Positions 1 through 64,000 of a stretch of DNA of 64,000 bases are shown here, in pieces. Origin of the DNA: Skeletonema tropicum (lineage: Eukaryota; Bacillariophyta; Thalassiosirophyceae; Thalassiosirales; Thalassiosiraceae). Each line of letters begins with the position of its first letter. Position 1 is the first letter of the stretch. Under the pieces are notes generated by a model. It was not told the origin of the DNA, searched no databases, and saw nothing but the letters and a program-made list of their open reading frames with translations. A program made the position numbers and the translations under genes. The stretch covers positions 434,001 to 498,000 of the forward strand of contig CM074142.1 of NCBI GenBank assembly GCA_037178625.1, given 5' to 3'.

Positions 1-643
1 CTTGGAAAATATCATCTATACAAAGACCGCCATTGCTATTGTTATCATCCTTGTCAGCAGCGCAGTCATCAACTTGTTGTTGCTGTTGTTCACATCCTCC
101 ATTACTAAAGTCGATTCCGTAAGCACCATTCAATTGTATATCAATAAATCCTGGAGATAGTATCATTCCTTGGCAATCTACAGTATGACTAACATGTGTA
201 TTGTCATCAATAATATCATTGTCAGTGTCATCTTCAAAAGCTTGCTGTAGTTGTGAATCAAAACGAATTTGAGTGATAATGCCCGTAGACGAGTCTACAG
301 TCAATTCTCCCCTGTGGAGTGATCCATCTCGTTGAAGGATGCGTGCGTTTGTAAATCGTGTCACGAGTGCTGGACTGTCAGTACTGTTGTTGCGTGGTGT
401 AGTCGCTTCATCATTTGTCAAGGTGCTCAATGTTCGATAGAGCGGCCTCGTTTTGGATGTAGTTGATGAGGATAGTGATGAGGATGATGAGGCAATCATG
501 CTCACGCGATGGAGAGTGGCAACCTCATCATCATCACATGTATTGTTGGTGACATCGCTGCTCCCGCATGGACCAGAGGCAGAGCTGGCAGCAGTGGTTC
601 CACTGTCGACAAGGAGCGATGCTTCTTCGGCAGACCGCTTCAT
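1..643 (-). CDS. nagA: N-acetylglucosamine-6-phosphate deacetylase, N-terminal part, runs off the left edge
   Basis: The minus strand is open from an ATG at 643 to the window edge, about 214 codons. The key match is [17 protein letters not shown] near position 120, the conserved strand-and-metal-site region after the N-terminal beta-sandwich of GlcNAc-6-P deacetylases (NagA/AMDHD2). The family removes the acetyl group from GlcNAc-6-phosphate in cytosolic amino-sugar catabolism. Before the motif lies the usual small beta domain (…[21 protein letters not shown]…). The first ~75 residues are a Ser/Thr/Asp-rich extension, and a Gln/Asp/Asn-rich low-complexity insert follows the motif. I chose this ATG because it is the first in frame after an upstream stop (TAG just beyond 672). 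The catalytic His/Asp residues would lie outside the window. A MITE begins about 30 bp upstream. Family call is firm; the exact start is less so. Confidence 0.85.
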
Positions 644-671
644 TGTAGTGTTGGCGCCGATGTTTACTACT

Positions 672-910
672 CCTAATCTAAATAATGAGAGGAGCTAAGT
701 CGTTCGGTCGGTCGGTCGGTCGGTCGTTCTGTCCGGGCCCTTTGGCGTGTCCTTTGGCCTTCACGGGCATTTTCGATCGACTCTTTCTTTGATTGGCTTG
801 ATTTGACCCCTTGCCCCCCCGTTTTTATGAATACTGCTACTTCTATGTATATAAGTAGACACAATCAATATCGTAGTAGATAGCCAGTGCCTCCTCTCTT
901 ATTTAGAAAA
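672..910. repeat. MITE family A, copy 1
   Basis: A ~235-bp repeat with imperfect terminal inverted repeats. The left end reads CTAAATAATGAGAGGAG and the right end CTCCTCTCTTATTTAG, its reverse complement with one indel. Inside are a GGTC microsatellite, a GC-rich block (GTCCGGGCCCTTTGGCGTG) and the block CTTTCTTTGATTGGCTT, which recur at 928-1124, 6274-6415 and 8698-8975. It has no coding capacity. It lies directly upstream of the nagA start codon, so it may have replaced the native promoter. Confidence 0.75.
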
Positions 911-927
911 CCCGCGCAGCGGCTAGC

Positions 928-1124
928 CTCGCTGGTCGGTCGTTCTGTCCGGGCCCTTTGGCGTGTCCTTTGGCCTTCACGGGCATTTTCGATCGACTCT
1001 TTCTTTGATTGGCTTGATTTGACCCCTTGCCCCCCCGTTTTTATGAATACTGCTATGTATATAAGTAGACACAATCAATATCGTAGTAGATAGCCGGTGC
1101 CTCCTCTCTTATTTAGAAAACCCG
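928..1124. repeat. MITE family A, copy 2 (5'-truncated, tandem to copy 1)
   Basis: It repeats the right four-fifths of copy 1 almost base for base, but lacks the left terminal repeat and most of the GGTC run. It is joined to copy 1 through the sequence ACCCGCGCAGCGGCTAG. The head-to-tail arrangement suggests unequal exchange, or slippage at the GGTC run. Confidence 0.7.
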
Positions 1125-1352
1125 CGCAGCGGCTAGACGAGCGTCAGCGAGGCTAGTGGTGATAAAACAAATTATAGTTAGGGCATCGGCCCGATTACTA
1201 ATTCCTCCATAGCTCTACGCATCACCTCAAGTAGTGGAGTAACCACTTCCCAGCTAGCGAGGCGTCCCACTTTAAATGCTACTTACTGCCTACATTATGT
1301 TGTACACTAGCCTCGCTGACGCTCGTCTAGCCGCTGCGCGGGTTTTCTAAAG
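1113..1352. repeat. Inverted-repeat pair with ~40-bp arms around a ~155-bp centre
   Basis: The left arm starts AAAACCCGCGCAGCGGCTAG and ends AGCGAGGCTAG. Its reverse complement is the right arm at about 1308-1350. The centre (1156-1305) is unique and non-coding. One arm recurs alone at 23515-23556. The arrangement fits a small non-autonomous TIR element abutting MITE A. I see no clear target duplication. Confidence 0.6.
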
Positions 1353-1586
1353 CTGTCAAGGAGCGTCGATAGATGGCGGGAGAGAGATGAGAGAGAGAGA
1401 GACGAGAGAGACGAGAAAGCTGGTAGAATGTCGGACGGAATTGTGTGAACGGAAAATTGAAAATTGATTTTATTTCGTTTTTTGGGTCTGTCTCCTTCCT
1501 TCTTCCCCGAATCTTGATGGGTGGGCAAGGGGGGGTGTCCCCCCCTGAACAATCAAATCTAAGCCAATCAAAGAAAGAGTCAATCG
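1353..1586. repeat. Repeat B, left half, with a GA microsatellite
   Basis: It contains a (GA)n tract at 1383-1410, then a stretch present in inverted orientation at 14889-15075, then the CTTTGATTGGCTT block of family A. Comparison with 8820-8975 shows that it once continued directly into 6274-6415. The LTR element at 1591-6269 interrupts it. Confidence 0.65.
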
Positions 1587-1590
1587 AAAA

Positions 1591-1996
1591 TACAAAACAT
1601 CGCCCGTGGAGATTGTACATCCTCTCACGGTAACATCTGTCGTAAATCCTGCTGCCACACGTCACACTAGACTGTCTGCAGCTAACCCCCGAAATGTGTA
1701 CCTAACCTACAGAAATAGCACAGCTAACTATCTATTCTAAGCACAACCGATATCCCGAAGGCGCGTACTTGTCACTCGTGTAGTGACAAGCCGTCTTTTT
1801 GTTATATTCGTTAAACGTTACAACAGATTATAGCTGCGTACAAGGCTCAAAGTACACAGTAAACCAGTATTCAGTCTAACTCAACGCTAACCATTGTGCA
1901 TCTCTTGCGCAATGCAATGTGAGTATGAACCCTTACATCCTACACGAGAAAGGCCACGGTCTGACTTTCCGACCAAGTCACGGGCGAACTTTTCTA
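1591..1996. repeat. Left LTR of element 1
   Basis: 406 bp, direct repeat of 5864-6269. It contains the short inverted motif CTTGTCACTCGTGTAGTGACAAG, a 9-bp stem that would form a hairpin in LTR RNA. Confidence 0.88.
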
Positions 1997-4900
1997 GTCC
2001 CCTCAGGATTGACGTCGATTGCCCAATCAACTCAATACTGCCTCGATACATAAGTCACCGAATCTTTCCAAATTTGTAATCGCTTGCGCAACCACAACAT
2101 ACCTCATACTCGTTGCATCACTCCTGAAATACCACGATATCTTTGCAGACTATCATTCTCATTTCTCGACGACAACTTTCAAAAGGTTTTCAACTCAGCT
2201 ATCCGACCTAGTATCCCAGATACCGTCGTAGCTAAAGTCACAATCAGCTCGAACTTGCGTTCAAGTCTAATGCATTATCTCGCAGAGCAAGTCTATGCAT
2301 CTATCGCATCACCAAACAACTTGCCGTACGAGCACGAAGCTTTACAGCACAAGTTGCTATATTTCACCCGGACCTGCCAAACATCCGGTTACAGTAGTTC
2401 CAAGGACTAAGCCAGAAGTCCCCTCAAAGTAGCAATAAATGTGCTAGAAGCCACATCTTTCTGTCAACACTCACGTCCCAAATCGTCGAGATATACTCAC
2501 AATTCGAACCATAGGTGCATCGATACTCGCCTACTTCAATAAACTGCTGTTCATGCCAATCATCCCGATCGCACATACGAACCGTCACAGATTCGTTTTC
2601 TTCTGTCACCATCGGTGGATAAATAACCCCTCAGAGAGAATCTAAACAGAGATAGAGCAAGCTACCAACCTATCGCTCGTGACACAATGCCGATGCATTT
2701 CCATTGGATTAACTTCAGAGCAACTGTCCTGCGAACACTCAAACGCAGCAACACTTTCAGTCTTATCCGCTGGAGCAACAGTGTAAGTATCCTCTGTCCA
2801 TTCACCTCCTTAGGCTCTCCCCACAGTTCACGCTGTTCAATGAGTCATATGATGAAACTCTTCCATCATTTAGCTAAACGTCCCCTCAAACGAGCCTCTG
2901 CCCGCTGAACCTAAAGGTTAAAGCCTCACGTACCCTGACCCAAAGACCCAAGCCAAACCATGTTGTTATATCGCACCAAGTCTTGATCTCAACAAATACA
3001 TCGGCAGACCACGACAGCACTGTACTCTGTCCCGTACGTCCATTCCTTGAACGTCCACTAGACTCTGCACTCTGTCTAAGATGTCCTGCGTCGATGTGTG
3101 CCAAAGCTTTCCGCTCGTGCCACTTCAGCCCATCAGCTGCGATGCACTTCACATAAAACCATAGCTTAATCAACCACTAATCTTTTCGCGCCTCAAGCAT
3201 ATTTGTTATCAATTCTTTGGTTCCAGAATCTTGCTGATATGTCTCGCCGCCTTGCAATCCTACTTAGGTTGTCCACTCCTATAATTGCGGCAACGATCCC
3301 ATCAGACTTTGTATGCAGTCGATCCCGAGTCACTTTATTACCGCCATGCCCGCTAACACAGCTAGACTCAATCAACACACAGTTGCTCGACACAAGACAC
3401 ATTTCTCACCCATGTATCTTCTGTATCGCAACGCCAATCACAACAGCACAACTTCAGAGCCAACAAATACTAGACTCAATCACTGTCATCCTGACTGACT
3501 GATTTTCGATGTAACCTTCGTCCCAACACACAACTGTCGTGACTACTGCATCTTCACTTCTATTTCATTCCAGACATCAAAGCAGTTCTCCTCTGGCTTC
3601 ACGCAGTTCCCTTACAAACTATCTTTGGTAGCGGCAGAATAACATCCCACTTCGATTTCTCGCGCTGCTAGAAACACTATCTACAACCGCAACTTCAATC
3701 GATGTAAGCAATCCTCCCAGCGGTCATTAGTACCATGACCTCGTGAGAACAGCCATCTTGGATGCCATGATTACCATCACCCGAACAGCCTTGCATTCCA
3801 GATCTGCACTATCTCATAGAACACTTGCTCATCCATCCTGAAATCTGTCCCCTCTGAATTGAAGTAGTTGTTTTCTACACCCACACTTCGATTCAGCTCA
3901 TTCAAACATAAGGACTCTTCCTAAGTGAACTACACAGAATTGATCAATCTGTCTTGTCCCCTCGCGGAAGTATCTCTCATCTCGACTTGTCCCCTCTGCA
4001 TCGAAGTACTAGTCATTCCTCACAACACTTCGATTCAGCTTGTTCAAATATAAGGACCGCTCTTCCAATCATGTCCCCTGTCTAACCACTAACAGGAACG
4101 TCTCTTGGAAATAATGATGTATCGTCTCAAGTCATTCTATCACCGCCATGTAAAACGCAACACAGCAACTTATCGACGTCTCATCACACTATCAATCAGG
4201 TGCCAAACTCCTCTCTGCTCATGCTCCGAGGTCACCTCCGTTCGTCACTTTATCACCGCCTACTATCTTCGGCACGACGAACACTTGGAGTATTTCAGGC
4301 CTACCTAATCTCGATTTCACGCAACGCTCGTTGCTCTCAATAAGAATGTCAGATCGCTCAAGTACGAACCCTCGAAGACTTGTACCTTGTGCAGTATGCC
4401 AATTGCCACACGTACTATCCTCCTCGGCAACTTCTTCAGCTCAACGAATGAATGACACTTCTACTCTGTCAATCCAGCCTACAGGTATCACTACTCCTGT
4501 TCCGGTTCGTTCCGACTTCTTTACCAAGTACCTTACCATCCCATCTGATCGGTGTACTCTGGTCTAATTCATCAGCATAAAGGAGAAAGATATACACACA
4601 TCAACCGTTGTACTTGGCTTCACAATGAGGATCATCATACGCAAATCACCCATCGTAATTGATTTCACAATGAGGATCATCATACGCGCATCACACATCA
4701 TACTTGGCTTCACAAAGCTCATGCATATTATTCCTTCTTGGACACCTCCTGCTGACTACTGTTTCTGATTCAATTACGGCTTTGCCATACTAGGCCATAA
4801 ACTAGAATCCTTGACGAGGGCTCTTCCTGTCCCCTTTCTTCACCACCATCACCTCAGCGCAGGCGCTAGAGCACGAATTAGCCATCATGATATGCGTCAT

Positions 4901-5863
4901 CACAACGAGCTAATCATTCCCTCACACTTGTCCCCTCGCTGAGAGATGTGGTTAAGAATAATCCTCCTCAAACGAATCTATCTCACACTTCACTAGATCT
5001 CGGAAGACTTCGTGGAACCACTCCACTAAGAACTGATATAAATCTTGATGAAACTCGTCGACACTCCTCATCGTATCAACCTCCACCAACTGAACTCTAA
5101 TCAATTCTTCTCGCTGCAACGACTCGCAGCACTTCACTTGTCCTCGCCTGGCTGGATGTCAAATCTCTCCTCCCAGATTTATCCATGTTCTTCTTTACCA
5201 CTTGGTGGCCGGCAGGATGACGTCTTGTCCATCCACTGCACCACTACCACCTGGCTGGATGTCAAATCTAGATATTTATCCCTCACCAGACTAAACCATC
5301 ACAAATCTCACGGCTGAGCATTGGTTGCTCACAGCTCCAGTGCACCCACTGGTAAGCCTAACCAGATCATTATCACATGTCACTTGGAATCTAACACTCA
5401 TAGGCTTCCGACATGCTCGTCCTTGTGGTCCTCGTTCATCGTATTTACCTTCCAACATGCTGGAATTGTTTCTCATGGCAAGATGAAGGAAAGGGAGCTC
5501 ATGTTCTCCCCTACCCTGATTGCAGCTCTTAGTGAAAACCACGCCCACACGTGTGTCTTGTGTGTCTGGTTGCGGTCCCTTGCTAGTGAAAGCTTGCCAC
5601 ACTACTCACAGTCACTACTGCAAAAGACCCTGAGCCTAGAGGATACGATCTAATTTCCCACAACGGACTGATGGATTGGCAGATTCTACCGCCACTATTG
5701 CACCCTTGGCGCACACATACGTCGAAGATGTTCCCAACATTTCTAGGACACTATTGTTCTCAACACCTTCACTGACGATTCACTGCTTCAGCAGAAGCAT
5801 TACTAACCAACATAGCCCTTCCGTCCCCTGACAAACAGCTATGAACTATGGATCATGATAAAC
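1997..5863. other. Internal region of LTR element 1; no recognisable gene
   Basis: All open frames are short (about 110 codons at most) and none resembles a retrotransposon protein. The sequence repeats the octamer TGTCCCCT or GTCCCCTC about ten times, for example near 1997, 2419, 3849, 3957, 3991, 4073, 4930 and 5823. It also holds diverged short duplications: a block around 3845-3940 recurs at 3985-4060, TTCACAATGAGGATCATCAT occurs twice near 4620-4690, and GCTGGATGTCAAATCT twice near 5150-5265. The repeated octamer is the complement of a polypurine motif like the one beside the left LTR. Confidence 0.6.
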
Positions 5864-6269
5864 TACAAAACATCGCCCGTGGAGATTGTACATCCTCTCA
5901 CGGTAACATCTGTCGTAAATCCTGCTGCCACACGTCACACTAGACTGTCTGCAGCTAACCCCCGAAATGTGTACCTAACCTACAGAAATAGCACAGCTAA
6001 CTATCTATTCTAAGCACAACCGATATCCCGAAGGCGCGTACTTGTCACTCGTGTAGTGACAAGCCGTCTTTTTGTTATATTCGTTAAACGTTACAACAGA
6101 TTATAGCTGCGTACAAGGCTCAAAGTACACAGTAAACCAGTATTCAGTCTAACTCAACGCTAACCATTGCGCATCTCTTGCGCAATGCAATGTGAGTATG
6201 AACCCTTACATCCTACACGAGAAAGGCCACGGTCTGACTTTCCGACCAAGTCACGGGCGAACTTTTCTA
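5864..6269. repeat. Right LTR of element 1
   Basis: Direct repeat of 1591-1996 with one visible substitution. It is followed by AAAA and then the other half of repeat B. Confidence 0.88.
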
Positions 6270-6273
6270 AAAA

Positions 6274-6415
6274 TTCAAAAACGGGGGGGGGCAAGGGGTC
6301 AAATCAAGCCAATCAAAGAAAGAGTCGATCGAAAATGCCCGTGAAGGCCAAAGGACACGCCAAAGGGCCCGGACCGACCGACCGAACGACTTAGCTCCTC
6401 TCATTATTTTTTAGA
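6274..6415. repeat. MITE A / repeat B, right half, inverted relative to copy 1
   Basis: Reverse complement of the left ~140 bp of MITE A, ending in CTCCTCTCATTATTTTTTAG. It ends about 70 bp before the methyltransferase start codon. Confidence 0.7.
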
Positions 6416-6487
6416 TGCCTGCAGAGCCTGGAGCTTTCACAAAAATCTCTTCTAACACCTATTTAATGAAGCTTGGAGAGATTTACC

Positions 6488-7839
6488 ATGACAGCAAGCC
6501 CCAGGGAAAGCATCAAAATCAGCCATGCAATCAGGCTGCTCATAGGCATCTCATTCGTTGCAGCGTTTTTTCATTCTCGGAACCAACCATGCAATTTTAT
6601 GTTCAATGATGAATCATCAACCAAACCCGAGGCACAGGATAAAGAAATAATGATCGCACCCCAACAGCGTCCATTTCCAATGCCCATCCACGGCGACAAG
6701 TTTGAAATTTTTCAACCCCTCTACGATATGGACGCGAGTAAAAAGAATCCCCAGCTCTTACTCTCCCCAAAGGAGTTCTTGGGCACTTTTGAAGAGCGCA
6801 TTTCTTGGGCGGGGAGTATGGTGCAGGTTAATGATCAGAATCTCAAGGATTTAACATCGAAAGATCATGCTGCACTCATGTACATTGAAATGATAAAGAC
6901 GTTTGTTTCTGGGAGGGTCTTCCGTCAAGCGGAACTATCCGTGGGTCCACAGCTCCGAAAAAACCCGTTAAGTGCTGGACCATTTAATGAAGGTCAACGT
7001 GATAAAGGTAATGATTGGACTTTTGCGGGGGATACAATGACAGGTTCGAAACGGCTTGACAATGTACACACATTATTGAAAGATGTGATTGAGAATAATA
7101 TTCCCGGCGACTACATCGAAACTGGAGTATGGAGAGGTGGATCAAGTGTTCTTGCCAAGGCAGTATTGGAAGTACTCGATCCAAATTCTAACCGCAATTC
7201 CTATGTGTGTGATTCGTTCAGGGGGTTGCCTCCGGGGGACAAGAAGTTGGCAGCAAAGGATGCTGGCTGGGATAACACTCCCTACCTGGAGGTTGCGTCG
7301 GATATTGTTGCAAACAATTTCATCAAGTATGGATTGCTTGATTCAAATGTCATCTTTGCAAAAGGGTTCTTCAATGAGACGATGCCACCTCTTGCTGAAA
7401 AGATTACGACTTTATCTATCATGAGACTCGATGTGAGTAGCTCTCTTTCTCTTTGTCTTCTTGTATACTCTCTTCTTCATATACGTATACATTGACTTGA
7501 GTGGGGATATTATTTTGTGCGCAGTTCTGTGTTATCACCTCAGCTCACGTACACTCACATATGATTATTCTATTCGATTATATATATTCGCAGGGAGACA
7601 TGTACGAGTCAACTGTCGACGTTCTCTACCACCTCTACGATAAACTTAGCATTGGAGGCTATGTCATCATGGATGATTGGTTTGGCTTTCCTTCAAGGAC
7701 AGCATGTGAAGATTTCTTTGCTGTACATGGAATCCAGCCTGATATCATCCCCATTGACAATTTGTCAGCATATTGGAAGAAGACGGAAGATGTTGAAGTT
7801 CAATACTGGCGTTATGAGCAGTCTAAATTTACTTTGTGA
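6488..7839 (+). CDS. TylF/macrocin-type O-methyltransferase, membrane-anchored; one intron (7433-7593)
   Basis: Exon 1 (6488-7432) and exon 2 (7594-7839) join in phase 0 across a GTGAGT…CAG intron of 161 bp, giving about 396 residues. The C-terminal two-thirds match the TylF family of SAM-dependent O-methyltransferases. Seen in order: the SAM-binding loop DYIETGVWRGGSS, the acidic strand with VCDSFRGLPP, RLDGDMYEST across the splice junction, and the metal-site strand GGYVIMDDWFGFPS. A hydrophobic segment at about residues 15-30 precedes a Ser/Pro-rich stalk and would anchor the protein as type II, perhaps in the Golgi or ER. I chose the ATG at 6488 (context ACCATGA); an in-frame TTG lies 15 bases upstream. 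Substrate cannot be told; bacterial members methylate macrolide sugars, and eukaryotic ones are poorly studied. Confidence 0.85.
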
Positions 7840-8200
7840 GGGGATGATTTTATATGTGACTTGAAACAATGTTTTGTTGCATGTATCTTATAGTAGTATC
7901 GCTTGGGTTCTGTTTGCCACTTCTAGATTCAAAAATATGTATTCGTTGAGATTAAAAACTTGAAAACATGTACCAATTTCAAGTCTCTTCTTCTTCTTCG
8001 TTCATACTCCTCTACTTTTTCTAGCTATTTCTTGCAAACATCAAGTGTCATGATATATTATGTACATTTTCATCAAATAATAGCATCAAGCGATACTCTT
8101 CCTCAAAATACTTGTTCCAACATCAACTACTGCCTGATTCTATTCTCACTCCGTTCAAAATTCTCTACCGTTCCACATGATACATATATAGCGATATATA
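7840..8200. other. Intergenic region between convergent genes
   Basis: AT-rich 361 bp between the methyltransferase stop and the CENP-X stop. I see no gene, repeat or structured element. The open frame here only shadows the antisense CENP-X gene. Confidence 0.6.
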
Positions 8201-8617
8201 TCAAGATAAATCCATTAGCAATTCTGCCGCAATCTTGGCAACATGCTCCGCACGTATTTCCACTTTCCTCCTCCTCCTCTCACCATCATCATCAATATTA
8301 TCATCACTATTCTGAGAAAATTGTTCTTCTTCTTCTCCTAATATACCCAAAACCTCCGATTCACACTCAGCCTCAATCGCCGCACGACGCCGTGCCTCAA
8401 TAATGACTAATCGTAATAGTTCGGAGGATGTGGATAGTGCGTCATTGTGGAAGCGTTGATTTGGATGGTGGAGTTGGAGGAGTTGACGGGTTAGTGAGGT
8501 TGAAATGGTGGGTGGTGATGATGGTGATGATGATGTAGAGAAAGAGGTGGTAGAGGTGGAGGCAGCAGAGGTTGTGGTGGTGCTGGTTTGACGGTTGTAG
8601 GGGTTGGTAACGGCCAT
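8201..8617 (-). CDS. CENPX: CENP-X / MHF2 histone-fold protein
   Basis: A single exon of 138 residues from ATG 8617. The first ~35 residues are Ser/Thr-rich and disordered. The rest follows the CENP-X histone fold: LTRQLLQLHHPNQRFHNDAL matches the family's first helix and loop, SELLRLVIIEARRRAAIEAE the second helix, and VEIRAEHVAKIAAELLMDLS the C-terminal helix that ends most members. An acidic low-complexity insert of ~25 residues separates the last two. CENP-X pairs with CENP-S in the kinetochore CENP-T/W/S/X complex and in the FANCM-MHF fork-remodelling complex. The frame is open for 26 codons upstream into repeat sequence, so I prefer this ATG. The gene would be short for a de novo call, but the match runs along the whole fold. 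Confidence 0.8.
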   Translation of the reverse strand: MAVTNPYNRQTSTTTTSAASTSTTSFSTSSSPSSPPTISTSLTRQLLQLHHPNQRFHNDALSTSSELLRLVIIEARRRAAIEAECESEVLGILGEEEEQFSQNSDDNIDDDGERRRRKVEIRAEHVAKIAAELLMDLS

Positions 8618-8668
8618 GATGATGTCGTTTTGTTTTGCGTTGCTCGTTACGTACCTACGTTCTTTTGT

Positions 8669-8697
8669 TAGTATCCTCGATCTCCCTACTTCCATAA
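8669..8697. repeat. 29-bp fragment identical to the end of the small LTR at 37651
   Basis: TGTTAGTATCCTCGATCTCC and the next nine bases are identical to the first 29 bp of the LTR at 37651-37771. It sits 52 bp upstream of the CENP-X start and abuts MITE sequence. It is either a truncated LTR remnant or shared terminal sequence. Confidence 0.65.
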
Positions 8698-8975
8698 AAA
8701 TAATGAGAGGAGCTAAGTCGTTCGGTCGGTCGGTCGGTCGGTCGGTCGTTCTGTCCGGGCCCTTTGGCGTGTCCTTTGGCCTTCACGGGCATTTTCGATC
8801 GACTCTTTCTTTGATTGGCTTGATTTGACCCCTTGCCCCCCCCGTTCTTAGAATTTTCGATTGACTCTTTCTTTGATTGGCTTAGATTTGATTGTTCAGG
8901 GGGGACACCCCCCCTTGCCCCCCCCCGTTTTTAGAATTTTCGATTGACTCTTTCTTTGATTGGCTTAGATTTGAC
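8698..8975. repeat. MITE A / repeat B composite with three copies of an internal block
   Basis: It starts with the MITE A left end and GGTC run, then repeats the block TTTCGATTGACTCTTTCTTT…GGCTT three times (about 8791, 8857 and 8937) separated by G/C homopolymers. This is the uninterrupted version of the site where LTR element 1 inserted. It cuts off the 5' side of the MORN gene fragment that follows. Confidence 0.7.
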
Positions 8976-8977
8976 GA

Positions 8978-9316
8978 GATGCATGGAATAGGAAAGATGA
9001 CACATAAGGACGGGCGAGTATGCAAGGGTATTTGGGAGAACGGAAAGATTGTATATGAAGGAGAGTTGAACGAAAATGGGAAGCCACACGGAAGAGGCAA
9101 ATGGACCCACTCGGATTCGGTGAATGGAAGAGAGGAAAGAAGTGTGGTCAGTTTGAAAACATTTATATTGTCAGGGTCGAGGTCAGCGAGCAAGTCTACT
9201 ACGAGAACGATGAAGTCAAATCGGACTCAAACGTGAAGCGTGAAGCACTGGATGCAGACACCGATAATGAAGATGCCCCACCGAGCAAGCGCCGTAACAT
9301 TTGCGTTACTAGGTAA
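8978..9316 (+). pseudogene. MORN-repeat protein fragment, 5'-truncated and frameshifted
   Basis: Reading begins directly at the edge of the repeat with MHGIGKMTHKDG, then YEGELNENGKPHGRGKWTH. These are MORN motifs (G-x-G spacing, aromatic-x-G), which often bind membranes or act as protein scaffolds. Near 9117-9122 the frame breaks; the motif continues one frame over as GFGEWKRGKKCGQFE and runs to a charged tail ending SKRRNICVTR. At least two MORN units remain and the start of the gene is lost. Either insertion of the repeat destroyed it or a base error exaggerates the damage. It abuts the 3' end of the H3 gene tail to tail. Confidence 0.65.
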
Positions 9317-9421
9317 GAAGATGAGGCAGAAAGGAAGAATGTGTTTTAAGTAATTCGGATTCATATGTGGATTCACAGAAAGAGAAAGTGAAGAATTATA
9401 AATCCCAAAAAAGGGCGCTCA

Positions 9422-9436
9422 CCAATCATTGATTGG
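9422..9436 (-). terminator. Stem-loop 30 bp downstream of the H3 stop codon
   Basis: CCAATCATTGATTGG folds on either strand into a 6-7 bp stem with a 1-3 nt loop. It lies 30 bases past the H3 stop on the minus strand, where replication-dependent histone mRNAs carry a 6-bp stem-loop. The sequence differs from the animal consensus, so the role is inferred from position and shape. Confidence 0.35.
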
Positions 9437-9465
9437 CAGTCTTTATTTATTTTAGTTTTTTAATA

Positions 9466-9531
9466 TTAGGCACGCTCTCCCCTTATACGACGAGCCAGCT
9501 GCATATCCTTTGGCATGATGGTCACACGCTT
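9466..9531 (-). pseudogene. Histone H3, C-terminal piece (K115-A135)
   Basis: The minus strand reads KRVTIMPKDMQLARRIRGERA then TAA at 9468-9466. This is the exact C-terminus of histone H3 (with I124M), including the last alpha-helix. The frame is cut at K115 by the first base of LTR element 2. Residues Q76-A114 are in neither flank. Confidence 0.92.
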
Positions 9532-10193
9532 TGTCAACTTATGTAAGAAAGCAGATGAGCGCAACCGCAATCGTACCAGTATGTCATCAATGGTACACTA
9601 CTTATGGATATTGAAGATACTCATATCCCGATTAATGGGAATCGTCCCATTTATCTACCGCAAGTTGAACGTCGAATCTTCCGCGATCGTCGGTTCAGCA
9701 GAACTTATTTTCCCGCCATATCTTTACACAAGATACTAAAGCCAACTCGCTTTATGGCGCTCAACAACACAATCAATAATAAGAATAATGAAATAGTAAT
9801 AACTACGTTGGAATACATCCGCTGCCTCAAGGCACATGTACTACATCAATACTTCGATAGTCGAGTAGGACGCACAACAGCAGAGCTTCAGTGCTTCGTG
9901 TCCGGCTTAAGATAGAATTAGACGTCTCAACACTGCCTTCGTTTCCTGGTACTCTACGATCCTCCTCACAAGTCCACCGATCTCGCTCCGATCCGTGTAT
10001 CCGCCTGAATGTTCGCTTAGATTATCCCGACTCTGTTTGACGGTCTTATGACAGATAATTCTCAACTTGAGAGATTATCAGTTCTCGTGCTTTAACAATA
10101 GCTTCAGATACACCGAAGAATTATCTGTCAAGCCTTAGTCGTTGAGTCTTATGAGAAAATCCAACTCTCCCTGATTTAAGTGGACTCCGTTTT
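9532..10193 (+). repeat. Left LTR of element 2
   Basis: About 662 bp, direct repeat of 13108-13770. It holds GACAGATAATTCTCAACTTG followed by GAGATTATCAG, a partly self-complementary stretch. The three-prime edge is uncertain by a few bases (CCGTTTTG against CCGTTTG). Confidence 0.85.
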
Positions 10194-10297
10194 GCCAGGC
10201 AAACACCTTGCTTAATAGGCCTTCCTTTCATACCAAGTGGACACCCGTGATAGCTGCTCAATACAGCATAACATCTTTATCTGACGCCGATATCATC

Positions 10298-13200
10298 ATG
10301 CAGGAGGATCAACTTTCTTCTTCACGTGGCGATGTTACTGCCGATGAGGGTTTTGTAGACGCTTCTTTAGAGACCAGTGATGGTAGTCGAGATGCTAATA
10401 TGGAATCTGATGTATTTCGCAGAGGAAGGTGGCGGAGACCGTTATCCGAGTTTTTGGATTTACATCAAGTCCTGTTTTCTACTGAAGGGATCATATCTAC
10501 ACGTTTATGGATTTACGTGTCTTCTGAAGAAGTGGATATCTACCATGTGGTGGACCGTCCTTCGTTAGTAATGGGTCTCTCCTTATTAGGAAGTCAAGAG
10601 GATAAATGGTGGATTGTCACCGTGTACAGGCCTTTGCCCGCACTTAACCCGGCATCTCTCTCGATTCGATCGGTGCTTCGTCTAGTTGTCTGCTTAGGAA
10701 CCCGACATTATATTCTCGACACTTCTACATTGGGTGGAGACAAATTGATCGCAGTTATTATTCTTCGCATCATGGATCCTTCTGAATTCAGTACTTTGGT
10801 AACTCCTTCTGGTGTTAATACCAACATTTATCCATCTATGGATACACGTCCTATCGGTGTTATAGTTTGTCTTCGACAACATGACCTCAGCGCCCTTTTG
10901 ATGACCCTATTCTGGAAACTCGATATTCAGTTCCTGGGCACAAGTTCTATCAAGCGACAGCATATCGATGTTGTTATCTTTGGTGAGCATCGTCACATCG
11001 CAGATCATCTACTCGATGGTACTCATGACTTCCTAGTTGTGAATAGAGGAGTGATGTTTTTCAGTTGTGAGGGACTCATACTTACACATTATCTCTTGAG
11101 ACTATGGGGAGTAATGGTAATCTTTAGTGTCGACTTTATCTGGTTGCACGATCTTTCGCAATGGACACAACATGTTCGATACTATAATCAACTTGTGACC
11201 AAGATTCATGTTGCGTGGGGAGATGTTTTGCAATCGACGTATGCATTACTCGGGAGAACGGAGACACTCTTGACATCTACTACAAGCATCGATGTCTTTC
11301 AAGACGAATCCAGTGGTGTTATTATCACTCACAAGTCCCAGAAGATTGATCGTTGCATGATACTTGCTCACAGTTGTCACAACTCTGATCACACATCCAA
11401 CAAGATCTTGTTTATTACCATCGCTTGGTCTGTACTTGAATTACTTGTACGATATGATCCTTCGCACATTCAAGGCTATGCATTTGTTCGTGGCATGATA
11501 TCTTATGTCTCTACAGCTTTAGAGCTACTGCGATATCACAAGATGATGATTGGAGAGTACTGTCCTGTGAAGATGCGATACTTTATTAATTTAGAGTTTC
11601 TTTTGTCCTGCGAGATGAATGGGGAGCAAATTCCTTCAATTGAATATCTATCTGTGATGATACGACGTTACCACTATCCTGCGAAGATGAGAGACTTTAT
11701 TATTTCAGAGTTGATTTGGTACTACGAGTCGAATGGAATTCAGTTCTGCAAGACGAAGAATGGGGAGCAAGTTCTACTCTATAAGTTGATGGACATCCAA
11801 GAAGATTCTGCCGTTGGAAGCCAAGTTGTTGTTTGTTCTCCTGCTGCGAAGATTGAATTTTACCACCATCGAGCACAACTAGTCGATGCGGAATGCAATG
11901 CACTTGTTCTTAAGTCCTTACAAGACTTCGCTGCTCAGTTCTATTCACATGATTCTCGAGACCTTGCTGATAGGATCTATATCGTCGTCGCTTGCAGGTT
12001 GCATCGCTTTTCGTTTGCGGAGATTACTCGAGGTCATCGACAGTATCACGTCTTGCTTCGGAACGTCATCATCAACAACGTTTTCTTGGATCGACATCAT
12101 TCTGTCATTGTTACTGCTGAGGAATATGGGGAGACATCATCATCTACTCGACTTCATCATATCATTCGTCCGACGGAAGATACTTCCTTTTGCAAATCTT
12201 ACAACATGCTTGCTTTACTCGGTACTGCCGTGAGAGAAAATATTATTCGGTCGCAGATCAGTGATGGAAACTCTGCTATCTTCTCGGCTCAATTTGGATA
12301 TGGTAATATTTTGATGGTTGAATATGGTGCTATTTTGGTAAGTATCGACAGTGACTCTCGTCACATGATGATTGCACGTTTTGCATCGAGGATTGTTGAT
12401 AGGAAGCGCAATATCTACGTCATTCGGAATCAAGTCAATTCGGTTCTTCATCCTGATCTTGTGAGTTACAAACGTCATCGTCTCGGTCTCAATCATGGGG
12501 AGCGCAGCAAACGTGCAGCTATTCAAGAACTTATGGATGCATCACGCACTAATTACCACGAAATCATCGTTGGAAGCAGAATTATCACCCGATGCAATCG
12601 GCTCTATGGTGGATTCTTTGTCGATATCTTTGTGTGTGGCTTCAGGTTCTTTGTTAGAAGTCCCGAGAGAGGGTTCTCTTCAAGTGTTCGCATTTTTGAT
12701 GAATACGATCAACTTCATTACCAAGTCGCGGGGGATGACCATATATACCTTGAAGTTCAAGTCACAAACGGCAATAGGCCCTTCTCACAAGTCACAAACG
12801 GCAATAGGCCCTTCGCGAACAATCACAATGCTTTATCGTCCACATTTTCTATGGCCGATCTACGTCTACCTAGTCCAAAGGAGGAAGAACTACTCATCCA
12901 ATACCCTACACCTACAGGACAGATCAAGGATTATCAAGACCATACACCTACAGGTCAGATCAATGATTATCAAGAGCTACTGGAAATACCAACCATTATG
13001 GAAACAACTTCACACAATAATAAGTTTACTGCTCAGATGTTCTTTGAGATTAGCGATTACTTGTTGAAGTGGGAAGTCTGGAATACGATATACGTTTGGC
13101 TGGGGAGTGTCAACTTATGTAAGAAAGCAGATGAGCGCAACCGCAATCGTACCAGTATGTCATCAATGGTACACTACTTATGGATATTGAAGATACTCAT

Positions 13201-13315
13201 ATCCCGATTAATGGGAATCGTCCCATTTATCTACCGCAAGTTGAACGTCGAATCTTCCGCGATCGTCGGTTCAGCAGAACTTATTTTCCCGCCATATCTT
13301 TACACAAGATACTAA
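10298..13315 (+). CDS. Unknown 1005-residue protein of LTR element 2
   Basis: A single open frame from ATG 10298 into the right LTR (stop at 13315). Open sequence extends 30 codons further upstream without an ATG. I do not recognise it: there is no aspartic protease, YxDD reverse transcriptase, RNase H, HHCC zinc finger or DDE integrase. Composition is rich in Ile, His, Tyr, Arg and Ser. Internal duplications are visible: CPVKMRYFINLEFLLSCEMNG resembles YPAKMRDFIISELIWYYESNG about 45 residues on. A peptide around QVTNGNRPF is repeated back to back near residue 860, and another around PTGQI-DYQ near residue 905. The last ~70 residues are encoded by the LTR. The DNA repeats ATGGGGAG many times, echoing the purine tract. 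A 3-kb frame is unlikely by chance in this AT-rich DNA, but whether it is translated is unknown. Confidence 0.45.
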   Translation: MQEDQLSSSRGDVTADEGFVDASLETSDGSRDANMESDVFRRGRWRRPLSEFLDLHQVLFSTEGIISTRLWIYVSSEEVDIYHVVDRPSLVMGLSLLGSQEDKWWIVTVYRPLPALNPASLSIRSVLRLVVCLGTRHYILDTSTLGGDKLIAVIILRIMDPSEFSTLVTPSGVNTNIYPSMDTRPIGVIVCLRQHDLSALLMTLFWKLDIQFLGTSSIKRQHIDVVIFGEHRHIADHLLDGTHDFLVVNRGVMFFSCEGLILTHYLLRLWGVMVIFSVDFIWLHDLSQWTQHVRYYNQLVTKIHVAWGDVLQSTYALLGRTETLLTSTTSIDVFQDESSGVIITHKSQKIDRCMILAHSCHNSDHTSNKILFITIAWSVLELLVRYDPSHIQGYAFVRGMISYVSTALELLRYHKMMIGEYCPVKMRYFINLEFLLSCEMNGEQIPSIEYLSVMIRRYHYPAKMRDFIISELIWYYESNGIQFCKTKNGEQVLLYKLMDIQEDSAVGSQVVVCSPAAKIEFYHHRAQLVDAECNALVLKSLQDFAAQFYSHDSRDLADRIYIVVACRLHRFSFAEITRGHRQYHVLLRNVIINNVFLDRHHSVIVTAEEYGETSSSTRLHHIIRPTEDTSFCKSYNMLALLGTAVRENIIRSQISDGNSAIFSAQFGYGNILMVEYGAILVSIDSDSRHMMIARFASRIVDRKRNIYVIRNQVNSVLHPDLVSYKRHRLGLNHGERSKRAAIQELMDASRTNYHEIIVGSRIITRCNRLYGGFFVDIFVCGFRFFVRSPERGFSSSVRIFDEYDQLHYQVAGDDHIYLEVQVTNGNRPFSQVTNGNRPFANNHNALSSTFSMADLRLPSPKEEELLIQYPTPTGQIKDYQDHTPTGQINDYQELLEIPTIMETTSHNNKFTAQMFFEISDYLLKWEVWNTIYVWLGSVNLCKKADERNRNRTSMSSMVHYLWILKILISRLMGIVPFIYRKLNVESSAIVGSAELIFPPYLYTRY

Positions 13316-13770
13316 AGCCAACTCGCTTTATGGCGCTCAACAACACAATCAATAATAAGAATAATGAAATAGTAATAACTACGTTGGAATACATCCGCTG
13401 CGCCTCAAGGCACATGTACTACATCAATACTTCGATAGTCGAGTAGGACGCACAACAGCAGAGCTTCAGTGCTTCGTGTCCGGCTTAAGATAGAATTAGA
13501 CGTCTCAACACTGCCTTCGTTTCCTGTTACTCTACGATCCTCCTCACAAGTCCACCGATCTCGCTCCGATCCGTGTATCCGCCTGAATGTTCGCTTAGAT
13601 TATCCCGACTCTGTTTGACGGTCTTATGACAGATAATTCTCAACTTGAGAGATTATCAGTTCTCGTGCTTTAACAATAGCTTCAGATACACCGAAGAATT
13701 ATCTGTCAAGCCTTAGTCGTTGAGTCTTATGAGAAAATCCAACTCTCCCTGATTTAAGTGGACTCCGTTT
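13108..13770 (+). repeat. Right LTR of element 2
   Basis: About 663 bp. It begins TGTCAACTTATG right after TGGGGAG and ends at GACTCCGTTT. The next base on the right re-enters the H3 reading frame. Confidence 0.85.
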
Positions 13771-13982
13771 GCAATCTCCCTGACCAATCTCTGGAAGGGT
13801 GCTTTTCGGAGAAGAAGATCAGTGGACTTTTGGTAACGACGGATCTCACGGAGAGCAACTGTTCCCGGACGGTAACGGTGAGGTTTTCTGACCCCTGCGG
13901 CTGTAGGAGCAGATTTACGTGTGGCCTTTGTGGTGAATTGTTTCCGTGGAGCCTTACCTCCAGTTGATTTTCGTGCAGTTTG
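13771..13982 (-). pseudogene. Histone H3, N-terminal piece (Q5-A75)
   Basis: The minus strand reads [15 protein letters not shown] at its start and [20 protein letters not shown] in the middle, and ends FQRLVREIA against the right LTR. The K9/S10/K14 tail, the R40-R53 region and helices N and 1 are all present. The codon before Q5 is TAA and no ATG-ARTK lies upstream, so the 5' end is also damaged. Differences from common H3 include [15 protein letters not shown] in the 23-34 region and RKAPF for RKLPF, so it may have been a variant H3. Together with 9466-9531 it forms one split gene. Confidence 0.92.
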
Positions 13983-14433
13983 TTAAGATACAAGCCCTCA
14001 CTGTAAACTTTTACTAAATATCAATCAACTTCTTCTGGAGCTGATGAGAAGCATGAAAGTTGATGCGAACACATCATGAAACAAGTTGATGCGAACGCAT
14101 CAAAGCTGAGTTTGATGTGGAGTTTAGGGAGCTAACTTTGATTGGAGTGTGATATGGTTTTTACGAGGTATGTAGGTACATAGTGATGTGTGAGTGTCAA
14201 GAAATAGGGTCTGACTGGTACTAATATATTTATATTGAGGGCTCTTGTGTCACATACATACCTCTAGATGTATTTGCTGTGATAGCAGCTGTGTGTTAAG
14301 TGTTGACATAAGCTTATATCTAACAGAAATTGAGTCTCTGTATTTATATCAAATGCGAGTATCAGGTGCAGTGTCAAACACACTTCTCTTTGTGTCATTT
14401 GTTCTTTTCAATTGCATTAGCAGTACTCTAAAG
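13983..14433. other. Spacer upstream of the broken H3 gene
   Basis: It contains a short imperfect duplication (GTTGATGCGAACACATCATG and GTTGATGCGAACGCATCAAA near 14060-14105) and otherwise unique AT-rich DNA. No H3 start codon, tRNA or other gene is visible. Confidence 0.5.
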
Positions 14434-14820
14434 ATGACAAAAGATTCAAAGTCTCTTCTCTCTACAAATATGAAGAGAAAGGCAATGGAAGATCATGTGG
14501 CAGAGAGCTTTACTGTTGATAACAAAAAGAGAAATGAAAGAATAAGAAAGGCCAAAGCAAGGGCTAAAATGTCTGAAGAGGAACGTCAAGCAGGAAGAGA
14601 CAAGGACGCTGCTGCAAAGAGGGTTCGTTGGGTAAGTATGACTGAAGAGGAACGTCAAGCAGGAAGAGACAAGGGCGCTGCTGCAAAGAACGGAACAGGA
14701 AGAGAAATTTTCTCCGAATTATCAACGAATTGCCTCCTCTCTTTCGTCACAACACCAGTTACAGAACTCATCCTTTTCAACCTTACTAATATTTCGTCAC
14801 ATCACTATCTACTAGGATAG
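14434..14820 (+). CDS. Basic repeat protein fragment with two STPR-like ~22-residue units
   Basis: From ATG 14434 the frame gives ~128 residues. A basic region (KKRNERIRKAKARAK) leads into two near-identical units, MSEEERQAGRDKDAAAKRVRW and VSMTEEERQAGRDKGAAAK. Such Arg/Lys/Glu units of ~23 residues resemble the STPR DNA-binding repeats found before helicases and transposon proteins in several protist and animal lineages. The second unit breaks off abruptly and the tail is unlike it, followed at once by repeat B, so this looks like the 5' remnant of a larger gene. An in-frame extension upstream (from 14245) is hydrophobic and probably not translated. Confidence 0.4.
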   Translation: MTKDSKSLLSTNMKRKAMEDHVAESFTVDNKKRNERIRKAKARAKMSEEERQAGRDKDAAAKRVRWVSMTEEERQAGRDKGAAAKNGTGREIFSELSTNCLLSFVTTPVTELILFNLTNISSHHYLLG

Positions 14821-14888
14821 TATTGCAAGTTTCATATATACCTTAGGGAAGCTGCCTCACTCTTTCAATGACGAATCTGATATCACAA

Positions 14889-15075
14889 CAAACACCCATC
14901 AAGATTCGGGGAAGAAGGAAGGAGACAGACCCAAAAAACGAAATAAAATCAATTTTCAATTTTCCGTTCACACAATTCCGTCCAACATTCTACCAGCTTT
15001 CTCGTCTCTCTCGTCTCTCTCTCTCTCATCTCTCATCTCTCTCCCGCCATCTATCGACGCTCCTTGACAGCTCCT
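14889..15075. repeat. Repeat B, second copy, inverted
   Basis: Reverse complement of about 1353-1535: it starts CACCCATCAAGATTCGGGG, passes through the CT/GA microsatellite and ends ATCGACGCTCCTTGACAGCT. The last motif is then duplicated twice with decay before the tandem array begins. Confidence 0.75.
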
Positions 15076-15457
15076 TGACAGCTCCTGACAGATGATATGT
15101 ATTGTTTCATGAGAATAAGGGGACAAAAGGGACCTTGACGGGTGAAGTACAGACATCTTCATAAAGGGGAGACAAAACCAGGAGGGAGCCCAACCCACCA
15201 CGAACCCTACTGAAAAACCCACACAACATAATGCAGGAAAAGGGCTCCCACCAATAACCCTACTGAAATACCCACACGCATAATGCAGGAAAAGATTGGA
15301 ATGAAAGTCAATATCGATCAATATTATATCAAACGGAACGAACAAATTCACATATATTATATTAAACTAAATATTCTTGCTTCCTCTTCTTCTGTTGGGG
15401 TTCTACCGGTGCATTGTTTGTCTTTTTCGCCTTACGCTTCTTGCCACCCTTCAACAA

Positions 15458-16744
15458 TCATCTATCCACCATTTTGTTGTAGCATGTTCTCCAACTGTTC
15501 TGCTCCCTACGACTTTTTGCCGCGCTCTTTGCTCCGTGCTTCCCTTGCGTTACGAGGTACGGATCTAAAAGAGGCCAAACTTTCGAGTACAGCGTCGCCA
15601 CCTTGCTACCATCCCACTTACCATCCGACGGCCAAGCATCCACTGTCATTCCAAAGTGCTTTACCTTCTCCATTACTTTACCCATCTTCGAGATGTCCCT
15701 CTTTCCATTTTTAACGTGTTCGATGAAATTATTGTTAGCGTGGAGGAGTCGATACGGTGGTATGTTGTTCTTTTTATCCCCAAGAAACCACTTGGTGATC
15801 AATCCGTTCATGTTCATCTGGGGAAAAGTAAAATCTGGAGGAGGAGGAGTCAAAATGCCTTCAGAACTCACCCCCATCGACCACTTCCGCTGCTGAAGCA
15901 TCTCCTCTCTTCGCTTCTTTGCAAGCGCCTCTTTGACCAACGGGGTGACCGCAGCCTTATCCACACCATCCAACGTAGGTTCCTCTGCTGCAATGTCGTA
16001 TTCTACCACTAAATCATCAACATCATTGTCTTCTTCCTCGTCGTCGTCGTCGAAGGGACGGCGGGTCCTACCACTGGGGCGCTCATAAATGTTTCCAGCT
16101 TTCTCTAGTAGCGCATCCAGCTTCTCCATGATGATGGTTGATTGCGTAAAGTTTGTTCCTCCAACATTTCTTGAATCTAGCTGATTTACTAAGATGTCTT
16201 TGAATGATTCCTTGAGATCCTCTTTCATCTTGGCTAGCTCTTCCTTCAAGCTCTGCACCTTTACCAACAAAGCAACATCTGGAGGTATACCAGTAAGCTC
16301 TGGCGTGTCATCTGTCTTGTTCCAAGGATACTTTGTTGTCACACAATCAGCGAATGGAACATCCTCGATCCAGAAAATGCTTGTGCGCAGTGGACAATTT
16401 GAATGCATTGAGTCAAGGTTCCCCTTCTTCTTGTGATACACAAGCGATGCAATGCATGCCTTAAACAGTAAAAATACAGCCTCATTTGAGCGTGCCTCCA
16501 CGGGCATACGAGCCTTAATCCAAGCATTTACAGCAGCATGCCGGGCGGCATATTCTGCTCCGTCAAAGTCACTGAAATCGAAGTATGGCTGTGACTCCGC
16601 AAAACCAACACCCAGTCTATCCCTACCACAAACCACCTTTCCAACGTGTTCATCACCAGCATCGGCAATCTTGATGTAGCGGTTCAACATGCCGGGCGAA
16701 GTCCAACTAGCACGAAGACAAATTGAGGAAATAGGTGGTGCCAC
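15458..16744 (-). CDS. Tyrosine recombinase C-terminal fragment, array unit 1
   Basis: A 428-codon frame that begins at GTG, not ATG. Its start, APPISSICLRASWTSPG then NRYIKIADAGDEHVGKVV, matches the end of Crypton/DIRS tyrosine-recombinase domains, with the catalytic Tyr expected in NRYIK. Directly upstream the frame reads KGGATHCATG, the end of the H-x-x-R-KGGATH box, but a TAA replaces the Arg codon and the rest of the box is missing. Beyond the recombinase end lie a helical region (FLLFKACIASLVYH, CPLRTSIFW), a coiled coil (~165-190), an acidic run (DDDDEEEDNDVDD) and a Trp-rich C-terminal domain that may bind DNA. Catalytic Arg and His are absent, so this copy cannot recombine by itself. 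Confidence 0.7.
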   Translation of the reverse strand: MAPPISSICLRASWTSPGMLNRYIKIADAGDEHVGKVVCGRDRLGVGFAESQPYFDFSDFDGAEYAARHAAVNAWIKARMPVEARSNEAVFLLFKACIASLVYHKKKGNLDSMHSNCPLRTSIFWIEDVPFADCVTTKYPWNKTDDTPELTGIPPDVALLVKVQSLKEELAKMKEDLKESFKDILVNQLDSRNVGGTNFTQSTIIMEKLDALLEKAGNIYERPSGRTRRPFDDDDEEEDNDVDDLVVEYDIAAEEPTLDGVDKAAVTPLVKEALAKKRREEMLQQRKWSMGVSSEGILTPPPPDFTFPQMNMNGLITKWFLGDKKNNIPPYRLLHANNNFIEHVKNGKRDISKMGKVMEKVKHFGMTVDAWPSDGKWDGSKVATLYSKVWPLLDPYLVTQGKHGAKSAAKSRREQNSWRTCYNKMVDR

Positions 16745-17039
16745 AATGCACCCTGTTGCACAATGTGTGGCGCCCCCCTTTTACTAGCAGTAGTAGGCAT
16801 GATGGCTGGGGAGTGTAATTTCTAATGCGGCGGCGACGGCTTGGTCTACTTATTCTCTCACTGTTTTTTGTTCTGCTGCGGCGCTGCGGCGGGGGAGAGG
16901 AAGGATAAGAAGGGGAGGTGTTTTGGCATTTAGCATGCACGTTACGTTTGGAACTCGTACACGAGTGCGTAGAAAATCAGGGGACAAAGTTGAACTCAAA
17001 ACCAAAACTGCGCTGGCATAGAAACGCGAGCCTAACAAA

Positions 17040-19230
17040 TTTACCGTCGGGCATCCTCGCGTGTTTATGATCTGTCGGGCGTCATTGTGGGTTCCCCCCT
17101 TTTTCGACTGTTTTTGTGGGTTTTCGTGGGCAATCGCTAGATGATCGCTAGAACGAAAAGGGTGCAGCCTGCCCCTACATGATGGACCGAGTCCGAACTT
17201 GCGCCGAGTAATGAGCAACCTCGTCCTTCCTATGATGTAATAGTGCCATGTGTGTGCGCAAGTTGGGAAGCCTTTGTAAGCAAGCTATTGATTAATCAAT
17301 TTCAAGTCATCTAGATTTACATGTGTGAAGTCAGACATGAGATGTGTTGTTCTTAAAATAATGGTGTATTCATGTATTTACACCCTTTTCACTTTCCCAT
17401 TTCGTTTTGCTTTTCCCTTCGGCTTTTCCCAAGCTTTGTTTGCAGGACGAAATACTTACCATCATTGTTATCAAGCCGTGTTGCCCCTGTCCTTGGGCGA
17501 AGATTGCTGCCATGTGTCTGTGTCGTCGTTCAATGATATATGTACAACAGTAGCATAGATTTCGTCCAAGCAATGTTTACCATCGAGTTTATTGCATCCT
17601 TCCTCCTTGATAGCTTTCAACAGTTGGTTGAAATAAATAACAGTCTTTTGTTCACCCCTTGCTGCCCAAACGTATATTGTCCCGCAGATTCAAGACACTT
17701 GTTTAGTGCATGCATCAAGTAGTTGATCTCATCCTCTATTAGCCTTTACCAAAGCTGCTCGTACATTGTGACCAGAAACACCGCCGCCGGCATCTCCATC
17801 TCCAGTAATTGCGGTCACTCTGAAACCGTATAGTCCAGAGAACTCCTCAAGCGACTTCTTGACTGCGTCCAGTGCATAACCATTAGCGCCATAAGCACTT
17901 GTGTCCACACCAAGACAATGTAATTTAGTTGTCTTCTTTAGTCTTTTTCTCACCTCCAAACCAGCTCAAACTAAAATATTGACGAGTGTTCAAGCCCTGC
18001 TCGTTTGCCATAACCAGTGATTAGGTTAAAATGCTTTGCCCCCTCATCCATGATTTCTTACAAGACAATAATCATGCAATCAGCCGCAAGACTAGCCTCT
18101 TTTCGATTATGAGTCCTCCTAGATGGGCATCCCTTGACAATATTAGATACATCAATATCTTTAATGTCAAGCTCATGCAACAGCGCTTTCGTCCAGCCAA
18201 CAATAATCATCTCAGTTGCTCGTCCGATGCACCGTATCGTGAGTTGATCACAGCCGCAATGTGGAGTGCACCCTTACCGAACGTTGATTCTTCTGCACCA
18301 AACAGTGCTTGAAGGTTGTGATTATTGTCATGTGAACAACTTTCCTTTCTCAATTGATGTTTTTTTGCTACGGAAGTTGCTCCCTAGGGTAGAAAGAACT
18401 GGGTCACACCATAATTATGTCTCTCGGAAACCTTGCCTCGGCGTGTCTCGCTGCAATCGTACCCATCGCCGCAGTCCATAAGAAGTAACCCATCCTGAAT
18501 GTCATTATCCAACACACATGCCACCTACCCGCTCTTCCATCCAACATGTAATAAAGACGTCCTATTTCGGTCAAAGGGTTGCCTACCCGCTCATCATTCG
18601 ATTCGAACTGTCCGGCAGAAGTAATACATGGTGGTTTTGGAGGCCTGCGCCCTTCATAACGAAGTAGGTGTGTGTGTCGCTGTCCACATCCCCTCATAGG
18701 GGTGGTAGGGTGGTGGTGTCGTTTGATTTTTTGGAGGCATTACATAATTCTCCTGTTGTCACATGAATCCCCTCATCATCCAGACTTGCTGCTATATTGC
18801 ACATCACGGCGAGCTTGTCGATGGTAAATAACTGGTTTAGGGCGTCATTATGATCCAGCATATGGACGATTGCTGCTCGGAGTGGTGCGTGGACTTCAGA
18901 TAAACGCCATGGCACGATGTTGTGAGAGATGTATCAATTTAGATGGCGATTTAACCACACAAAAACAAGGAAACCAGTCCGCAGCCAATAATACAAAATC
19001 TAAGGCTTCCCAACTTGCGCACGAGGCAGTTTCTGAACTAGTAGGGATAGTAGGGCATGGCGGAACACCATTTTTCGGAATTGCACCATGGTGTGGTGGT
19101 GGGGCACCTCAACGCACATGTGTGTCAAATAGTTAGCGATTACCTAGCTATGAAAAAGGGGGCGACAGGGGGCAAACAAAGGACGCAGGCCCGCTAGATC
19201 ATAAACACGCGAGGATGCCCGACGGTAAAA
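17040..19230. mobile_element. TIR DNA transposon of unclear superfamily inside array unit 1
   Basis: The ends are inverted repeats: TACCGTCGGGCATCCTCGCG at ~17041 and its complement ending at ~19229, extending ~34 bp. Units 2 and 3 give the empty site CTAACAAATTGCGCG. Comparison yields a target duplication of AAATT (5 bp) with TACCG ends, or AAT (3 bp) with TTACCG ends. A second inverted pair, GGCTTCCCAACTTGCGCAC, lies further in (about 17258 and 19006). Inside are decayed coding pieces on the minus strand. The duplication rules out hAT (8 bp) and Mutator (9 bp). Confidence 0.8.
17729..18697 (-). pseudogene. Decayed transposase-like gene of the 17040-19230 element
   Basis: Pieces in all three minus frames line up as one protein: IAARHAEARFPRDIIMV, then FGAEESTFGKGALHIAAVIN, WTKALLHELDIKDIDVSNIV, LHCLGVDTSAYGANGYALD and FRVTAITGDGDAGGG, ending before MHALNKCLESAGQYTFG around 17700. 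An Asp in a beta-strand context followed by GDGDAGGG and a His-containing helix suggests a DDE/D nuclease. At least four stops or shifts interrupt it. I cannot place it in a named superfamily. Confidence 0.4.
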
Positions 19231-19705
19231 TTGCGCGTGATCATCCAAACTAAAACACATTTATTTTGAGAAAAAAGGCCAGTTTGTCCCCCTATTTGTA
19301 AAAACGCCCAGGAAACTGCCCATGTTGTCCCCTAAATCTGGGCTAAGTATTGTTTCATGAGAATAAGGGGACAAAAGGGACCTTGACGGGTGAAGTACAG
19401 ACATCTTCATAAAGGGGAGACAAAACCAGGAGGGAGCCCAACCCACCACGAACCCTACTGAAAAACCCACACAACATAATGCAGGAAAAGGGCTCCCACC
19501 AATAACCCTACTGAAATACCCACACGCATAATGCAGGAAAAGATTGGAATGAAAGTCAATATCGATCAATATTATATCAAACGGAACGAACAAATTCACA
19601 TATATTATATTAAACTAAATATTCTTGCTTCCTCTTCTTCTGTTGGGGTTCTACCGGTGCATTGTTTGTCTTTTTCGCCTTACGCTTCTTGCCACCCTTC
19701 AACAA

Positions 19706-20992
19706 TCATCTATCCACCATTTTGTTGTAGCATGTTCTCCAACTGTTCTGCTCCCTACGACTTTTTGCCGCGCTCTTTGCTCCGTGCTTCCCTTGCGTTA
19801 CGAGGTACGGATCTAAAAGAGGCCAAACTTTCGAGTACAGCGTCGCCACCTTGCTACCATCCCACTTACCATCCGACGGCCAAGCATCCACTGTCATTCC
19901 AAAGTGCTTTACCTTCTCCATTACTTTACCCATCTTCGAGATGTCCCTCTTTCCATTTTTAACGTGTTCGATGAAATTATTGTTAGCGTGGAGGAGTCGA
20001 TACGGTGGTATGTTGTTCTTTTTATCCCCAAGAAACCACTTGGTGATCAATCCGTTCATGTTCATCTGGGGAAAAGTAAAATCTGGAGGAGGAGGAGTCA
20101 AAATGCCTTCAGAACTCACCCCCATCGACCACTTCCGCTGCTGAAGCATCTCCTCTCTTCGCTTCTTTGCAAGCGCCTCTTTGACCAACGGGGTGACCGC
20201 AGCCTTATCCACACCATCCAACGTAGGTTCCTCTGCTGCAATGTCGTATTCTACCACTAAATCATCAACATCATTGTCTTCTTCCTCGTCGTCGTCGTCG
20301 AAGGGACGGCGGGTCCTACCACTGGGGCGCTCATAAATGTTTCCAGCTTTCTCTAGTAGCGCATCCAGCTTCTCCATGATGATGGTTGATTGCGTAAAGT
20401 TTGTTCCTCCAACATTTCTTGAATCTAGCTGATTTACTAAGATGTCTTTGAATGATTCCTTGAGATCCTCTTTCATCTTGGCTAGCTCTTCCTTCAAGCT
20501 CTGCACCTTTACCAACAAAGCAACATCTGGAGGTATACCAGTAAGCTCTGGCGTGTCATCTGTCTTGTTCCAAGGATACTTTGTTGTCACACAATCAGCG
20601 AATGGAACATCCTCGATCCAGAAAATGCTTGTGCGCAGTGGACAATTTGAATGCATTGAGTCAAGGTTCCCCTTCTTCTTGTGATACACAAGCGATGCAA
20701 TGCATGCCTTAAACAGTAAAAATACAGCCTCATTTGAGCGTGCCTCCACGGGCATACGAGCCTTAATCCAAGCATTTACAGCAGCATGCCGGGCGGCATA
20801 TTCTGCTCCGTCAAAGTCACTGAAATCGAAGTATGGCTGTGACTCCGCAAAACCAACACCCAGTCTATCCCTACCACAAACCACCTTTCCAACGTGTTCA
20901 TCACCAGCATCGGCAATCTTGATGTAGCGGTTCAACATGCCGGGCGAAGTCCAACTAGCACGAAGACAAATTGAGGAAATAGGTGGTGCCAC
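19706..20992 (-). CDS. Tyrosine recombinase C-terminal fragment, array unit 2
   Basis: Identical in protein sequence to the unit 1 ORF: same GTG-type opening, same TAA in place of the Arg of the R-KGGATH box, same acidic and Trp-rich tail. The shared defect shows it predates the amplification. Spacing to the unit 3 ORF is 2058 bp. Confidence 0.7.
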   Translation of the reverse strand: MAPPISSICLRASWTSPGMLNRYIKIADAGDEHVGKVVCGRDRLGVGFAESQPYFDFSDFDGAEYAARHAAVNAWIKARMPVEARSNEAVFLLFKACIASLVYHKKKGNLDSMHSNCPLRTSIFWIEDVPFADCVTTKYPWNKTDDTPELTGIPPDVALLVKVQSLKEELAKMKEDLKESFKDILVNQLDSRNVGGTNFTQSTIIMEKLDALLEKAGNIYERPSGRTRRPFDDDDEEEDNDVDDLVVEYDIAAEEPTLDGVDKAAVTPLVKEALAKKRREEMLQQRKWSMGVSSEGILTPPPPDFTFPQMNMNGLITKWFLGDKKNNIPPYRLLHANNNFIEHVKNGKRDISKMGKVMEKVKHFGMTVDAWPSDGKWDGSKVATLYSKVWPLLDPYLVTQGKHGAKSAAKSRREQNSWRTCYNKMVDR

Positions 20993-21763
20993 AATGCACC
21001 CTGTTGCACAATGTGTGGCGCCCCCCTTTTACTAGCAGTAGTAGGCATGATGGCTGGGGAGTGTAATTTCTAATGCGGCGGCGACGGCTTGGTCTACTTA
21101 TTCTCTCACTGTTTTTTGTTCTGCTGCGGCGCTGCGGCGGGGGAGAGGAAGGATGAAGAAGGGGAGGTGTTTTGGCATTTAGCATGCACGTTACGTTTGG
21201 AACTCGTACACGAGTGCGTAGAAAATCAGGGGACAAAGTTGAACTCAAAACCAAAACTGCGCTGGCATAGAAACGCGAGCCTAACAAATTGCGCGTGATC
21301 ATCCAAACTAAAACACATTTATTTTGAGAAAAAAGGCCAGTTTGTCCCCCTATTTGTAAAAACGCCCAGGAAACTGCCCATGTTGTCCCCTAAATCTGGG
21401 CTAAGTATTGTTTCATGAGAATAAGGGGACAAAAGGGACCTTGACGGGTGAAGTACAGACATCTTCATAAAGGGGAGACAAAACCAGGAGGGAGCCCAAC
21501 CCACCACGAACCCTACTGAAAAACCCACACAACATAATGCAGGAAAAGGGCTCCCACCAATAACCCTACTGAAATACCCACACGCATAATGCAGGAAAAG
21601 ATTGGAATGAAAGTCAATATCGATCAATATTATATCAAACGGAACGAACAAATTCACATATATTATATTAAACTAAATATTCTTGCTTCCTCTTCTTCTG
21701 TTGGGGTTCTACCGGTGCATTGTTTGTCTTTTTCGCCTTACGCTTCTTGCCACCCTTCAACAA

Positions 21764-23050
21764 TCATCTATCCACCATTTTGTTGTAGCATGTTCTCCAA
21801 CTGTTCTGCTCCCTACGACTTTTTGCCGCGCTCTTTGCTCCGTGCTTCCCTTGCGTTACGAGGTACGGATCTAAAAGAGGCCAAACTTTCGAGTACAGCG
21901 TCGCCACCTTGCTACCATCCCACTTACCATCCGACGGCCAAGCATCCACTGTCATTCCAAAGTGCTTTACCTTCTCCATTACTTTACCCATCTTCGAGAT
22001 GTCCCTCTTTCCATTTTTAACGTGTTCGATGAAATTATTGTTAGCGTGGAGGAGTCGATACGGTGGTATGTTGTTCTTTTTATCCCCAAGAAACCACTTG
22101 GTGATCAATCCGTTCATGTTCATCTGGGGAAAAGTAAAATCTGGAGGAGGAGGAGTCAAAATGCCTTCAGAACTCACCCCCATCGACCACTTCCGCTGCT
22201 GAAGCATCTCCTCTCTTCGCTTCTTTGCAAGCGCCTCTTTGACCAACGGGGTGACCGCAGCCTTATCCACACCATCCAACGTAGGTTCCTCTGCTGCAAT
22301 GTCGTATTCTACCACTAAATCATCAACATCATTGTCTTCTTCCTCGTCGTCGTCGTCGAAGGGACGGCGGGTCCTACCACTGGGGCGCTCATAAATGTTT
22401 CCAGCTTTCTCTAGTAGCGCATCCAGCTTCTCCATGATGATGGTTGATTGCGTAAAGTTTGTTCCTCCAACATTTCTTGAATCTAGCTGATTTACTAAGA
22501 TGTCTTTGAATGATTCCTTGAGATCCTCTTTCATCTTGGCTAGCTCTTCCTTCAAGCTCTGCACCTTTACCAACAAAGCAACATCTGGAGGTATACCAGT
22601 AAGCTCTGGCGTGTCATCTGTCTTGTTCCAAGGATACTTTGTTGTCACACAATCAGCGAATGGAACATCCTCGATCCAGAAAATGCTTGTGCGCAGTGGA
22701 CAATTTGAATGCATTGAGTCAAGGTTCCCCTTCTTCTTGTGATACACAAGCGATGCAATGCATGCCTTAAACAGTAAAAATACAGCCTCATTTGAGCGTG
22801 CCTCCACGGGCATACGAGCCTTAATCCAAGCATTTACAGCAGCATGCCGGGCGGCATATTCTGCTCCGTCAAAGTCACTGAAATCGAAGTATGGCTGTGA
22901 CTCCGCAAAACCAACACCCAGTCTATCCCTACCACAAACCACCTTTCCAACGTGTTCATCACCAGCATCGGCAATCTTGATGTAGCGGTTCAACATGCCG
23001 GGCGAAGTCCAACTAGCACGAAGACAAATTGAGGAAATAGGTGGTGCCAC
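21764..23050 (-). CDS. Tyrosine recombinase C-terminal fragment, array unit 3
   Basis: Third identical 428-codon copy. The unit closes with its terminal 118-bp stretch, then stops at GGGCTAAGTA and passes directly into MITE A sequence at 23466. Confidence 0.7.
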   Translation of the reverse strand: MAPPISSICLRASWTSPGMLNRYIKIADAGDEHVGKVVCGRDRLGVGFAESQPYFDFSDFDGAEYAARHAAVNAWIKARMPVEARSNEAVFLLFKACIASLVYHKKKGNLDSMHSNCPLRTSIFWIEDVPFADCVTTKYPWNKTDDTPELTGIPPDVALLVKVQSLKEELAKMKEDLKESFKDILVNQLDSRNVGGTNFTQSTIIMEKLDALLEKAGNIYERPSGRTRRPFDDDDEEEDNDVDDLVVEYDIAAEEPTLDGVDKAAVTPLVKEALAKKRREEMLQQRKWSMGVSSEGILTPPPPDFTFPQMNMNGLITKWFLGDKKNNIPPYRLLHANNNFIEHVKNGKRDISKMGKVMEKVKHFGMTVDAWPSDGKWDGSKVATLYSKVWPLLDPYLVTQGKHGAKSAAKSRREQNSWRTCYNKMVDR

Positions 23051-23465
23051 AATGCACCCTGTTGCACAATGTGTGGCGCCCCCCTTTTACTAGCAGTAGT
23101 AGGCATGATGGCTGGGGAGTGTAATTTCTAATGCGGCGGCGACGGCTTGGTCTACTTATTCTCTCACTGTTTTTTGTTCTGCTGCGGCGCTGCGGCGGGG
23201 GAGAGGAAGGATGAAGAAGGGGAGGTGTTTTGGCATTTAGCATGCACGTTACGTTTGGAACTCGTACACGAGTGCGTAGAAAATCAGGGGACAAAGTTGA
23301 ACTCAAAACCAAAACTGCGCTGGCATAGAAACGCGAGCCTAACAAATTGCGCGTGATCATCCAAACTAAAACACATTTATTTTGAGAAAAAAGGCCAGTT
23401 TGTCCCCCTATTTGTAAAAACGCCCAGGAAACTGCCCATGTTGTCCCCTAAATCTGGGCTAAGTA

Positions 23466-23556
23466 GACACAATCAATATCGTAGTAGATAGCCGGTGCCT
23501 CCTCTCTTATTTAGAAAACCCGCGCAGCGGCTAGACGAGCGTCAGCGAGGCTAGTG
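23466..23556. repeat. MITE A right end plus one arm of the 1113-1352 inverted repeat
   Basis: Nearly identical to 1067-1154: GACACAATCAATATCGTAGT, then CCTCCTCTCTTATTTAG, then CGCAGCGGCTAGACGAGCG. It is cut on the left by the tandem array, which gives the array's target sequence. Confidence 0.7.
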
Positions 23557-23939
23557 AAGATGATAGACGCAAAATAAAGGAATAGAAACGCAACTCGCAA
23601 CAGCCCCATCCCTATAGTCCCAACCGTTCATTTGAGATTCGCATATAAAGAGGGCTGGAGGGCGTGCGCACAAGAGGGACTGGTTTGTATTCGTGGATAT
23701 TGACCGAATTGTTTATCTCATATTCATTTTCACCTGATTTTCCACAGTTGTTAGCCCCACGGGGGCATCGCCCACAAAAAGGATGACCATGACTTTAGCA
23801 ATTCACCCTCACCTCACTCACAACCACTTTGCAGGGTGGCAATCAACGACCGCACTATCATAAGTAGATGATATAATATCATCCGCTTGCTGCAAGAGAG
23901 ATCAGCGGCTATTGCACAACCCTAATCTAATCAATCTAC
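23557..23939 (+). promoter_or_regulatory. Probable promoter and 5' leader of the ACBD6-like gene
   Basis: A 383-bp spacer with a TATA-like GCATATAAAGAGG at 23641 about 300 bp before the first ATG. A stretch ending CCACTTTGCAG|GG near 23830 could be an intron acceptor in the leader. No other feature is visible. Confidence 0.3.
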
Positions 23940-25085
23940 ATGCCCAGACGGGAAGTAGATCCCGACATCTACTGCCCTCAAGCCGCACTAGTCGATAAAG
24001 AAACTGCAGATCGCGTAGAGCGTCGATTGGCGAGATATAGGGCCAAAGTCAAGGCGCAGCGACAACAGCAACGTAATATCATCATGATGAAACAACAGCA
24101 GCAACGCATGATTTGGATGGGCAGTGGGGCATGTTGCTCATGGCAGCTAGTTGTTGGATATGGTATAAAAAATTCAACAAGAAGCAGCGACGACGACGAC
24201 CAGCACAAGATATGAACGATGAAGATATTGATGAAGAATTGCAACACTTATTCAACGAAGCTTCCAAAGCTGCAAAACAACTGAAGAGATTAGATCAAAG
24301 AGATCAACTAATGATGTATGGCTTATACAAACAAGCTCTACACGGAGATGCAGACGTCAACAACAACACTGCCCCATCCAAACTTGATGTGGTGGCAAGT
24401 GCCAAATACAATGCCTGGAAGAAATTCACTGGATTACCTAGACATTTTGCAATGGAAAAGTATTGTGAGGTTGTTTATCATTTTTTGAATGGGGGGTCTT
24501 CTTCCTTTGCTGATGGGGAACAAAATGGTGATAATGATGATAATGAAGATATAGTCTATGATGATGAACATGAGGAGGAGGTAGACGAAGATGGATGTCC
24601 AATCCATCAAGACGATGATAATGATGACTATTTGGATTCTGGAATGATGGGAATACGTCAAAGCACACTATCATCATCACATCATCACATCATCACATGA
24701 TGATCCAGAAATTCGATTGCGAAATGCTTCTCTCTCCAGTAACATAACTGAACTTGAACAAGCAATTCGAGATGGTGCCAATCTAGACGATACCGATGAA
24801 TCTGGACAGACGGCACTGCACTTTTCTGCGGATAAGGGATGCATAGACTGCATGCGGTTATTACTTGCTGCAGGAGCAAATGTGAATGCTGCCGATCAAG
24901 ATGGGATTGGTGTATTGCAAACTGCAGTTGTTGCTGGGATAGATGTGGAGGGAAATCGAGTGTTGCTGGAGGGTGGAGCTGATCCGGATGCAGAGGATGA
25001 TGATGGTGATAGTCCTCGATCTACTGTATTGGAGGAGGGTAGGTCGGAACTTGTGGACTTGTTTGAGTTGTATCCTTCTAAGTAA
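23940..25085 (+). CDS. ACBD6: Acyl-CoA-binding protein with C-terminal ankyrin repeats (ACBD6-like); two frame changes
   Basis: Three overlapping frames form one protein. The middle part is a clear acyl-CoA-binding domain: FNEASKAAKQLKRLDQRDQL, MYGLYKQALHGD, SAKYNAWKKFTGLPRHFAME, with the YKQ and KW-x-AW ligand residues in place. An acidic linker and two to three ankyrin repeats follow (SGQTALHFSADKGCIDCMRL, LLAAGANVNAADQDG, LLEGGADPDAEDDDG). This order is that of ACBD6, which binds long-chain acyl-CoA and promotes N-myristoylation. Frame 1 passes to frame 2 near 24073-24146 (a GTAATA…GCAG intron of 74 bp fits). Frame 2 passes to frame 3 near 24653-24704, in an ATC-rich microsatellite: either an intron starting GTCAAAG or an indel. 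An ATG at 24131 is an alternative start that would give a hydrophobic N-terminus. Confidence 0.75.
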
Positions 25086-25159
25086 TGATATTGTGCTCCT
25101 ACTTAAAATACATTTATTCTTATCCTACATGTGTGTACATATAAATCAATAAATGATTG

Positions 25160-28100
25160 CTACTTCCAAGGAACGTGCTGTTCAATGTCGACACTGACAA
25201 GAAGCCTAGCGAATGCAAAAGAACCATGCTGAGAATTACGGTCATAGAATTGGACGGAACGAAGTCCTCGCCTCAGGCATCTAACAGGAATAGCAGTGCG
25301 ACAAATCTTATCATCTATAAAGCCTTCATCAGCATGAACTACTGTGAATAGCAACATGGCAACACCGGCATTTTCAACTTTGAATGTAAAGTCTTTTGCG
25401 TCAGGCCACTGTGGACAAAAGCCATTGTCTGAAACAGTAGTTTTTCTCTCTTCAATTGTTGGCGTTTGTGTTGTTGTTCTTACATCATACAGACGTACGA
25501 TTACGTACGGAGATGTCACTTCTCCACCTCCAAATGGGTGCGGCAAGCACGACCCTGCCAAGATTCTTATTCTCAAGTTCAGTACACCAGGAAATTCTTC
25601 TAGCCTTTTCGGTATGTAGCCGCATCCGCCATTTTCGCGGAACCGTCCATCATTGATTGCCATTTCGGAGTCGTCCGTTTGATGATTAAGTGCCACCATT
25701 TGACATCCTTCTGACCAGTGAAGGAGTGGGTTGAAATTAGATGAATCTACTCTTGTGCCACTTGGATAGGTTCTTGTCATATGCTTTCTATTGTACCTCT
25801 TCCAAAGGGTTGCATTTACTTCGTTCTGATTGAGTATTCTGAGAAACTTGTTTTCACTGAACGAAATCATTTCTGTTGCTGGCAGTGTGTCCACCGATGA
25901 GAATTCCGTAAATGTTACTGTGTTGAACGTAGTAATCTCTGCAAGTTCTGGCGCAATATTGATATTTGTAGGAGTATCTAGTGCATCTTTGGAAAACACA
26001 ATTCGGTTTCCATTCTTCCGTGGACTCTTCAGCGGACTTGCAAAAGATGCCCGATCGCTGAGTGCTCTATGACTATTCAATTCTGAAGAAATTTTCGTTG
26101 GCTCAGATAAGACGTCATCCGTTCCCATCGTTCGACCTTTAAGGAGCACCTTTCCAGCTAGTTCTCTTGGAGAAGGTAATTTGTCTAAAGTGGACATTGG
26201 ATAATATAACATTTCTCCCAGTTCCTCTTTGAGAATGATTGCCATTATCTCCTGAAATGGTATGGAGCAATTGTTGTCCAATGAAAGTATGATAGGAAGC
26301 GTTTTGGTGTTGCTGGTAATGTAGTTCTTCACCACTTTGATGATGTCGCGAAAATCGATCTTGGAAGTGGCAGTAAAGCCATGATAGACGACAACAACTC
26401 CAGCTGTCCTATCGCCATCAAAACAATCCAATTCCAGGCACTTGCAACCTCTCTGCAAAGCAATTGAATAAGCCTCGAGACTGCTTTTGCTGCTCAATTG
26501 ATCTCCCGTAAGATATGTATTGTGGCTACTGTTGATATAGTATTCCGATAGACTCTTGCTAAGGCCGTGTTCGTCAAATTGTTGCAATGCTGGATCAAAG
26601 AGATCGTTTTCAGAACTAAAAAGGTATTCTCCAAAGCTCGTCCTATCAAACAATGTTTCGCCGTCTTCACTCTTGCCGTAGAAGCGGATAATATTCTTTG
26701 CTTCATCCAACGTTGCATCGTTGCAGCCTTGTTTTTCAACAAGAAAGGATTGTAAAAAATCTATTGCGGTTACGCTTTCCCTGCCTACTCCAAACAGCTG
26801 GTCAAAAATAAGATCACATGCTTGCTTTCCATCGTTTTGCTCTGACTTGATCCGTTGGAAAAGTTCTATACATTCATGGAAGTTTATACCACAATGATCA
26901 CGATGTCCATTATTACCTCTGTTCAACCTCATTTCTAACTTCTTGCTCCCACGCCTGATTAGTTGCCGTAGACTATGCCGCTCTTCTCGCTCAGGGTGGA
27001 GTTCTGCACAATAATCTCGATACATCTTTCTTGCCTTTTCTTTTTTTTATATATACATTGATTCTGCGCAACAACCTCAAGAACCCGGCCAGATCAATCA
27101 GTCCACTTCTCCCTCGATCAACATCAAACCAAGCATATCTCACTAAGTTTTGCTCCCTTGTAACATCAGGCTTGGTCGATGCTTTGTAATATGCATCTCT
27201 GATCATTTGAATGGAAGATACAAGTGCATTTCGATCTTGATCATCTTCCACAATGAAATCGATAGTCTCCTGTTTGCCATAGAATATCGATACAACTTTT
27301 GTCGGGTCCACTTTCTCACCACGATATGCCAGCGCTGCAGCCGCTTCCAACTTGCGACTGCCAATAAACCCACTCTGCACAAAGAGTATGTCTGCAATAT
27401 CAATCACGTGTATATGTAATCAGTTTCTTCGACCTCGCCGATCGAATGTTTGTGGTATCTCGAAAAGGTGTGGAGTTGTCGGCAGCAACGCATTTGGTAC
27501 TTTTGGAAGATGATCTCATGCTGGGGCGAGCGGCGTTAGCCTTAGAGTCGCGATTATTTGCCTCGGTCTTTTCTTTCTTGGCCAGTCGTCTCGCTACTTC
27601 CGCCTCCACCTTCTCATCAACGAGAGCCTCACTGAGGAGAGCGAGAGCCTCTTGTGTCGCGAACTGATTTTCCAACAAGTTTATGATGCGTTCCTGGTTA
27701 CGCTCAGATCTTATTTGACCGTCAATTGTTTGGTTGTAGTGCTTCGATTGACACTCTGCCACGGTAGAGAGGGTTTCGTTTATTCGATCCAGGGATAATG
27801 GCATGTGCTGAAGAATTAAATTTTCAAGCTCATGATCTGATGATTCCTTTCCACGGAAAGAAGATATCACTTCTTCTCTCGTCACTTCAGAGAGCTCATC
27901 AGAAAAATTGACTGGGACTGCTATTGTTGTACAATCCTTCTCGGCAACAGACTCTTCCAACAGAGACATTTCGTCATCTAGGAATGCCAGTCTAGCAGTT
28001 GACAACGTAACGTCGGCGGCTTCATGACGCTTTGATTTGGAGGTGGAACTTTCGAGAGATGACATGGAGACAAGTAGAGACATGGCATCGAACTTGTCTT

Positions 28101-28182
28101 CTTCACGTTGACGCTCCAAGGCCTTGGTTTCTTCCGACCGTGTCTCGGGGAGGTTGTCAGCTTCTTCTGGGTGAGAAGCCAT
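25160..28182 (-). CDS. Phosphoinositide-specific phospholipase C (delta-like: PH, EF-hands, X, Y, C2) with long N-terminal extension; one frame break
   Basis: Hydrolyses PtdIns(4,5)P2 to IP3 and diacylglycerol at membranes. Exon 1 (28182-27501) encodes ~227 residues of Glu/Ser-rich, coiled-coil-like extension. A GTACCA…TTGCAG intron (27392-27500) joins it in phase to a PH-domain remnant ([20 protein letters not shown]). EF-hand helices follow. The X box has [20 protein letters not shown] with catalytic His, [10 protein letters not shown] and [14 protein letters not shown] with the second His. The Y box has [19 protein letters not shown] and [14 protein letters not shown]2 domain ends the protein. 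At the A8 run 27041-27048 the frame shifts; dropping one A restores a typical EF-hand helix ([18 protein letters not shown]). A further in-frame ATG exists at 28371. The chief doubt is whether the A8 shift is real. Confidence 0.85.
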
Positions 28183-28371
28183 TGATGCGATGCGATGTAG
28201 AAGAGTATTTCCTTTTGGTTGAAATGAAAGACACTTGCTTGATTGAGTTAACAACCGAATGATAGGAAGGAGATCTCGAGAGCTTTGATCCTGTCCGTGT
28301 TTGAGCTTTGTCTTTTTTTCTATGGGGCAAACAAAATTGTGGCTGGCGCGAAGAAGAAGAGTATTATGCAT

Positions 28372-28768
28372 ATGGCGCGCACTCCACTGATTTTTTTCCT
28401 TCGAATTTATCGTACAAACGCTTCATTTTCGACACCTCTAAAATTGCCATTTCGAAATATCGCCTGTTTTCATTGTATTGGTGGAATAACTTCGTCCATA
28501 GTCGGTCCGACACCGCTCCAACGCCATCAATTGTGGGGGACCTATATCCGCACTGCTAGAGATAAATAGCTCAAGAGAAATAAAATTGAGAGGCCAAAAA
28601 AGTGTTTGGAATGTGCATTCGAACGCGCCATCCAAAGAAGCAAGCGCCGCTTTGGCGCAAGATAGCGAGCGCCATGATTCTATTCGCCGGCTTTGAACTT
28701 CTTCTATAACTTCAATGGAAATAAATGGCACTTGATCCACGGACAGAACTTGATCGCATAAAGACAAA
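28372..28768. other. Divergent intergenic region between PLC and the coiled-coil gene
   Basis: About 400 bp between two divergently transcribed genes, probably holding both promoters. No repeat or conserved element is obvious. Confidence 0.4.
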
Positions 28769-30772
28769 ATGAACACGGAGGGCATTTCTTTGCGACAGAG
28801 AATGCTTGTTTCCGGCATGGACATTGCTCACATTCCGCGTCGTATTAAGGTGATGGAAGGTGGAAGACAACAAAGTGGAAACACGAGTCTCTTGTCGGAA
28901 GCATTGCAAGAAATAGGTATTTGTGTGTTCAGGGGAGCCATCTTTTTTTACTCCTGTCGTGATAAAGCTGAACTTAATCGAGAGATAGAAAAGGCAAAGC
29001 AACAATCTCTTGAGAGATGTGAATCATTATTCAAGACGATGGAACAATCGAGTGGGGATAGCTTGAGGCCAATGCAATCTGACAAGGTTAAGCAACTGGT
29101 GGCGAAGCACAGAGAGGAGCTGATGAAAATGGAGAAGAAGATTGAGAATCTTAAGACCGGTCACAAAGCCGAGCTCGAAAGATTTCGTGCCGAGGCTGAG
29201 CAGAAAACGTCTGCAAGAAATGAAGGCGCTATCTGATCAGTTGAAAGAGAGTAATGCAGTTGCCGAAGCCGCTGGTGCTAGAGCATCTGCCGAACACGTG
29301 TTGCCCAGACGACGGAAGACCAATCGTGCTGCTGCGAAGGACAATAGAGAGGAGAATGTCACGGTTGACACTAAGTCATTCGTCACTCTCCTCGTGACAA
29401 ATCCGAAAACAAGCTCATCGCTGGAATCAATCTACCAATCCTTCGTCTAATACATGACATTTTCGACTCAGCGTTCAAGGACCAAAAAGATTTGCATCAT
29501 AATCTTCAGCATTTGGCAACTAATTTCATTTCTGTTTTGACGCTACTGCCTACGTTCAACAAAGCATACGCGGCATTCGTCAGAGCTGAAGCTACGAGAG
29601 AAGCAACAGAACTGGACATGGAATCAGCGGTAAAGATGAGCTCTGGATTTGGAACAATCCTTTCTTATTGCGAGCATGATAAGTTTCATATGGAGAACGA
29701 TGAAGAAAAGTACAAGGAAATTCCAGACATTGTGTACGACATCAAAAGAGCTCTTTTCTGTGCAATCCATGGTGTTGGTGACAACGATGACGAAATCAAG
29801 AGAGTTGTCTACCGCTCAAGACAAAACGATGCCGGCACTACTGGTACTGGTGTAAGCAGAGATGTCATTAGTGACGAAGTGACAACGGAAGACTTGATAA
29901 GCTTTATCAACGGTGAGGTGTCAAATACTTGCGTCAAAGAGCACATATCGATTGGGAATCAAACACGCTGCTTGATGATGCACGTGCTGAATTGTTTTCT
30001 TGTTGTCGACTTGCTGTCCAAAATTTCCATTCTTGCGACCTTTCAATATCTTCCAAACGCTTCTGACCTCAATACTGGTGCAGAAGAGTTTGCGCAAAGG
30101 GCCAACCCAGAGGTCCCATTTGATGAAACCGTGACGGCGCTAGATTTTCTGTTGACGTACGTGTCAACTGCCTTGGAAAATGACGATCTCATGGAGGAAG
30201 CCTGGACAGTTGCTTGCTCCATATTTGTCAGCTTGAACCAGATTGTGTCGGTTGGAAACAACGCTTGTGACGACGCAAAGAAAAATGATCCCCGAAAAAA
30301 GCAAATCACTTCCATACTCAGAGAAGTGGAGTGCCGAACCATTACTGGGCGCTTAGATGAGGCTACTGACGTATTTTGGAGTGGTATCGGAGACAAAAAC
30401 AGTGACAGAAGGTCGAGGGCATATCGCACCTTCGCCGTGTTCTTTCTGAGGACACCTATTCAGAGGAGCCTTCCTCCTCATTTCTTTGATAAGTTCGGCT
30501 TCACGCGTTCCTTCCTTCGGCTTCCTGCGTCATCGATCCGTAATCTGACAAATTTCATCAAACCCAATTTCTGCTCAAAGACGGATAAGTACAGGAATAA
30601 ATTTGATAGCATCGTCAAAAAGAAAGTCCAGAAAGGGGAAGACATGGGAGAGAGAACACTATTCATCCAGGGTAAAGAGCAACGCGACAGCCTCAAGTTT
30701 TTGCTAGATGCACACAGAGCATTAGACTTGAAAGGGGAGAATTGGATGCTGGAGCAAATGAAGACATTATAA
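28769..30772 (+). CDS. Unknown coiled-coil protein, two apparent frame shifts
   Basis: Not recognised. From ATG 28769 an N-terminal region (SLRQRMLVSGMDIAHIPRR) leads into a strongly charged coiled coil (KAELNREIEKAKQQSLERCE; KMEKKIENLKTGHKAELERF). At ~29205 the coil continues in the next frame (KRLQEMKALSDQLKESNAVA); one extra A in GAGCAGAAAACG explains it. Near 29385 the frame shifts again and continues as RDKSENKLIAGINLPILRLI into a ~430-residue helical C-terminal domain ending WMLEQMKTL. The second half has no transmembrane segment or catalytic motif that I can see. A short intron with donor AG|GTATTTG near 28917 is possible. Both shifts are single bases in short runs, the same pattern as in the neighbouring PLC gene, so sequence error is as likely as pseudogenisation. 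About 650 residues if repaired. Confidence 0.55.
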
Positions 30773-31285
30773 GCCAAGGTGACATCATAGCGACGTGCAT
30801 AATTATAGTACCTACTCAAATGAAACTGTATTATTAGCATCACTGTACCAGATTATTATTGTCAAATAAAGAGAAGTTCGCCTCCATCTGACGTCCATAC
30901 GCAGCACAGTGGAAGATACGCTCATAAAGATGTCTTCGTTGAATTCTATCTTGCCGTAATAGTCGTTATTGTACCTCGCTTCCACCTGTTTCAAGCAGAA
31001 ACTTGTCCTTCCGCATCGCCCTTTGATCGATCATCTCGTCCATTTCATCAGCTCCTCTTCGTGCGTCGGCATCAGCTACTCTACCTTGTCTAATTGAGCT
31101 GTTGAGCGATCCTATCTCGTTTGATTCTCGTCTTGAGTAATGCTGTCTGCTATTCTATCTCTATCTCTCTTCAGATTTCCTCCAGCAACCCCTCTGCGAC
31201 AAGGCCGGATGTTCCATAGTGTTCAAATTTACTTTTCAATCAAGGTTGAAGAAGATCAAGCCATCAAGTTGTATTTGTATCGACC

Positions 31286-31465
31286 ATGACACAAACACTA
31301 CTAACTGCACTCTTGCTCGTGCGTGGTAAGTACGCCGTAGTCCGTAGCACTTCTATCCTATCGGAAGTATGGGAAGATTGGGAAGGAAAAGATTGGGAAA
31401 GAGCAACACCGGATGACTATCTTGAAGAGTTTTTCGCACCAGACTGCCTAGTTACACTATCTTGA
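31286..31465 (+). CDS. Small 59-residue ORF ending in a tandem duplication
   Basis: ATG 31286 opens MTQTLLTALLLVRGKYAVV, then an acidic, Trp-containing stretch (EVWEDWEGKDWERATPDDYL) and stops inside the second copy of a 40-bp duplication. The N-terminus is weakly signal-like. GTAAGTA after codon 13 could be a splice donor, making this the first exon of an unrecognised gene. Nothing downstream confirms that. Confidence 0.3.
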   Translation: MTQTLLTALLLVRGKYAVVRSTSILSEVWEDWEGKDWERATPDDYLEEFFAPDCLVTLS

Positions 31466-31495
31466 AGAGTTTTTCGCACCAGACTGCCTAGTTAC
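31416..31495. repeat. Perfect tandem duplication, 2 x 40 bp
   Basis: ACTATCTTGAAGAGTTTTTC and the following 20 bases occur twice in a row, identical. 40 is not a multiple of 3, so the duplication shifts any frame that crosses it. Confidence 0.85.
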
Positions 31496-31562
31496 ATCTT
31501 GAACTGGAGACACAAATGCACCGTACTATATCATCTTTTCCTCAATTTAACCAAGCAACGCT

Positions 31563-32907
31563 TCAGAACAATTGCCGTCCGCTTTGTCCACGATATTCTC
31601 CTGTAGGCATTAGAAAAAGATCCGGAAGATCTCCTCCAACTACCACCACATCTCCATGACTATCTCCCAATCTTGACAGCGGTGCGTGTCCAAACCAATA
31701 GAGCACAAGTCCAGGTCCAAATCTATGTACATACGTTTCTACTTGAGGCAGCACACTATTTGTGTGGGTATCAACGTCACCAAACAATGCTTTCGAGTCT
31801 ATCCAACAGATGATTTTCCACTCGTACTCGTCCTCATTGTCAAAGTTGCCTTGCGGAGGCTTCTTCTTTCGCACTTTTAGACCTACTGGACATGAAAGTA
31901 ATACATCTGGTGTCTTTGCAGTACCACGCTTTCTTAGTTGCTCTTCTGTCTCGAATGGGATACCCATGTTTTTCAATGTGTACTCTAGTAGTAGTTCATA
32001 CTCAATGCCAACATTGTGTCGTTCCTTATCCGATCGAGGGCCATAAATTGGGTCAGAATCAACTGCCTCTCTGACTTCTAACGATAAACGAGACAGTGGA
32101 ATAAGATTTGGATTATCATTTCTATCGTCGCATGGTGACGGTGGAATTGGAATTGAGTCGGCTGTACTTGTAGTATTGGAAGAAACCTTTTCTGAAAAGA
32201 GATACTCGGGCAATATGGAAGTGGATGCACATCCCAACATTTTCTCTGGATGGCGGAGAGATAGAGTGATGAATTTCCTCGTGGCAGCCGAGGCTTTTGT
32301 CGTGTTATTGGCGGTGTTTTTGCCATTACTCCTGCCAGCACCACTGAATTGTTGTTCTTGGTGGATGTTTCCATTGTTTCCAGTCGATGGTTGCTGTCTG
32401 GTAGGAAGAACTGCCACATTTTCCACAATGAATCTTGCCATCATGGCTGGTGGGTAGTTGCACTTCTTCGCCAATTTGAGAATGGAGGTTCCGTTGAGAT
32501 AAGATTTGACATGCCTCATTGTTTGATTTCGAACTGAATGAGAGGTGCGCTTCATGTGTGTGACATGAGCGTTGCGAAAGAGTGAATTCAATGCCTGAAA
32601 TCGTTTTCAGTAGCAGCAAAAGTTGGTTGAGTAAAAGTTCTGGTTGACTGCTGATAGCTTGCGATATAGTATCATAGCCACAGCAGTACATGATGAATGA
32701 TTGACAAGTTCATCCGAAATGTATATCATCAGCGCAGATAATATATCTTCTTACCTGAACAGAAACGCCAAGTTCTTTTGACACTCTTGTCATCTCTGCT
32801 GAAAACAAATCCGTCGAGAAAAGCATATCATGACCCGCCGACACAGCTTCTCGGCACCATGCCTCGGCTCTGTCGTAGCTTTCACTGCTGCACTCATGGC
32901 ATGACAT
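31563..32907 (-). CDS. CDIN1: CDIN1 (C15orf41)-like PD-(D/E)xK nuclease; one intron (32595-32754)
   Basis: Exon 1 (32907-32755, 51 codons) and exon 2 (32594-31563) join in phase 0 through GTAAGA…TTTCAG, giving ELGVSVQ|ALNSLFRNAHVTHMKRTSH, which aligns with the SQATLLSIF…HIKRTH region of human CDIN1. An HTH-like part follows (YLNGTSILKLAKKCNYPPAM), then a disordered insert, then the nuclease core: Asp in AKTPDVLLSCPV, the D-x-K box in CWIDSKALFGD, and the signature HRFGPGLVLYWFGHAPLSRL. CDIN1 binds codanin-1, which controls histone chaperone ASF1 import; its nuclease role is unproven. Protein length ~394, longer than human (~281) through the Ser/Asn-rich insert. Confidence 0.85.
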
Positions 32908-33088
32908 GATGGTTGGTGTTATTTATGGTAGCGTTAGCGGTGGCACAACATATAGTACAACATTGACATGGTGAAAAGTGAAAAGGTAAGGAATAACGTG
33001 AAACTTCTCGAACATTTGATTCTCCTTTTTCCTATTCCAAAATCCGACAAAATTCGACACCATGAACGATGATTTTATTATCTGTTAG

Positions 33089-34203
33089 GTAGCGTTTCGG
33101 CCAGGAATCCCTTGGATATTTCGGCACTTTTGAGTATCCCGAGGGATATTTTTTCGCCAAAAATCGCTAAAAAATATCCTTTTATTTGGACAAGCTTATC
33201 TTGATAGCTGGAGCGTTTCTGATGTCAATAATACTATTGTTCACTCATCAAATCACATTTAATCACTTTTTATATCCAAAATCACTCACTTGGCCATTAT
33301 TACAGCGCAAGAACGTCCGTAGCTGCAACACATCTCCCACTATGCTGTCACCAACAATCCTCCGGATGAAATTCCTGGCCTCAGCTTCTTGCGCAGCTTT
33401 CGTTTCTTCTTCCTTCTTCCTCTGGCTGAGGACAGTGATTATTTCATTCACTCCCAAACACTGTAAAGATTGTATTATCTCCATCCACGCACGCATTCCA
33501 GCAATATCATTGTTCGTCTTGCAGGTTTGCCTCTTTTCAATTGCAACATAAAAGCACGATACTGCATCAGAAATGAGTTGAAATTGATTCTTAAACCGCG
33601 GTGCTGTTTCATTAATCTTCTGCAACAGCTTCTCAGCTCTATCACAGTAGTCTTCTGGCTCAGGTTTCATATTACGAAGATTTTCAAGGTCAAACTTCCA
33701 GCTATCGAGTTCGTGTATCTCCTCTAGAGAAGGCAGGTAAAAATTTCTTTATTTGCCTCTTTCTGCCTCTTCTTTGCTAATTCCTCCTCCGGCAAAGCCT
33801 GCGGCTTCAAATGACCATCATCACCGGTGCTGCCGGGGGCTGGTGCTGTTGTGCGTGGATCTTTGGATTTCTCCATTGTGTTGAAAGACAGAATAGGGCG
33901 AAAGACCGAATTAATACACGGATGGCGACAAAAATAATGCAACACAGCAACAGCCACTACTGAATCTGTCTGTAGTGTTGGCAGGGCGAGGGAGCTGTCG
34001 GCAAGTACATAGTAGTGTCGGCTGTCGGCCATGCTGGTGCGGTGAGCTCAACGCATCCTGGTGGAAGGAAGGCTCTGGCGGACTTTTTGAGATGGTGTCC
34101 TGTCACATCATGTAGACTTTTGTACGTAGGAACTAGTAAATAATCAGGGATATTTTTTGGGATATTTTGCAGGGGTGGGCGGGCTACCTGGCCGAAACGC
34201 TAC
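33089..34203. mobile_element. 1115-bp TIR element with TGTTAG target duplication, upstream of U2AF35
   Basis: Perfect terminal inverted repeats GTAGCGTTTCGGCCAGG…CCTGGCCGAAACGCTAC are flanked by TGTTAG on both sides (33083-33088 and 34204-34209). Excision would restore an unbroken TATCTGTTAGGTATTG. Sub-terminal sequence is AT-rich with repeated GGATATTTT. It ends 145 bp before the U2AF35 start codon. It carries a short gene on the minus strand but no recognisable transposase. A 6-bp duplication does not fit the common superfamilies I can name with certainty. Confidence 0.8.
33263..33876 (-). CDS. Unknown protein carried by the 33089-34203 element; one frame break
   Basis: From ATG 33876 the frame reads MEKSKDPRTTAPAPGSTGDD and KPQALPEEELAKKRQKEANK. 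At an AAATTTTT run (~33747) it shifts and continues FYLPSLEEIHELDSWKFDLE, then a helical region (DYCDRAEKLLQKINETAPRF) ending VSDFGYKK. About 205 residues in all, no known domain, mostly helical. It may be a captured host gene or an accessory protein. Confidence 0.35.
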
Positions 34204-34348
34204 TGTTAGGTATTGAAACTGTCGCGGCGGCACATCATATTACTTGTTATTATTGACAGCGTGACCTTGCTTTGGGCGGCGGATATTGATTCTAGCTTAC
34301 TCTACAAATATCCGCCACCGGTCATCGAAATAAAATCCCCAAGAAAAA

Positions 34349-35077
34349 ATGGCCAAGCATCTCGCACGAATCCACGGCACCGAAGAGGACAAGGTCAACT
34401 GTCCATTCTACTTCAAAATCGGCGCCTGTCGACACGGAGACCGATGCTCCCGGATCCATCACCGGCCGGCTTTCTCGCCAACCATACTCATTAAACATAT
34501 TTTCAAACATCCCATGCGAGAGGCGGAGCTGCTTGCCGCGAGGGAGGGGCGGAGCGTGGATGGGATTGTCGTCGATGAGGCCAAGGCGAGGGAGGATTTC
34601 CTGGTCTTTTTTGAGGACATGTACGTCGAGTTGAGCAAATTCGGAAGGCTTGATGCGCTGCATATTTGCGATAATGTGGGGGATCACATGATCGGGCACG
34701 TGTATGCCAAATTTTCAGACGAGGAAGAAGCGGCCGATGCGCTCAATGTCATGAATGGGAGGTTTTATGATGGAAGGAAGTTGGAGGTGGAATTCAGTCC
34801 TGTCACCGACTTTCTTGAGGCAAGATGTAGGGACTTTGACGAAGACAGTTGTCGCAGGGGGGGATTCTGTAACTTTATGCACATCAAGCCGGTGCCAATG
34901 TGCTTGATTCGAGACATGGAAGAGGATGCAGATGAGGAGAGGAGGAGGGAGGATATGGAGCGTGCAGAGCGACGTCGAAAGGATAGGCGTCGCCGTAGGA
35001 GAGACCGAGATCGTGATAGGAAGAGGAGAAGTCGCTCCAGAAGTAGATCGGAATCACGATCAACTAGCAGGGGATGA
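34349..35077 (+). CDS. U2AF1: U2AF 35-kDa subunit (splicing factor)
   Basis: A single exon of 242 residues. Order of domains: zinc finger 1 (NCPFYFKIGACRHGDRCSRI, C-x7-C-x5-C-x3-H), the U2AF-homology RRM (ALHICDNVGDHMIGHVYAKF; GRFYDGRKLEVEFSPVTDF), zinc finger 2 (CRDFDEDSCRRGGFCNFMH) and a C-terminal Arg/Ser region ending in SRSRSRSESRSTSRG. U2AF35 binds the AG at 3' splice sites as a dimer with U2AF65. All zinc ligands are present. The start MAKHLARIHGTEEDKVNCPF aligns with the human start, so no 5' exon is missing. The TIR element upstream has separated it from its older promoter. Confidence 0.95.
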   Translation: MAKHLARIHGTEEDKVNCPFYFKIGACRHGDRCSRIHHRPAFSPTILIKHIFKHPMREAELLAAREGRSVDGIVVDEAKAREDFLVFFEDMYVELSKFGRLDALHICDNVGDHMIGHVYAKFSDEEEAADALNVMNGRFYDGRKLEVEFSPVTDFLEARCRDFDEDSCRRGGFCNFMHIKPVPMCLIRDMEEDADEERRREDMERAERRRKDRRRRRRDRDRDRKRRSRSRSRSESRSTSRG

Positions 35078-35630
35078 TAATTATATTATCTGCAGGACAA
35101 ACGCTGTCTGCAAAACCTCATTTATTCTAAATAACGCTAGCAACTGCCCAACTATTCAGGTTCAAAGCAATCAGTGTCTGAAGTCAAAGTAATGTTTCTA
35201 TCAAACCCACACAACAAATAGACCTTTGTCTCGAGTTCTTCTCTTGAACAAAGTCGCACGCATGTATTTATCCTCACATATGTGGCTTCACCTTCCATTC
35301 GTACTTCGCTGCACGGTCCCCCAACAACTATAGTATCGATGAACCGCCTTAGTCGTCTTTGATATGTGTGGGCAGGTATAAGTATTATATGTATGTGAAC
35401 TGTGATCTATTGTGAATGATGTGTGCGCGCGATATGTGGGCAAGAGACGCAAATGCGCCAAATTCGCACTCAAAAAAGATATTTGCTGGATTTCCGTCAC
35501 CGACCGCCGTCGCCGTCATCTTTGCTGTGGCGCAACGTCCATCGTACTCGTCTGATAGAGTAACTGATAACACTGAATCATACTGAATTACTCCTAATAA
35601 GCTTGCGGCTGTGTTAATTGTTCGCCCATA
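35078..35630. other. Intergenic region, U2AF35 to Ycf49-like gene
   Basis: About 550 bp without a gene, repeat or structured RNA that I can identify. Confidence 0.4.
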
Positions 35631-36956
35631 ATGATGATACCGCGGCTCCAGCTCCTACTAATAATAGCGCTATGCGTTGCCGTCGTGACAGTCGATGCAT
35701 TTGCTCCTCCGATCGCAGCTACGAGGCACTTCACTACAACAGCTACAGCTACAGCGACAGCACACAACATGATGCCAATGTCGGACGTACTGCAAAATAC
35801 AATAATGAATCTTGATCAACTCAACAACTCCATCCTCACAATGGATCAAGCTGCGGCAGAGACACTCGCTGGACCCTTCTTCGGCCTGTCTCTTTTTCCG
35901 TACCTCGCATTCCTCTATTTTCTCAATGTGCCTCAGAATGAGACGCCAAAGGGAGTCACCGTTGGATTTGCGACTTGTTTGCTCTTCGTATTCTTGACAA
36001 TACCGGCGGCTATTGGGGCCAAGGTGTGGTATGGCGTCAGTCTGGCAGATAGTGATTGGCTGCATGGAAGTGCAGAGAGTTTGCTAACGGTGACGAACTT
36101 GGTGACAGTAATTGCATTCCGACAAGCTTTGAGTTACAAGGAGCAAGAGATGGATGGTGTAGGGTCATCAATGCCAGAGAGTATGGTGAGCTACCGACCA
36201 ATGGTCAATCTAGTGGGAGTTCTGACGCTAACCGCTGGGCTGACTGCCTTCGTCCCAGGGCTCATGGGCGCAGATGTTCACACGCCATATCTAAACGGAT
36301 TCATGGACCTTCCATTTCTATTGAGTGCCAGACATCCAGAGCCAGAAAATGCATTGACAGTTGCTTGTTGGATTATTCATATTACGAGTTTGGTTGAATT
36401 TCTCGTTGCGATGGGTTTCTGCTGGAGATGGGCAGACGTTTCAAACAACAATAGATGGAGGGGACTAACTTGGGGGTTGCTTCCATTGCATTCTAGTGGA
36501 ATCACGGCTTGCACGTATCATTTATTTTACAATTCTATTCCAGTGCTTGTCCCTCTGCAAGCCATGTTGACTTGTCTTGGTAACACAACGGCAATGTTTG
36601 CGGCGTACAGGATTGCAGTCTCTAATGGATGGAGTGCTCCGTGGGGAGATATTCTTGCGTTGAATGAGGACAATGACTCCAAAACAAACATACAGGAAGA
36701 GGAATCTCAGTCATTGGTTGGATTCGAAGATCTTGGAGATGTCCTTGCAACTGATAACGATTGGACCTTCATCGCAAAATTGTTCGCTGGGTGTGCGGTT
36801 GCTTCATATTTAGTCAAATATGGAGAGTTGTGGTTTGACTTTCCATTTGAAAGCGAACTGTATCTGTCTCTTGCTATCATTTTTATTCCATCGCTATTAA
36901 ATTCCTTCAAGTGGTGGAAGCGCTCGCAGGATCCCACCTTTGATGGTTGGTTTTAG
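35631..36956 (+). CDS. Plastid membrane protein with DUF3593-like and Ycf49 (DUF2499)-like domains fused
   Basis: 441 residues in one exon. A signal peptide (LQLLLIIALCVAVVTVDA) is followed directly by FAPPIAATRHFTTTATATAT: the ASAFAP-type cleavage site and Ser/Thr-rich transit peptide of complex plastids. The DUF3593-like half contains GPFFGLSLFPYLAFLYFL and SLADSDWLHGSAESLLTVTN. The Ycf49-like half contains ACWIIHITSLVEFLVAMGFC, RGLTWGLLPLHSSGITACTY and a Cys/Asn-rich helix. Some seven to nine membrane helices in all. In cyanobacteria and plants the two domains are usually separate neighbours, and both are of unknown function. A thylakoid or inner-envelope location is inferred. An ATG one codon later is equally possible. 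Confidence 0.85.
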   Translation: MMIPRLQLLLIIALCVAVVTVDAFAPPIAATRHFTTTATATATAHNMMPMSDVLQNTIMNLDQLNNSILTMDQAAAETLAGPFFGLSLFPYLAFLYFLNVPQNETPKGVTVGFATCLLFVFLTIPAAIGAKVWYGVSLADSDWLHGSAESLLTVTNLVTVIAFRQALSYKEQEMDGVGSSMPESMVSYRPMVNLVGVLTLTAGLTAFVPGLMGADVHTPYLNGFMDLPFLLSARHPEPENALTVACWIIHITSLVEFLVAMGFCWRWADVSNNNRWRGLTWGLLPLHSSGITACTYHLFYNSIPVLVPLQAMLTCLGNTTAMFAAYRIAVSNGWSAPWGDILALNEDNDSKTNIQEEESQSLVGFEDLGDVLATDNDWTFIAKLFAGCAVASYLVKYGELWFDFPFESELYLSLAIIFIPSLLNSFKWWKRSQDPTFDGWF

Positions 36957-37094
36957 AGAAGAAAAATGATATGGGAATGCAAACATCAAATGACATCTAA
37001 GATACTACTCATCATAACAATCGAATATAAAATAAAAGTGCCGCGAAGTTCTTGCGAGGTATGAATTGTTCTGTTGCATACCAGTCTAAAACTA

Positions 37095-37553
37095 GTCTGT
37101 ACCTTAAGATAAGAGTCTGGACCTAAAGATGCGCTGAATTTTCTATCTGCTCGTTCTGGACGAGTTCTTGCCCGATTCGAGTGAAACCAAGACAGAGGGA
37201 GTTAGCGATGGTGTTGTAGGAGAGGTCTGCATACTCGGTTCGGACAATAGAATCGTTTAGGAGACCATTGAGGGGAGTGTACCTATGGTGAAAAGATTAG
37301 CTGAAACTGAAATATCCTGAATTTTTAAAATGAATAGTTTTGCTGTTTTCATTTTCAGCGAATCTTTTCACCATAGGTACACTCCCCTCAATGGTCTCCT
37401 AAACGATTCTATGGTCCGAACCGAGTATGCAGACCTCTCCTACAACATCATAGCTAACTCCCTCTGTCTTGGTTTCACTCGAATCGGGCAAGAACTTGTC
37501 CCGAACGAACAGATAGAAAATTCAGCACATCTTAAGGTACAGACTCGTATCTT
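37095..37553. repeat. Long inverted repeat, ~200-bp arms, ~35-bp loop
   Basis: The left arm (about 37095-37308) reads TTGCCCGATTCGAGTGAAAC … CCTATGGTGAAAAGATTAGC. The right arm (about 37346-37553) is its reverse complement with a few substitutions. The loop is AT-rich. The 81-codon frame across the right arm is a by-product. No gene is visible. It could be a foldback transposon or a hairpin-RNA locus. It ends about 100 bp before the small LTR element. Confidence 0.85.
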
Positions 37554-37650
37554 CGTACGACAGCTGGCGTTTTAAACGCCAGTAGACTCACCGTCGCACT
37601 TTTTAAATATTTGATGAACGCTAGTAAAACTCGCTTAAAGCTAGTAAACA

Positions 37651-37771
37651 TGTTAGTATCCTCGATCTCCCTACTTCCAATCGATGCTATTGATAGATTA
37701 GATAGGAGATAAAAGATAATGATTAGAGTATTTCCGTACTCTACTTGTATCTACGTACGTGTAATCTAACA
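37651..37771 (-). repeat. 3' LTR (intact, 121 bp) of the small LTR element
   Basis: TGTTAGTATCCTCG…AATCTAACA. It matches the split LTR at 38997-39059 + 42622-42679 over its whole length. Confidence 0.9.
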
Positions 37772-37834
37772 CCCCCCCACAATTCGATATCACGTAGTCG
37801 ATATCGGATTGTACCAAATAGCATCTCTATCCTT

Positions 37835-38968
37835 TCAATAAAGGACAAAGGAAGTCCACTTTACAATGAGTGACGTGACCAAGTTGTCTCCAACATCATT
37901 GGGGTAATCAAGGGTTGTTTTTGTAACTGAATCATCTGGGTTACCCCGGTCGATCCCAGGATTCCACTGGCTACCATAAAGACCCATTTGATCGCCTGAA
38001 TGCATTAAGGTAACGGGAATATCAGCCACTAGGTAACCTTCGTCAATCATAAACGACCACGGTTTTGCCTGCACTCCAGAGTTAGTTCCAATAATATTCT
38101 GCTGATCCACATCGTTCATCTTAGGTCCAATACATTTCCTCTGCTCAACATCGGTTGTCTTAGTTCCAATACAGTTCCGCTGCTTAACATCGGTTGTTTG
38201 AGTTCCAATACGTTTCCTCTGCTCAACTTCAGTTGTCTTAGTTTCAACACAATTCCACTGCTCAATTTCAATTTTGTTAGTTCCAATACGAGTCCTCTGC
38301 GCGCTATCATTCAGCACTATATCCGCTGCTGTAACCTCAGTCGGTTCAAGCTTCATGGAGCTCTCTTCTTCATCAGTATTGTATTCGTCCTCAACCTTCG
38401 GTTCAAGCTTCATGGAACTCTCTTCTTCATCAGTATTGTATTCGTCCTCAACCTTCGGTTCAAGCTTCATGAAACTCTCTTCTTCATCAGTATTGTATTC
38501 GTCCTCAACCTCAAATGCAATATGATTTCGCTGAGTTGCTGCTAAAAAAATCTTCCCCGCTGTTTCCAGGTCGTGTTGGAGTTGTGGAAGAGTTTCTACT
38601 AATTCCTCATACTCGTCACTGTCTTCATAATTAAATGGTTCATACTGAGTAGATTGCTCAGAGTCGTCAAAGGTGTTAATAAGAGTATCCAAGTTGTGTA
38701 GCATGTTATCATGGGCTGCGTACACATCGTCGGCGTCCTCGACTGGTAAGTACCTAATTGATGTTGTTTGCTTTGTAGGAGGTGTGTCACTGATAAATGT
38801 TGGTGAATCTACACGTAGTGTTGTTGCTCCGTTAATAATATTGTCATGGCATGTACCTTGTGGAGGTGTGGCAATGACAATTTTGTTTAATAGCGCATGA
38901 GTTGCGCCGCCAACAAATTCGTTGGTTGCCAAATTCACAAATGGAATTATGGCATAAATGAACTTCAT
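37835..38968 (-). CDS. Unknown 377-residue acidic protein with two tandem-repeat blocks, in the small LTR element
   Basis: It starts at ATG 38968, only 29 bp after the 5' LTR, and ends 63 bp before the 3' LTR, so it is the element's own product. The N-terminus (MKFIYAIIPFVNLATNEFVG) is weakly hydrophobic. Residues ~155-212 carry three near-identical 19-residue units, VEDEYNTDEEESSMKLEPK. Residues ~230-300 carry five to six 13-residue units of the type TTDVEQRKCIGTK. The C-terminus has no known domain. No protease, nucleocapsid zinc knuckle or polymerase motif is present. It could be a divergent Gag-like protein or a captured host sequence. Intact frame despite the repeats suggests selection or youth. 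Confidence 0.6.
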   Translation of the reverse strand: MKFIYAIIPFVNLATNEFVGGATHALLNKIVIATPPQGTCHDNIINGATTLRVDSPTFISDTPPTKQTTSIRYLPVEDADDVYAAHDNMLHNLDTLINTFDDSEQSTQYEPFNYEDSDEYEELVETLPQLQHDLETAGKIFLAATQRNHIAFEVEDEYNTDEEESFMKLEPKVEDEYNTDEEESSMKLEPKVEDEYNTDEEESSMKLEPTEVTAADIVLNDSAQRTRIGTNKIEIEQWNCVETKTTEVEQRKRIGTQTTDVKQRNCIGTKTTDVEQRKCIGPKMNDVDQQNIIGTNSGVQAKPWSFMIDEGYLVADIPVTLMHSGDQMGLYGSQWNPGIDRGNPDDSVTKTTLDYPNDVGDNLVTSLIVKWTSFVLY

Positions 38969-39059
38969 TGTTGGTGATTGTATAGGCTCTATAACCTGTT
39001 AGTATCCTCGATCTCCCTACTTCCAATCGATGCTATTGATAGATTAGATAGGAGATAAA

Positions 39060-42000
39060 TAGGGGTTGGTCCCGTCCCGGTCTCGGCACCGTCCCGAGAC
39101 TCGAGACGGGACAGGGTCCGTCGAGACGAGATCCCGGGATGTCTCGAGATTTTCAACAAGAAGGTAAGCAATGATTAAAAGGGACACAGAACAAACAAAT
39201 AACTATCTATTACGGACTCTTAGACTACTTATTACTCATCGTTCTGGCCAGCATCGATTGGATCCCCGTTCTCATCCTTGTCCTCAAAAGAAGGAGGGAG
39301 TAGGAACTCAGTCAAGGGCACCCCAGGCATGAGTTCATCCCAATGTTTGCGGATGAGGCTTGTATTTTCTTCGACAAACATGATGCGAGAAGTGACAATA
39401 GGATCAATGCAAGATCGCTTTGCTGTGACAACTCTGGCTGCCCTGCTCCAGATTCTTTCCGAGGGAGCGGACGTTGCTGGAATACACAGGTACTCTCGTG
39501 CAAGTGTTGCAAGTTCAGGGAATTGGTGAGCGAGTTGTTTCCAACGCTTCAATGGATCATTGAACTTTCCTCCTTCTTTTATCGGCAATTGCTCAACGAG
39601 TTCGTAAGCCTTAAGCTGGGCTTCACATCTGATCCGAATATTTTCATCAGTCACTTCATCATCATTTGCTGCTGCATCATCGTCGAAATCAAACGCACCT
39701 AAGAAAGCGAAGCTCGTATCTTCTGATTTAGAAGATACTTGCGCTTCTCCATTACTTCCACCTTCACCACCGTTATCATTCGTATTTGGATTGGTCGCCT
39801 TCGCGACATCAACCATTAGGTCAAGAATCATAGCACGCAAATCATCATACTGTTCAGGAATCATCCAATGTTTTTCCAAGCCCTTCCTGCAGCGAGGATC
39901 AAGGAATGCTGCAATGAAAAAATTTGGATGCACACTTACATAGCGATTGCGTGCACCAATCTGAACTTCGCGGGTGAACCTCACTTTGCCTTCAGCTTCG
40001 GGAATGTATCGTTTTTCGTCGAAATCTTTGAGGAGAGTCTCGACCAATCTTTTGACCGGCTCTTTGGTGTTGGGATTGCTCAGTACTTTGACGAAGTGTT
40101 TCCTGATTTGGAATATTGCCATTACTACTAAAGATCCAGTGGGGTACTTGTCACCTTCGAGTAGACGTTGCCACGTTGCCATCATCCTGAGAGCATCCTC
40201 GATCTGTTCTAGCACAATCCATTGATCATCTTCTAATAAAGTGCAATCAACTTCTTGGTTAAGAGACAAAGCAACTAAAGCTGGCTTTAGGAGTCGTAGC
40301 CGCTTCAGAGCGCGATAGGTGGACCACCACCTTGTAATAGCATCTTGAATTAAACGCTTGGGAATGTAGCCCTCTACGCCGTAGAGACCAAGATTACAAT
40401 CTTCCTGGTACTTAAGTAATTTCTTAGTTGCCTGCGTTGACTTTGTGAAGTATTCTATAAGCTTCCGAGCTTTGGCCATTGCGTTGTCGGCTCCTGGGAT
40501 GTTTTTATCTGAATAGAGAGTTGCATCAACTTATTAGACCAGGACGAGTCAATTCATATTCAATAATGGCAATGATGTTCAATTGCGACTTACCTTCAAA
40601 AGCTTGAACTGCATTACACTGAAGAACATGGTCTGTGCAATATGCGTGTGCCTGGCCATTGTCACCGAGATACTGCCCGAATTTTCCCATGCTAGCAGTT
40701 GTATCCGTCACACCCAGCTTCATCTGATCCAAGGATAAATCATACTCGTCAAATACTCTTTTGCAGTCCTCATAAATAAGTTGACCAGTAGTACTACCTT
40801 CGAATACCTTAAAGTCGATCATACTGCTGCACAACTCCCAGTCACTGTTGATGTAGTGGCTTGTAATCGTCTGGTAAGTCGCGCTATCTTTGCCCGTCCA
40901 GTGGTCTGTCGTCCAGGAAACCTTGTGCTTGCGTAACTCAATCTTCACCGCATTCTCAGCCAACTTGCCAAGATGGAGAACGTTGTCCCTCACTGCTTTT
41001 GACGACACATTGGTAACTTGATCAGCATCCCTGTGAAAGACCGCGAACATTCTGCGGAACGCTGGCTTCTCGACGACGTTGAGTGGTTGGCATTCAGTCA
41101 TGACAAAATTCGTACATACACTGATGAACTCCGGTTTCAATTGATCAACAGTCTTATCCTTCACCTTCCTTGGAAATGCAGAGGTCACTAATGCCTGACT
41201 TCTCTTGGGTGCTTCAAACTTGGCTGTGCCTACGCCCTTCATTTTCTCCCACGCTTTGAAGTGACGACTTTTTAAGTGCCTGTTCATGCCCGTTGTGTTG
41301 GAATCCTTACACGCAATCTCTGTGTACTTTGTTTCACCGCTAGCAACGTAGCAGAGATAGCAGACTGCGACATCTTTCTTCCCTGGATGCGTGGCACGAT
41401 TATACAGCCGGTAATGACCCCAAACTGGCGCCGTCCTATTGGGAGGAGCTTTCACAAGAGCAACAGTGACTTCATCTTCGTCTCCTTCCAGATGAATAAC
41501 TTCCTTGGCCGAGGCAGAAGCAGTGGCAGCAGACGATGATCGCCCCAACTTGTGCTTCACCTGCTTCGCCAACTTCGCGGCTGCCTTCTTCTTTGTGTCG
41601 CCCTTCGTCTTCGAAACGACATTCTTTGAGGCAGTCTTCTTAGAAGTGGCAGAAGCACTAGCATCCTGTGTGTTTGGAGCAGCAGCAGCAGGCTTAAGAT
41701 GTGAGTACTTTGACAAATAGCACTTCCACGCATATTCTGAAGCGTGTTCGATGGTCCGGGGATAGGTATCAAAAGAACTTACCCCAGCAGCCTTCAACAT
41801 GGCATCGACCATATCCTCCTTTCCTGATTCACATTCGAACGCTGCTGCTAGGTTTTGTTTATCGGAGCTTAGGTCGATGATATTTGATGCAGAAGCGATA
41901 GAAGTGACACTAGTCTGAGGAGGTGTTCTTGGTTCACCTCTAACCCAATCCTTAGGTGCTCCTTTCCCTTTCAGTGGCATTGCAAACTTTCTCAACTCTT

Positions 42001-42613
42001 TGTGTACACGACACATTTTATTATCACCCTTGTAATATTCGCAAATGCATGGGTTTTCCCATTGTTCTTCGTCGCTTGAGGATTCCGATGATTTGCGCAA
42101 AGGGAATGATACTTTGCGCTTTTTGGAATTGCCATCTTCTTCGTCACTCGATGATTCTGGCAGGTTGCGATTCTTGCCGGCAGAGGAAGCTGCGTTGTCA
42201 TCGGGGATATCATCCTTGCTTGCAGCGGCAGCGGCGAGAGCAGCTGTATTGGCATCGGACATAGCATCGACATGGGGCATGATTATTTGTTATTTGGTAC
42301 ATGGAAAGCAGATTATGAGGTAAATGCATCAAAAAAGTAATCAAAGACCAATGAACTAAGTCTTGTAAACGTACCCAACGGTTGTCAAAGGGAGCAATCG
42401 TGTTGTGAGATTGGAATCGTGTTGATGAAATCAGAAGTTTAGCCGCAGAGACGAATTGTTCTTTGTCATCATGGTTGGCTGTGAGAGAGTGATGGCAAAA
42501 ACCCGAGATGTCCCGAGATGTCCCGAGACAGAGGGTGCCGAGACGGGACACTTGTCTCGACCCAAAAATTCCCGTCTCGTCCCGGTCGAGACGAGACGAG
42601 ACCAACCCCTCTA
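39060..42613 (-). mobile_element. Intact hAT transposon (3554 bp) nested in the LTR
   Basis: The 8-bp target duplication GAGATAAA lies at 39052-39059 and 42614-42621. Ends are inverted repeats beginning TAGGGGTTGGTC and TAGAGGGGTTGGTC, rich in GAGACGGGAC motifs. Excision restores the 121-bp LTR exactly. Transposase is complete, so the element may be active. It is younger than the LTR element that it interrupts. Confidence 0.93.
39232..42280 (-). CDS. hAT transposase with BED zinc finger; one intron (40509-40593)
   Basis: Exon 1 (42280-40594) and exon 2 (40508-39232) join through GTAAGT…TTCAG in phase, giving 987 residues. After an acidic, Ser-rich N-terminus comes a BED-type zinc finger (PVWGHYRLY … AVCYLCYVASGET … MNRHLKSRH). 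The RNase-H-like core has SWTTDHWTGKDSATYQTITS and GVTDTTASMGKFGQYL with a catalytic Asp candidate, and AHAYCTDHVLQCNAVQAF (C-x2-H motif) at the splice site. The C-terminal dimerisation region is CIPATSAPSERIWSRAARVV, typical of hAT. No frame break is seen. Confidence 0.92.
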
Positions 42614-42764
42614 GAGATAAAAGATAATGATTAGAGTATTTCCGTACTCTACTTGTATCTACGTACGTGTAATCTAACAAAACAAGTTTGACTTTAGACG
42701 ACTATCTGGAAATCATCCATCGGAACCCCTACGGAGAAAAGTAGCGGTAGGAATCTATTCTCCA

Positions 42765-45700
42765 TCCAAAACGGTAGGGACACCACCCCTATCAACCATG
42801 AGGGGAGGGCGTAATTCGGGCGGTAGAGGCTCTCGAAGTAAGAGGTCTCGAAATGATCAGGAATTGACTGATCGTGAGGCACGTCTTCGTGCTAGGTCGG
42901 CTGCAGCGGAGGAGCGAAGTAGTGTACCCCCTCCAAATGAATCTGAACAAGTTGCTGTTCCCCATGATGGCTTGAAGTGCGCCTGCTGTAACAAGGCAAT
43001 CGCAAATACCGATGATCATGTCATCATTACTCCGTGCGAGCATCACCTGTGCACGTTATGAACGCTCAGATCTCATACGTCTCGTGGTCGTAATGAGCAT
43101 CGCTGCCCTGTAGTCTCATGCAATAACAATATTACGAGTGGGTGCCGATATGTGAGTTGTCGTGATGAGAGAGAGACACTGATTAACACTACACACAGCG
43201 AGGATTATGTAAGGGGAAATTTTCCAATCGACATCTTGTTACAGGATCATGAAGACAATTTGATAGATGAACCTGAAGGACGAGCGTACGTCCTCTTCGC
43301 CGCAGTTGCAACGAATAATAATTCACAATTGGAGTTTAATTCGATTGTATCAACACATTTCCTTTGCAAGGACGCTGACATAAACGAAATGGATGAATCA
43401 GCAAAGTCGATTGGAGAATTTGGTGCGTTTCTTCATCCAGTCATTATTGATCCAAGCCGGCCTACCAGTAGGCACCGTCCTGTTTTATCTCCCCGTGAGT
43501 TGTTGGAATACCGAATCGCAAATATGAGACTGATTGATACATTCCTATACGGCTTGGCCACTGGGAATTCTAGAGTGGACGCAGATTTAATTCTGAAGCC
43601 AGAACAGCAGGATCATCAGAGCAAATTTCTCGCCGCTGCTGTTGTGTCATCGGACGTTATAATGAGAGGAAGTGTCAACCATCCCTTGGAGTTCCAGTGG
43701 ACAATGAAGGAGGTGGTACATCGTCAAAAGGTGACTAGTGAGTGTCATGCCCTTTTCTCTGCTCTGCACATCGCACCTTGTAAGGCATATGAGATAAACA
43801 AACGACATGATGCAGTCGTGGAAAGGATGAAGAAGGGGGTCAAACCTGGTCCCCGTGATTTGGTGATAATTTTATTCGACAACATTGGATACAAAGTTTT
43901 GGGCCGCCAAGCTTCCTATGACCAATGGATCATTGTAAATATTGTTGTGATAAAGGAAGCCGACCTAAAAAAGTTGGGTTTCTACATGCACGACGATGAC
44001 CCGTCCAAACAAATATCGCGTCAGCCAAGTGTAGACTGGGAAGAAAATATTAGAGCTTGTGGAGAAGATGTAGCAATGAAAAAGGCATTGGCCAAAGCCG
44101 TTGTGGGTGTCACGGATGCGGACATGGATAAACTGGCGGAATGTATAATGAATGATATCCAAATTGCAGTGAAGTACCAAGACGATCTAATGAACAGCAA
44201 CTACGGGCTCGGGAAAATCCTTCCGAGGCTGGACCTCATCATCAACGCAGCAACGAAGGAGGCAATGGAGGAGCGAAAGGATAAGCGTGGCCGTGGTGAA
44301 GACGATACATTGTCGAGCTCCGTTCAGCATGTAGACTTCATGCCTAGAGATAGTGCGCCTACTAATGTGGAGAATGAAATCGGTGGTAATGTACTGGGGC
44401 GCAACGTAAGCGACATTGGCGACGACAATTCTGATTTAGAAGATGATAGCGACGATGAAGAAACAAACCGAGACAAGAAGGCTCCTCGCAACCGCTACAA
44501 TACAAACAATACAAAGCTGCAAATGGTGCAGGATGACTTGTGTAAGACCACATCTGTTGAGAAGTTGATGAAATATGCTGCTGACTCGAGAAAGCAGCAG
44601 TTAGAGGAATGGGAAGAGGTGAAGAGCGATCACGACGCCACCGCAGAGCCACCCCTTGCAGAGATTATTAGTCCATTAGGTACAGATGGGCAGCCGGCTG
44701 CTCAAGCTAGCAAGATCCTTCGGGAGGATAATGGCGCTATATTCCCAAACGTTTGTATCTTTTGGTGGACTTCACACTGTTATGAAGACTCTCAATGCCA
44801 ATGGCGAGTTCTTCGAAGCACTGCTCAGAGAAGTTATATCTGCAATTAGGGACTCATTGCATAAACAGGATTGGTTTCTTTTCCCTAAAGATCCAGGGCA
44901 GCGCTTGGCGGAAGATCCATTAGTGACCTTGGCCCATAATGTGGTTGCATCGTATGAGTATTCAAAATTCAAAGGTTCCGCTGCATCCGCTAAAGAAGTA
45001 CTCGAATTCATGATACAAAGGGGCACGGAATATTCAACATGTGCTTTTGCTCTGTTACAGATACGAATGGGAGCAATAGCAAAGATGATGCGTAACTCCG
45101 AACGTGTCGGAAAAGAGGATGGGGTGCAGCTTTTCTTCACAACACTCAAATTTGCATTGAGACTCTTCACCCTCACACACAAGACTGATTATGTGTGCCT
45201 TGGTTGTGACTTATTGCTGTGGTATCACTGTGCATCTCCGGCACAACGAAAGATCTATGAAAATTATATCTTTACCCAGACAACAGTGAATGGTAAATCT
45301 ATCTTCCATGATTGCTTCGTTGAGTTATCCGTAATGGATCTTCGGAAGTTCACGGGGAAAGTATTTTACCAGGGGCTGTGTTCCGAGTTGGAGTATTTGG
45401 CAGCCACCCTTCCTGAGAAAAATTGCGAGAGCAACGATGCCCGGGTGTTACGAGATAAAGATGCTACTTCTAGGAAGTCGGATCGGTATGGTATCAAATT
45501 GAATGACTACCTTGGCAAGCTAGTGGAGAAGATCACTGATATGAAGCTTTGGGCGCCAGATGAGACGCCAGTAATGAGGGGAGAGAAGGCAAACACAGAA
45601 GTTCCATGCGATTCGGATATTATCACTCTGCCCGGAGGAGTCAACCTTCCAGCGATGACTCTGTCTTCAATCATGGGTACTGGAGATGAGAGGTTGGAAG

Positions 45701-46545
45701 AATACTTTATCACATACTACATCGACAATTATAATGCTGTTGAAAGATCTGAGAAAGGCCTAACAAAGGTAAAGACTACGATGAAAGATCTAAAGGCAGC
45801 AGTGGAATTGGATACGAAACTTGCAACTACAACAAGCGCACAAGATCTAAAGCCAAGAGAGTGCAAAAAAGCTTTGCTTCTGAAAGAGATAGATCGCATG
45901 ATCAAGCGAGATAAAGCGAGGACGAAAAAGAAGGTGAAAATTCCAGCGCACGAGATGAATTTGAACACAAAGAAAGATATTATCATTAAGTTCCTTATCA
46001 AATGGCGTCAAAAAGAGTTCAAAGCTTATCCGAAGCTAGCACAAGAGCTGAAGGATGGAATTTTGACGAGACAGAGTGAATCTAATCGTGTGACGCATGC
46101 ATCCAGAAAGGAGCTAATGGAGTCGGAGTTCTTCTCTCTAGGAAAGCATCTACGCGAAAAGGGAGACACATATTCATGATAACAATCTGTAATAGTGAAT
46201 TAGTTCCTAGGACGTAAAGGCCGAGTCTGAGTTGTAACAGCTGAACCAAGATTGGTAAGAACTTGCTCCATTGTTTGTACTTTCGGTGCTCTCTCCCTAG
46301 ACTTCTCCTCCGCCGCATAGTACTCGTCAGTCTCTTTAACGCTGCTTATGAATGTCAAATTATAAGACTGACTTTCGTTGCCCGTGATGCGGCTGACTCG
46401 CGATGCACTCGCATCATTCGCAGCTTGTTGCTTCGCCGACGGCTTCAACACTCGACCAGTTCGGGACGTCTTCTTTGGAGCCTCAATGCTCGATGAGTTG
46501 ACCACCCCCGACTCTGCAATAGGGGTGGTTCCCCTACCGTTTTGG
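42765..46545. mobile_element. DUF6589-like element with ~27-bp terminal inverted repeats
   Basis: The left end CCAAAACGGTAGGGACACCA…CCCCTAT (about 42768-42793) matches in inverted orientation ATAGGGGTGGTTCCCCTACC…TTTTGG (about 46519-46545) with two mismatches. Between them lie one long broken gene on the plus strand and a smaller convergent ORF. No clear target duplication is visible. The layout, one large and one small convergent gene inside TIRs, is that of an autonomous DNA transposon that has begun to decay. Confidence 0.6.
42798..46179 (+). pseudogene. DUF6589-like protein, ~1120 residues, broken by one TGA and one frame shift
   Basis: From ATG 42798 an Arg-rich start leads into a RING-like finger (LKCACCNKAI … PCEHHLCTL). 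An in-frame TGA at 43059-43061 sits exactly where the next Cys of the finger is expected; the same frame continues with RCPVVSCNNNITSGCRYVSC. The body resembles DUF6589-family proteins of fungal and animal mobile elements: VIILFDNIGYKVLGRQASYD (Asp candidate) and SFGGLHTVMKTLNANGEFF after a +1 shift near 44750 in the run CGTTTG. The downstream region contains RLFTLTHKTDYVCLGCDLLL and a Lys-rich C-terminus to 46179. Family match is from memory of its motifs; a profile search would settle it. Confidence 0.55.
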
Positions 46546-46622
46546 AACAATACATACTTAACGTTCTTGCTATCTTCTAAGTACGATAATAAGAAGTAGC
46601 CGGCGGGCTCCGCAAGAAACAT
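46200..46622 (-). CDS. Small basic protein convergent to the DUF6589-like gene
   Basis: 140 codons from ATG 46622, running through the right inverted repeat (QNGRGTTPIAESG) into the element. It contains RTGRVLKPSAKQQAANDA, a short basic AT-hook-like stretch, and a Glu-rich C-terminus. It ends 20 bp from the convergent gene. No domain recognised. The first ~25 residues lie outside the repeat, so the native start may differ. Confidence 0.4.
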   Translation of the reverse strand: MFLAEPAGYFLLSYLEDSKNVKYVLFQNGRGTTPIAESGVVNSSSIEAPKKTSRTGRVLKPSAKQQAANDASASRVSRITGNESQSYNLTFISSVKETDEYYAAEEKSRERAPKVQTMEQVLTNLGSAVTTQTRPLRPRN

Positions 46623-46704
46623 AAGCGGGGTTCCAGACGCTCACCCGCCCCGTACGTAAAACTCTGGTATATACAAAATCCACGTCAAAAAAAATCGACG
46701 AAAG

Positions 46705-47157
46705 CCCTCTTCCCGCCAATTTTTTTATTAGTGAAATGCTCTATTTTTTGGGCCATGATGGCCAAAATTAAGTTTTGGGGGGTTGTTTCATATGCTTTTC
46801 CAGTAGCACCATCCTTTTGTCAACCGTAATGGGGGTTCTATACATATACTGGTTGGCCGATAATTCCAAATCCCCGCTGAGAAATGCATGTGAGTACACT
46901 AGGTTTTTGCTAGACAAATTTGGTCGGCCATCAGCCATCACAACAAGCATGAAGCTAGAGGGTACCTTCGAATGCATATCTCGACGAAAATATACGCTTT
47001 CATCACCTACCCAGCAGGGTATATACTCACATAATAGTCACCTAAAGGATAGTATCTCGGGACTAGCATATAAACCACTTCCCTGAAACTTAATTTTGGC
47101 CGCTCAGACCCAAAGCTAGAGCGTTTCACTAATAAAAAAATTGGCGGGAGGAGGGTC
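46705..47157. repeat. Foldback/MITE element with ~70-bp inverted repeats
   Basis: The left end CCGCCAATTTTTTTATTAGT… to GGCCAAAATTAAGTTTTGG (about 46705-46782) is complementary to about 47083-47157, with small differences. The ~300-bp centre has an open frame of 103 codons without similarity to anything I know. No transposase. Confidence 0.75.
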
Positions 47158-47494
47158 CGTCCCGTTTCATCAAGGTTTTTAATTCCTACAGGTACAACAT
47201 TTATTTACCCTTGGGTACAACTCAATTCCTACGGTGAGCGGATAGAGCGTCCTTAACTTATTACTTACGCAAATTTGGGTTCGCATGAGTTGTGACGTTT
47301 TTGTGACCTTGTGGAGCGCGCAAATTTTGGACCAACCGGCACCAAAGTTCTGGCACCATTTCTCCCACCATTTTTTGAAAATTTTTGAACTGCAGCGGCG
47401 TTCTCTCCGGCCGTCCGAGCCCACTCGACATGGCGCTCATGCCCTCCTGGTGTGGTCGGTCCAGTAATACTATCGTTACTATTACCACTCCATC

Positions 47495-47770
47495 ATGGCA
47501 CGTGCTCCCGCACGTCGCTTGCGCACCGGCAACCGCCGCCGTGGTGCAAAGAAGAACAAAACTCGGCATCTTCGACACATGCATCTGAGCCATGCACAAG
47601 TTGGTTTTATGGAAGAACTCCATCAGAGGACCCTCTACGAAGGAAGTGTTGCTTATGTAAGCATTGTCACTGTGCCACAGCTGATCCTTCTTTATGCTCA
47701 TGCCAATGGTGCTGCAGCTACCATATCTGCTTTAAGCTGTCTTGCCAATGTTACCACTGGGGATGGATGA
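47495..47770 (+). pseudogene. Harbinger transposase N-terminal stub
   Basis: 91 codons opening MARAPARRLRTGNRRRGAKK. It resembles in style the start of the transposase in element 2 (MARQRFVRRSTGAARRRP). After ~65 residues it runs into sequence that is antisense to the Myb-like ORF, so the rest of the transposase has been deleted. Confidence 0.4.
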
Positions 47771-48153
47771 TCAGAGAACTCTTCACCACTGAATTCATCA
47801 ACGATTCCCTTAATTATTACTCTCAATTTCACAGTTGCGGGGTTTTTGCATTTCCACTTACTATAATGACGGAAAAGTCCATTGCCATCACGCTCACCGC
47901 CAGTAGGTTGGCCCTCAAAGAAGGTTGTCATCAAAGCCTTCCACTTTTCGCCGGTTCCCTGACCGCGCTTGGGAAATTTAAGTACTTCTGTATGGCTAGT
48001 TTCGATGAGCATACATACAGCCATTTCATGTAAGTCTGTGTGGCCAGGTTGTAGACATTTTAAGAATGACTGCAACCCAGGAGGGAACGGGGCAGCGGGA
48101 GCCGCAGTGACAGTGGCGGCGGTGGATGGATTTGTTTCGGATTCGGACGACAT
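47698..48153 (-). CDS. Myb/SANT-like accessory protein of Harbinger element 1 (probable, truncated)
   Basis: From ATG 48153 the protein opens MSSESETNPSTAATVTAAPA, then a helical domain with spaced Trp residues (RGQGTGEKWKALMTTFFEGQ; LFRHYSKWKCKNPATVKLRV). PIF/Harbinger elements carry a Myb/SANT gene opposite the transposase, and this is its position. Domain assignment is weak. The C-terminus is probably cut by the same deletion that truncated the transposase. Confidence 0.45.
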   Translation of the reverse strand: MSSESETNPSTAATVTAAPAAPFPPGLQSFLKCLQPGHTDLHEMAVCMLIETSHTEVLKFPKRGQGTGEKWKALMTTFFEGQPTGGERDGNGLFRHYSKWKCKNPATVKLRVIIKGIVDEFSGEEFSDHPSPVVTLARQLKADMVAAAPLA

Positions 48154-48879
48154 GGTGCATGTGAAATAAGTTGTAGCAACATCACACAACTCCATGGCTG
48201 CAGCCACGCCACTGCCACTGCCACCTGCTCACGTACGTGCTGACGTTCGTGAGCAGATATTCATTGCTGCTGTCAATACTGCTGCCGAGACTTGCCTAAC
48301 GACCGCACTTACTTGCTCACCATGGCTGTTGCCAAAGTATTTACTTGATGTCAAAAAAGAGATATATTAGTTCCTACGTGAAAGAGTGGTCTTATTTACT
48401 TACGGAAAAGTTCGATTTTGCGTAAGTAAATCAGCAATTTCTCTTGTCTTACTTACGCAAAACGTCATCAAAAAATTCCACAACTCACAAGTGACGTCAT
48501 TTCGTTCAGTTTTTTGCGTAAGTAATAAGTTAAGGACGCTCTGATTCTACGTGAATTTTGTATCAGTGGAACCTCTCTTATATATGTCAATATCAACTCG
48601 AAGGCGACGTTCTCAGAAGATTGGAAGGCACCGACCGGCACTCGCAGCACTAGAGTGGTTTTATTTGGTTCGGAACGCTGCACGCTGATCTGTCGTTTGG
48701 TGACGTCATGGGTGCCGGATCATTGGTTCTGCTTTTTTGCGTTCTGGTGGTTTTATCCGGGCCGGTCGCTGGGGCGATGAGGAGGCGATGGAAAGGCGAC
48801 AAAAAGGCGATGAAAGCTGTGGTGTTTGTCATCACTCACATCTCACAACATTTTCACATCACATGACACAAGAGGTACC

Positions 48880-49683
48880 ATGGCCCGACAACGTTTTGTT
48901 CGTCGTTCCACAGGTGCAGCAAGGCGCAGACCACTTCGGGAAGCTGATAAAAATGACAGATGGATGCATCTACACTCTGGGATGGTCTCCTTTCGACGGA
49001 CACTTCATTTGGTGTGGAATCGTCTGCAGGTGTTTTCAATGACATTGCTGCGGGTTCAGATTCTGGGCCAAACACTTCAATATGCAGTAGGCAATCAACC
49101 GCAACTAAGGCGGGCTATAGGGCATTATCTGAATGCTATTGTACGTGCTATGCAGGTTTATGCCGGACAGATACGTCGTATCTTTTGGATGGATCACCAT
49201 TTATTTGATATTCCTCAACATGAATTGGACGTACCACGTCAACATCGACCGCGAACACATTTGCGAATTGCCACAATAGAAAATGATCGTGAGGCATTGA
49301 AGATGACCCACTTCGACAAAGGGCAACTTCATGATTTGTTTCAAGGGTTCCGCCTCAGCCAGTTCAATGGTGAAATCCGAGTAGGTACAGGACACATCAA
49401 TCTCCGCACCAACAATGAGAACTGCTATGTATTTCACCCGGAGGAGCTGTTTCTCTTCACCATGACTAAGTGTGCCACTGGTATGTCAAACGAAAAGATA
49501 ATCGACAACTACTTTGGCGGTGACTATGCTCGATGGTCGCATGGCTATCGCTGGATGATTATATATTTGGACAATACATTCGCAGATATTTTAGGGCATG
49601 TAGGACTCTTGCGTGGTCGCCGCCGCTGCCGCCACTGCCGCCACCGTTGCCTACAGCAAGGCGGCCACTGTTGCCGTCCATAG
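48880..49683 (+). pseudogene. Harbinger-type transposase, lacking the catalytic core
   Basis: From ATG 48880, 267 codons. Residues ~150-250 match the region before the DDE core of Harbinger transposases: FRLSQFNGEIRVGTGHINLR, EELFLFTMTKCATGMSNEKI, NYFGGDYARWSHGYRWMIIY. The frame then runs into Cys/Arg/His-rich sequence that is merely the antisense of the second ORF. The catalytic Asp/Asp/Glu residues are gone, so it could only move with help from a full copy elsewhere. Confidence 0.75.
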
Positions 49684-49827
49684 AGGGATCTGAAGACATG
49701 ATGATATTGTTATTACAATAGTTTACAAGTTTGCCTCTAGTTGATTACTCCTACAAAAGATCCTCCATGCTCATCTTTCCATAGCTTTCGATCGAAAATC
49801 TAATCTGTACCAATTCCTACGTGAAAT

Positions 49828-49885
49828 GTTGGGCACGCAAACGGGCCGCAAACGAGGTCGTTTGCGGCCCGTTTGCGTGCCCAAC
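49828..49885. repeat. Perfect 28-bp-arm palindrome in Harbinger element 2
   Basis: GTTGGGCACGCAAACGGGCC then GCAAACGA, a GG spacer and the exact reverse complement. No mismatch. The motif GCAAACGGG recurs directly after it. Confidence 0.9.
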
Positions 49886-50159
49886 TCGTTCGGAACGCAA
49901 ACGGGTCGCACGCTAATTTGTCACACCTGACGTCACCACTCGCGCGCAATGCGCACAAAAACAGCGTTCCGAACCAAATAAAACCACTCTACTCGACGAA
50001 AATCTATACAGTCAAGCAAAGCGCGAAGCAACAATTTAATTGCACATTGCACATTGCACACTGCATTATCATATCGTCGAGGAACTGTCATCTCAGAGGA
50101 CGTTAAATTGAGTGTGGGACGACGATATCCGATCACTCTAGTATCGTATTATCGAGAGA

Positions 50160-51783
50160 ATGGTGACGGCATTGAGTTGCGCTCATCGGGCAGTCCTCCG
50201 CACTGCCGCCTTGTCTCTCCTCATGACAGCGCTGCCGTCGTCGGCGTTTGGAACTGCCATGTTTTCCGCCCTCGCTGCTTCCACCAGTCACACATTTCGA
50301 CCAAAGCAATTGCTACGACCGCTATTGATAAGAGGGGGGCAGCAGCAGCAGGTGGCGAGAAATTTGAGCAATGGAAATAACATTAGCGGCGATGACGATG
50401 CAACAACAACTGCTACGAAACCGTATCCCCGCGCTCCCGGGTTTACCAACTCCCCTTTTGCCGTGCAAGTCAAGAAAGTAACAATCGCTGGTGGGACGCA
50501 TGGCAACGAATATACTGGCGTCTGGTGTATAAAAGCAATCGAGAAGCAGCGCGAAAGCCTTGCGGATGAATCTGAAAAAACTGCAACTCATGGTGATCCA
50601 GTCAACATTTTCCACCGTTACCCCAGTCTTGATATTGATACCCTTCTTGCCAATCCCATGGCATACATGGCTAACAAGCGGTTCGTCGATACGGACTTGA
50701 ATAGAGAATTCAGCATGGAGAAATTGAAAAGGGTCAAAGTTAACGAGGAAACGTTGGAGCTCTGTGACATCCAGCAAGAATTCTGCTCCGAAGATGATGC
50801 CGCACTTTCAACTTTGCCCCACGAAGCGATAAGAGCAAGAGAGGTCGAAACGATTTTAGGACCAAAATTCACGGAATCTTCATCACCCATCGACGATGCA
50901 GCTTTTCCGGATCCTCGCATGGATGTTGTTATTGATCTGCACACGACCACTGCCAACATGGGAATATCGCTCATCATCCCAGAAGGAGATGCGCTCATGA
51001 GTGCTGCGGCCGCCTATGTCCTCGATAAATGCAAAAGAGAATACGGGTATGACAATGTTCAATGCTGCATGCATGCCTTGCCTAAAAGACAAGATCGAAT
51101 GAATTTGAGCTCCTGCGGTAGACATGGCTTCACTATTGAAGTTGGCCCAACTCCACAGGGTGTCATACGGCACGATGTGGTTGAAAAGACGGAGGCTGCA
51201 TTGCATTCATTGCTAGAATTTTTGCATTTGAGGAATCTTGAACTACAAAATGGTACCAATGAAAATGCCGAGTCGGTTTTAGATAGCCTACGAGATCTAT
51301 ACCCGGGTGGAATTGTTCCATGTTATAGATCGGCGCCAGCTGTCCGTCCTGGAGAATTGTCGGGCAAGATCTCTTGGCCAAACGATCCTGAGAACCCGAA
51401 TTTCCCCGCGGTAGTGGTGCACAAATCAATTCAAGATCGGGATTTTGAGCCTCTAAGAGTCGGAGACCCACTTTTTGTGGATTTGAATGGAAAGGTAATA
51501 CCTTATGATGGAAGTCATGGCGAAGAAGTCCATTTGATTTTTGTGAATGAGGGAGGTTACTAGTGAGTATCCGAGCAATAATGATGTTGTTGTTTCTAGG
51601 ATTGACGTGATATCCCATCTCTAACACGCCTTTTCTCCCACTAGCTACGCTTCTTCAGGCACTGGAATTGGGGTGGCAGTGAAAAGTGAATTCGACTGGC
51701 AGACAGGATACTTTGTCATTGAAAGTGACGACGAGGGCGGAAACGAGGAAGTGATCATCGAAGAGAAAGACAGCTATGAGTAG
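50160..51783 (+). CDS. ASPA: Aspartoacylase-like metallohydrolase with N-terminal targeting sequence; one intron (51563-51644)
   Basis: Exon 1 (50160-51562) and exon 2 (51645-51783) join through GTGAGT…CACTAG in phase, giving ~513 residues. The family (AstE/AspA) deacylates N-acyl amino acids using zinc. Motifs in order: GGTHGNEYTGVW with zinc His and Glu, FVDTDLNREF, VIDLHTTTANMG with the third zinc His, and HGFTIEVGPTPQGV with the catalytic Glu. The first ~85 residues form a hydrophobic stretch ending LPSSAFGTAMF, an ASAF-like site, then Gln/Ser-rich sequence, so plastid or secretory targeting is likely. It is longer than human ASPA (313 aa) through this leader and an acidic C-terminal tail (ESDDEGGNEEVIIEEKD). 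A palindrome-bearing transposon lies directly upstream. Confidence 0.88.
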
Positions 51784-53239
51784 GGGCCTTGCAAATCAGT
51801 ATTTACATACACTCCCTCTCTTGTGGGCAAAAAAAGCTTCACAAGGCAGAATTGCTAGACGACATCCTAAATTGCTGGACACGTCCTAAATCAAAAATTA
51901 CAAGAGCGTAGTCACTTTGCATCTGTTCCTATTTACATCGATTTCACATGCTGGGGCAACGAAGAAAATCACCTCTGTTACCAATGATACCGTCAGAAAG
52001 AGGGTAAGCATAATTAGAACCAAATATTACTGACGTCTGTAACTTGACAGCCAAATATTTCCAAGCCCAAGCCGACTAGGTTGAGCACACTGGCATTTTC
52101 ACTGTTGTGGAGAAAAGAAGGTGGGTGCGTTGTACATCATTCAATCAAGTCAAGTTGAAGTGGGGAACAGACAGAAGTAAGAAATATCCAATAACCTTAG
52201 TGAACTAAAGAAGAACGTGAAACCGAGAGTTGTCTCTCGGAGCTATGAACCGCAGAGCATCGCAGCAACCAGCGATAACTCTGAAAAACTATTGAGGGGG
52301 GAATTCGCCCAGCCCGAATTCCTATCTTGATATATCTAGATCAGTGAGGCCTTGATCTAGGCATTTGTAGAAGGGATTTTGCTGAATCTTGAGATTGGGT
52401 CCTTGACTTGTAGAGGAACCAAACTCGCTTCAATACCCAAGTGATTCACTTCGTAATTCCAGAGAGAACCTTGTATCCCAGATGTGCATTGAAGAGTGGA
52501 ATCCAACTCAAACAGCACTTCAATTTTGCACTCTGTTTAATCGTGGATAAGATACAAGGGCCCGCTTACTCGAACAAATTTCAGCCATACCTCAATCGAG
52601 GCTAGTATGGATGAACCACAGGTTTAACGACTAACCATCTTCAGACTGATTCAGAACACGCTCTCTGAGCTGCCCCCCTCATAATTCATCCCAGATGCAA
52701 ATGGTGCAACACATCTGGGGGAGTGAAACCGTACCTACGTATTGCTTTGATTGCTCATACCCCGACTATGCTCGGTCATAGTCTCAAGAGCGTAGGAAAC
52801 AGCAACACCCATCGCACTGCATTACAGTCTACAGTTTGATGTAGTTTTTTAGCCTCAGCATTCGAACCATCTATTGCCCGAACCTGAGCTAACGAAATTA
52901 ACTCCCATGAGTCTGACTGTTCATTTCTTGGTAATTGGCAGAGACTACAGGTACCTGTCCATTTCCGTCCTTCATCCAGCTTTCGCATCTCAACAACGAA
53001 TCAGCACACTCGGGTGACCATCTTGGTTGATGAAGTGCAAACACACACCGCTGGATAGAATCGCAGATCATGAACATTTAAATACCTTCTCTGATAGCTG
53101 TTACTCTCTTCCCCAGAGTAACTAATATATGTACATGATGTGGCATCACCGTAGAGATCGCTGAAGTACTTGCAATCTCTTGCTGGAAGTTCTACTCGTC
53201 CCCGATGACGGAGTACATGAAGGAAGACTGTAACCTCCA
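51784..53239. other. Non-coding region with many short hairpins
   Basis: No gene recognised. Between about 52210 and 52780 there are several short complementary stretches: CCGAGAGTTGTCTCTCGG, CTAGATCAGTGAGGCCTTGATCTAG and GACTATGCTCGGTCATAGTC. Several purine or C runs also occur. GTGAAACCG occurs at 52218 and 52725. The region may be an old retroelement leader, but no LTR pair is visible. Confidence 0.35.
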
Positions 53240-53848
53240 TTGGACCTTCCGCTTGATGTGCCATCATTTCCCGGCCTATTCAGAAATGGATACTTAAATC
53301 CAATTCAGGGCTGTGTTCCCGTGAGAATAAGCAAAATAGGAGAATTAAACATATGTCTCGAGATTGTGCCAATCCAATCGCCACAATCCAATCAACGAGA
53401 CAAATTGTTTGATGCGTCAAAATGTGACATTAGAAGGAATACCATAGTGGGGGAAGCCTTTCTGCAAAGTGTTCGTGGTGAGTCCATCTGTCGGACAAGT
53501 GCCCTACACTCATACGAACCATCTTATCGCATAGACGATGAAGTGCGGAAAAGACTCATGGTGTTTGACAAGTTTTGGTACTACTGTGAGGTGAGAAGTG
53601 TATCGTCTCACAGACCTAGTAGTAGTATCGATCGGTGCATCAATCCGCGAGGTGTTGAAATGCTAGATCCAACCTTGCCCCCCTCTACCAATCCCCAAAA
53701 CAAAGTCGAAGAGACGTCAACCAATCAAGTCCCTCCTACATTATTTAAAGATGGGAATGATTTTCCAAACATTAACATTTCCTCAGACGATCAGATTGGT
53801 CACTGCCTTCCTTGCATCTCCATACTACGACAACATAGCCGTTCATAG
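53240..53848 (+). CDS. Uncertain 202-codon ORF without an ATG start
   Basis: The frame opens at TTG and has its first ATG about half way (MVFDKFWYYCEV). Sequences such as PVRISKIGELNICLEIVPIQ look protein-like but match no family I know. Low confidence: it may be an internal exon, a fragment of a retroelement like those at 1591 and 9532, or chance. Confidence 0.2.
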   Translation: MDLPLDVPSFPGLFRNGYLNPIQGCVPVRISKIGELNICLEIVPIQSPQSNQRDKLFDASKCDIRRNTIVGEAFLQSVRGESICRTSALHSYEPSYRIDDEVRKRLMVFDKFWYYCEVRSVSSHRPSSSIDRCINPRGVEMLDPTLPPSTNPQNKVEETSTNQVPPTLFKDGNDFPNINISSDDQIGHCLPCISILRQHSRS

Positions 53849-55227
53849 TATTTCGATGCATCCCACGAAGAAGTATTCAAGCCGAAAAGCAAAACTCTTT
53901 CGTCCGACTACCTCCATCTACTTTGAATAAGTGAGAGTATGTCCGTGGCGTAGATGAGAAATGTCTACCCATCCACGACCCGAGTGCGAGAGTCATGTAC
54001 ATGTGCGCACATAACCCCCCCCCCCCCCCCCTGAACATTATCCAAAGCAGGATCCTTCTTTTCGAACGTCACTTGCTTTGATACTCTCACCATGATGAAG
54101 AAGTTATAGCACCACCAGAACTCCCCGTCGTTGATTTATCCCCCATGCATCATATAACGAAGGAGGCGCAGAAGGAGGGAAAGGGCTCTTGAGGGAACTC
54201 GGAGACTACACTCATCCATTCATGGCGATAGGAAGAACAACCTTCGCTTGGTCTTCCACTATTGCCCTCCACAATAGGAGAGTGCGATAGAGCTGTGCAT
54301 GACCAATGCGCCATCCCTAAACCCAAACTCAACACGGAGATTATGGCTCTCAATCGACGAATTAATAGTATTCCCCCGACGTGATAGATTTGTGAATGTT
54401 TATGAACGCATCACTCATCAGCGGACTGCACGGAAGTGATAAAATAGATATCAACCCGTGCACCCACCCCACCGTGTAACCAAAGCCAACTGCTGCATAA
54501 ATCTCTCAGGCATAGATGTCGCTATGATACTCTTGAAACTAGGGAAGAGTATTCCATCGTGTTGTGAAACGAACCAACCATTGGCATAGAACATGTTGTT
54601 GTGTCATTAATTAACAAATATCTGATGTCATCCAACCCCCGTCAAACCCACCCAAAGCGACGGCAATTGCTTCAAGGGACAGGTACAGATCGTAGAGGAA
54701 CAAAACTGGCCACTGCATGAAGAATTTGCAGGAAGAATATTGGCTTGCTGTTCATATCACCCGTTGAGAACAAAGCGATCAACAATCTGTATTATTTCAC
54801 CGTTTCCACCAACACACGCAACATCCATGATATCCCTGTTCATATCCCGTCTAAACCCCCCTCAAAGCTCCCGTCACCAAGACGGTTGCGTGTGGACACC
54901 GCGAGACACCGGAGGTCATGTCGAGAGACAAGGCGGTAGCAAATCTCTGGAACGTTATTATTTCCACGTCATCACGTTATTACGTCAAGCAGCCACGAAG
55001 GAAATAAAGACAAAAAGGAACCCAGTGACAACTTTATAAGTAAGAACGAATCTCTGCCACAAGCAATGCTGTTGATGATCAACTTCGACAGTAATTGCTC
55101 TGACAGTAGATTGGACCGATGAATTTGCTTACAAACAAAAGTTGTAAGCTTGCTGGATCATTTCTTCTTTCTTCACAGCCAAATCTTGTATGTACGTAGT
55201 GGATCTGTACGTGGTTTTCTCACAGTG
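53849..55227. other. Gene-free region with a poly-C tract
   Basis: It contains an uninterrupted C run of ~17 at about 54017-54033 and scattered short open frames that I cannot support as genes. No repeats shared with the rest of the window. Confidence 0.4.
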
Positions 55228-55231
55228 TTAA

Positions 55232-57855
55232 GGTTACGGGGTCGCTTGTTTTTAAGGGCTAGTACGCTCTAAAATAATGTGAGGGAGCCCTTACGGCTAC
55301 TTATTCTTTTTTGTAGTGGTATAGTATGCACATTTCACCTCACCACATCAACCTCAAAACCATGGCACAAAGTTAGCGCTCTCCACCCCATACGGCACGT
55401 GTGTACTACACCAAAATCACTGGGGTCGGTGAAATAACTACGACGGTAATTCATTCCCAATACCATTAGCAGCCATTATTCGCTGGAATTGTCTCACCGG
55501 AACCCTTCTATTTTTTAATTAATACACCCACTGCCGTCATTGCCTCCGACGGTATATTATGCACAACTCGACACAACAGCATCCTCCCCTACACATCGTT
55601 TCGGCACTCTCACTATACAAAAAATGCCACGGGCGCTTCACCTATCAATATACCATCGACCGACGCCGGAATTGTCTCACTGGCCACCGCATAATTTGAA
55701 AACATCACACGCTATATTTATGTAATATTGAAAATAATCATATATATCATACCATATGAGTGAGGATGGTGAGGAAAGGCCGATGCATGGAAGGCAATGG
55801 CTGAGTTGGCAGTCTATGTCACTGCAAGGGCAATAAGGACAAGACACATCGCCATTTATCGGAAATTCTTGGAAAGAATTGACTTCGACTGAGATTGAAA
55901 TCATGCTGAAACAGGCGAAGAGGTGTGAACAAGATCGCAAGAGACTGATTGGTGAAGATGCAAAGAATCAACGTATGAGAACATCAATGACGAGAGCAAC
56001 AGTAATGGGCAAGGAAGCTGCAAAGAAGACAAGCTATCGCAGAGGACAAGGACCCTGATAATATATAGTACTTTACGGTCCGTCGATCACCACAACTATT
56101 CCCCTCCGATCGATGTGTAGTGTGTACCTGTTTCTTGCATAGACAGCCATCTCAATGAAAAAAGCAACCGCCACCACCGCAGGCACCGTTCGAAAGCAAC
56201 CGCCACCACCGTAGGTAGGCACCGTTCAACAAAGCAACGACATGAATAGCAATATCAGGTGTACTTCCCATCTTCTTCTGGGAATTTTCTTACAGCATTC
56301 ACAAGGCAGTCAGGAAGCATCATTCGCTTGCCCTTCCCGCAAATTGAATAGATCTTTGTTGCATACCACCAATATATCATGCACCTTCTCTGGCTGTTTG
56401 TTATTATCCGTAACAATCCTCTCGAATAGTATCCAAGTTCAAACTATCAACTGGCTGCGATTTACAGATGCAGACAGCCATTTGAATGCCATTGATGGAA
56501 CATAGGCGGGTTGGAAACTCACAATTTGCATTGGAGACATCTTTCTGCAGGTTGCCACTTGCAGTATCATTATCATTCGCGGATGGAGTATCCTTAGCCT
56601 TAGACTCATCGGATGAGTTTGACAGGTCGCACGATAGTTGCTCTTGCTTCACATTCGCGCTGGACCTATAGCGTAGCCAATCTTTCGAAACTCGACAATG
56701 AATAAAGCTGACATTGGTTTCCTGTTGCCAATTCGGTGTGTCAGCTCAGTGAACACTGGTAACTTGATTATGTCTCCTCTTTCCAGCTTAGCTTGCTTCG
56801 TGTGTGAGGTGAGTAACAACTAACAACACGTCCGACAATAATGTTGCCGTCGCCGTCGCACAACGTGAGATGAGTAAATTGTACTTGAGTGACGGTAGAT
56901 GATCCACCTTTCCCTCCTTTCATTTCAACAGTTCCTCGATACTTGGTCTCACTTTCTTCAACCTGTAACATCGGTTCTTCGGTGATGGATGATGTATCCT
57001 CCCTCCGTGCAACCTTTGCAATGTATCCCATCGTATGCGCAATTCCATTCCCCTCAATCGCCGGTTGGCTCTCATAATCAGGGTAGCTATCCCGCATAAC
57101 AAGGGGAAGTCTTCCTTGTGCATCTGCACATGGGAACAAAATTCACGAATATATTGGAATTTTCCTCCAGCCATTCCTCTTTGTTGGCCTTGATATGATT
57201 GAGCAAGTTTTTATTGTTCTGAATATATGTCTACATATCCTCGGCATTCAATCTATCCGCTTTCCTCTCTTGAAATGAATCCCCTCCCTTACTCCTCTAT
57301 GGCTGCCTTTCCTCACCATCCTCACTCATATGGTATGATATATATGATTATTTTCAATATTACATAAATATAGCGTGTGATGTTTTCAAATTATGCGGTG
57401 GCCAGTGAGACAATTCCGGCGTCGGTCGATGGTATATTGATAGGTGAAGCGCCCGTGGCATTTTTTGTATAGTGAGAGTGCCGAAACGATGTGTAGGGGA
57501 GGATGCTGTTGTGTCGAGTTGTGCATAATATACCGTCGGAGGCAATGACGGCAGTGGGTGTATTAATTAAAAAATAGAAGGGTTCCGGTGAGACAATTCC
57601 AGCGAATAATGGCTGCTAATGGTATTGGGAATGAATTACCGTCGTAGTTATTTCACCGACCCCAGTGATTTTGGTGTAGTACACACGTGCCGTATGGGGT
57701 GGAGAGCGCTAACTTTGTGCCATGGTTTTGATGGTTGATGGTGGTGAGGTGAAATGTGCATACTATACCACTACAAAAAAGAATAAGTATCCATAAGGGC
57801 TCCCTCAGATTATTTTAGAGCGTACTAGCCCTTAAAAACAAGCGACCCCGTAACC
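55232..57855. mobile_element. Long-TIR element L1 (~550-bp terminal inverted repeats, TTAA flanks)
   Basis: The left arm (55232-~55780) and right arm (~57305-57855) are reverse complements with few differences, beginning GGTTACGGGGTCGCTTGTTT. TTAA flanks both ends (55228-55231 and 57856-57859), outside that AGTG on both sides, so the duplication is TTAA (piggyBac/Kolobok type) or AGTG. The ~1.5-kb centre holds only short broken ORFs, e.g. on minus around 56768-57139. Arms contain mirrored 61-codon frames that are not genes. Confidence 0.8.
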
Positions 57856-57906
57856 TTAAAGTGACACATGATAGCTGACAGACCCGCCAAATTTCCAGCT
57901 GCTTTT

Positions 57907-60600
57907 CCTCTCTTTAGCTTGGTTTCATTCTCTCTGCTCTCCTCCCCACCAGAGGTCGCGGCACAGCTTATTTTTGTACTAATTCATACGTAGCACGTAT
58001 TAGTAACGTACGTTTGTAAATGCCTAGTGGTAAAGTATGACATCCACCACATCCACCATCAAACATCAAACCATGGCACAAAGTTAGCACAAATCCCTCC
58101 TACGGCACATGTCAACTACGCCAAACCTGCCAAGGGCGGTGGAGGAAATACAGCGGTATTTCGTTGTCAACCCCATCAATCGTCATTATCCGTCGGAATT
58201 CCGCCACTAAGTGCTTTTGAATTTCCAAAACTAATAGATCCACCAAATGTCGTCCCATCGACGCTACGGCAACATTCGGCACGACAGTATCCACTCCTAC
58301 ACATCGTTGATACGGCTCTCGCTGAATTACAATCGTCGCAGACGCTTCACCTATCAATATACCGTCGACGGCCGCCGGAACTCCGCCACAAACCGCCGCT
58401 TAATTTGATATCAACACGTGCTGTTATTGCGATAATTCATAAAAAAAATGGTCAAATCCCGTAACTATGGTCGTGAAACCGAGCATTTATTACTCTATCA
58501 CTGCAGATCACTGCCTACCACACGACAATGTAAACTTGTGGGTGGCACCAGATTGAATACGTGGCCGTCTTGTACTTGTACATGTGGGATGTACCCCTCG
58601 CTGATAGTTGACAGGATTATCAATGTGCTGAGGACAAGCAATAGAGGAGACAAGTTCCTTTGGAAGAATGTTTTTGACAAGATAACGTATTGTATCCCAA
58701 ACAAACATGCAATATGAACTTAAGAACCAAATGAACAACGGTTTAAGGCACTGTTGGCAGAAGATTGGGGACAGTGCGCTGAACTTAATCCGGAGTGAAA
58801 TTTGTGACTTGTGCAGATGTAGCAAAACATCTGAAGATAGTCAAAGAGGCACTGGACGAGCTTGCCACAGAGATGGAAGATACAACACAGCAACCAGGCA
58901 CCGAAGCTCGAGAAGATGGAATACAACATCCAGACGATAGAAGCTGATACTCTCGAAGATGACAAGTTGGTCTTGTACATCAAGCAAAGAAGAGGAAGGT
59001 GGCAGTAAACAAAACAGCAAACGCAAGATTGAAAAGAATCATAGAGAACCTCTTGTTGCTTTGACTGGGAGCGCACCACATTGCAAAGGTGATCTCTGGT
59101 CAGAGAATGATGGAGAGGAGCGATCAACTTTGTCGGTGGTGTGTGTATAGGACGTCTGAGATTTGATGTTTGGTGTCCTGTCCAAGTGAATGAGGTTGAA
59201 ATAGTTCGAAAGGAGAAAGCAACAATGAAGAGCGACATAGATAGTGAAAGGATTAATGGAGAGTGAGGGTGCAAAGAATTCACGCTCAAGGTCAGCCTTG
59301 TCGAGAGCAACGTAACGGACAAAGAGTCAGCAAAGAAGACTCGCCACAAGAGTGCAAAAGTCCTACTATCTGAATCAGTCATGGTATCGAAACAGAGCAA
59401 AAAGACAGTCCTGTGTAATCGCGGTATCTGTAAGCAATCTGGACACACAATAGCCACTTGCTCCATGCCCAGGATAAAAGAAAAGGAAAGTAGATGAGTC
59501 ATTCGATTGGGACTTGGGACAACAAAACCACAGATGCAGCGGTATCAAAGAAAGCCAAAGTCATCAAATTATTTGACTGGTTAGTTGATCAAGTACCATA
59601 ACATCATAGAAAATAATCCTCGTTTTGCAAACTCATTCTGCGTTAAAAAGGAAGCCTTCGTAAATGCCTCTCTCTCCTCTCTCACATCTTGTAAGATTCG
59701 CTCCTTTGCAGGTGATGTCGTGTCCTTGCGACGTGCAACAGAATCAATGTATCCGATGGTATTTACACAACTCCTCTATCATCGCTGGTGTCATTTTTGG
59801 TTTTGTATAGGTGAATCATTCACAGTGAAAGTGATGGATGCTATCAAACTCATATCCCTTACGTTTTCCTGACTTGCCCATAAAACTGTTCAACAAATGT
59901 TTGATTTGCTCATGATGCTCCATTAGCGTCAATTTTATGCAACTTATTTTCTTCAATAGTCTCATTCTCTGTCTCCCTTTTATTCTAAGGCACTAATACA
60001 TCGTGGGTGTTGTTGTTGTTGATGATATGATATTGTCCTCCCTAGTCACGGTTCTGGATCCAGCAATATAACAGCACGTGTTGATATCAAATTAAGCGGC
60101 GGTTTGTGGCGGAGTTCCGGCGGCCGTCGACGGTATATTGATAGGTGAAGCGTCTGCGACGATTGAAATTCAGCGAGAGCCGTATCAACGATGTGTAGGA
60201 GTGGATACTGTCGTGCCGAATGTTGCCGTAGCGTCGATGGGACGACATTTGGTGGATCTATTAGTTTTGGAAATTCAAAAGCACTTAGTGGCGGAATTCC
60301 GACGGATAATGACGATTGATGGGGTTGACAACGAAATACCGCTGTATTTCCTCCACCGCCCTTGGCAGGTTTGGCGTAGTTGACATGTGCCGTAGGAGGG
60401 ATTTGTGCTAACTTTGTGCCATGGTTTGATGTTTGATGGTGGATGTGGTGGATGTCATACTTTACCACTAGGCATTTACGAACGTACGTTACTAATACGT
60501 GCTACGTATGAATTAGTACAAAAATAAGCTGTGCCGCGACCTCTGGTGGGGAGGAGAGCTGAGAGAATGAAACCAAGGTGAAGAGAGGAGTGCTACGTAT
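57907..60600. mobile_element. Long-TIR element L2, related to L1
   Basis: The left arm (~57907-58437) and right arm (~60068-60597) are reverse complements, containing AGGTCGCGGCACAGCTTATT and CTTCACCTATCAATATACCG; the latter also occurs in the L1 arms, so the two families are related. After the right arm a ~45-bp stretch is repeated and ends GCGACCTTAA, recalling the L1 terminus. The centre has decayed coding pieces on plus: DVAKHLKIVKEALDELATEM near 58830 and a Cys/His cluster CNRGICKQSGHTIATC near 59410 that looks like a transposase zinc knuckle. Confidence 0.75.
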
Positions 60601-61107
60601 GAATTAGTACAAAAATAAGCTGTGCCGCGACCTTAACTTGAATGCAGTACGGGTTGCTTTTCTTTGTGTAGTGCCCATCCTCTTCTTCTGCTTCTGATAG
60701 AGTTGACGAAACACAACCAACGTGATTCACGAGAACTTCCACACTTGCGTGATTCATAATATTACATTTGAGAGTAACTTCGGCCCACTTGGCATTACTA
60801 AATAAATGTGATAATTGCCCTCTTCGACTTATCCCTCTTCGACCTTTTTGTCCTCTCCTTTCTCAGCAACTCAATTTACTATGGATGAAGGGCGGGTATC
60901 AGTCACCAGAAGACTTTGTGAACTCGAATCCGCAAAATATTGGTGGAATACCTTCAGTTAATGAAGGATAATCAAAGAAAACGTAAACGCATCTCTCGCA
61001 AGTCTATCCTTTGATGTAACTATTATGAAAGAAGCTCTATCATCCTTTTTGGGGCTGCCGACCCGATGCAACAGTGTGTGATCTCCTCATTTTTGTTAAG
61101 GATTGTC
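60601..61107. other. Gene-free spacer after element L2
   Basis: No gene recognised. A motif at 60776 (CTTCGGCCCACTTGGCATTA…CCCTCTTCGAC) recurs in diverged form at 61896 (CTTTCCGCCCGCTTGGCGTC…CCCTCTTCGAT), suggesting an old duplication of this spacer. Confidence 0.4.
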
Positions 61108-61186
61108 GCCTACTGCCTCTCGCCTTTGCGGAAGCGCCCACCACTAAGCGCCTACTGCCTCTCGCCTTTGCGGAAGCGCCCACCAC
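61108..61186. repeat. Tandem duplication, 2 x ~38 bp at 42-bp period
   Basis: GCCTACTGCCTCTCGCCTTT…CACCAC occurs twice with four bases between the copies. It overlaps the 3' end of the ORF at 61152. Confidence 0.8.
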
Positions 61187-61487
61187 CCACCTCACATTGT
61201 ATGTGGATCAAATAAACTCCCATCTGATGAGAAACAGAGGTTGATGATGTCACCACATCAAATTCATTCTCTGTTGTCTGAATATCGCATGACGAACAAG
61301 TATTTCCAGCTCGGCACTCTACAAAGTACCCTGGTACGTTAAAGTATTCTACGGTAGAACGAGAATGAAAAAAGGCTGGAGTGAGTTCAGAATAATGACT
61401 AGATGTAGATCTGTCAATAACAGCCGCACTGGCAACTGGCCTAACAAAGCTGCAGACAATTAACACAGTATGCGCTACATATGACAT
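61152..61487 (-). CDS. Possible small secreted protein, 111 residues
   Basis: From ATG 61487 the frame opens with a signal-peptide-like MSYVAHTVLIVCSFVRPVAS, then a Ser/Thr-rich stretch with a CRAGNTCSSC cluster. It ends inside the tandem duplication (GGGRFRKGERQ). No family recognised. The duplication may have created the stop and truncated a longer protein. Confidence 0.25.
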   Translation of the reverse strand: MSYVAHTVLIVCSFVRPVASAAVIDRSTSSHYSELTPAFFHSRSTVEYFNVPGYFVECRAGNTCSSCDIQTTENEFDVVTSSTSVSHQMGVYLIHIQCEVGGGRFRKGERQ

Positions 61488-63080
61488 TAATTATATACTC
61501 ACATTGCTCATTAAGGGTGACGGTGACCAATTTATCTTCGTTGTATTGCTGACAATCCGTCAAGGTGAAGACCCCTATTGTCTATTCTCCTTCAGTTTCA
61601 GAGGAAGTTGAAGTTTTTTACATATGAAAGAGAGTCGATGTACAACCTTGGGTAGCAGCAAAGTCAAAAGATTGAAGACCCGGCTTTGAGCTTGAGCAAC
61701 TTTGCTCAATCAAGCTCGCGCAAGTTGACGCAGTGCTGGACTGCAACCGATAAATATAATCAGATATTGGGATTGAATTAATTCCCTAGAAAAGTGTTTA
61801 GACTTGAGCGAAAATAAGTTATCTGCAACTGGCGCCCGAGTCATATTATGAATTATAAAGAAGTAGAAGACCTTAATGCACCTTTTTGTGAGTACTTTCC
61901 GCCCGCTTGGCGTCACTAGACGAATGTTCTGAATACCCTCTTCGATGGAGAAGCAGCTGCAGCCAAAAGACTTTTCGATCGAGCTCGAAGCATGTCTTAA
62001 GTTATGTAAAAATCATCTAAAAGTAATTGTACTGGGAAAGGATACGAAATACAAAAGCGAAATTTGTCTCGTCTTCAAGAGAATAACACTAGTAATGATG
62101 GTCCGTCAGTGGCTCCCAAACTGCTATCAATCACTGAAAAAGCACTTGTTTCGTGTAGAGATCGCGAGATCGAAGAACTTCGTGAGCGACAACAAAATTT
62201 GTGTAACATGGGCAAACCTCATCTCGTCAGTATTAATTTTGCCCAAAGAGGGCTAATCAGACGTATTATGAAACACATCTGGATGCCCGTCAAGAAGCGA
62301 CTTTATCTAGGCTGCGTGATAACGAACATGTGATGCATCAGACGTGCTTAATGATTTATATTCGAAAAACGCACCCGCTAACCCTTTCGTACCCTGGACG
62401 CAAAATGAGCTGTCTCACACTTTTTGATTTCCCTCCAGCATTGAAAAGTATTCTTGAATTAGGACATACACGTTTTGATTTGTTGTTGTACCCTGAGCTT
62501 TGAAATGTATGTGGAAAGTATGTGGGAAACTCGCACATACTTTTTTGATTTCCCTCCAGCATTGAAAAGTATGTTGGAATTAGGACATACTTTTTGGTTT
62601 ATTGTTGTACCCTGAATGCCCCACCATTCATCACACCACAAGATCCTTGCGTCCTCACCATTCCAGTTGGAACCGGCCGAGCAGAGATATTGGAGAAGAG
62701 AAGCTTTTCTTTCTGTAGCGCTCATGTCTTCTTCTCTTCAGCTGAAGTAGACCAACCACATGAATATCTAATGATTCACGTGAACTTCCAAACTTGTGAT
62801 AAGTTCATATTAGATTGAATTGCTGAGTGTTGACATCAAGTTTATCTATTCTACTTTCAAGTGGCCCCAAATATCATCTGATTGTCCCACCGATGGCCAT
62901 GTGGGACAACTGTTCTGTTTTCTATGTACCAAACGATAGCCTCATTTCTTCCGGGAAGGTGGCATCCGTCTCCGCTCCATTGGATGAGGCAGTTTGTCGC
63001 CTTTCTCTCATACAACAAGCTGTAGCCCGGAACATGGTCCATACCATCCTCTTGCTCTAGACATCCTTGGTTTGTGACTG
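61488..63080. other. Gene-poor region with a ~121-bp imperfect duplication
   Basis: Two related stretches at about 62421-62494 and 62541-62617 share GATTTCCCTCCAGCATTGAA and TTGTTGTACCCTGA. Short ORFs near 61945-62333 overlap in two frames without similarity to known proteins; I do not call them genes. Confidence 0.45.
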
Positions 63081-64000
63081 CTATGTATTTAGGCAAGTAG
63101 AAAAAAATGATCTGAAGCATGAGAAAATTGAGCATCTCTTTTCATCATCGGAACTGTATCGAGCGAACAAATCCAAATCCTTGTCATATCGTGCCTGATA
63201 AACAAAGTAGTTTTTTTCTTTTTCCAACCTTTTCCGTTTTTCTCGTTCTATTTGTTGCTGTCTCTCCTGTTCTATTTGCTCCTGCTCACGAGTTTCCAAT
63301 TCTGTCACTCCCATGTGTACCAACATTTCCATAGCTTCAGTAACTCCTTCGCCAGTGAGTGCACTGGCTTCCACATGAGGAATACGATTCCGCTTACACC
63401 AGAGTAATATCATCAATCGATTGGCAGGCAACTGATCTTCGGCTTGTTGAAGTGATTTCAGATATGTTGCATCGTTTGACCACGAAGTCTCTTTCAATGA
63501 GTAAGTCAATTTTTTGGGCACTCTACCACGCGTACGATCTTCGGGCTGTCGATCTGTCTCGCTTTCATCAGTAATGTAGTCTTCTGCAGCGTATTCATAA
63601 GCGTATCCCTTTCCTTTGTACTCTCCGTTAGGAAATCCCATGACAGAACGATATTCATCCTGACGCATACAAGGTGATACTTCTTTTCCCTCACGAATGA
63701 GGTCTATTTTGCTCGCTACGACAATGAAGGGCACCCGTCGCCTTCTTTTCCTCTTCTTCAAGGACATACTTTCATCTTTGCTTTTCTCTCTCGCCATGTC
63801 CTCTTCCTCCCAATGCTTTAACTTTTGTATCCACTCAGAATGCCATTGCATAAGATGTAGAAATGATGTACTAGATGTGGCATCGTAAACTAACATGCAG
63901 ACATGAACATTACGAAATAACGAGTCGCCAAGAGGTTTGCTAGTCTCAGCCTGGTTGTTACATCCGCGATTGTGAAGGGAGCGTTCATGTTCCCTGTAGG
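63081..64000 (-). CDS. Rab/Ras-like small GTPase, C-terminal part, runs off the right edge
   Basis: The frame is open from the right edge to TAG at 63081 (~305 codons). The switch II/G3 part lies at or beyond the edge. VCMLVYDATSSTSFLHLMQW is the strand after G3, VPFIVVASKIDLI the G4 box (S-K-I-D in place of N-K-x-D) and VEASALTGEGVTEAMEMLV the G5 box. Between G4 and G5 is an unusual ~90-residue insert with Lys/Arg-rich and acidic parts, and after G5 a Gln/Glu/Arg coiled coil. The protein ends SCFRSFFSTCLNT; the last four residues could be a CaaX prenylation signal, with further Cys residues near it. The G4 change and inserts point to a Rab-like rather than a canonical Rab. Subfamily uncertain. 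Confidence 0.75.
   Translation of the reverse strand, partial: YREHERSLHNRGCNNQAETSKPLGDSLFRNVHVCMLVYDATSSTSFLHLMQWHSEWIQKLKHWEEEDMAREKSKDESMSLKKRKRRRRVPFIVVASKIDLIREGKEVSPCMRQDEYRSVMGFPNGEYKGKGYAYEYAAEDYITDESETDRQPEDRTRGRVPKKLTYSLKETSWSNDATYLKSLQQAEDQLPANRLMILLWCKRNRIPHVEASALTGEGVTEAMEMLVHMGVTELETREQEQIEQERQQQIEREKRKRLEKEKNYFVYQARYDKDLDLFARYSSDDEKRCSIFSCFRSFFSTCLNT

Follow-up and report, generated by a model that had tools for sequence, protein, structure and literature searches.

Three tandem copies of a recombinase element

The window, i.e. the whole stretch of 64,000 nucleotides of Skeletonema tropicum analysed here (C16:434001-498000), belongs to an assembly of 78.4 Mb in 125 contigs, and all unit counts given below refer to this one assembly. 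It contains three head-to-tail copies of an element on the plus strand with a period of 2058 bp. With the element defined as TATTG...GGGCTAAG, these start at positions 15100, 19348 and 21406. Copies 2 (19348-21405) and 3 (21406-23463) are 2058 bp long and have the same sequence. Copy 1 (15100-19347) amounts to 2057 bp after subtraction of an insert and its duplication, due to a 1-bp deletion which is found at other loci too. The insert is a transposon of 2186 bp (17042-19227, plus strand) with perfect 32-bp terminal inverted repeats (TIRs) and a 5-bp duplication, AAATT, at 17037-17041 and 19228-19232. As it is confined to copy 1, either it was inserted after the array had formed, or the other units were amplified without it. 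The original prediction of a perfect tandem trimer therefore holds for the period and for copies 2 and 3, but not for copy 1. The rest of the window gave a single 16-base match to the unit (E 0.096).

The copies are joined end to end by 28 identical bases, AAATCTGGGCTAAG/TATTGTTTCATGAG, at 19334-19361 and 21392-21419 on the plus strand (C16:453334-453361 and C16:455392-455419). As had been claimed, the inner junctions carry TAAG and the right edge of the array is TAAGTA (23460-23465); the left edge, however, is TATGTA. Its core TATG (15096-15099, plus strand) is read as host-derived, based on empty paralogous sites at C10 and C75 and on TAAG at the inner junctions. The right flank (23464-23563, plus strand) corresponds to roughly the initial 100 bp of a dispersed repeat, the source of the target site. 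At least 38 other places in the genome match this flank from the base before the core (40 of 247 candidates scored), which agrees, as to its repetitive nature, with the original placement of the right edge in a putative MITE. Joined-flank searches, with 40 candidates scored each, yielded no spanning empty paralogue of the window's own site.

Each copy carries a fragment of a tyrosine recombinase (YR) gene on the minus strand (15458-16744, 19706-20992 and 21764-23050). The three frames of 428 codons are identical, as predicted. The catalytic motif of tyrosine recombinases is R...HxxR...(H/W)...Y. The W and the nucleophile Y are retained in the units. Absence of the block containing R, H and R confirms the proposed loss of the Arg/His box. 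The sequence resumes past R289, so that R172, H286 and R289 are gone and the catalytic set is incomplete. A 428-residue product seems unlikely from the sequence, because the frame begins with GTG behind a TAG and a TAA, and the ATG conserved in full-length copies opens another frame here, with a stop at codon 39. An expressed protein of this length was rejected as a candidate on these grounds.

Full-length relatives, element ends and target sites

The missing block was found at high identity only in two copies, at C18 and C20, out of 56 matches, the rest being distant or covering the retained part only. These full-length copies measure about 3.16 kb, 1118 bp of which are absent from the 2058-bp type. 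Their single long gene is the YR gene, broken by stops: both share a TAA at codon 91, counted from the ATG indicated by homologues P0013 and P0014, and the C18 copy has an additional TAG at codon 530. An intact YR gene of the same family was not found in the assembly. In the full-length protein, R289, W315 and Y324 are invariant and R172 and H286 occur in at least 90% of 46 sequences. Its structure model is a tyrosine recombinase near Flp, Cre and Ndc10, and the combination of catalytic set and predicted fold points to membership in this superfamily. Pfam and PDB sequence searches with the unit and the full-length protein or profile gave no believable match, and neither a reverse transcriptase nor a Rep/helicase family was detected in the Pfam scan of the full-length protein. 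Among the homologues, a C48 peptidase was identified in P0015 and P0020 by domain scan and is listed for P0017; it is absent from the element in the window. GCR1_C was absent from the 13 proteins scanned. Named homologues are listed from Discostella, Fragilaria and a record 'Extub...'. Viral contigs scanned for relatives and for the junction contained neither.

Searching the genome with the unit DNA resulted in at least 60 matches, of which at least 33 were 1,671 bp or longer; among the long matches listed, 32 showed 98-100% identity and one 96%. With 3 mismatches allowed, 37 occurrences of the 22-base right end were counted, against 0 for the reversed control. In 34 of these 37 cases the end was exact, two read TAAA (C3:4666801 and C8:950161) and one TATC (C3:213921). 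Ends were compared at 20 loci with both flanks, a set from which truncated loci and loci lacking flanks, among them C17, C8, several loci on C3, the fragment at C16:74, C23 and C4:1514, were left out and outside which the three right-end exceptions fall. The right core was TAAG at all 20 loci. The left end was intact at 15 of them, with the cores TATG (7), TAAG (4) and AGTG, ATAT, AATG and TACA (one each). At the left end, the outermost 5-13 bp are missing from the full-length copies and from three further copies. At these 20 loci, insertion sites read roughly ATAWG/TANNYWYA. The copy at C3:207-214 kb displays the reverse pattern, a left TAAG and a right TATC, although a copy sharing its left flank (C3:694) seems to terminate in TAAG at C3:688825. 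Short inverted GGGGACAA motifs lie near the element ends, and a short inverted repeat GCCCA...TGGGC is located just inside the TAAG end. There are no terminal inverted repeats; the ends carry direct TA[T/A]G and TAAG.

Four paralogous empty sites could be read, three of them clearly. At C10 the empty site is AAAGC TATG TACTC and the filled site reads TATG/TATTG on the left and TAAG/TACTC on the right. At C75 the empty site GGGAA TATG GAAAC corresponds to TATG/TATTG and TAAG/GAAAC. At C51 the empty site is TAAG/TGCC and the filled copy has TAAG on both sides. The C4 case was not clear; site and paralogue differed at a few bases. At the three clear sites one element was added after TA[T/A]G with zero target-site duplication; these sites are paralogues and not alleles, and the true targets may have differed. 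The host TA[T/A]G remains on one side of the insert and the TAAG on the other side comes from the element. If the place of the cut is constant, the C75 site would limit any overlap to about one base. For C7, C12 and C14b, the 40 candidates scored per joined-flank search included no spanning match. Both kinds of relatives that the original prediction had suggested looking for thus exist: full-length YR copies with R, H, R and Y, and single insertions at TA[A/T]G.

With YR as the sole gene, no reverse transcriptase in the 3.16-kb copies, and direct repeats of 4-6 bp in place of terminal inverted repeats, the element is of the Crypton kind. DIRS-type retroelements encode a reverse transcriptase; this class was ruled out by the full-length copies, which carry the YR gene alone. 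DDE cut-and-paste transposons leave identical target-site duplications on both sides. They were excluded by the C10 and C75 insertions, where TATG on the left, TAAG on the right and TATG in the empty paralogue were observed. Hence, of the predicted Crypton/DIRS-type element, the Crypton part, the non-autonomous state caused by deletion and the joining at its own ends stood, and DIRS was dropped. Assignment to CryptonS is probable, although the core at the element ends, TA[T/A]GTA, differs from TATGG. CryptonS elements have direct repeats of 5 or 6 bp and TATGG termini in the majority, not all, of cases, some members contain a C48 peptidase, and the group lacks a GCR1_C domain (PMC3212892).

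Origin and growth of the arrays

A search for the 28-base end-to-end junction, allowing 3 mismatches, returned 8 exact occurrences at five loci (C10 3, C16 2, C7, C14 and C23 1 each; reversed control 0). A second family, with 31-32% protein identity to the unit, provides a parallel case. It includes an uninterrupted frame of 883 codons (L054) and a derivative of 2068-2071 bp in which residues 266-626 are deleted, unlike in the deletion of the first family. Its junction core TACTT(A) is the complement of (T)AAGTA, and exact junctions were found at C7 (two) and C3 (one, with the second unit cut short), again with 0 in the reversed control. A fourth match with 2 mismatches proved to be the edge of a single full-length copy. 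Chance or slippage as the origin of the junctions was rejected in view of this recurrence.

Variants were compared among 21 complete units from 11 loci; complete units at C17, C8 and C3:3743 and the C23 array, which belongs to another subfamily, were outside this comparison, and 7 partial or full-length rows were used in judging private variants only and did not enter the pair counts. Pairs within an array showed no substitution outside the 4-bp core in 11 out of 11 cases, indels being uncounted. Pairs between loci differed by a median of 12 substitutions (0-20), with zero in 1 out of 193. Each array has private substitutions shared by its units: 3 at C16, 4 at C10, 6 at C7 and 7 at C14. The units of each array also group together in the tree, in which most inner branches are poorly supported (2 of 16 starred, 11 open). 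Private variants common to the units of an array, and no substitutions between these units, show at the sequence level that all four arrays compared arose by growth from a single resident copy each, and not by the collection of separate circles. In the second family only 8 columns vary among units, too few for the same test of one-copy ancestry. At C16, C10 and C7 the outer left core is TATG but the inner junctions carry TAAG, which would be the outcome if the first unit retained the host core. At C10, a 7-bp duplication is present in units 1-3 and missing in unit 4.

We favour, with a probability of roughly 0.75, the reading that the unit derives by internal deletion from a CryptonS-like tyrosine-recombinase transposon, is non-autonomous and was stacked at its own ends by YR acting in trans. 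Such an enzyme would recombine the TAAG/TA core of the element end with host TA[T/A]G/TA sites. Both edges of every inserted copy carry such a core, which would allow the enzyme to join the end of one copy to the opposite end of its sister. Either an excised circle would re-enter beside a resident copy, or left and right ends would be exchanged directly between sister chromatids or homologues. End exchange would produce an exact dimer, which might then be lengthened by later rounds or by ordinary unequal exchange between identical 2-kb units. Insertion without target-site duplication fits YR recombination of a circle as well as between sister-copy ends, and the two routes fit the arrays equally and are indistinguishable. 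Exact end joining agrees with the predicted repeated integration of a circle at its own junction, but the descent of the units of four arrays from one copy and the equal fit of end exchange speak against insisting on it. Amplification in trans, also proposed originally, would be required because the deletion removes the catalytic block; on the other side stand the shared stop of both full-length copies and the lack of an intact enzyme of the family in the assembly.

Other origins of the arrays account for less of the data. It is unlikely that a multimeric circle, or an array copied from another place, inserted once at each locus and was later homogenised by gene conversion. A single multimer integration would yield the same edges, and the tree joins the arrays of C7 (2 units) and C10 (4 units) as sisters (96/89), so that one of them may stem from a whole array that moved. 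However, the 7-bp duplication at C10 implies that change continued after the first dimer, and C7 and C10 units are 9 substitutions apart while units within an array are identical except for the core and this duplication. Tripling of a 2-kb stretch by replication slippage or end joining at 4-6 bp of microhomology, unrelated to mobility, is very improbable. Left and right edges have only TA.GTA in common, as in microhomology-mediated duplications, but the same element-end junction recurs at five loci and in the second family. Moreover, what ordinary unequal exchange would look like here can be seen at C11 and C75, where the element lies within a 2.8-kb satellite, has satellite on both sides and is repeated along with it. 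The period is 4,883 bp at C11 (two intervals) and 4,885 bp at C75 (one interval, another being 10.4 kb), and the 6 pairs within the satellite locus, not among the 11 above, differ at 0 or 1 position. We give even less credence to a Helitron-like rolling-circle element that moves as a single strand and inserts concatemers end to end with the YR fragment as passenger. It would explain the absence of target-site duplications, the fixed crossover point and the GCCCA...TGGGC repeat, but the one long frame of the full-length element encodes YR and no Rep/helicase family was found in its protein. The target also matches the element's own end, as expected of site-specific recombination, and the second family with the same core has a YR gene as well.

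Textbook YR recombination leaves an overlap footprint of 6-8 bp. With a standard overlap and random segregation, the host core on the left with TAAG on the right and the reverse arrangement would be about equally frequent. Within the 20 loci the former was found 11 times and the latter never, the one reverse candidate, C3:207-214 kb, lying outside this set. This ratio speaks for a fixed crossover point and against a standard overlap with random segregation. A fixed point in turn favours either an asymmetric exchange or a constantly biased repair. We therefore raise as a tentative possibility, doubtful as it is, that Crypton integration is asymmetric, with the crossover at one fixed bond, TA[T/A]G/T, leaving the host core on the left, the element core on the right and no footprint of 6-8 bp. 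If true, a eukaryotic transposon would use an integron-like exchange of one strand that replication resolves, and re-insertion of copies beside themselves would give defective elements an inherent means of amplification.

Comparison with known systems

In one genome, fresh copies, empty paralogous sites, a pair of parallel families and ordered array steps make the mechanism of Cryptons testable with respect to circles, the crossover point, trans-mobilisation and array growth. The suggested route could allow a cut-and-paste YR element, which would move without copying itself, to gain copies, and transposons could thereby give rise to tandem repeats. Listings of open-licence PMC papers yielded no account of Cryptons arranged in tandem. 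In the available text of PMC3212892 the word 'tandem' appears once only, in a reference title on P elements, and in that of PMC4157794 it is absent. The circular route of Cryptons has been proposed by analogy with bacterial elements, and data on circles or strand exchange were not met in the same portion of that source (PMC3212892).

The closest known systems are the CryptonS elements described from oomycetes and from a diatom (Kojima and Jurka 2011, PMC3212892), which share the YR gene, short direct repeats at the ends and stramenopile hosts. A C48 peptidase is known in some of them and was seen here in some homologues. Their commonest core is TATGG, in contrast to TA[T/A]GTA, and in the present genome an internally deleted form is commoner than the full-length copies and makes exact tandem arrays, neither of which is mentioned for them in the sections available to us. 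Non-autonomous Cryptons of Rhodnius and medaka resemble our element in that deletion derivatives outnumber autonomous copies; the available sections describe no arrays of them, and in Rhodnius no terminal repeats were found (PMC3212892). Ndc10, close to which the full-length protein models, is itself Crypton-derived (PMC3212892).

The arrays of SXT/R391 elements are formed by a YR. In the parts of PMC2791158 at hand, tandem copies of these elements can occupy a common attachment site in one chromosome, which works like the arrays described here. They are large, self-transmissible and bacterial, and their kinship to our element is limited to the enzyme superfamily. Integrons, with their cassette insertion, are the known asymmetric case of YR exchange (PMC4792948, PMC2727003). 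Asymmetric exchange by a YR with replicative resolution would lead to one fixed crossover point, as observed here.

Repeated motif and ends of the element

The short motif GGGGACAA occurs four times in each 2058-bp unit, at unit positions of about 24, 1886, 1998 and 2041 (for example at window positions 19367, 21229, 21341 and 21383), and its orientation near one unit end is opposite to that near the other. These repeats are possible binding sites of the recombinase. The sequence GGGGACAAA was found 9 times in the window compared with 0.53 expected occurrences, and all nine lie inside the array.

In five copies elsewhere in the genome (L042, L043, L044, L045 and L046, which comprise the full-length relatives and three others) the left start is located 5-13 bp inward of that of the 2058-bp type, at differing bases. 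Among the copies met, only L041 on contig C3 (207-214 kb) carried reversed cores, with TAAG at the left and TATC at the right edge; it shares its left flank with the copy at C3:694.

Interrupting transposon and neighboring features

Within the array, a 2,186-bp TIR transposon (window 17042-19227) with 32-bp perfect inverted repeats and an AAATT duplication was found only in unit 1. Only a single frame touching it reaches 120 codons, with a length of 122. Left of the array, two near-identical 52-bp pieces lie at a distance of 69 bp (window 14569-14689). A 621-codon frame on the minus strand (window 25160-27025) presumably resembles phosphoinositide phospholipase C, as judged by motif.

Related sequences

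A third family is represented by copies of about 1.6 kb each on contigs C23 (L048), C21 (L049), C12 (L050) and C4 (L051), of which the C23 locus carries an end-to-end junction. Identity to the unit amounts to 91-94% across 190-250 bp at the right end and about 81-82% in the left 130 bp where aligned separately, but just 65-67% in the body. The family looks like a chimera that acquired unit-type ends.

The homologous protein P0001 (428 residues, 99% identity) derives from other public assemblies, with 26 member sequences. Its longest contig measures 2313 bp, i.e. 2058 + 255, a length that could, speculatively, result from assembly of a circle or a tandem.
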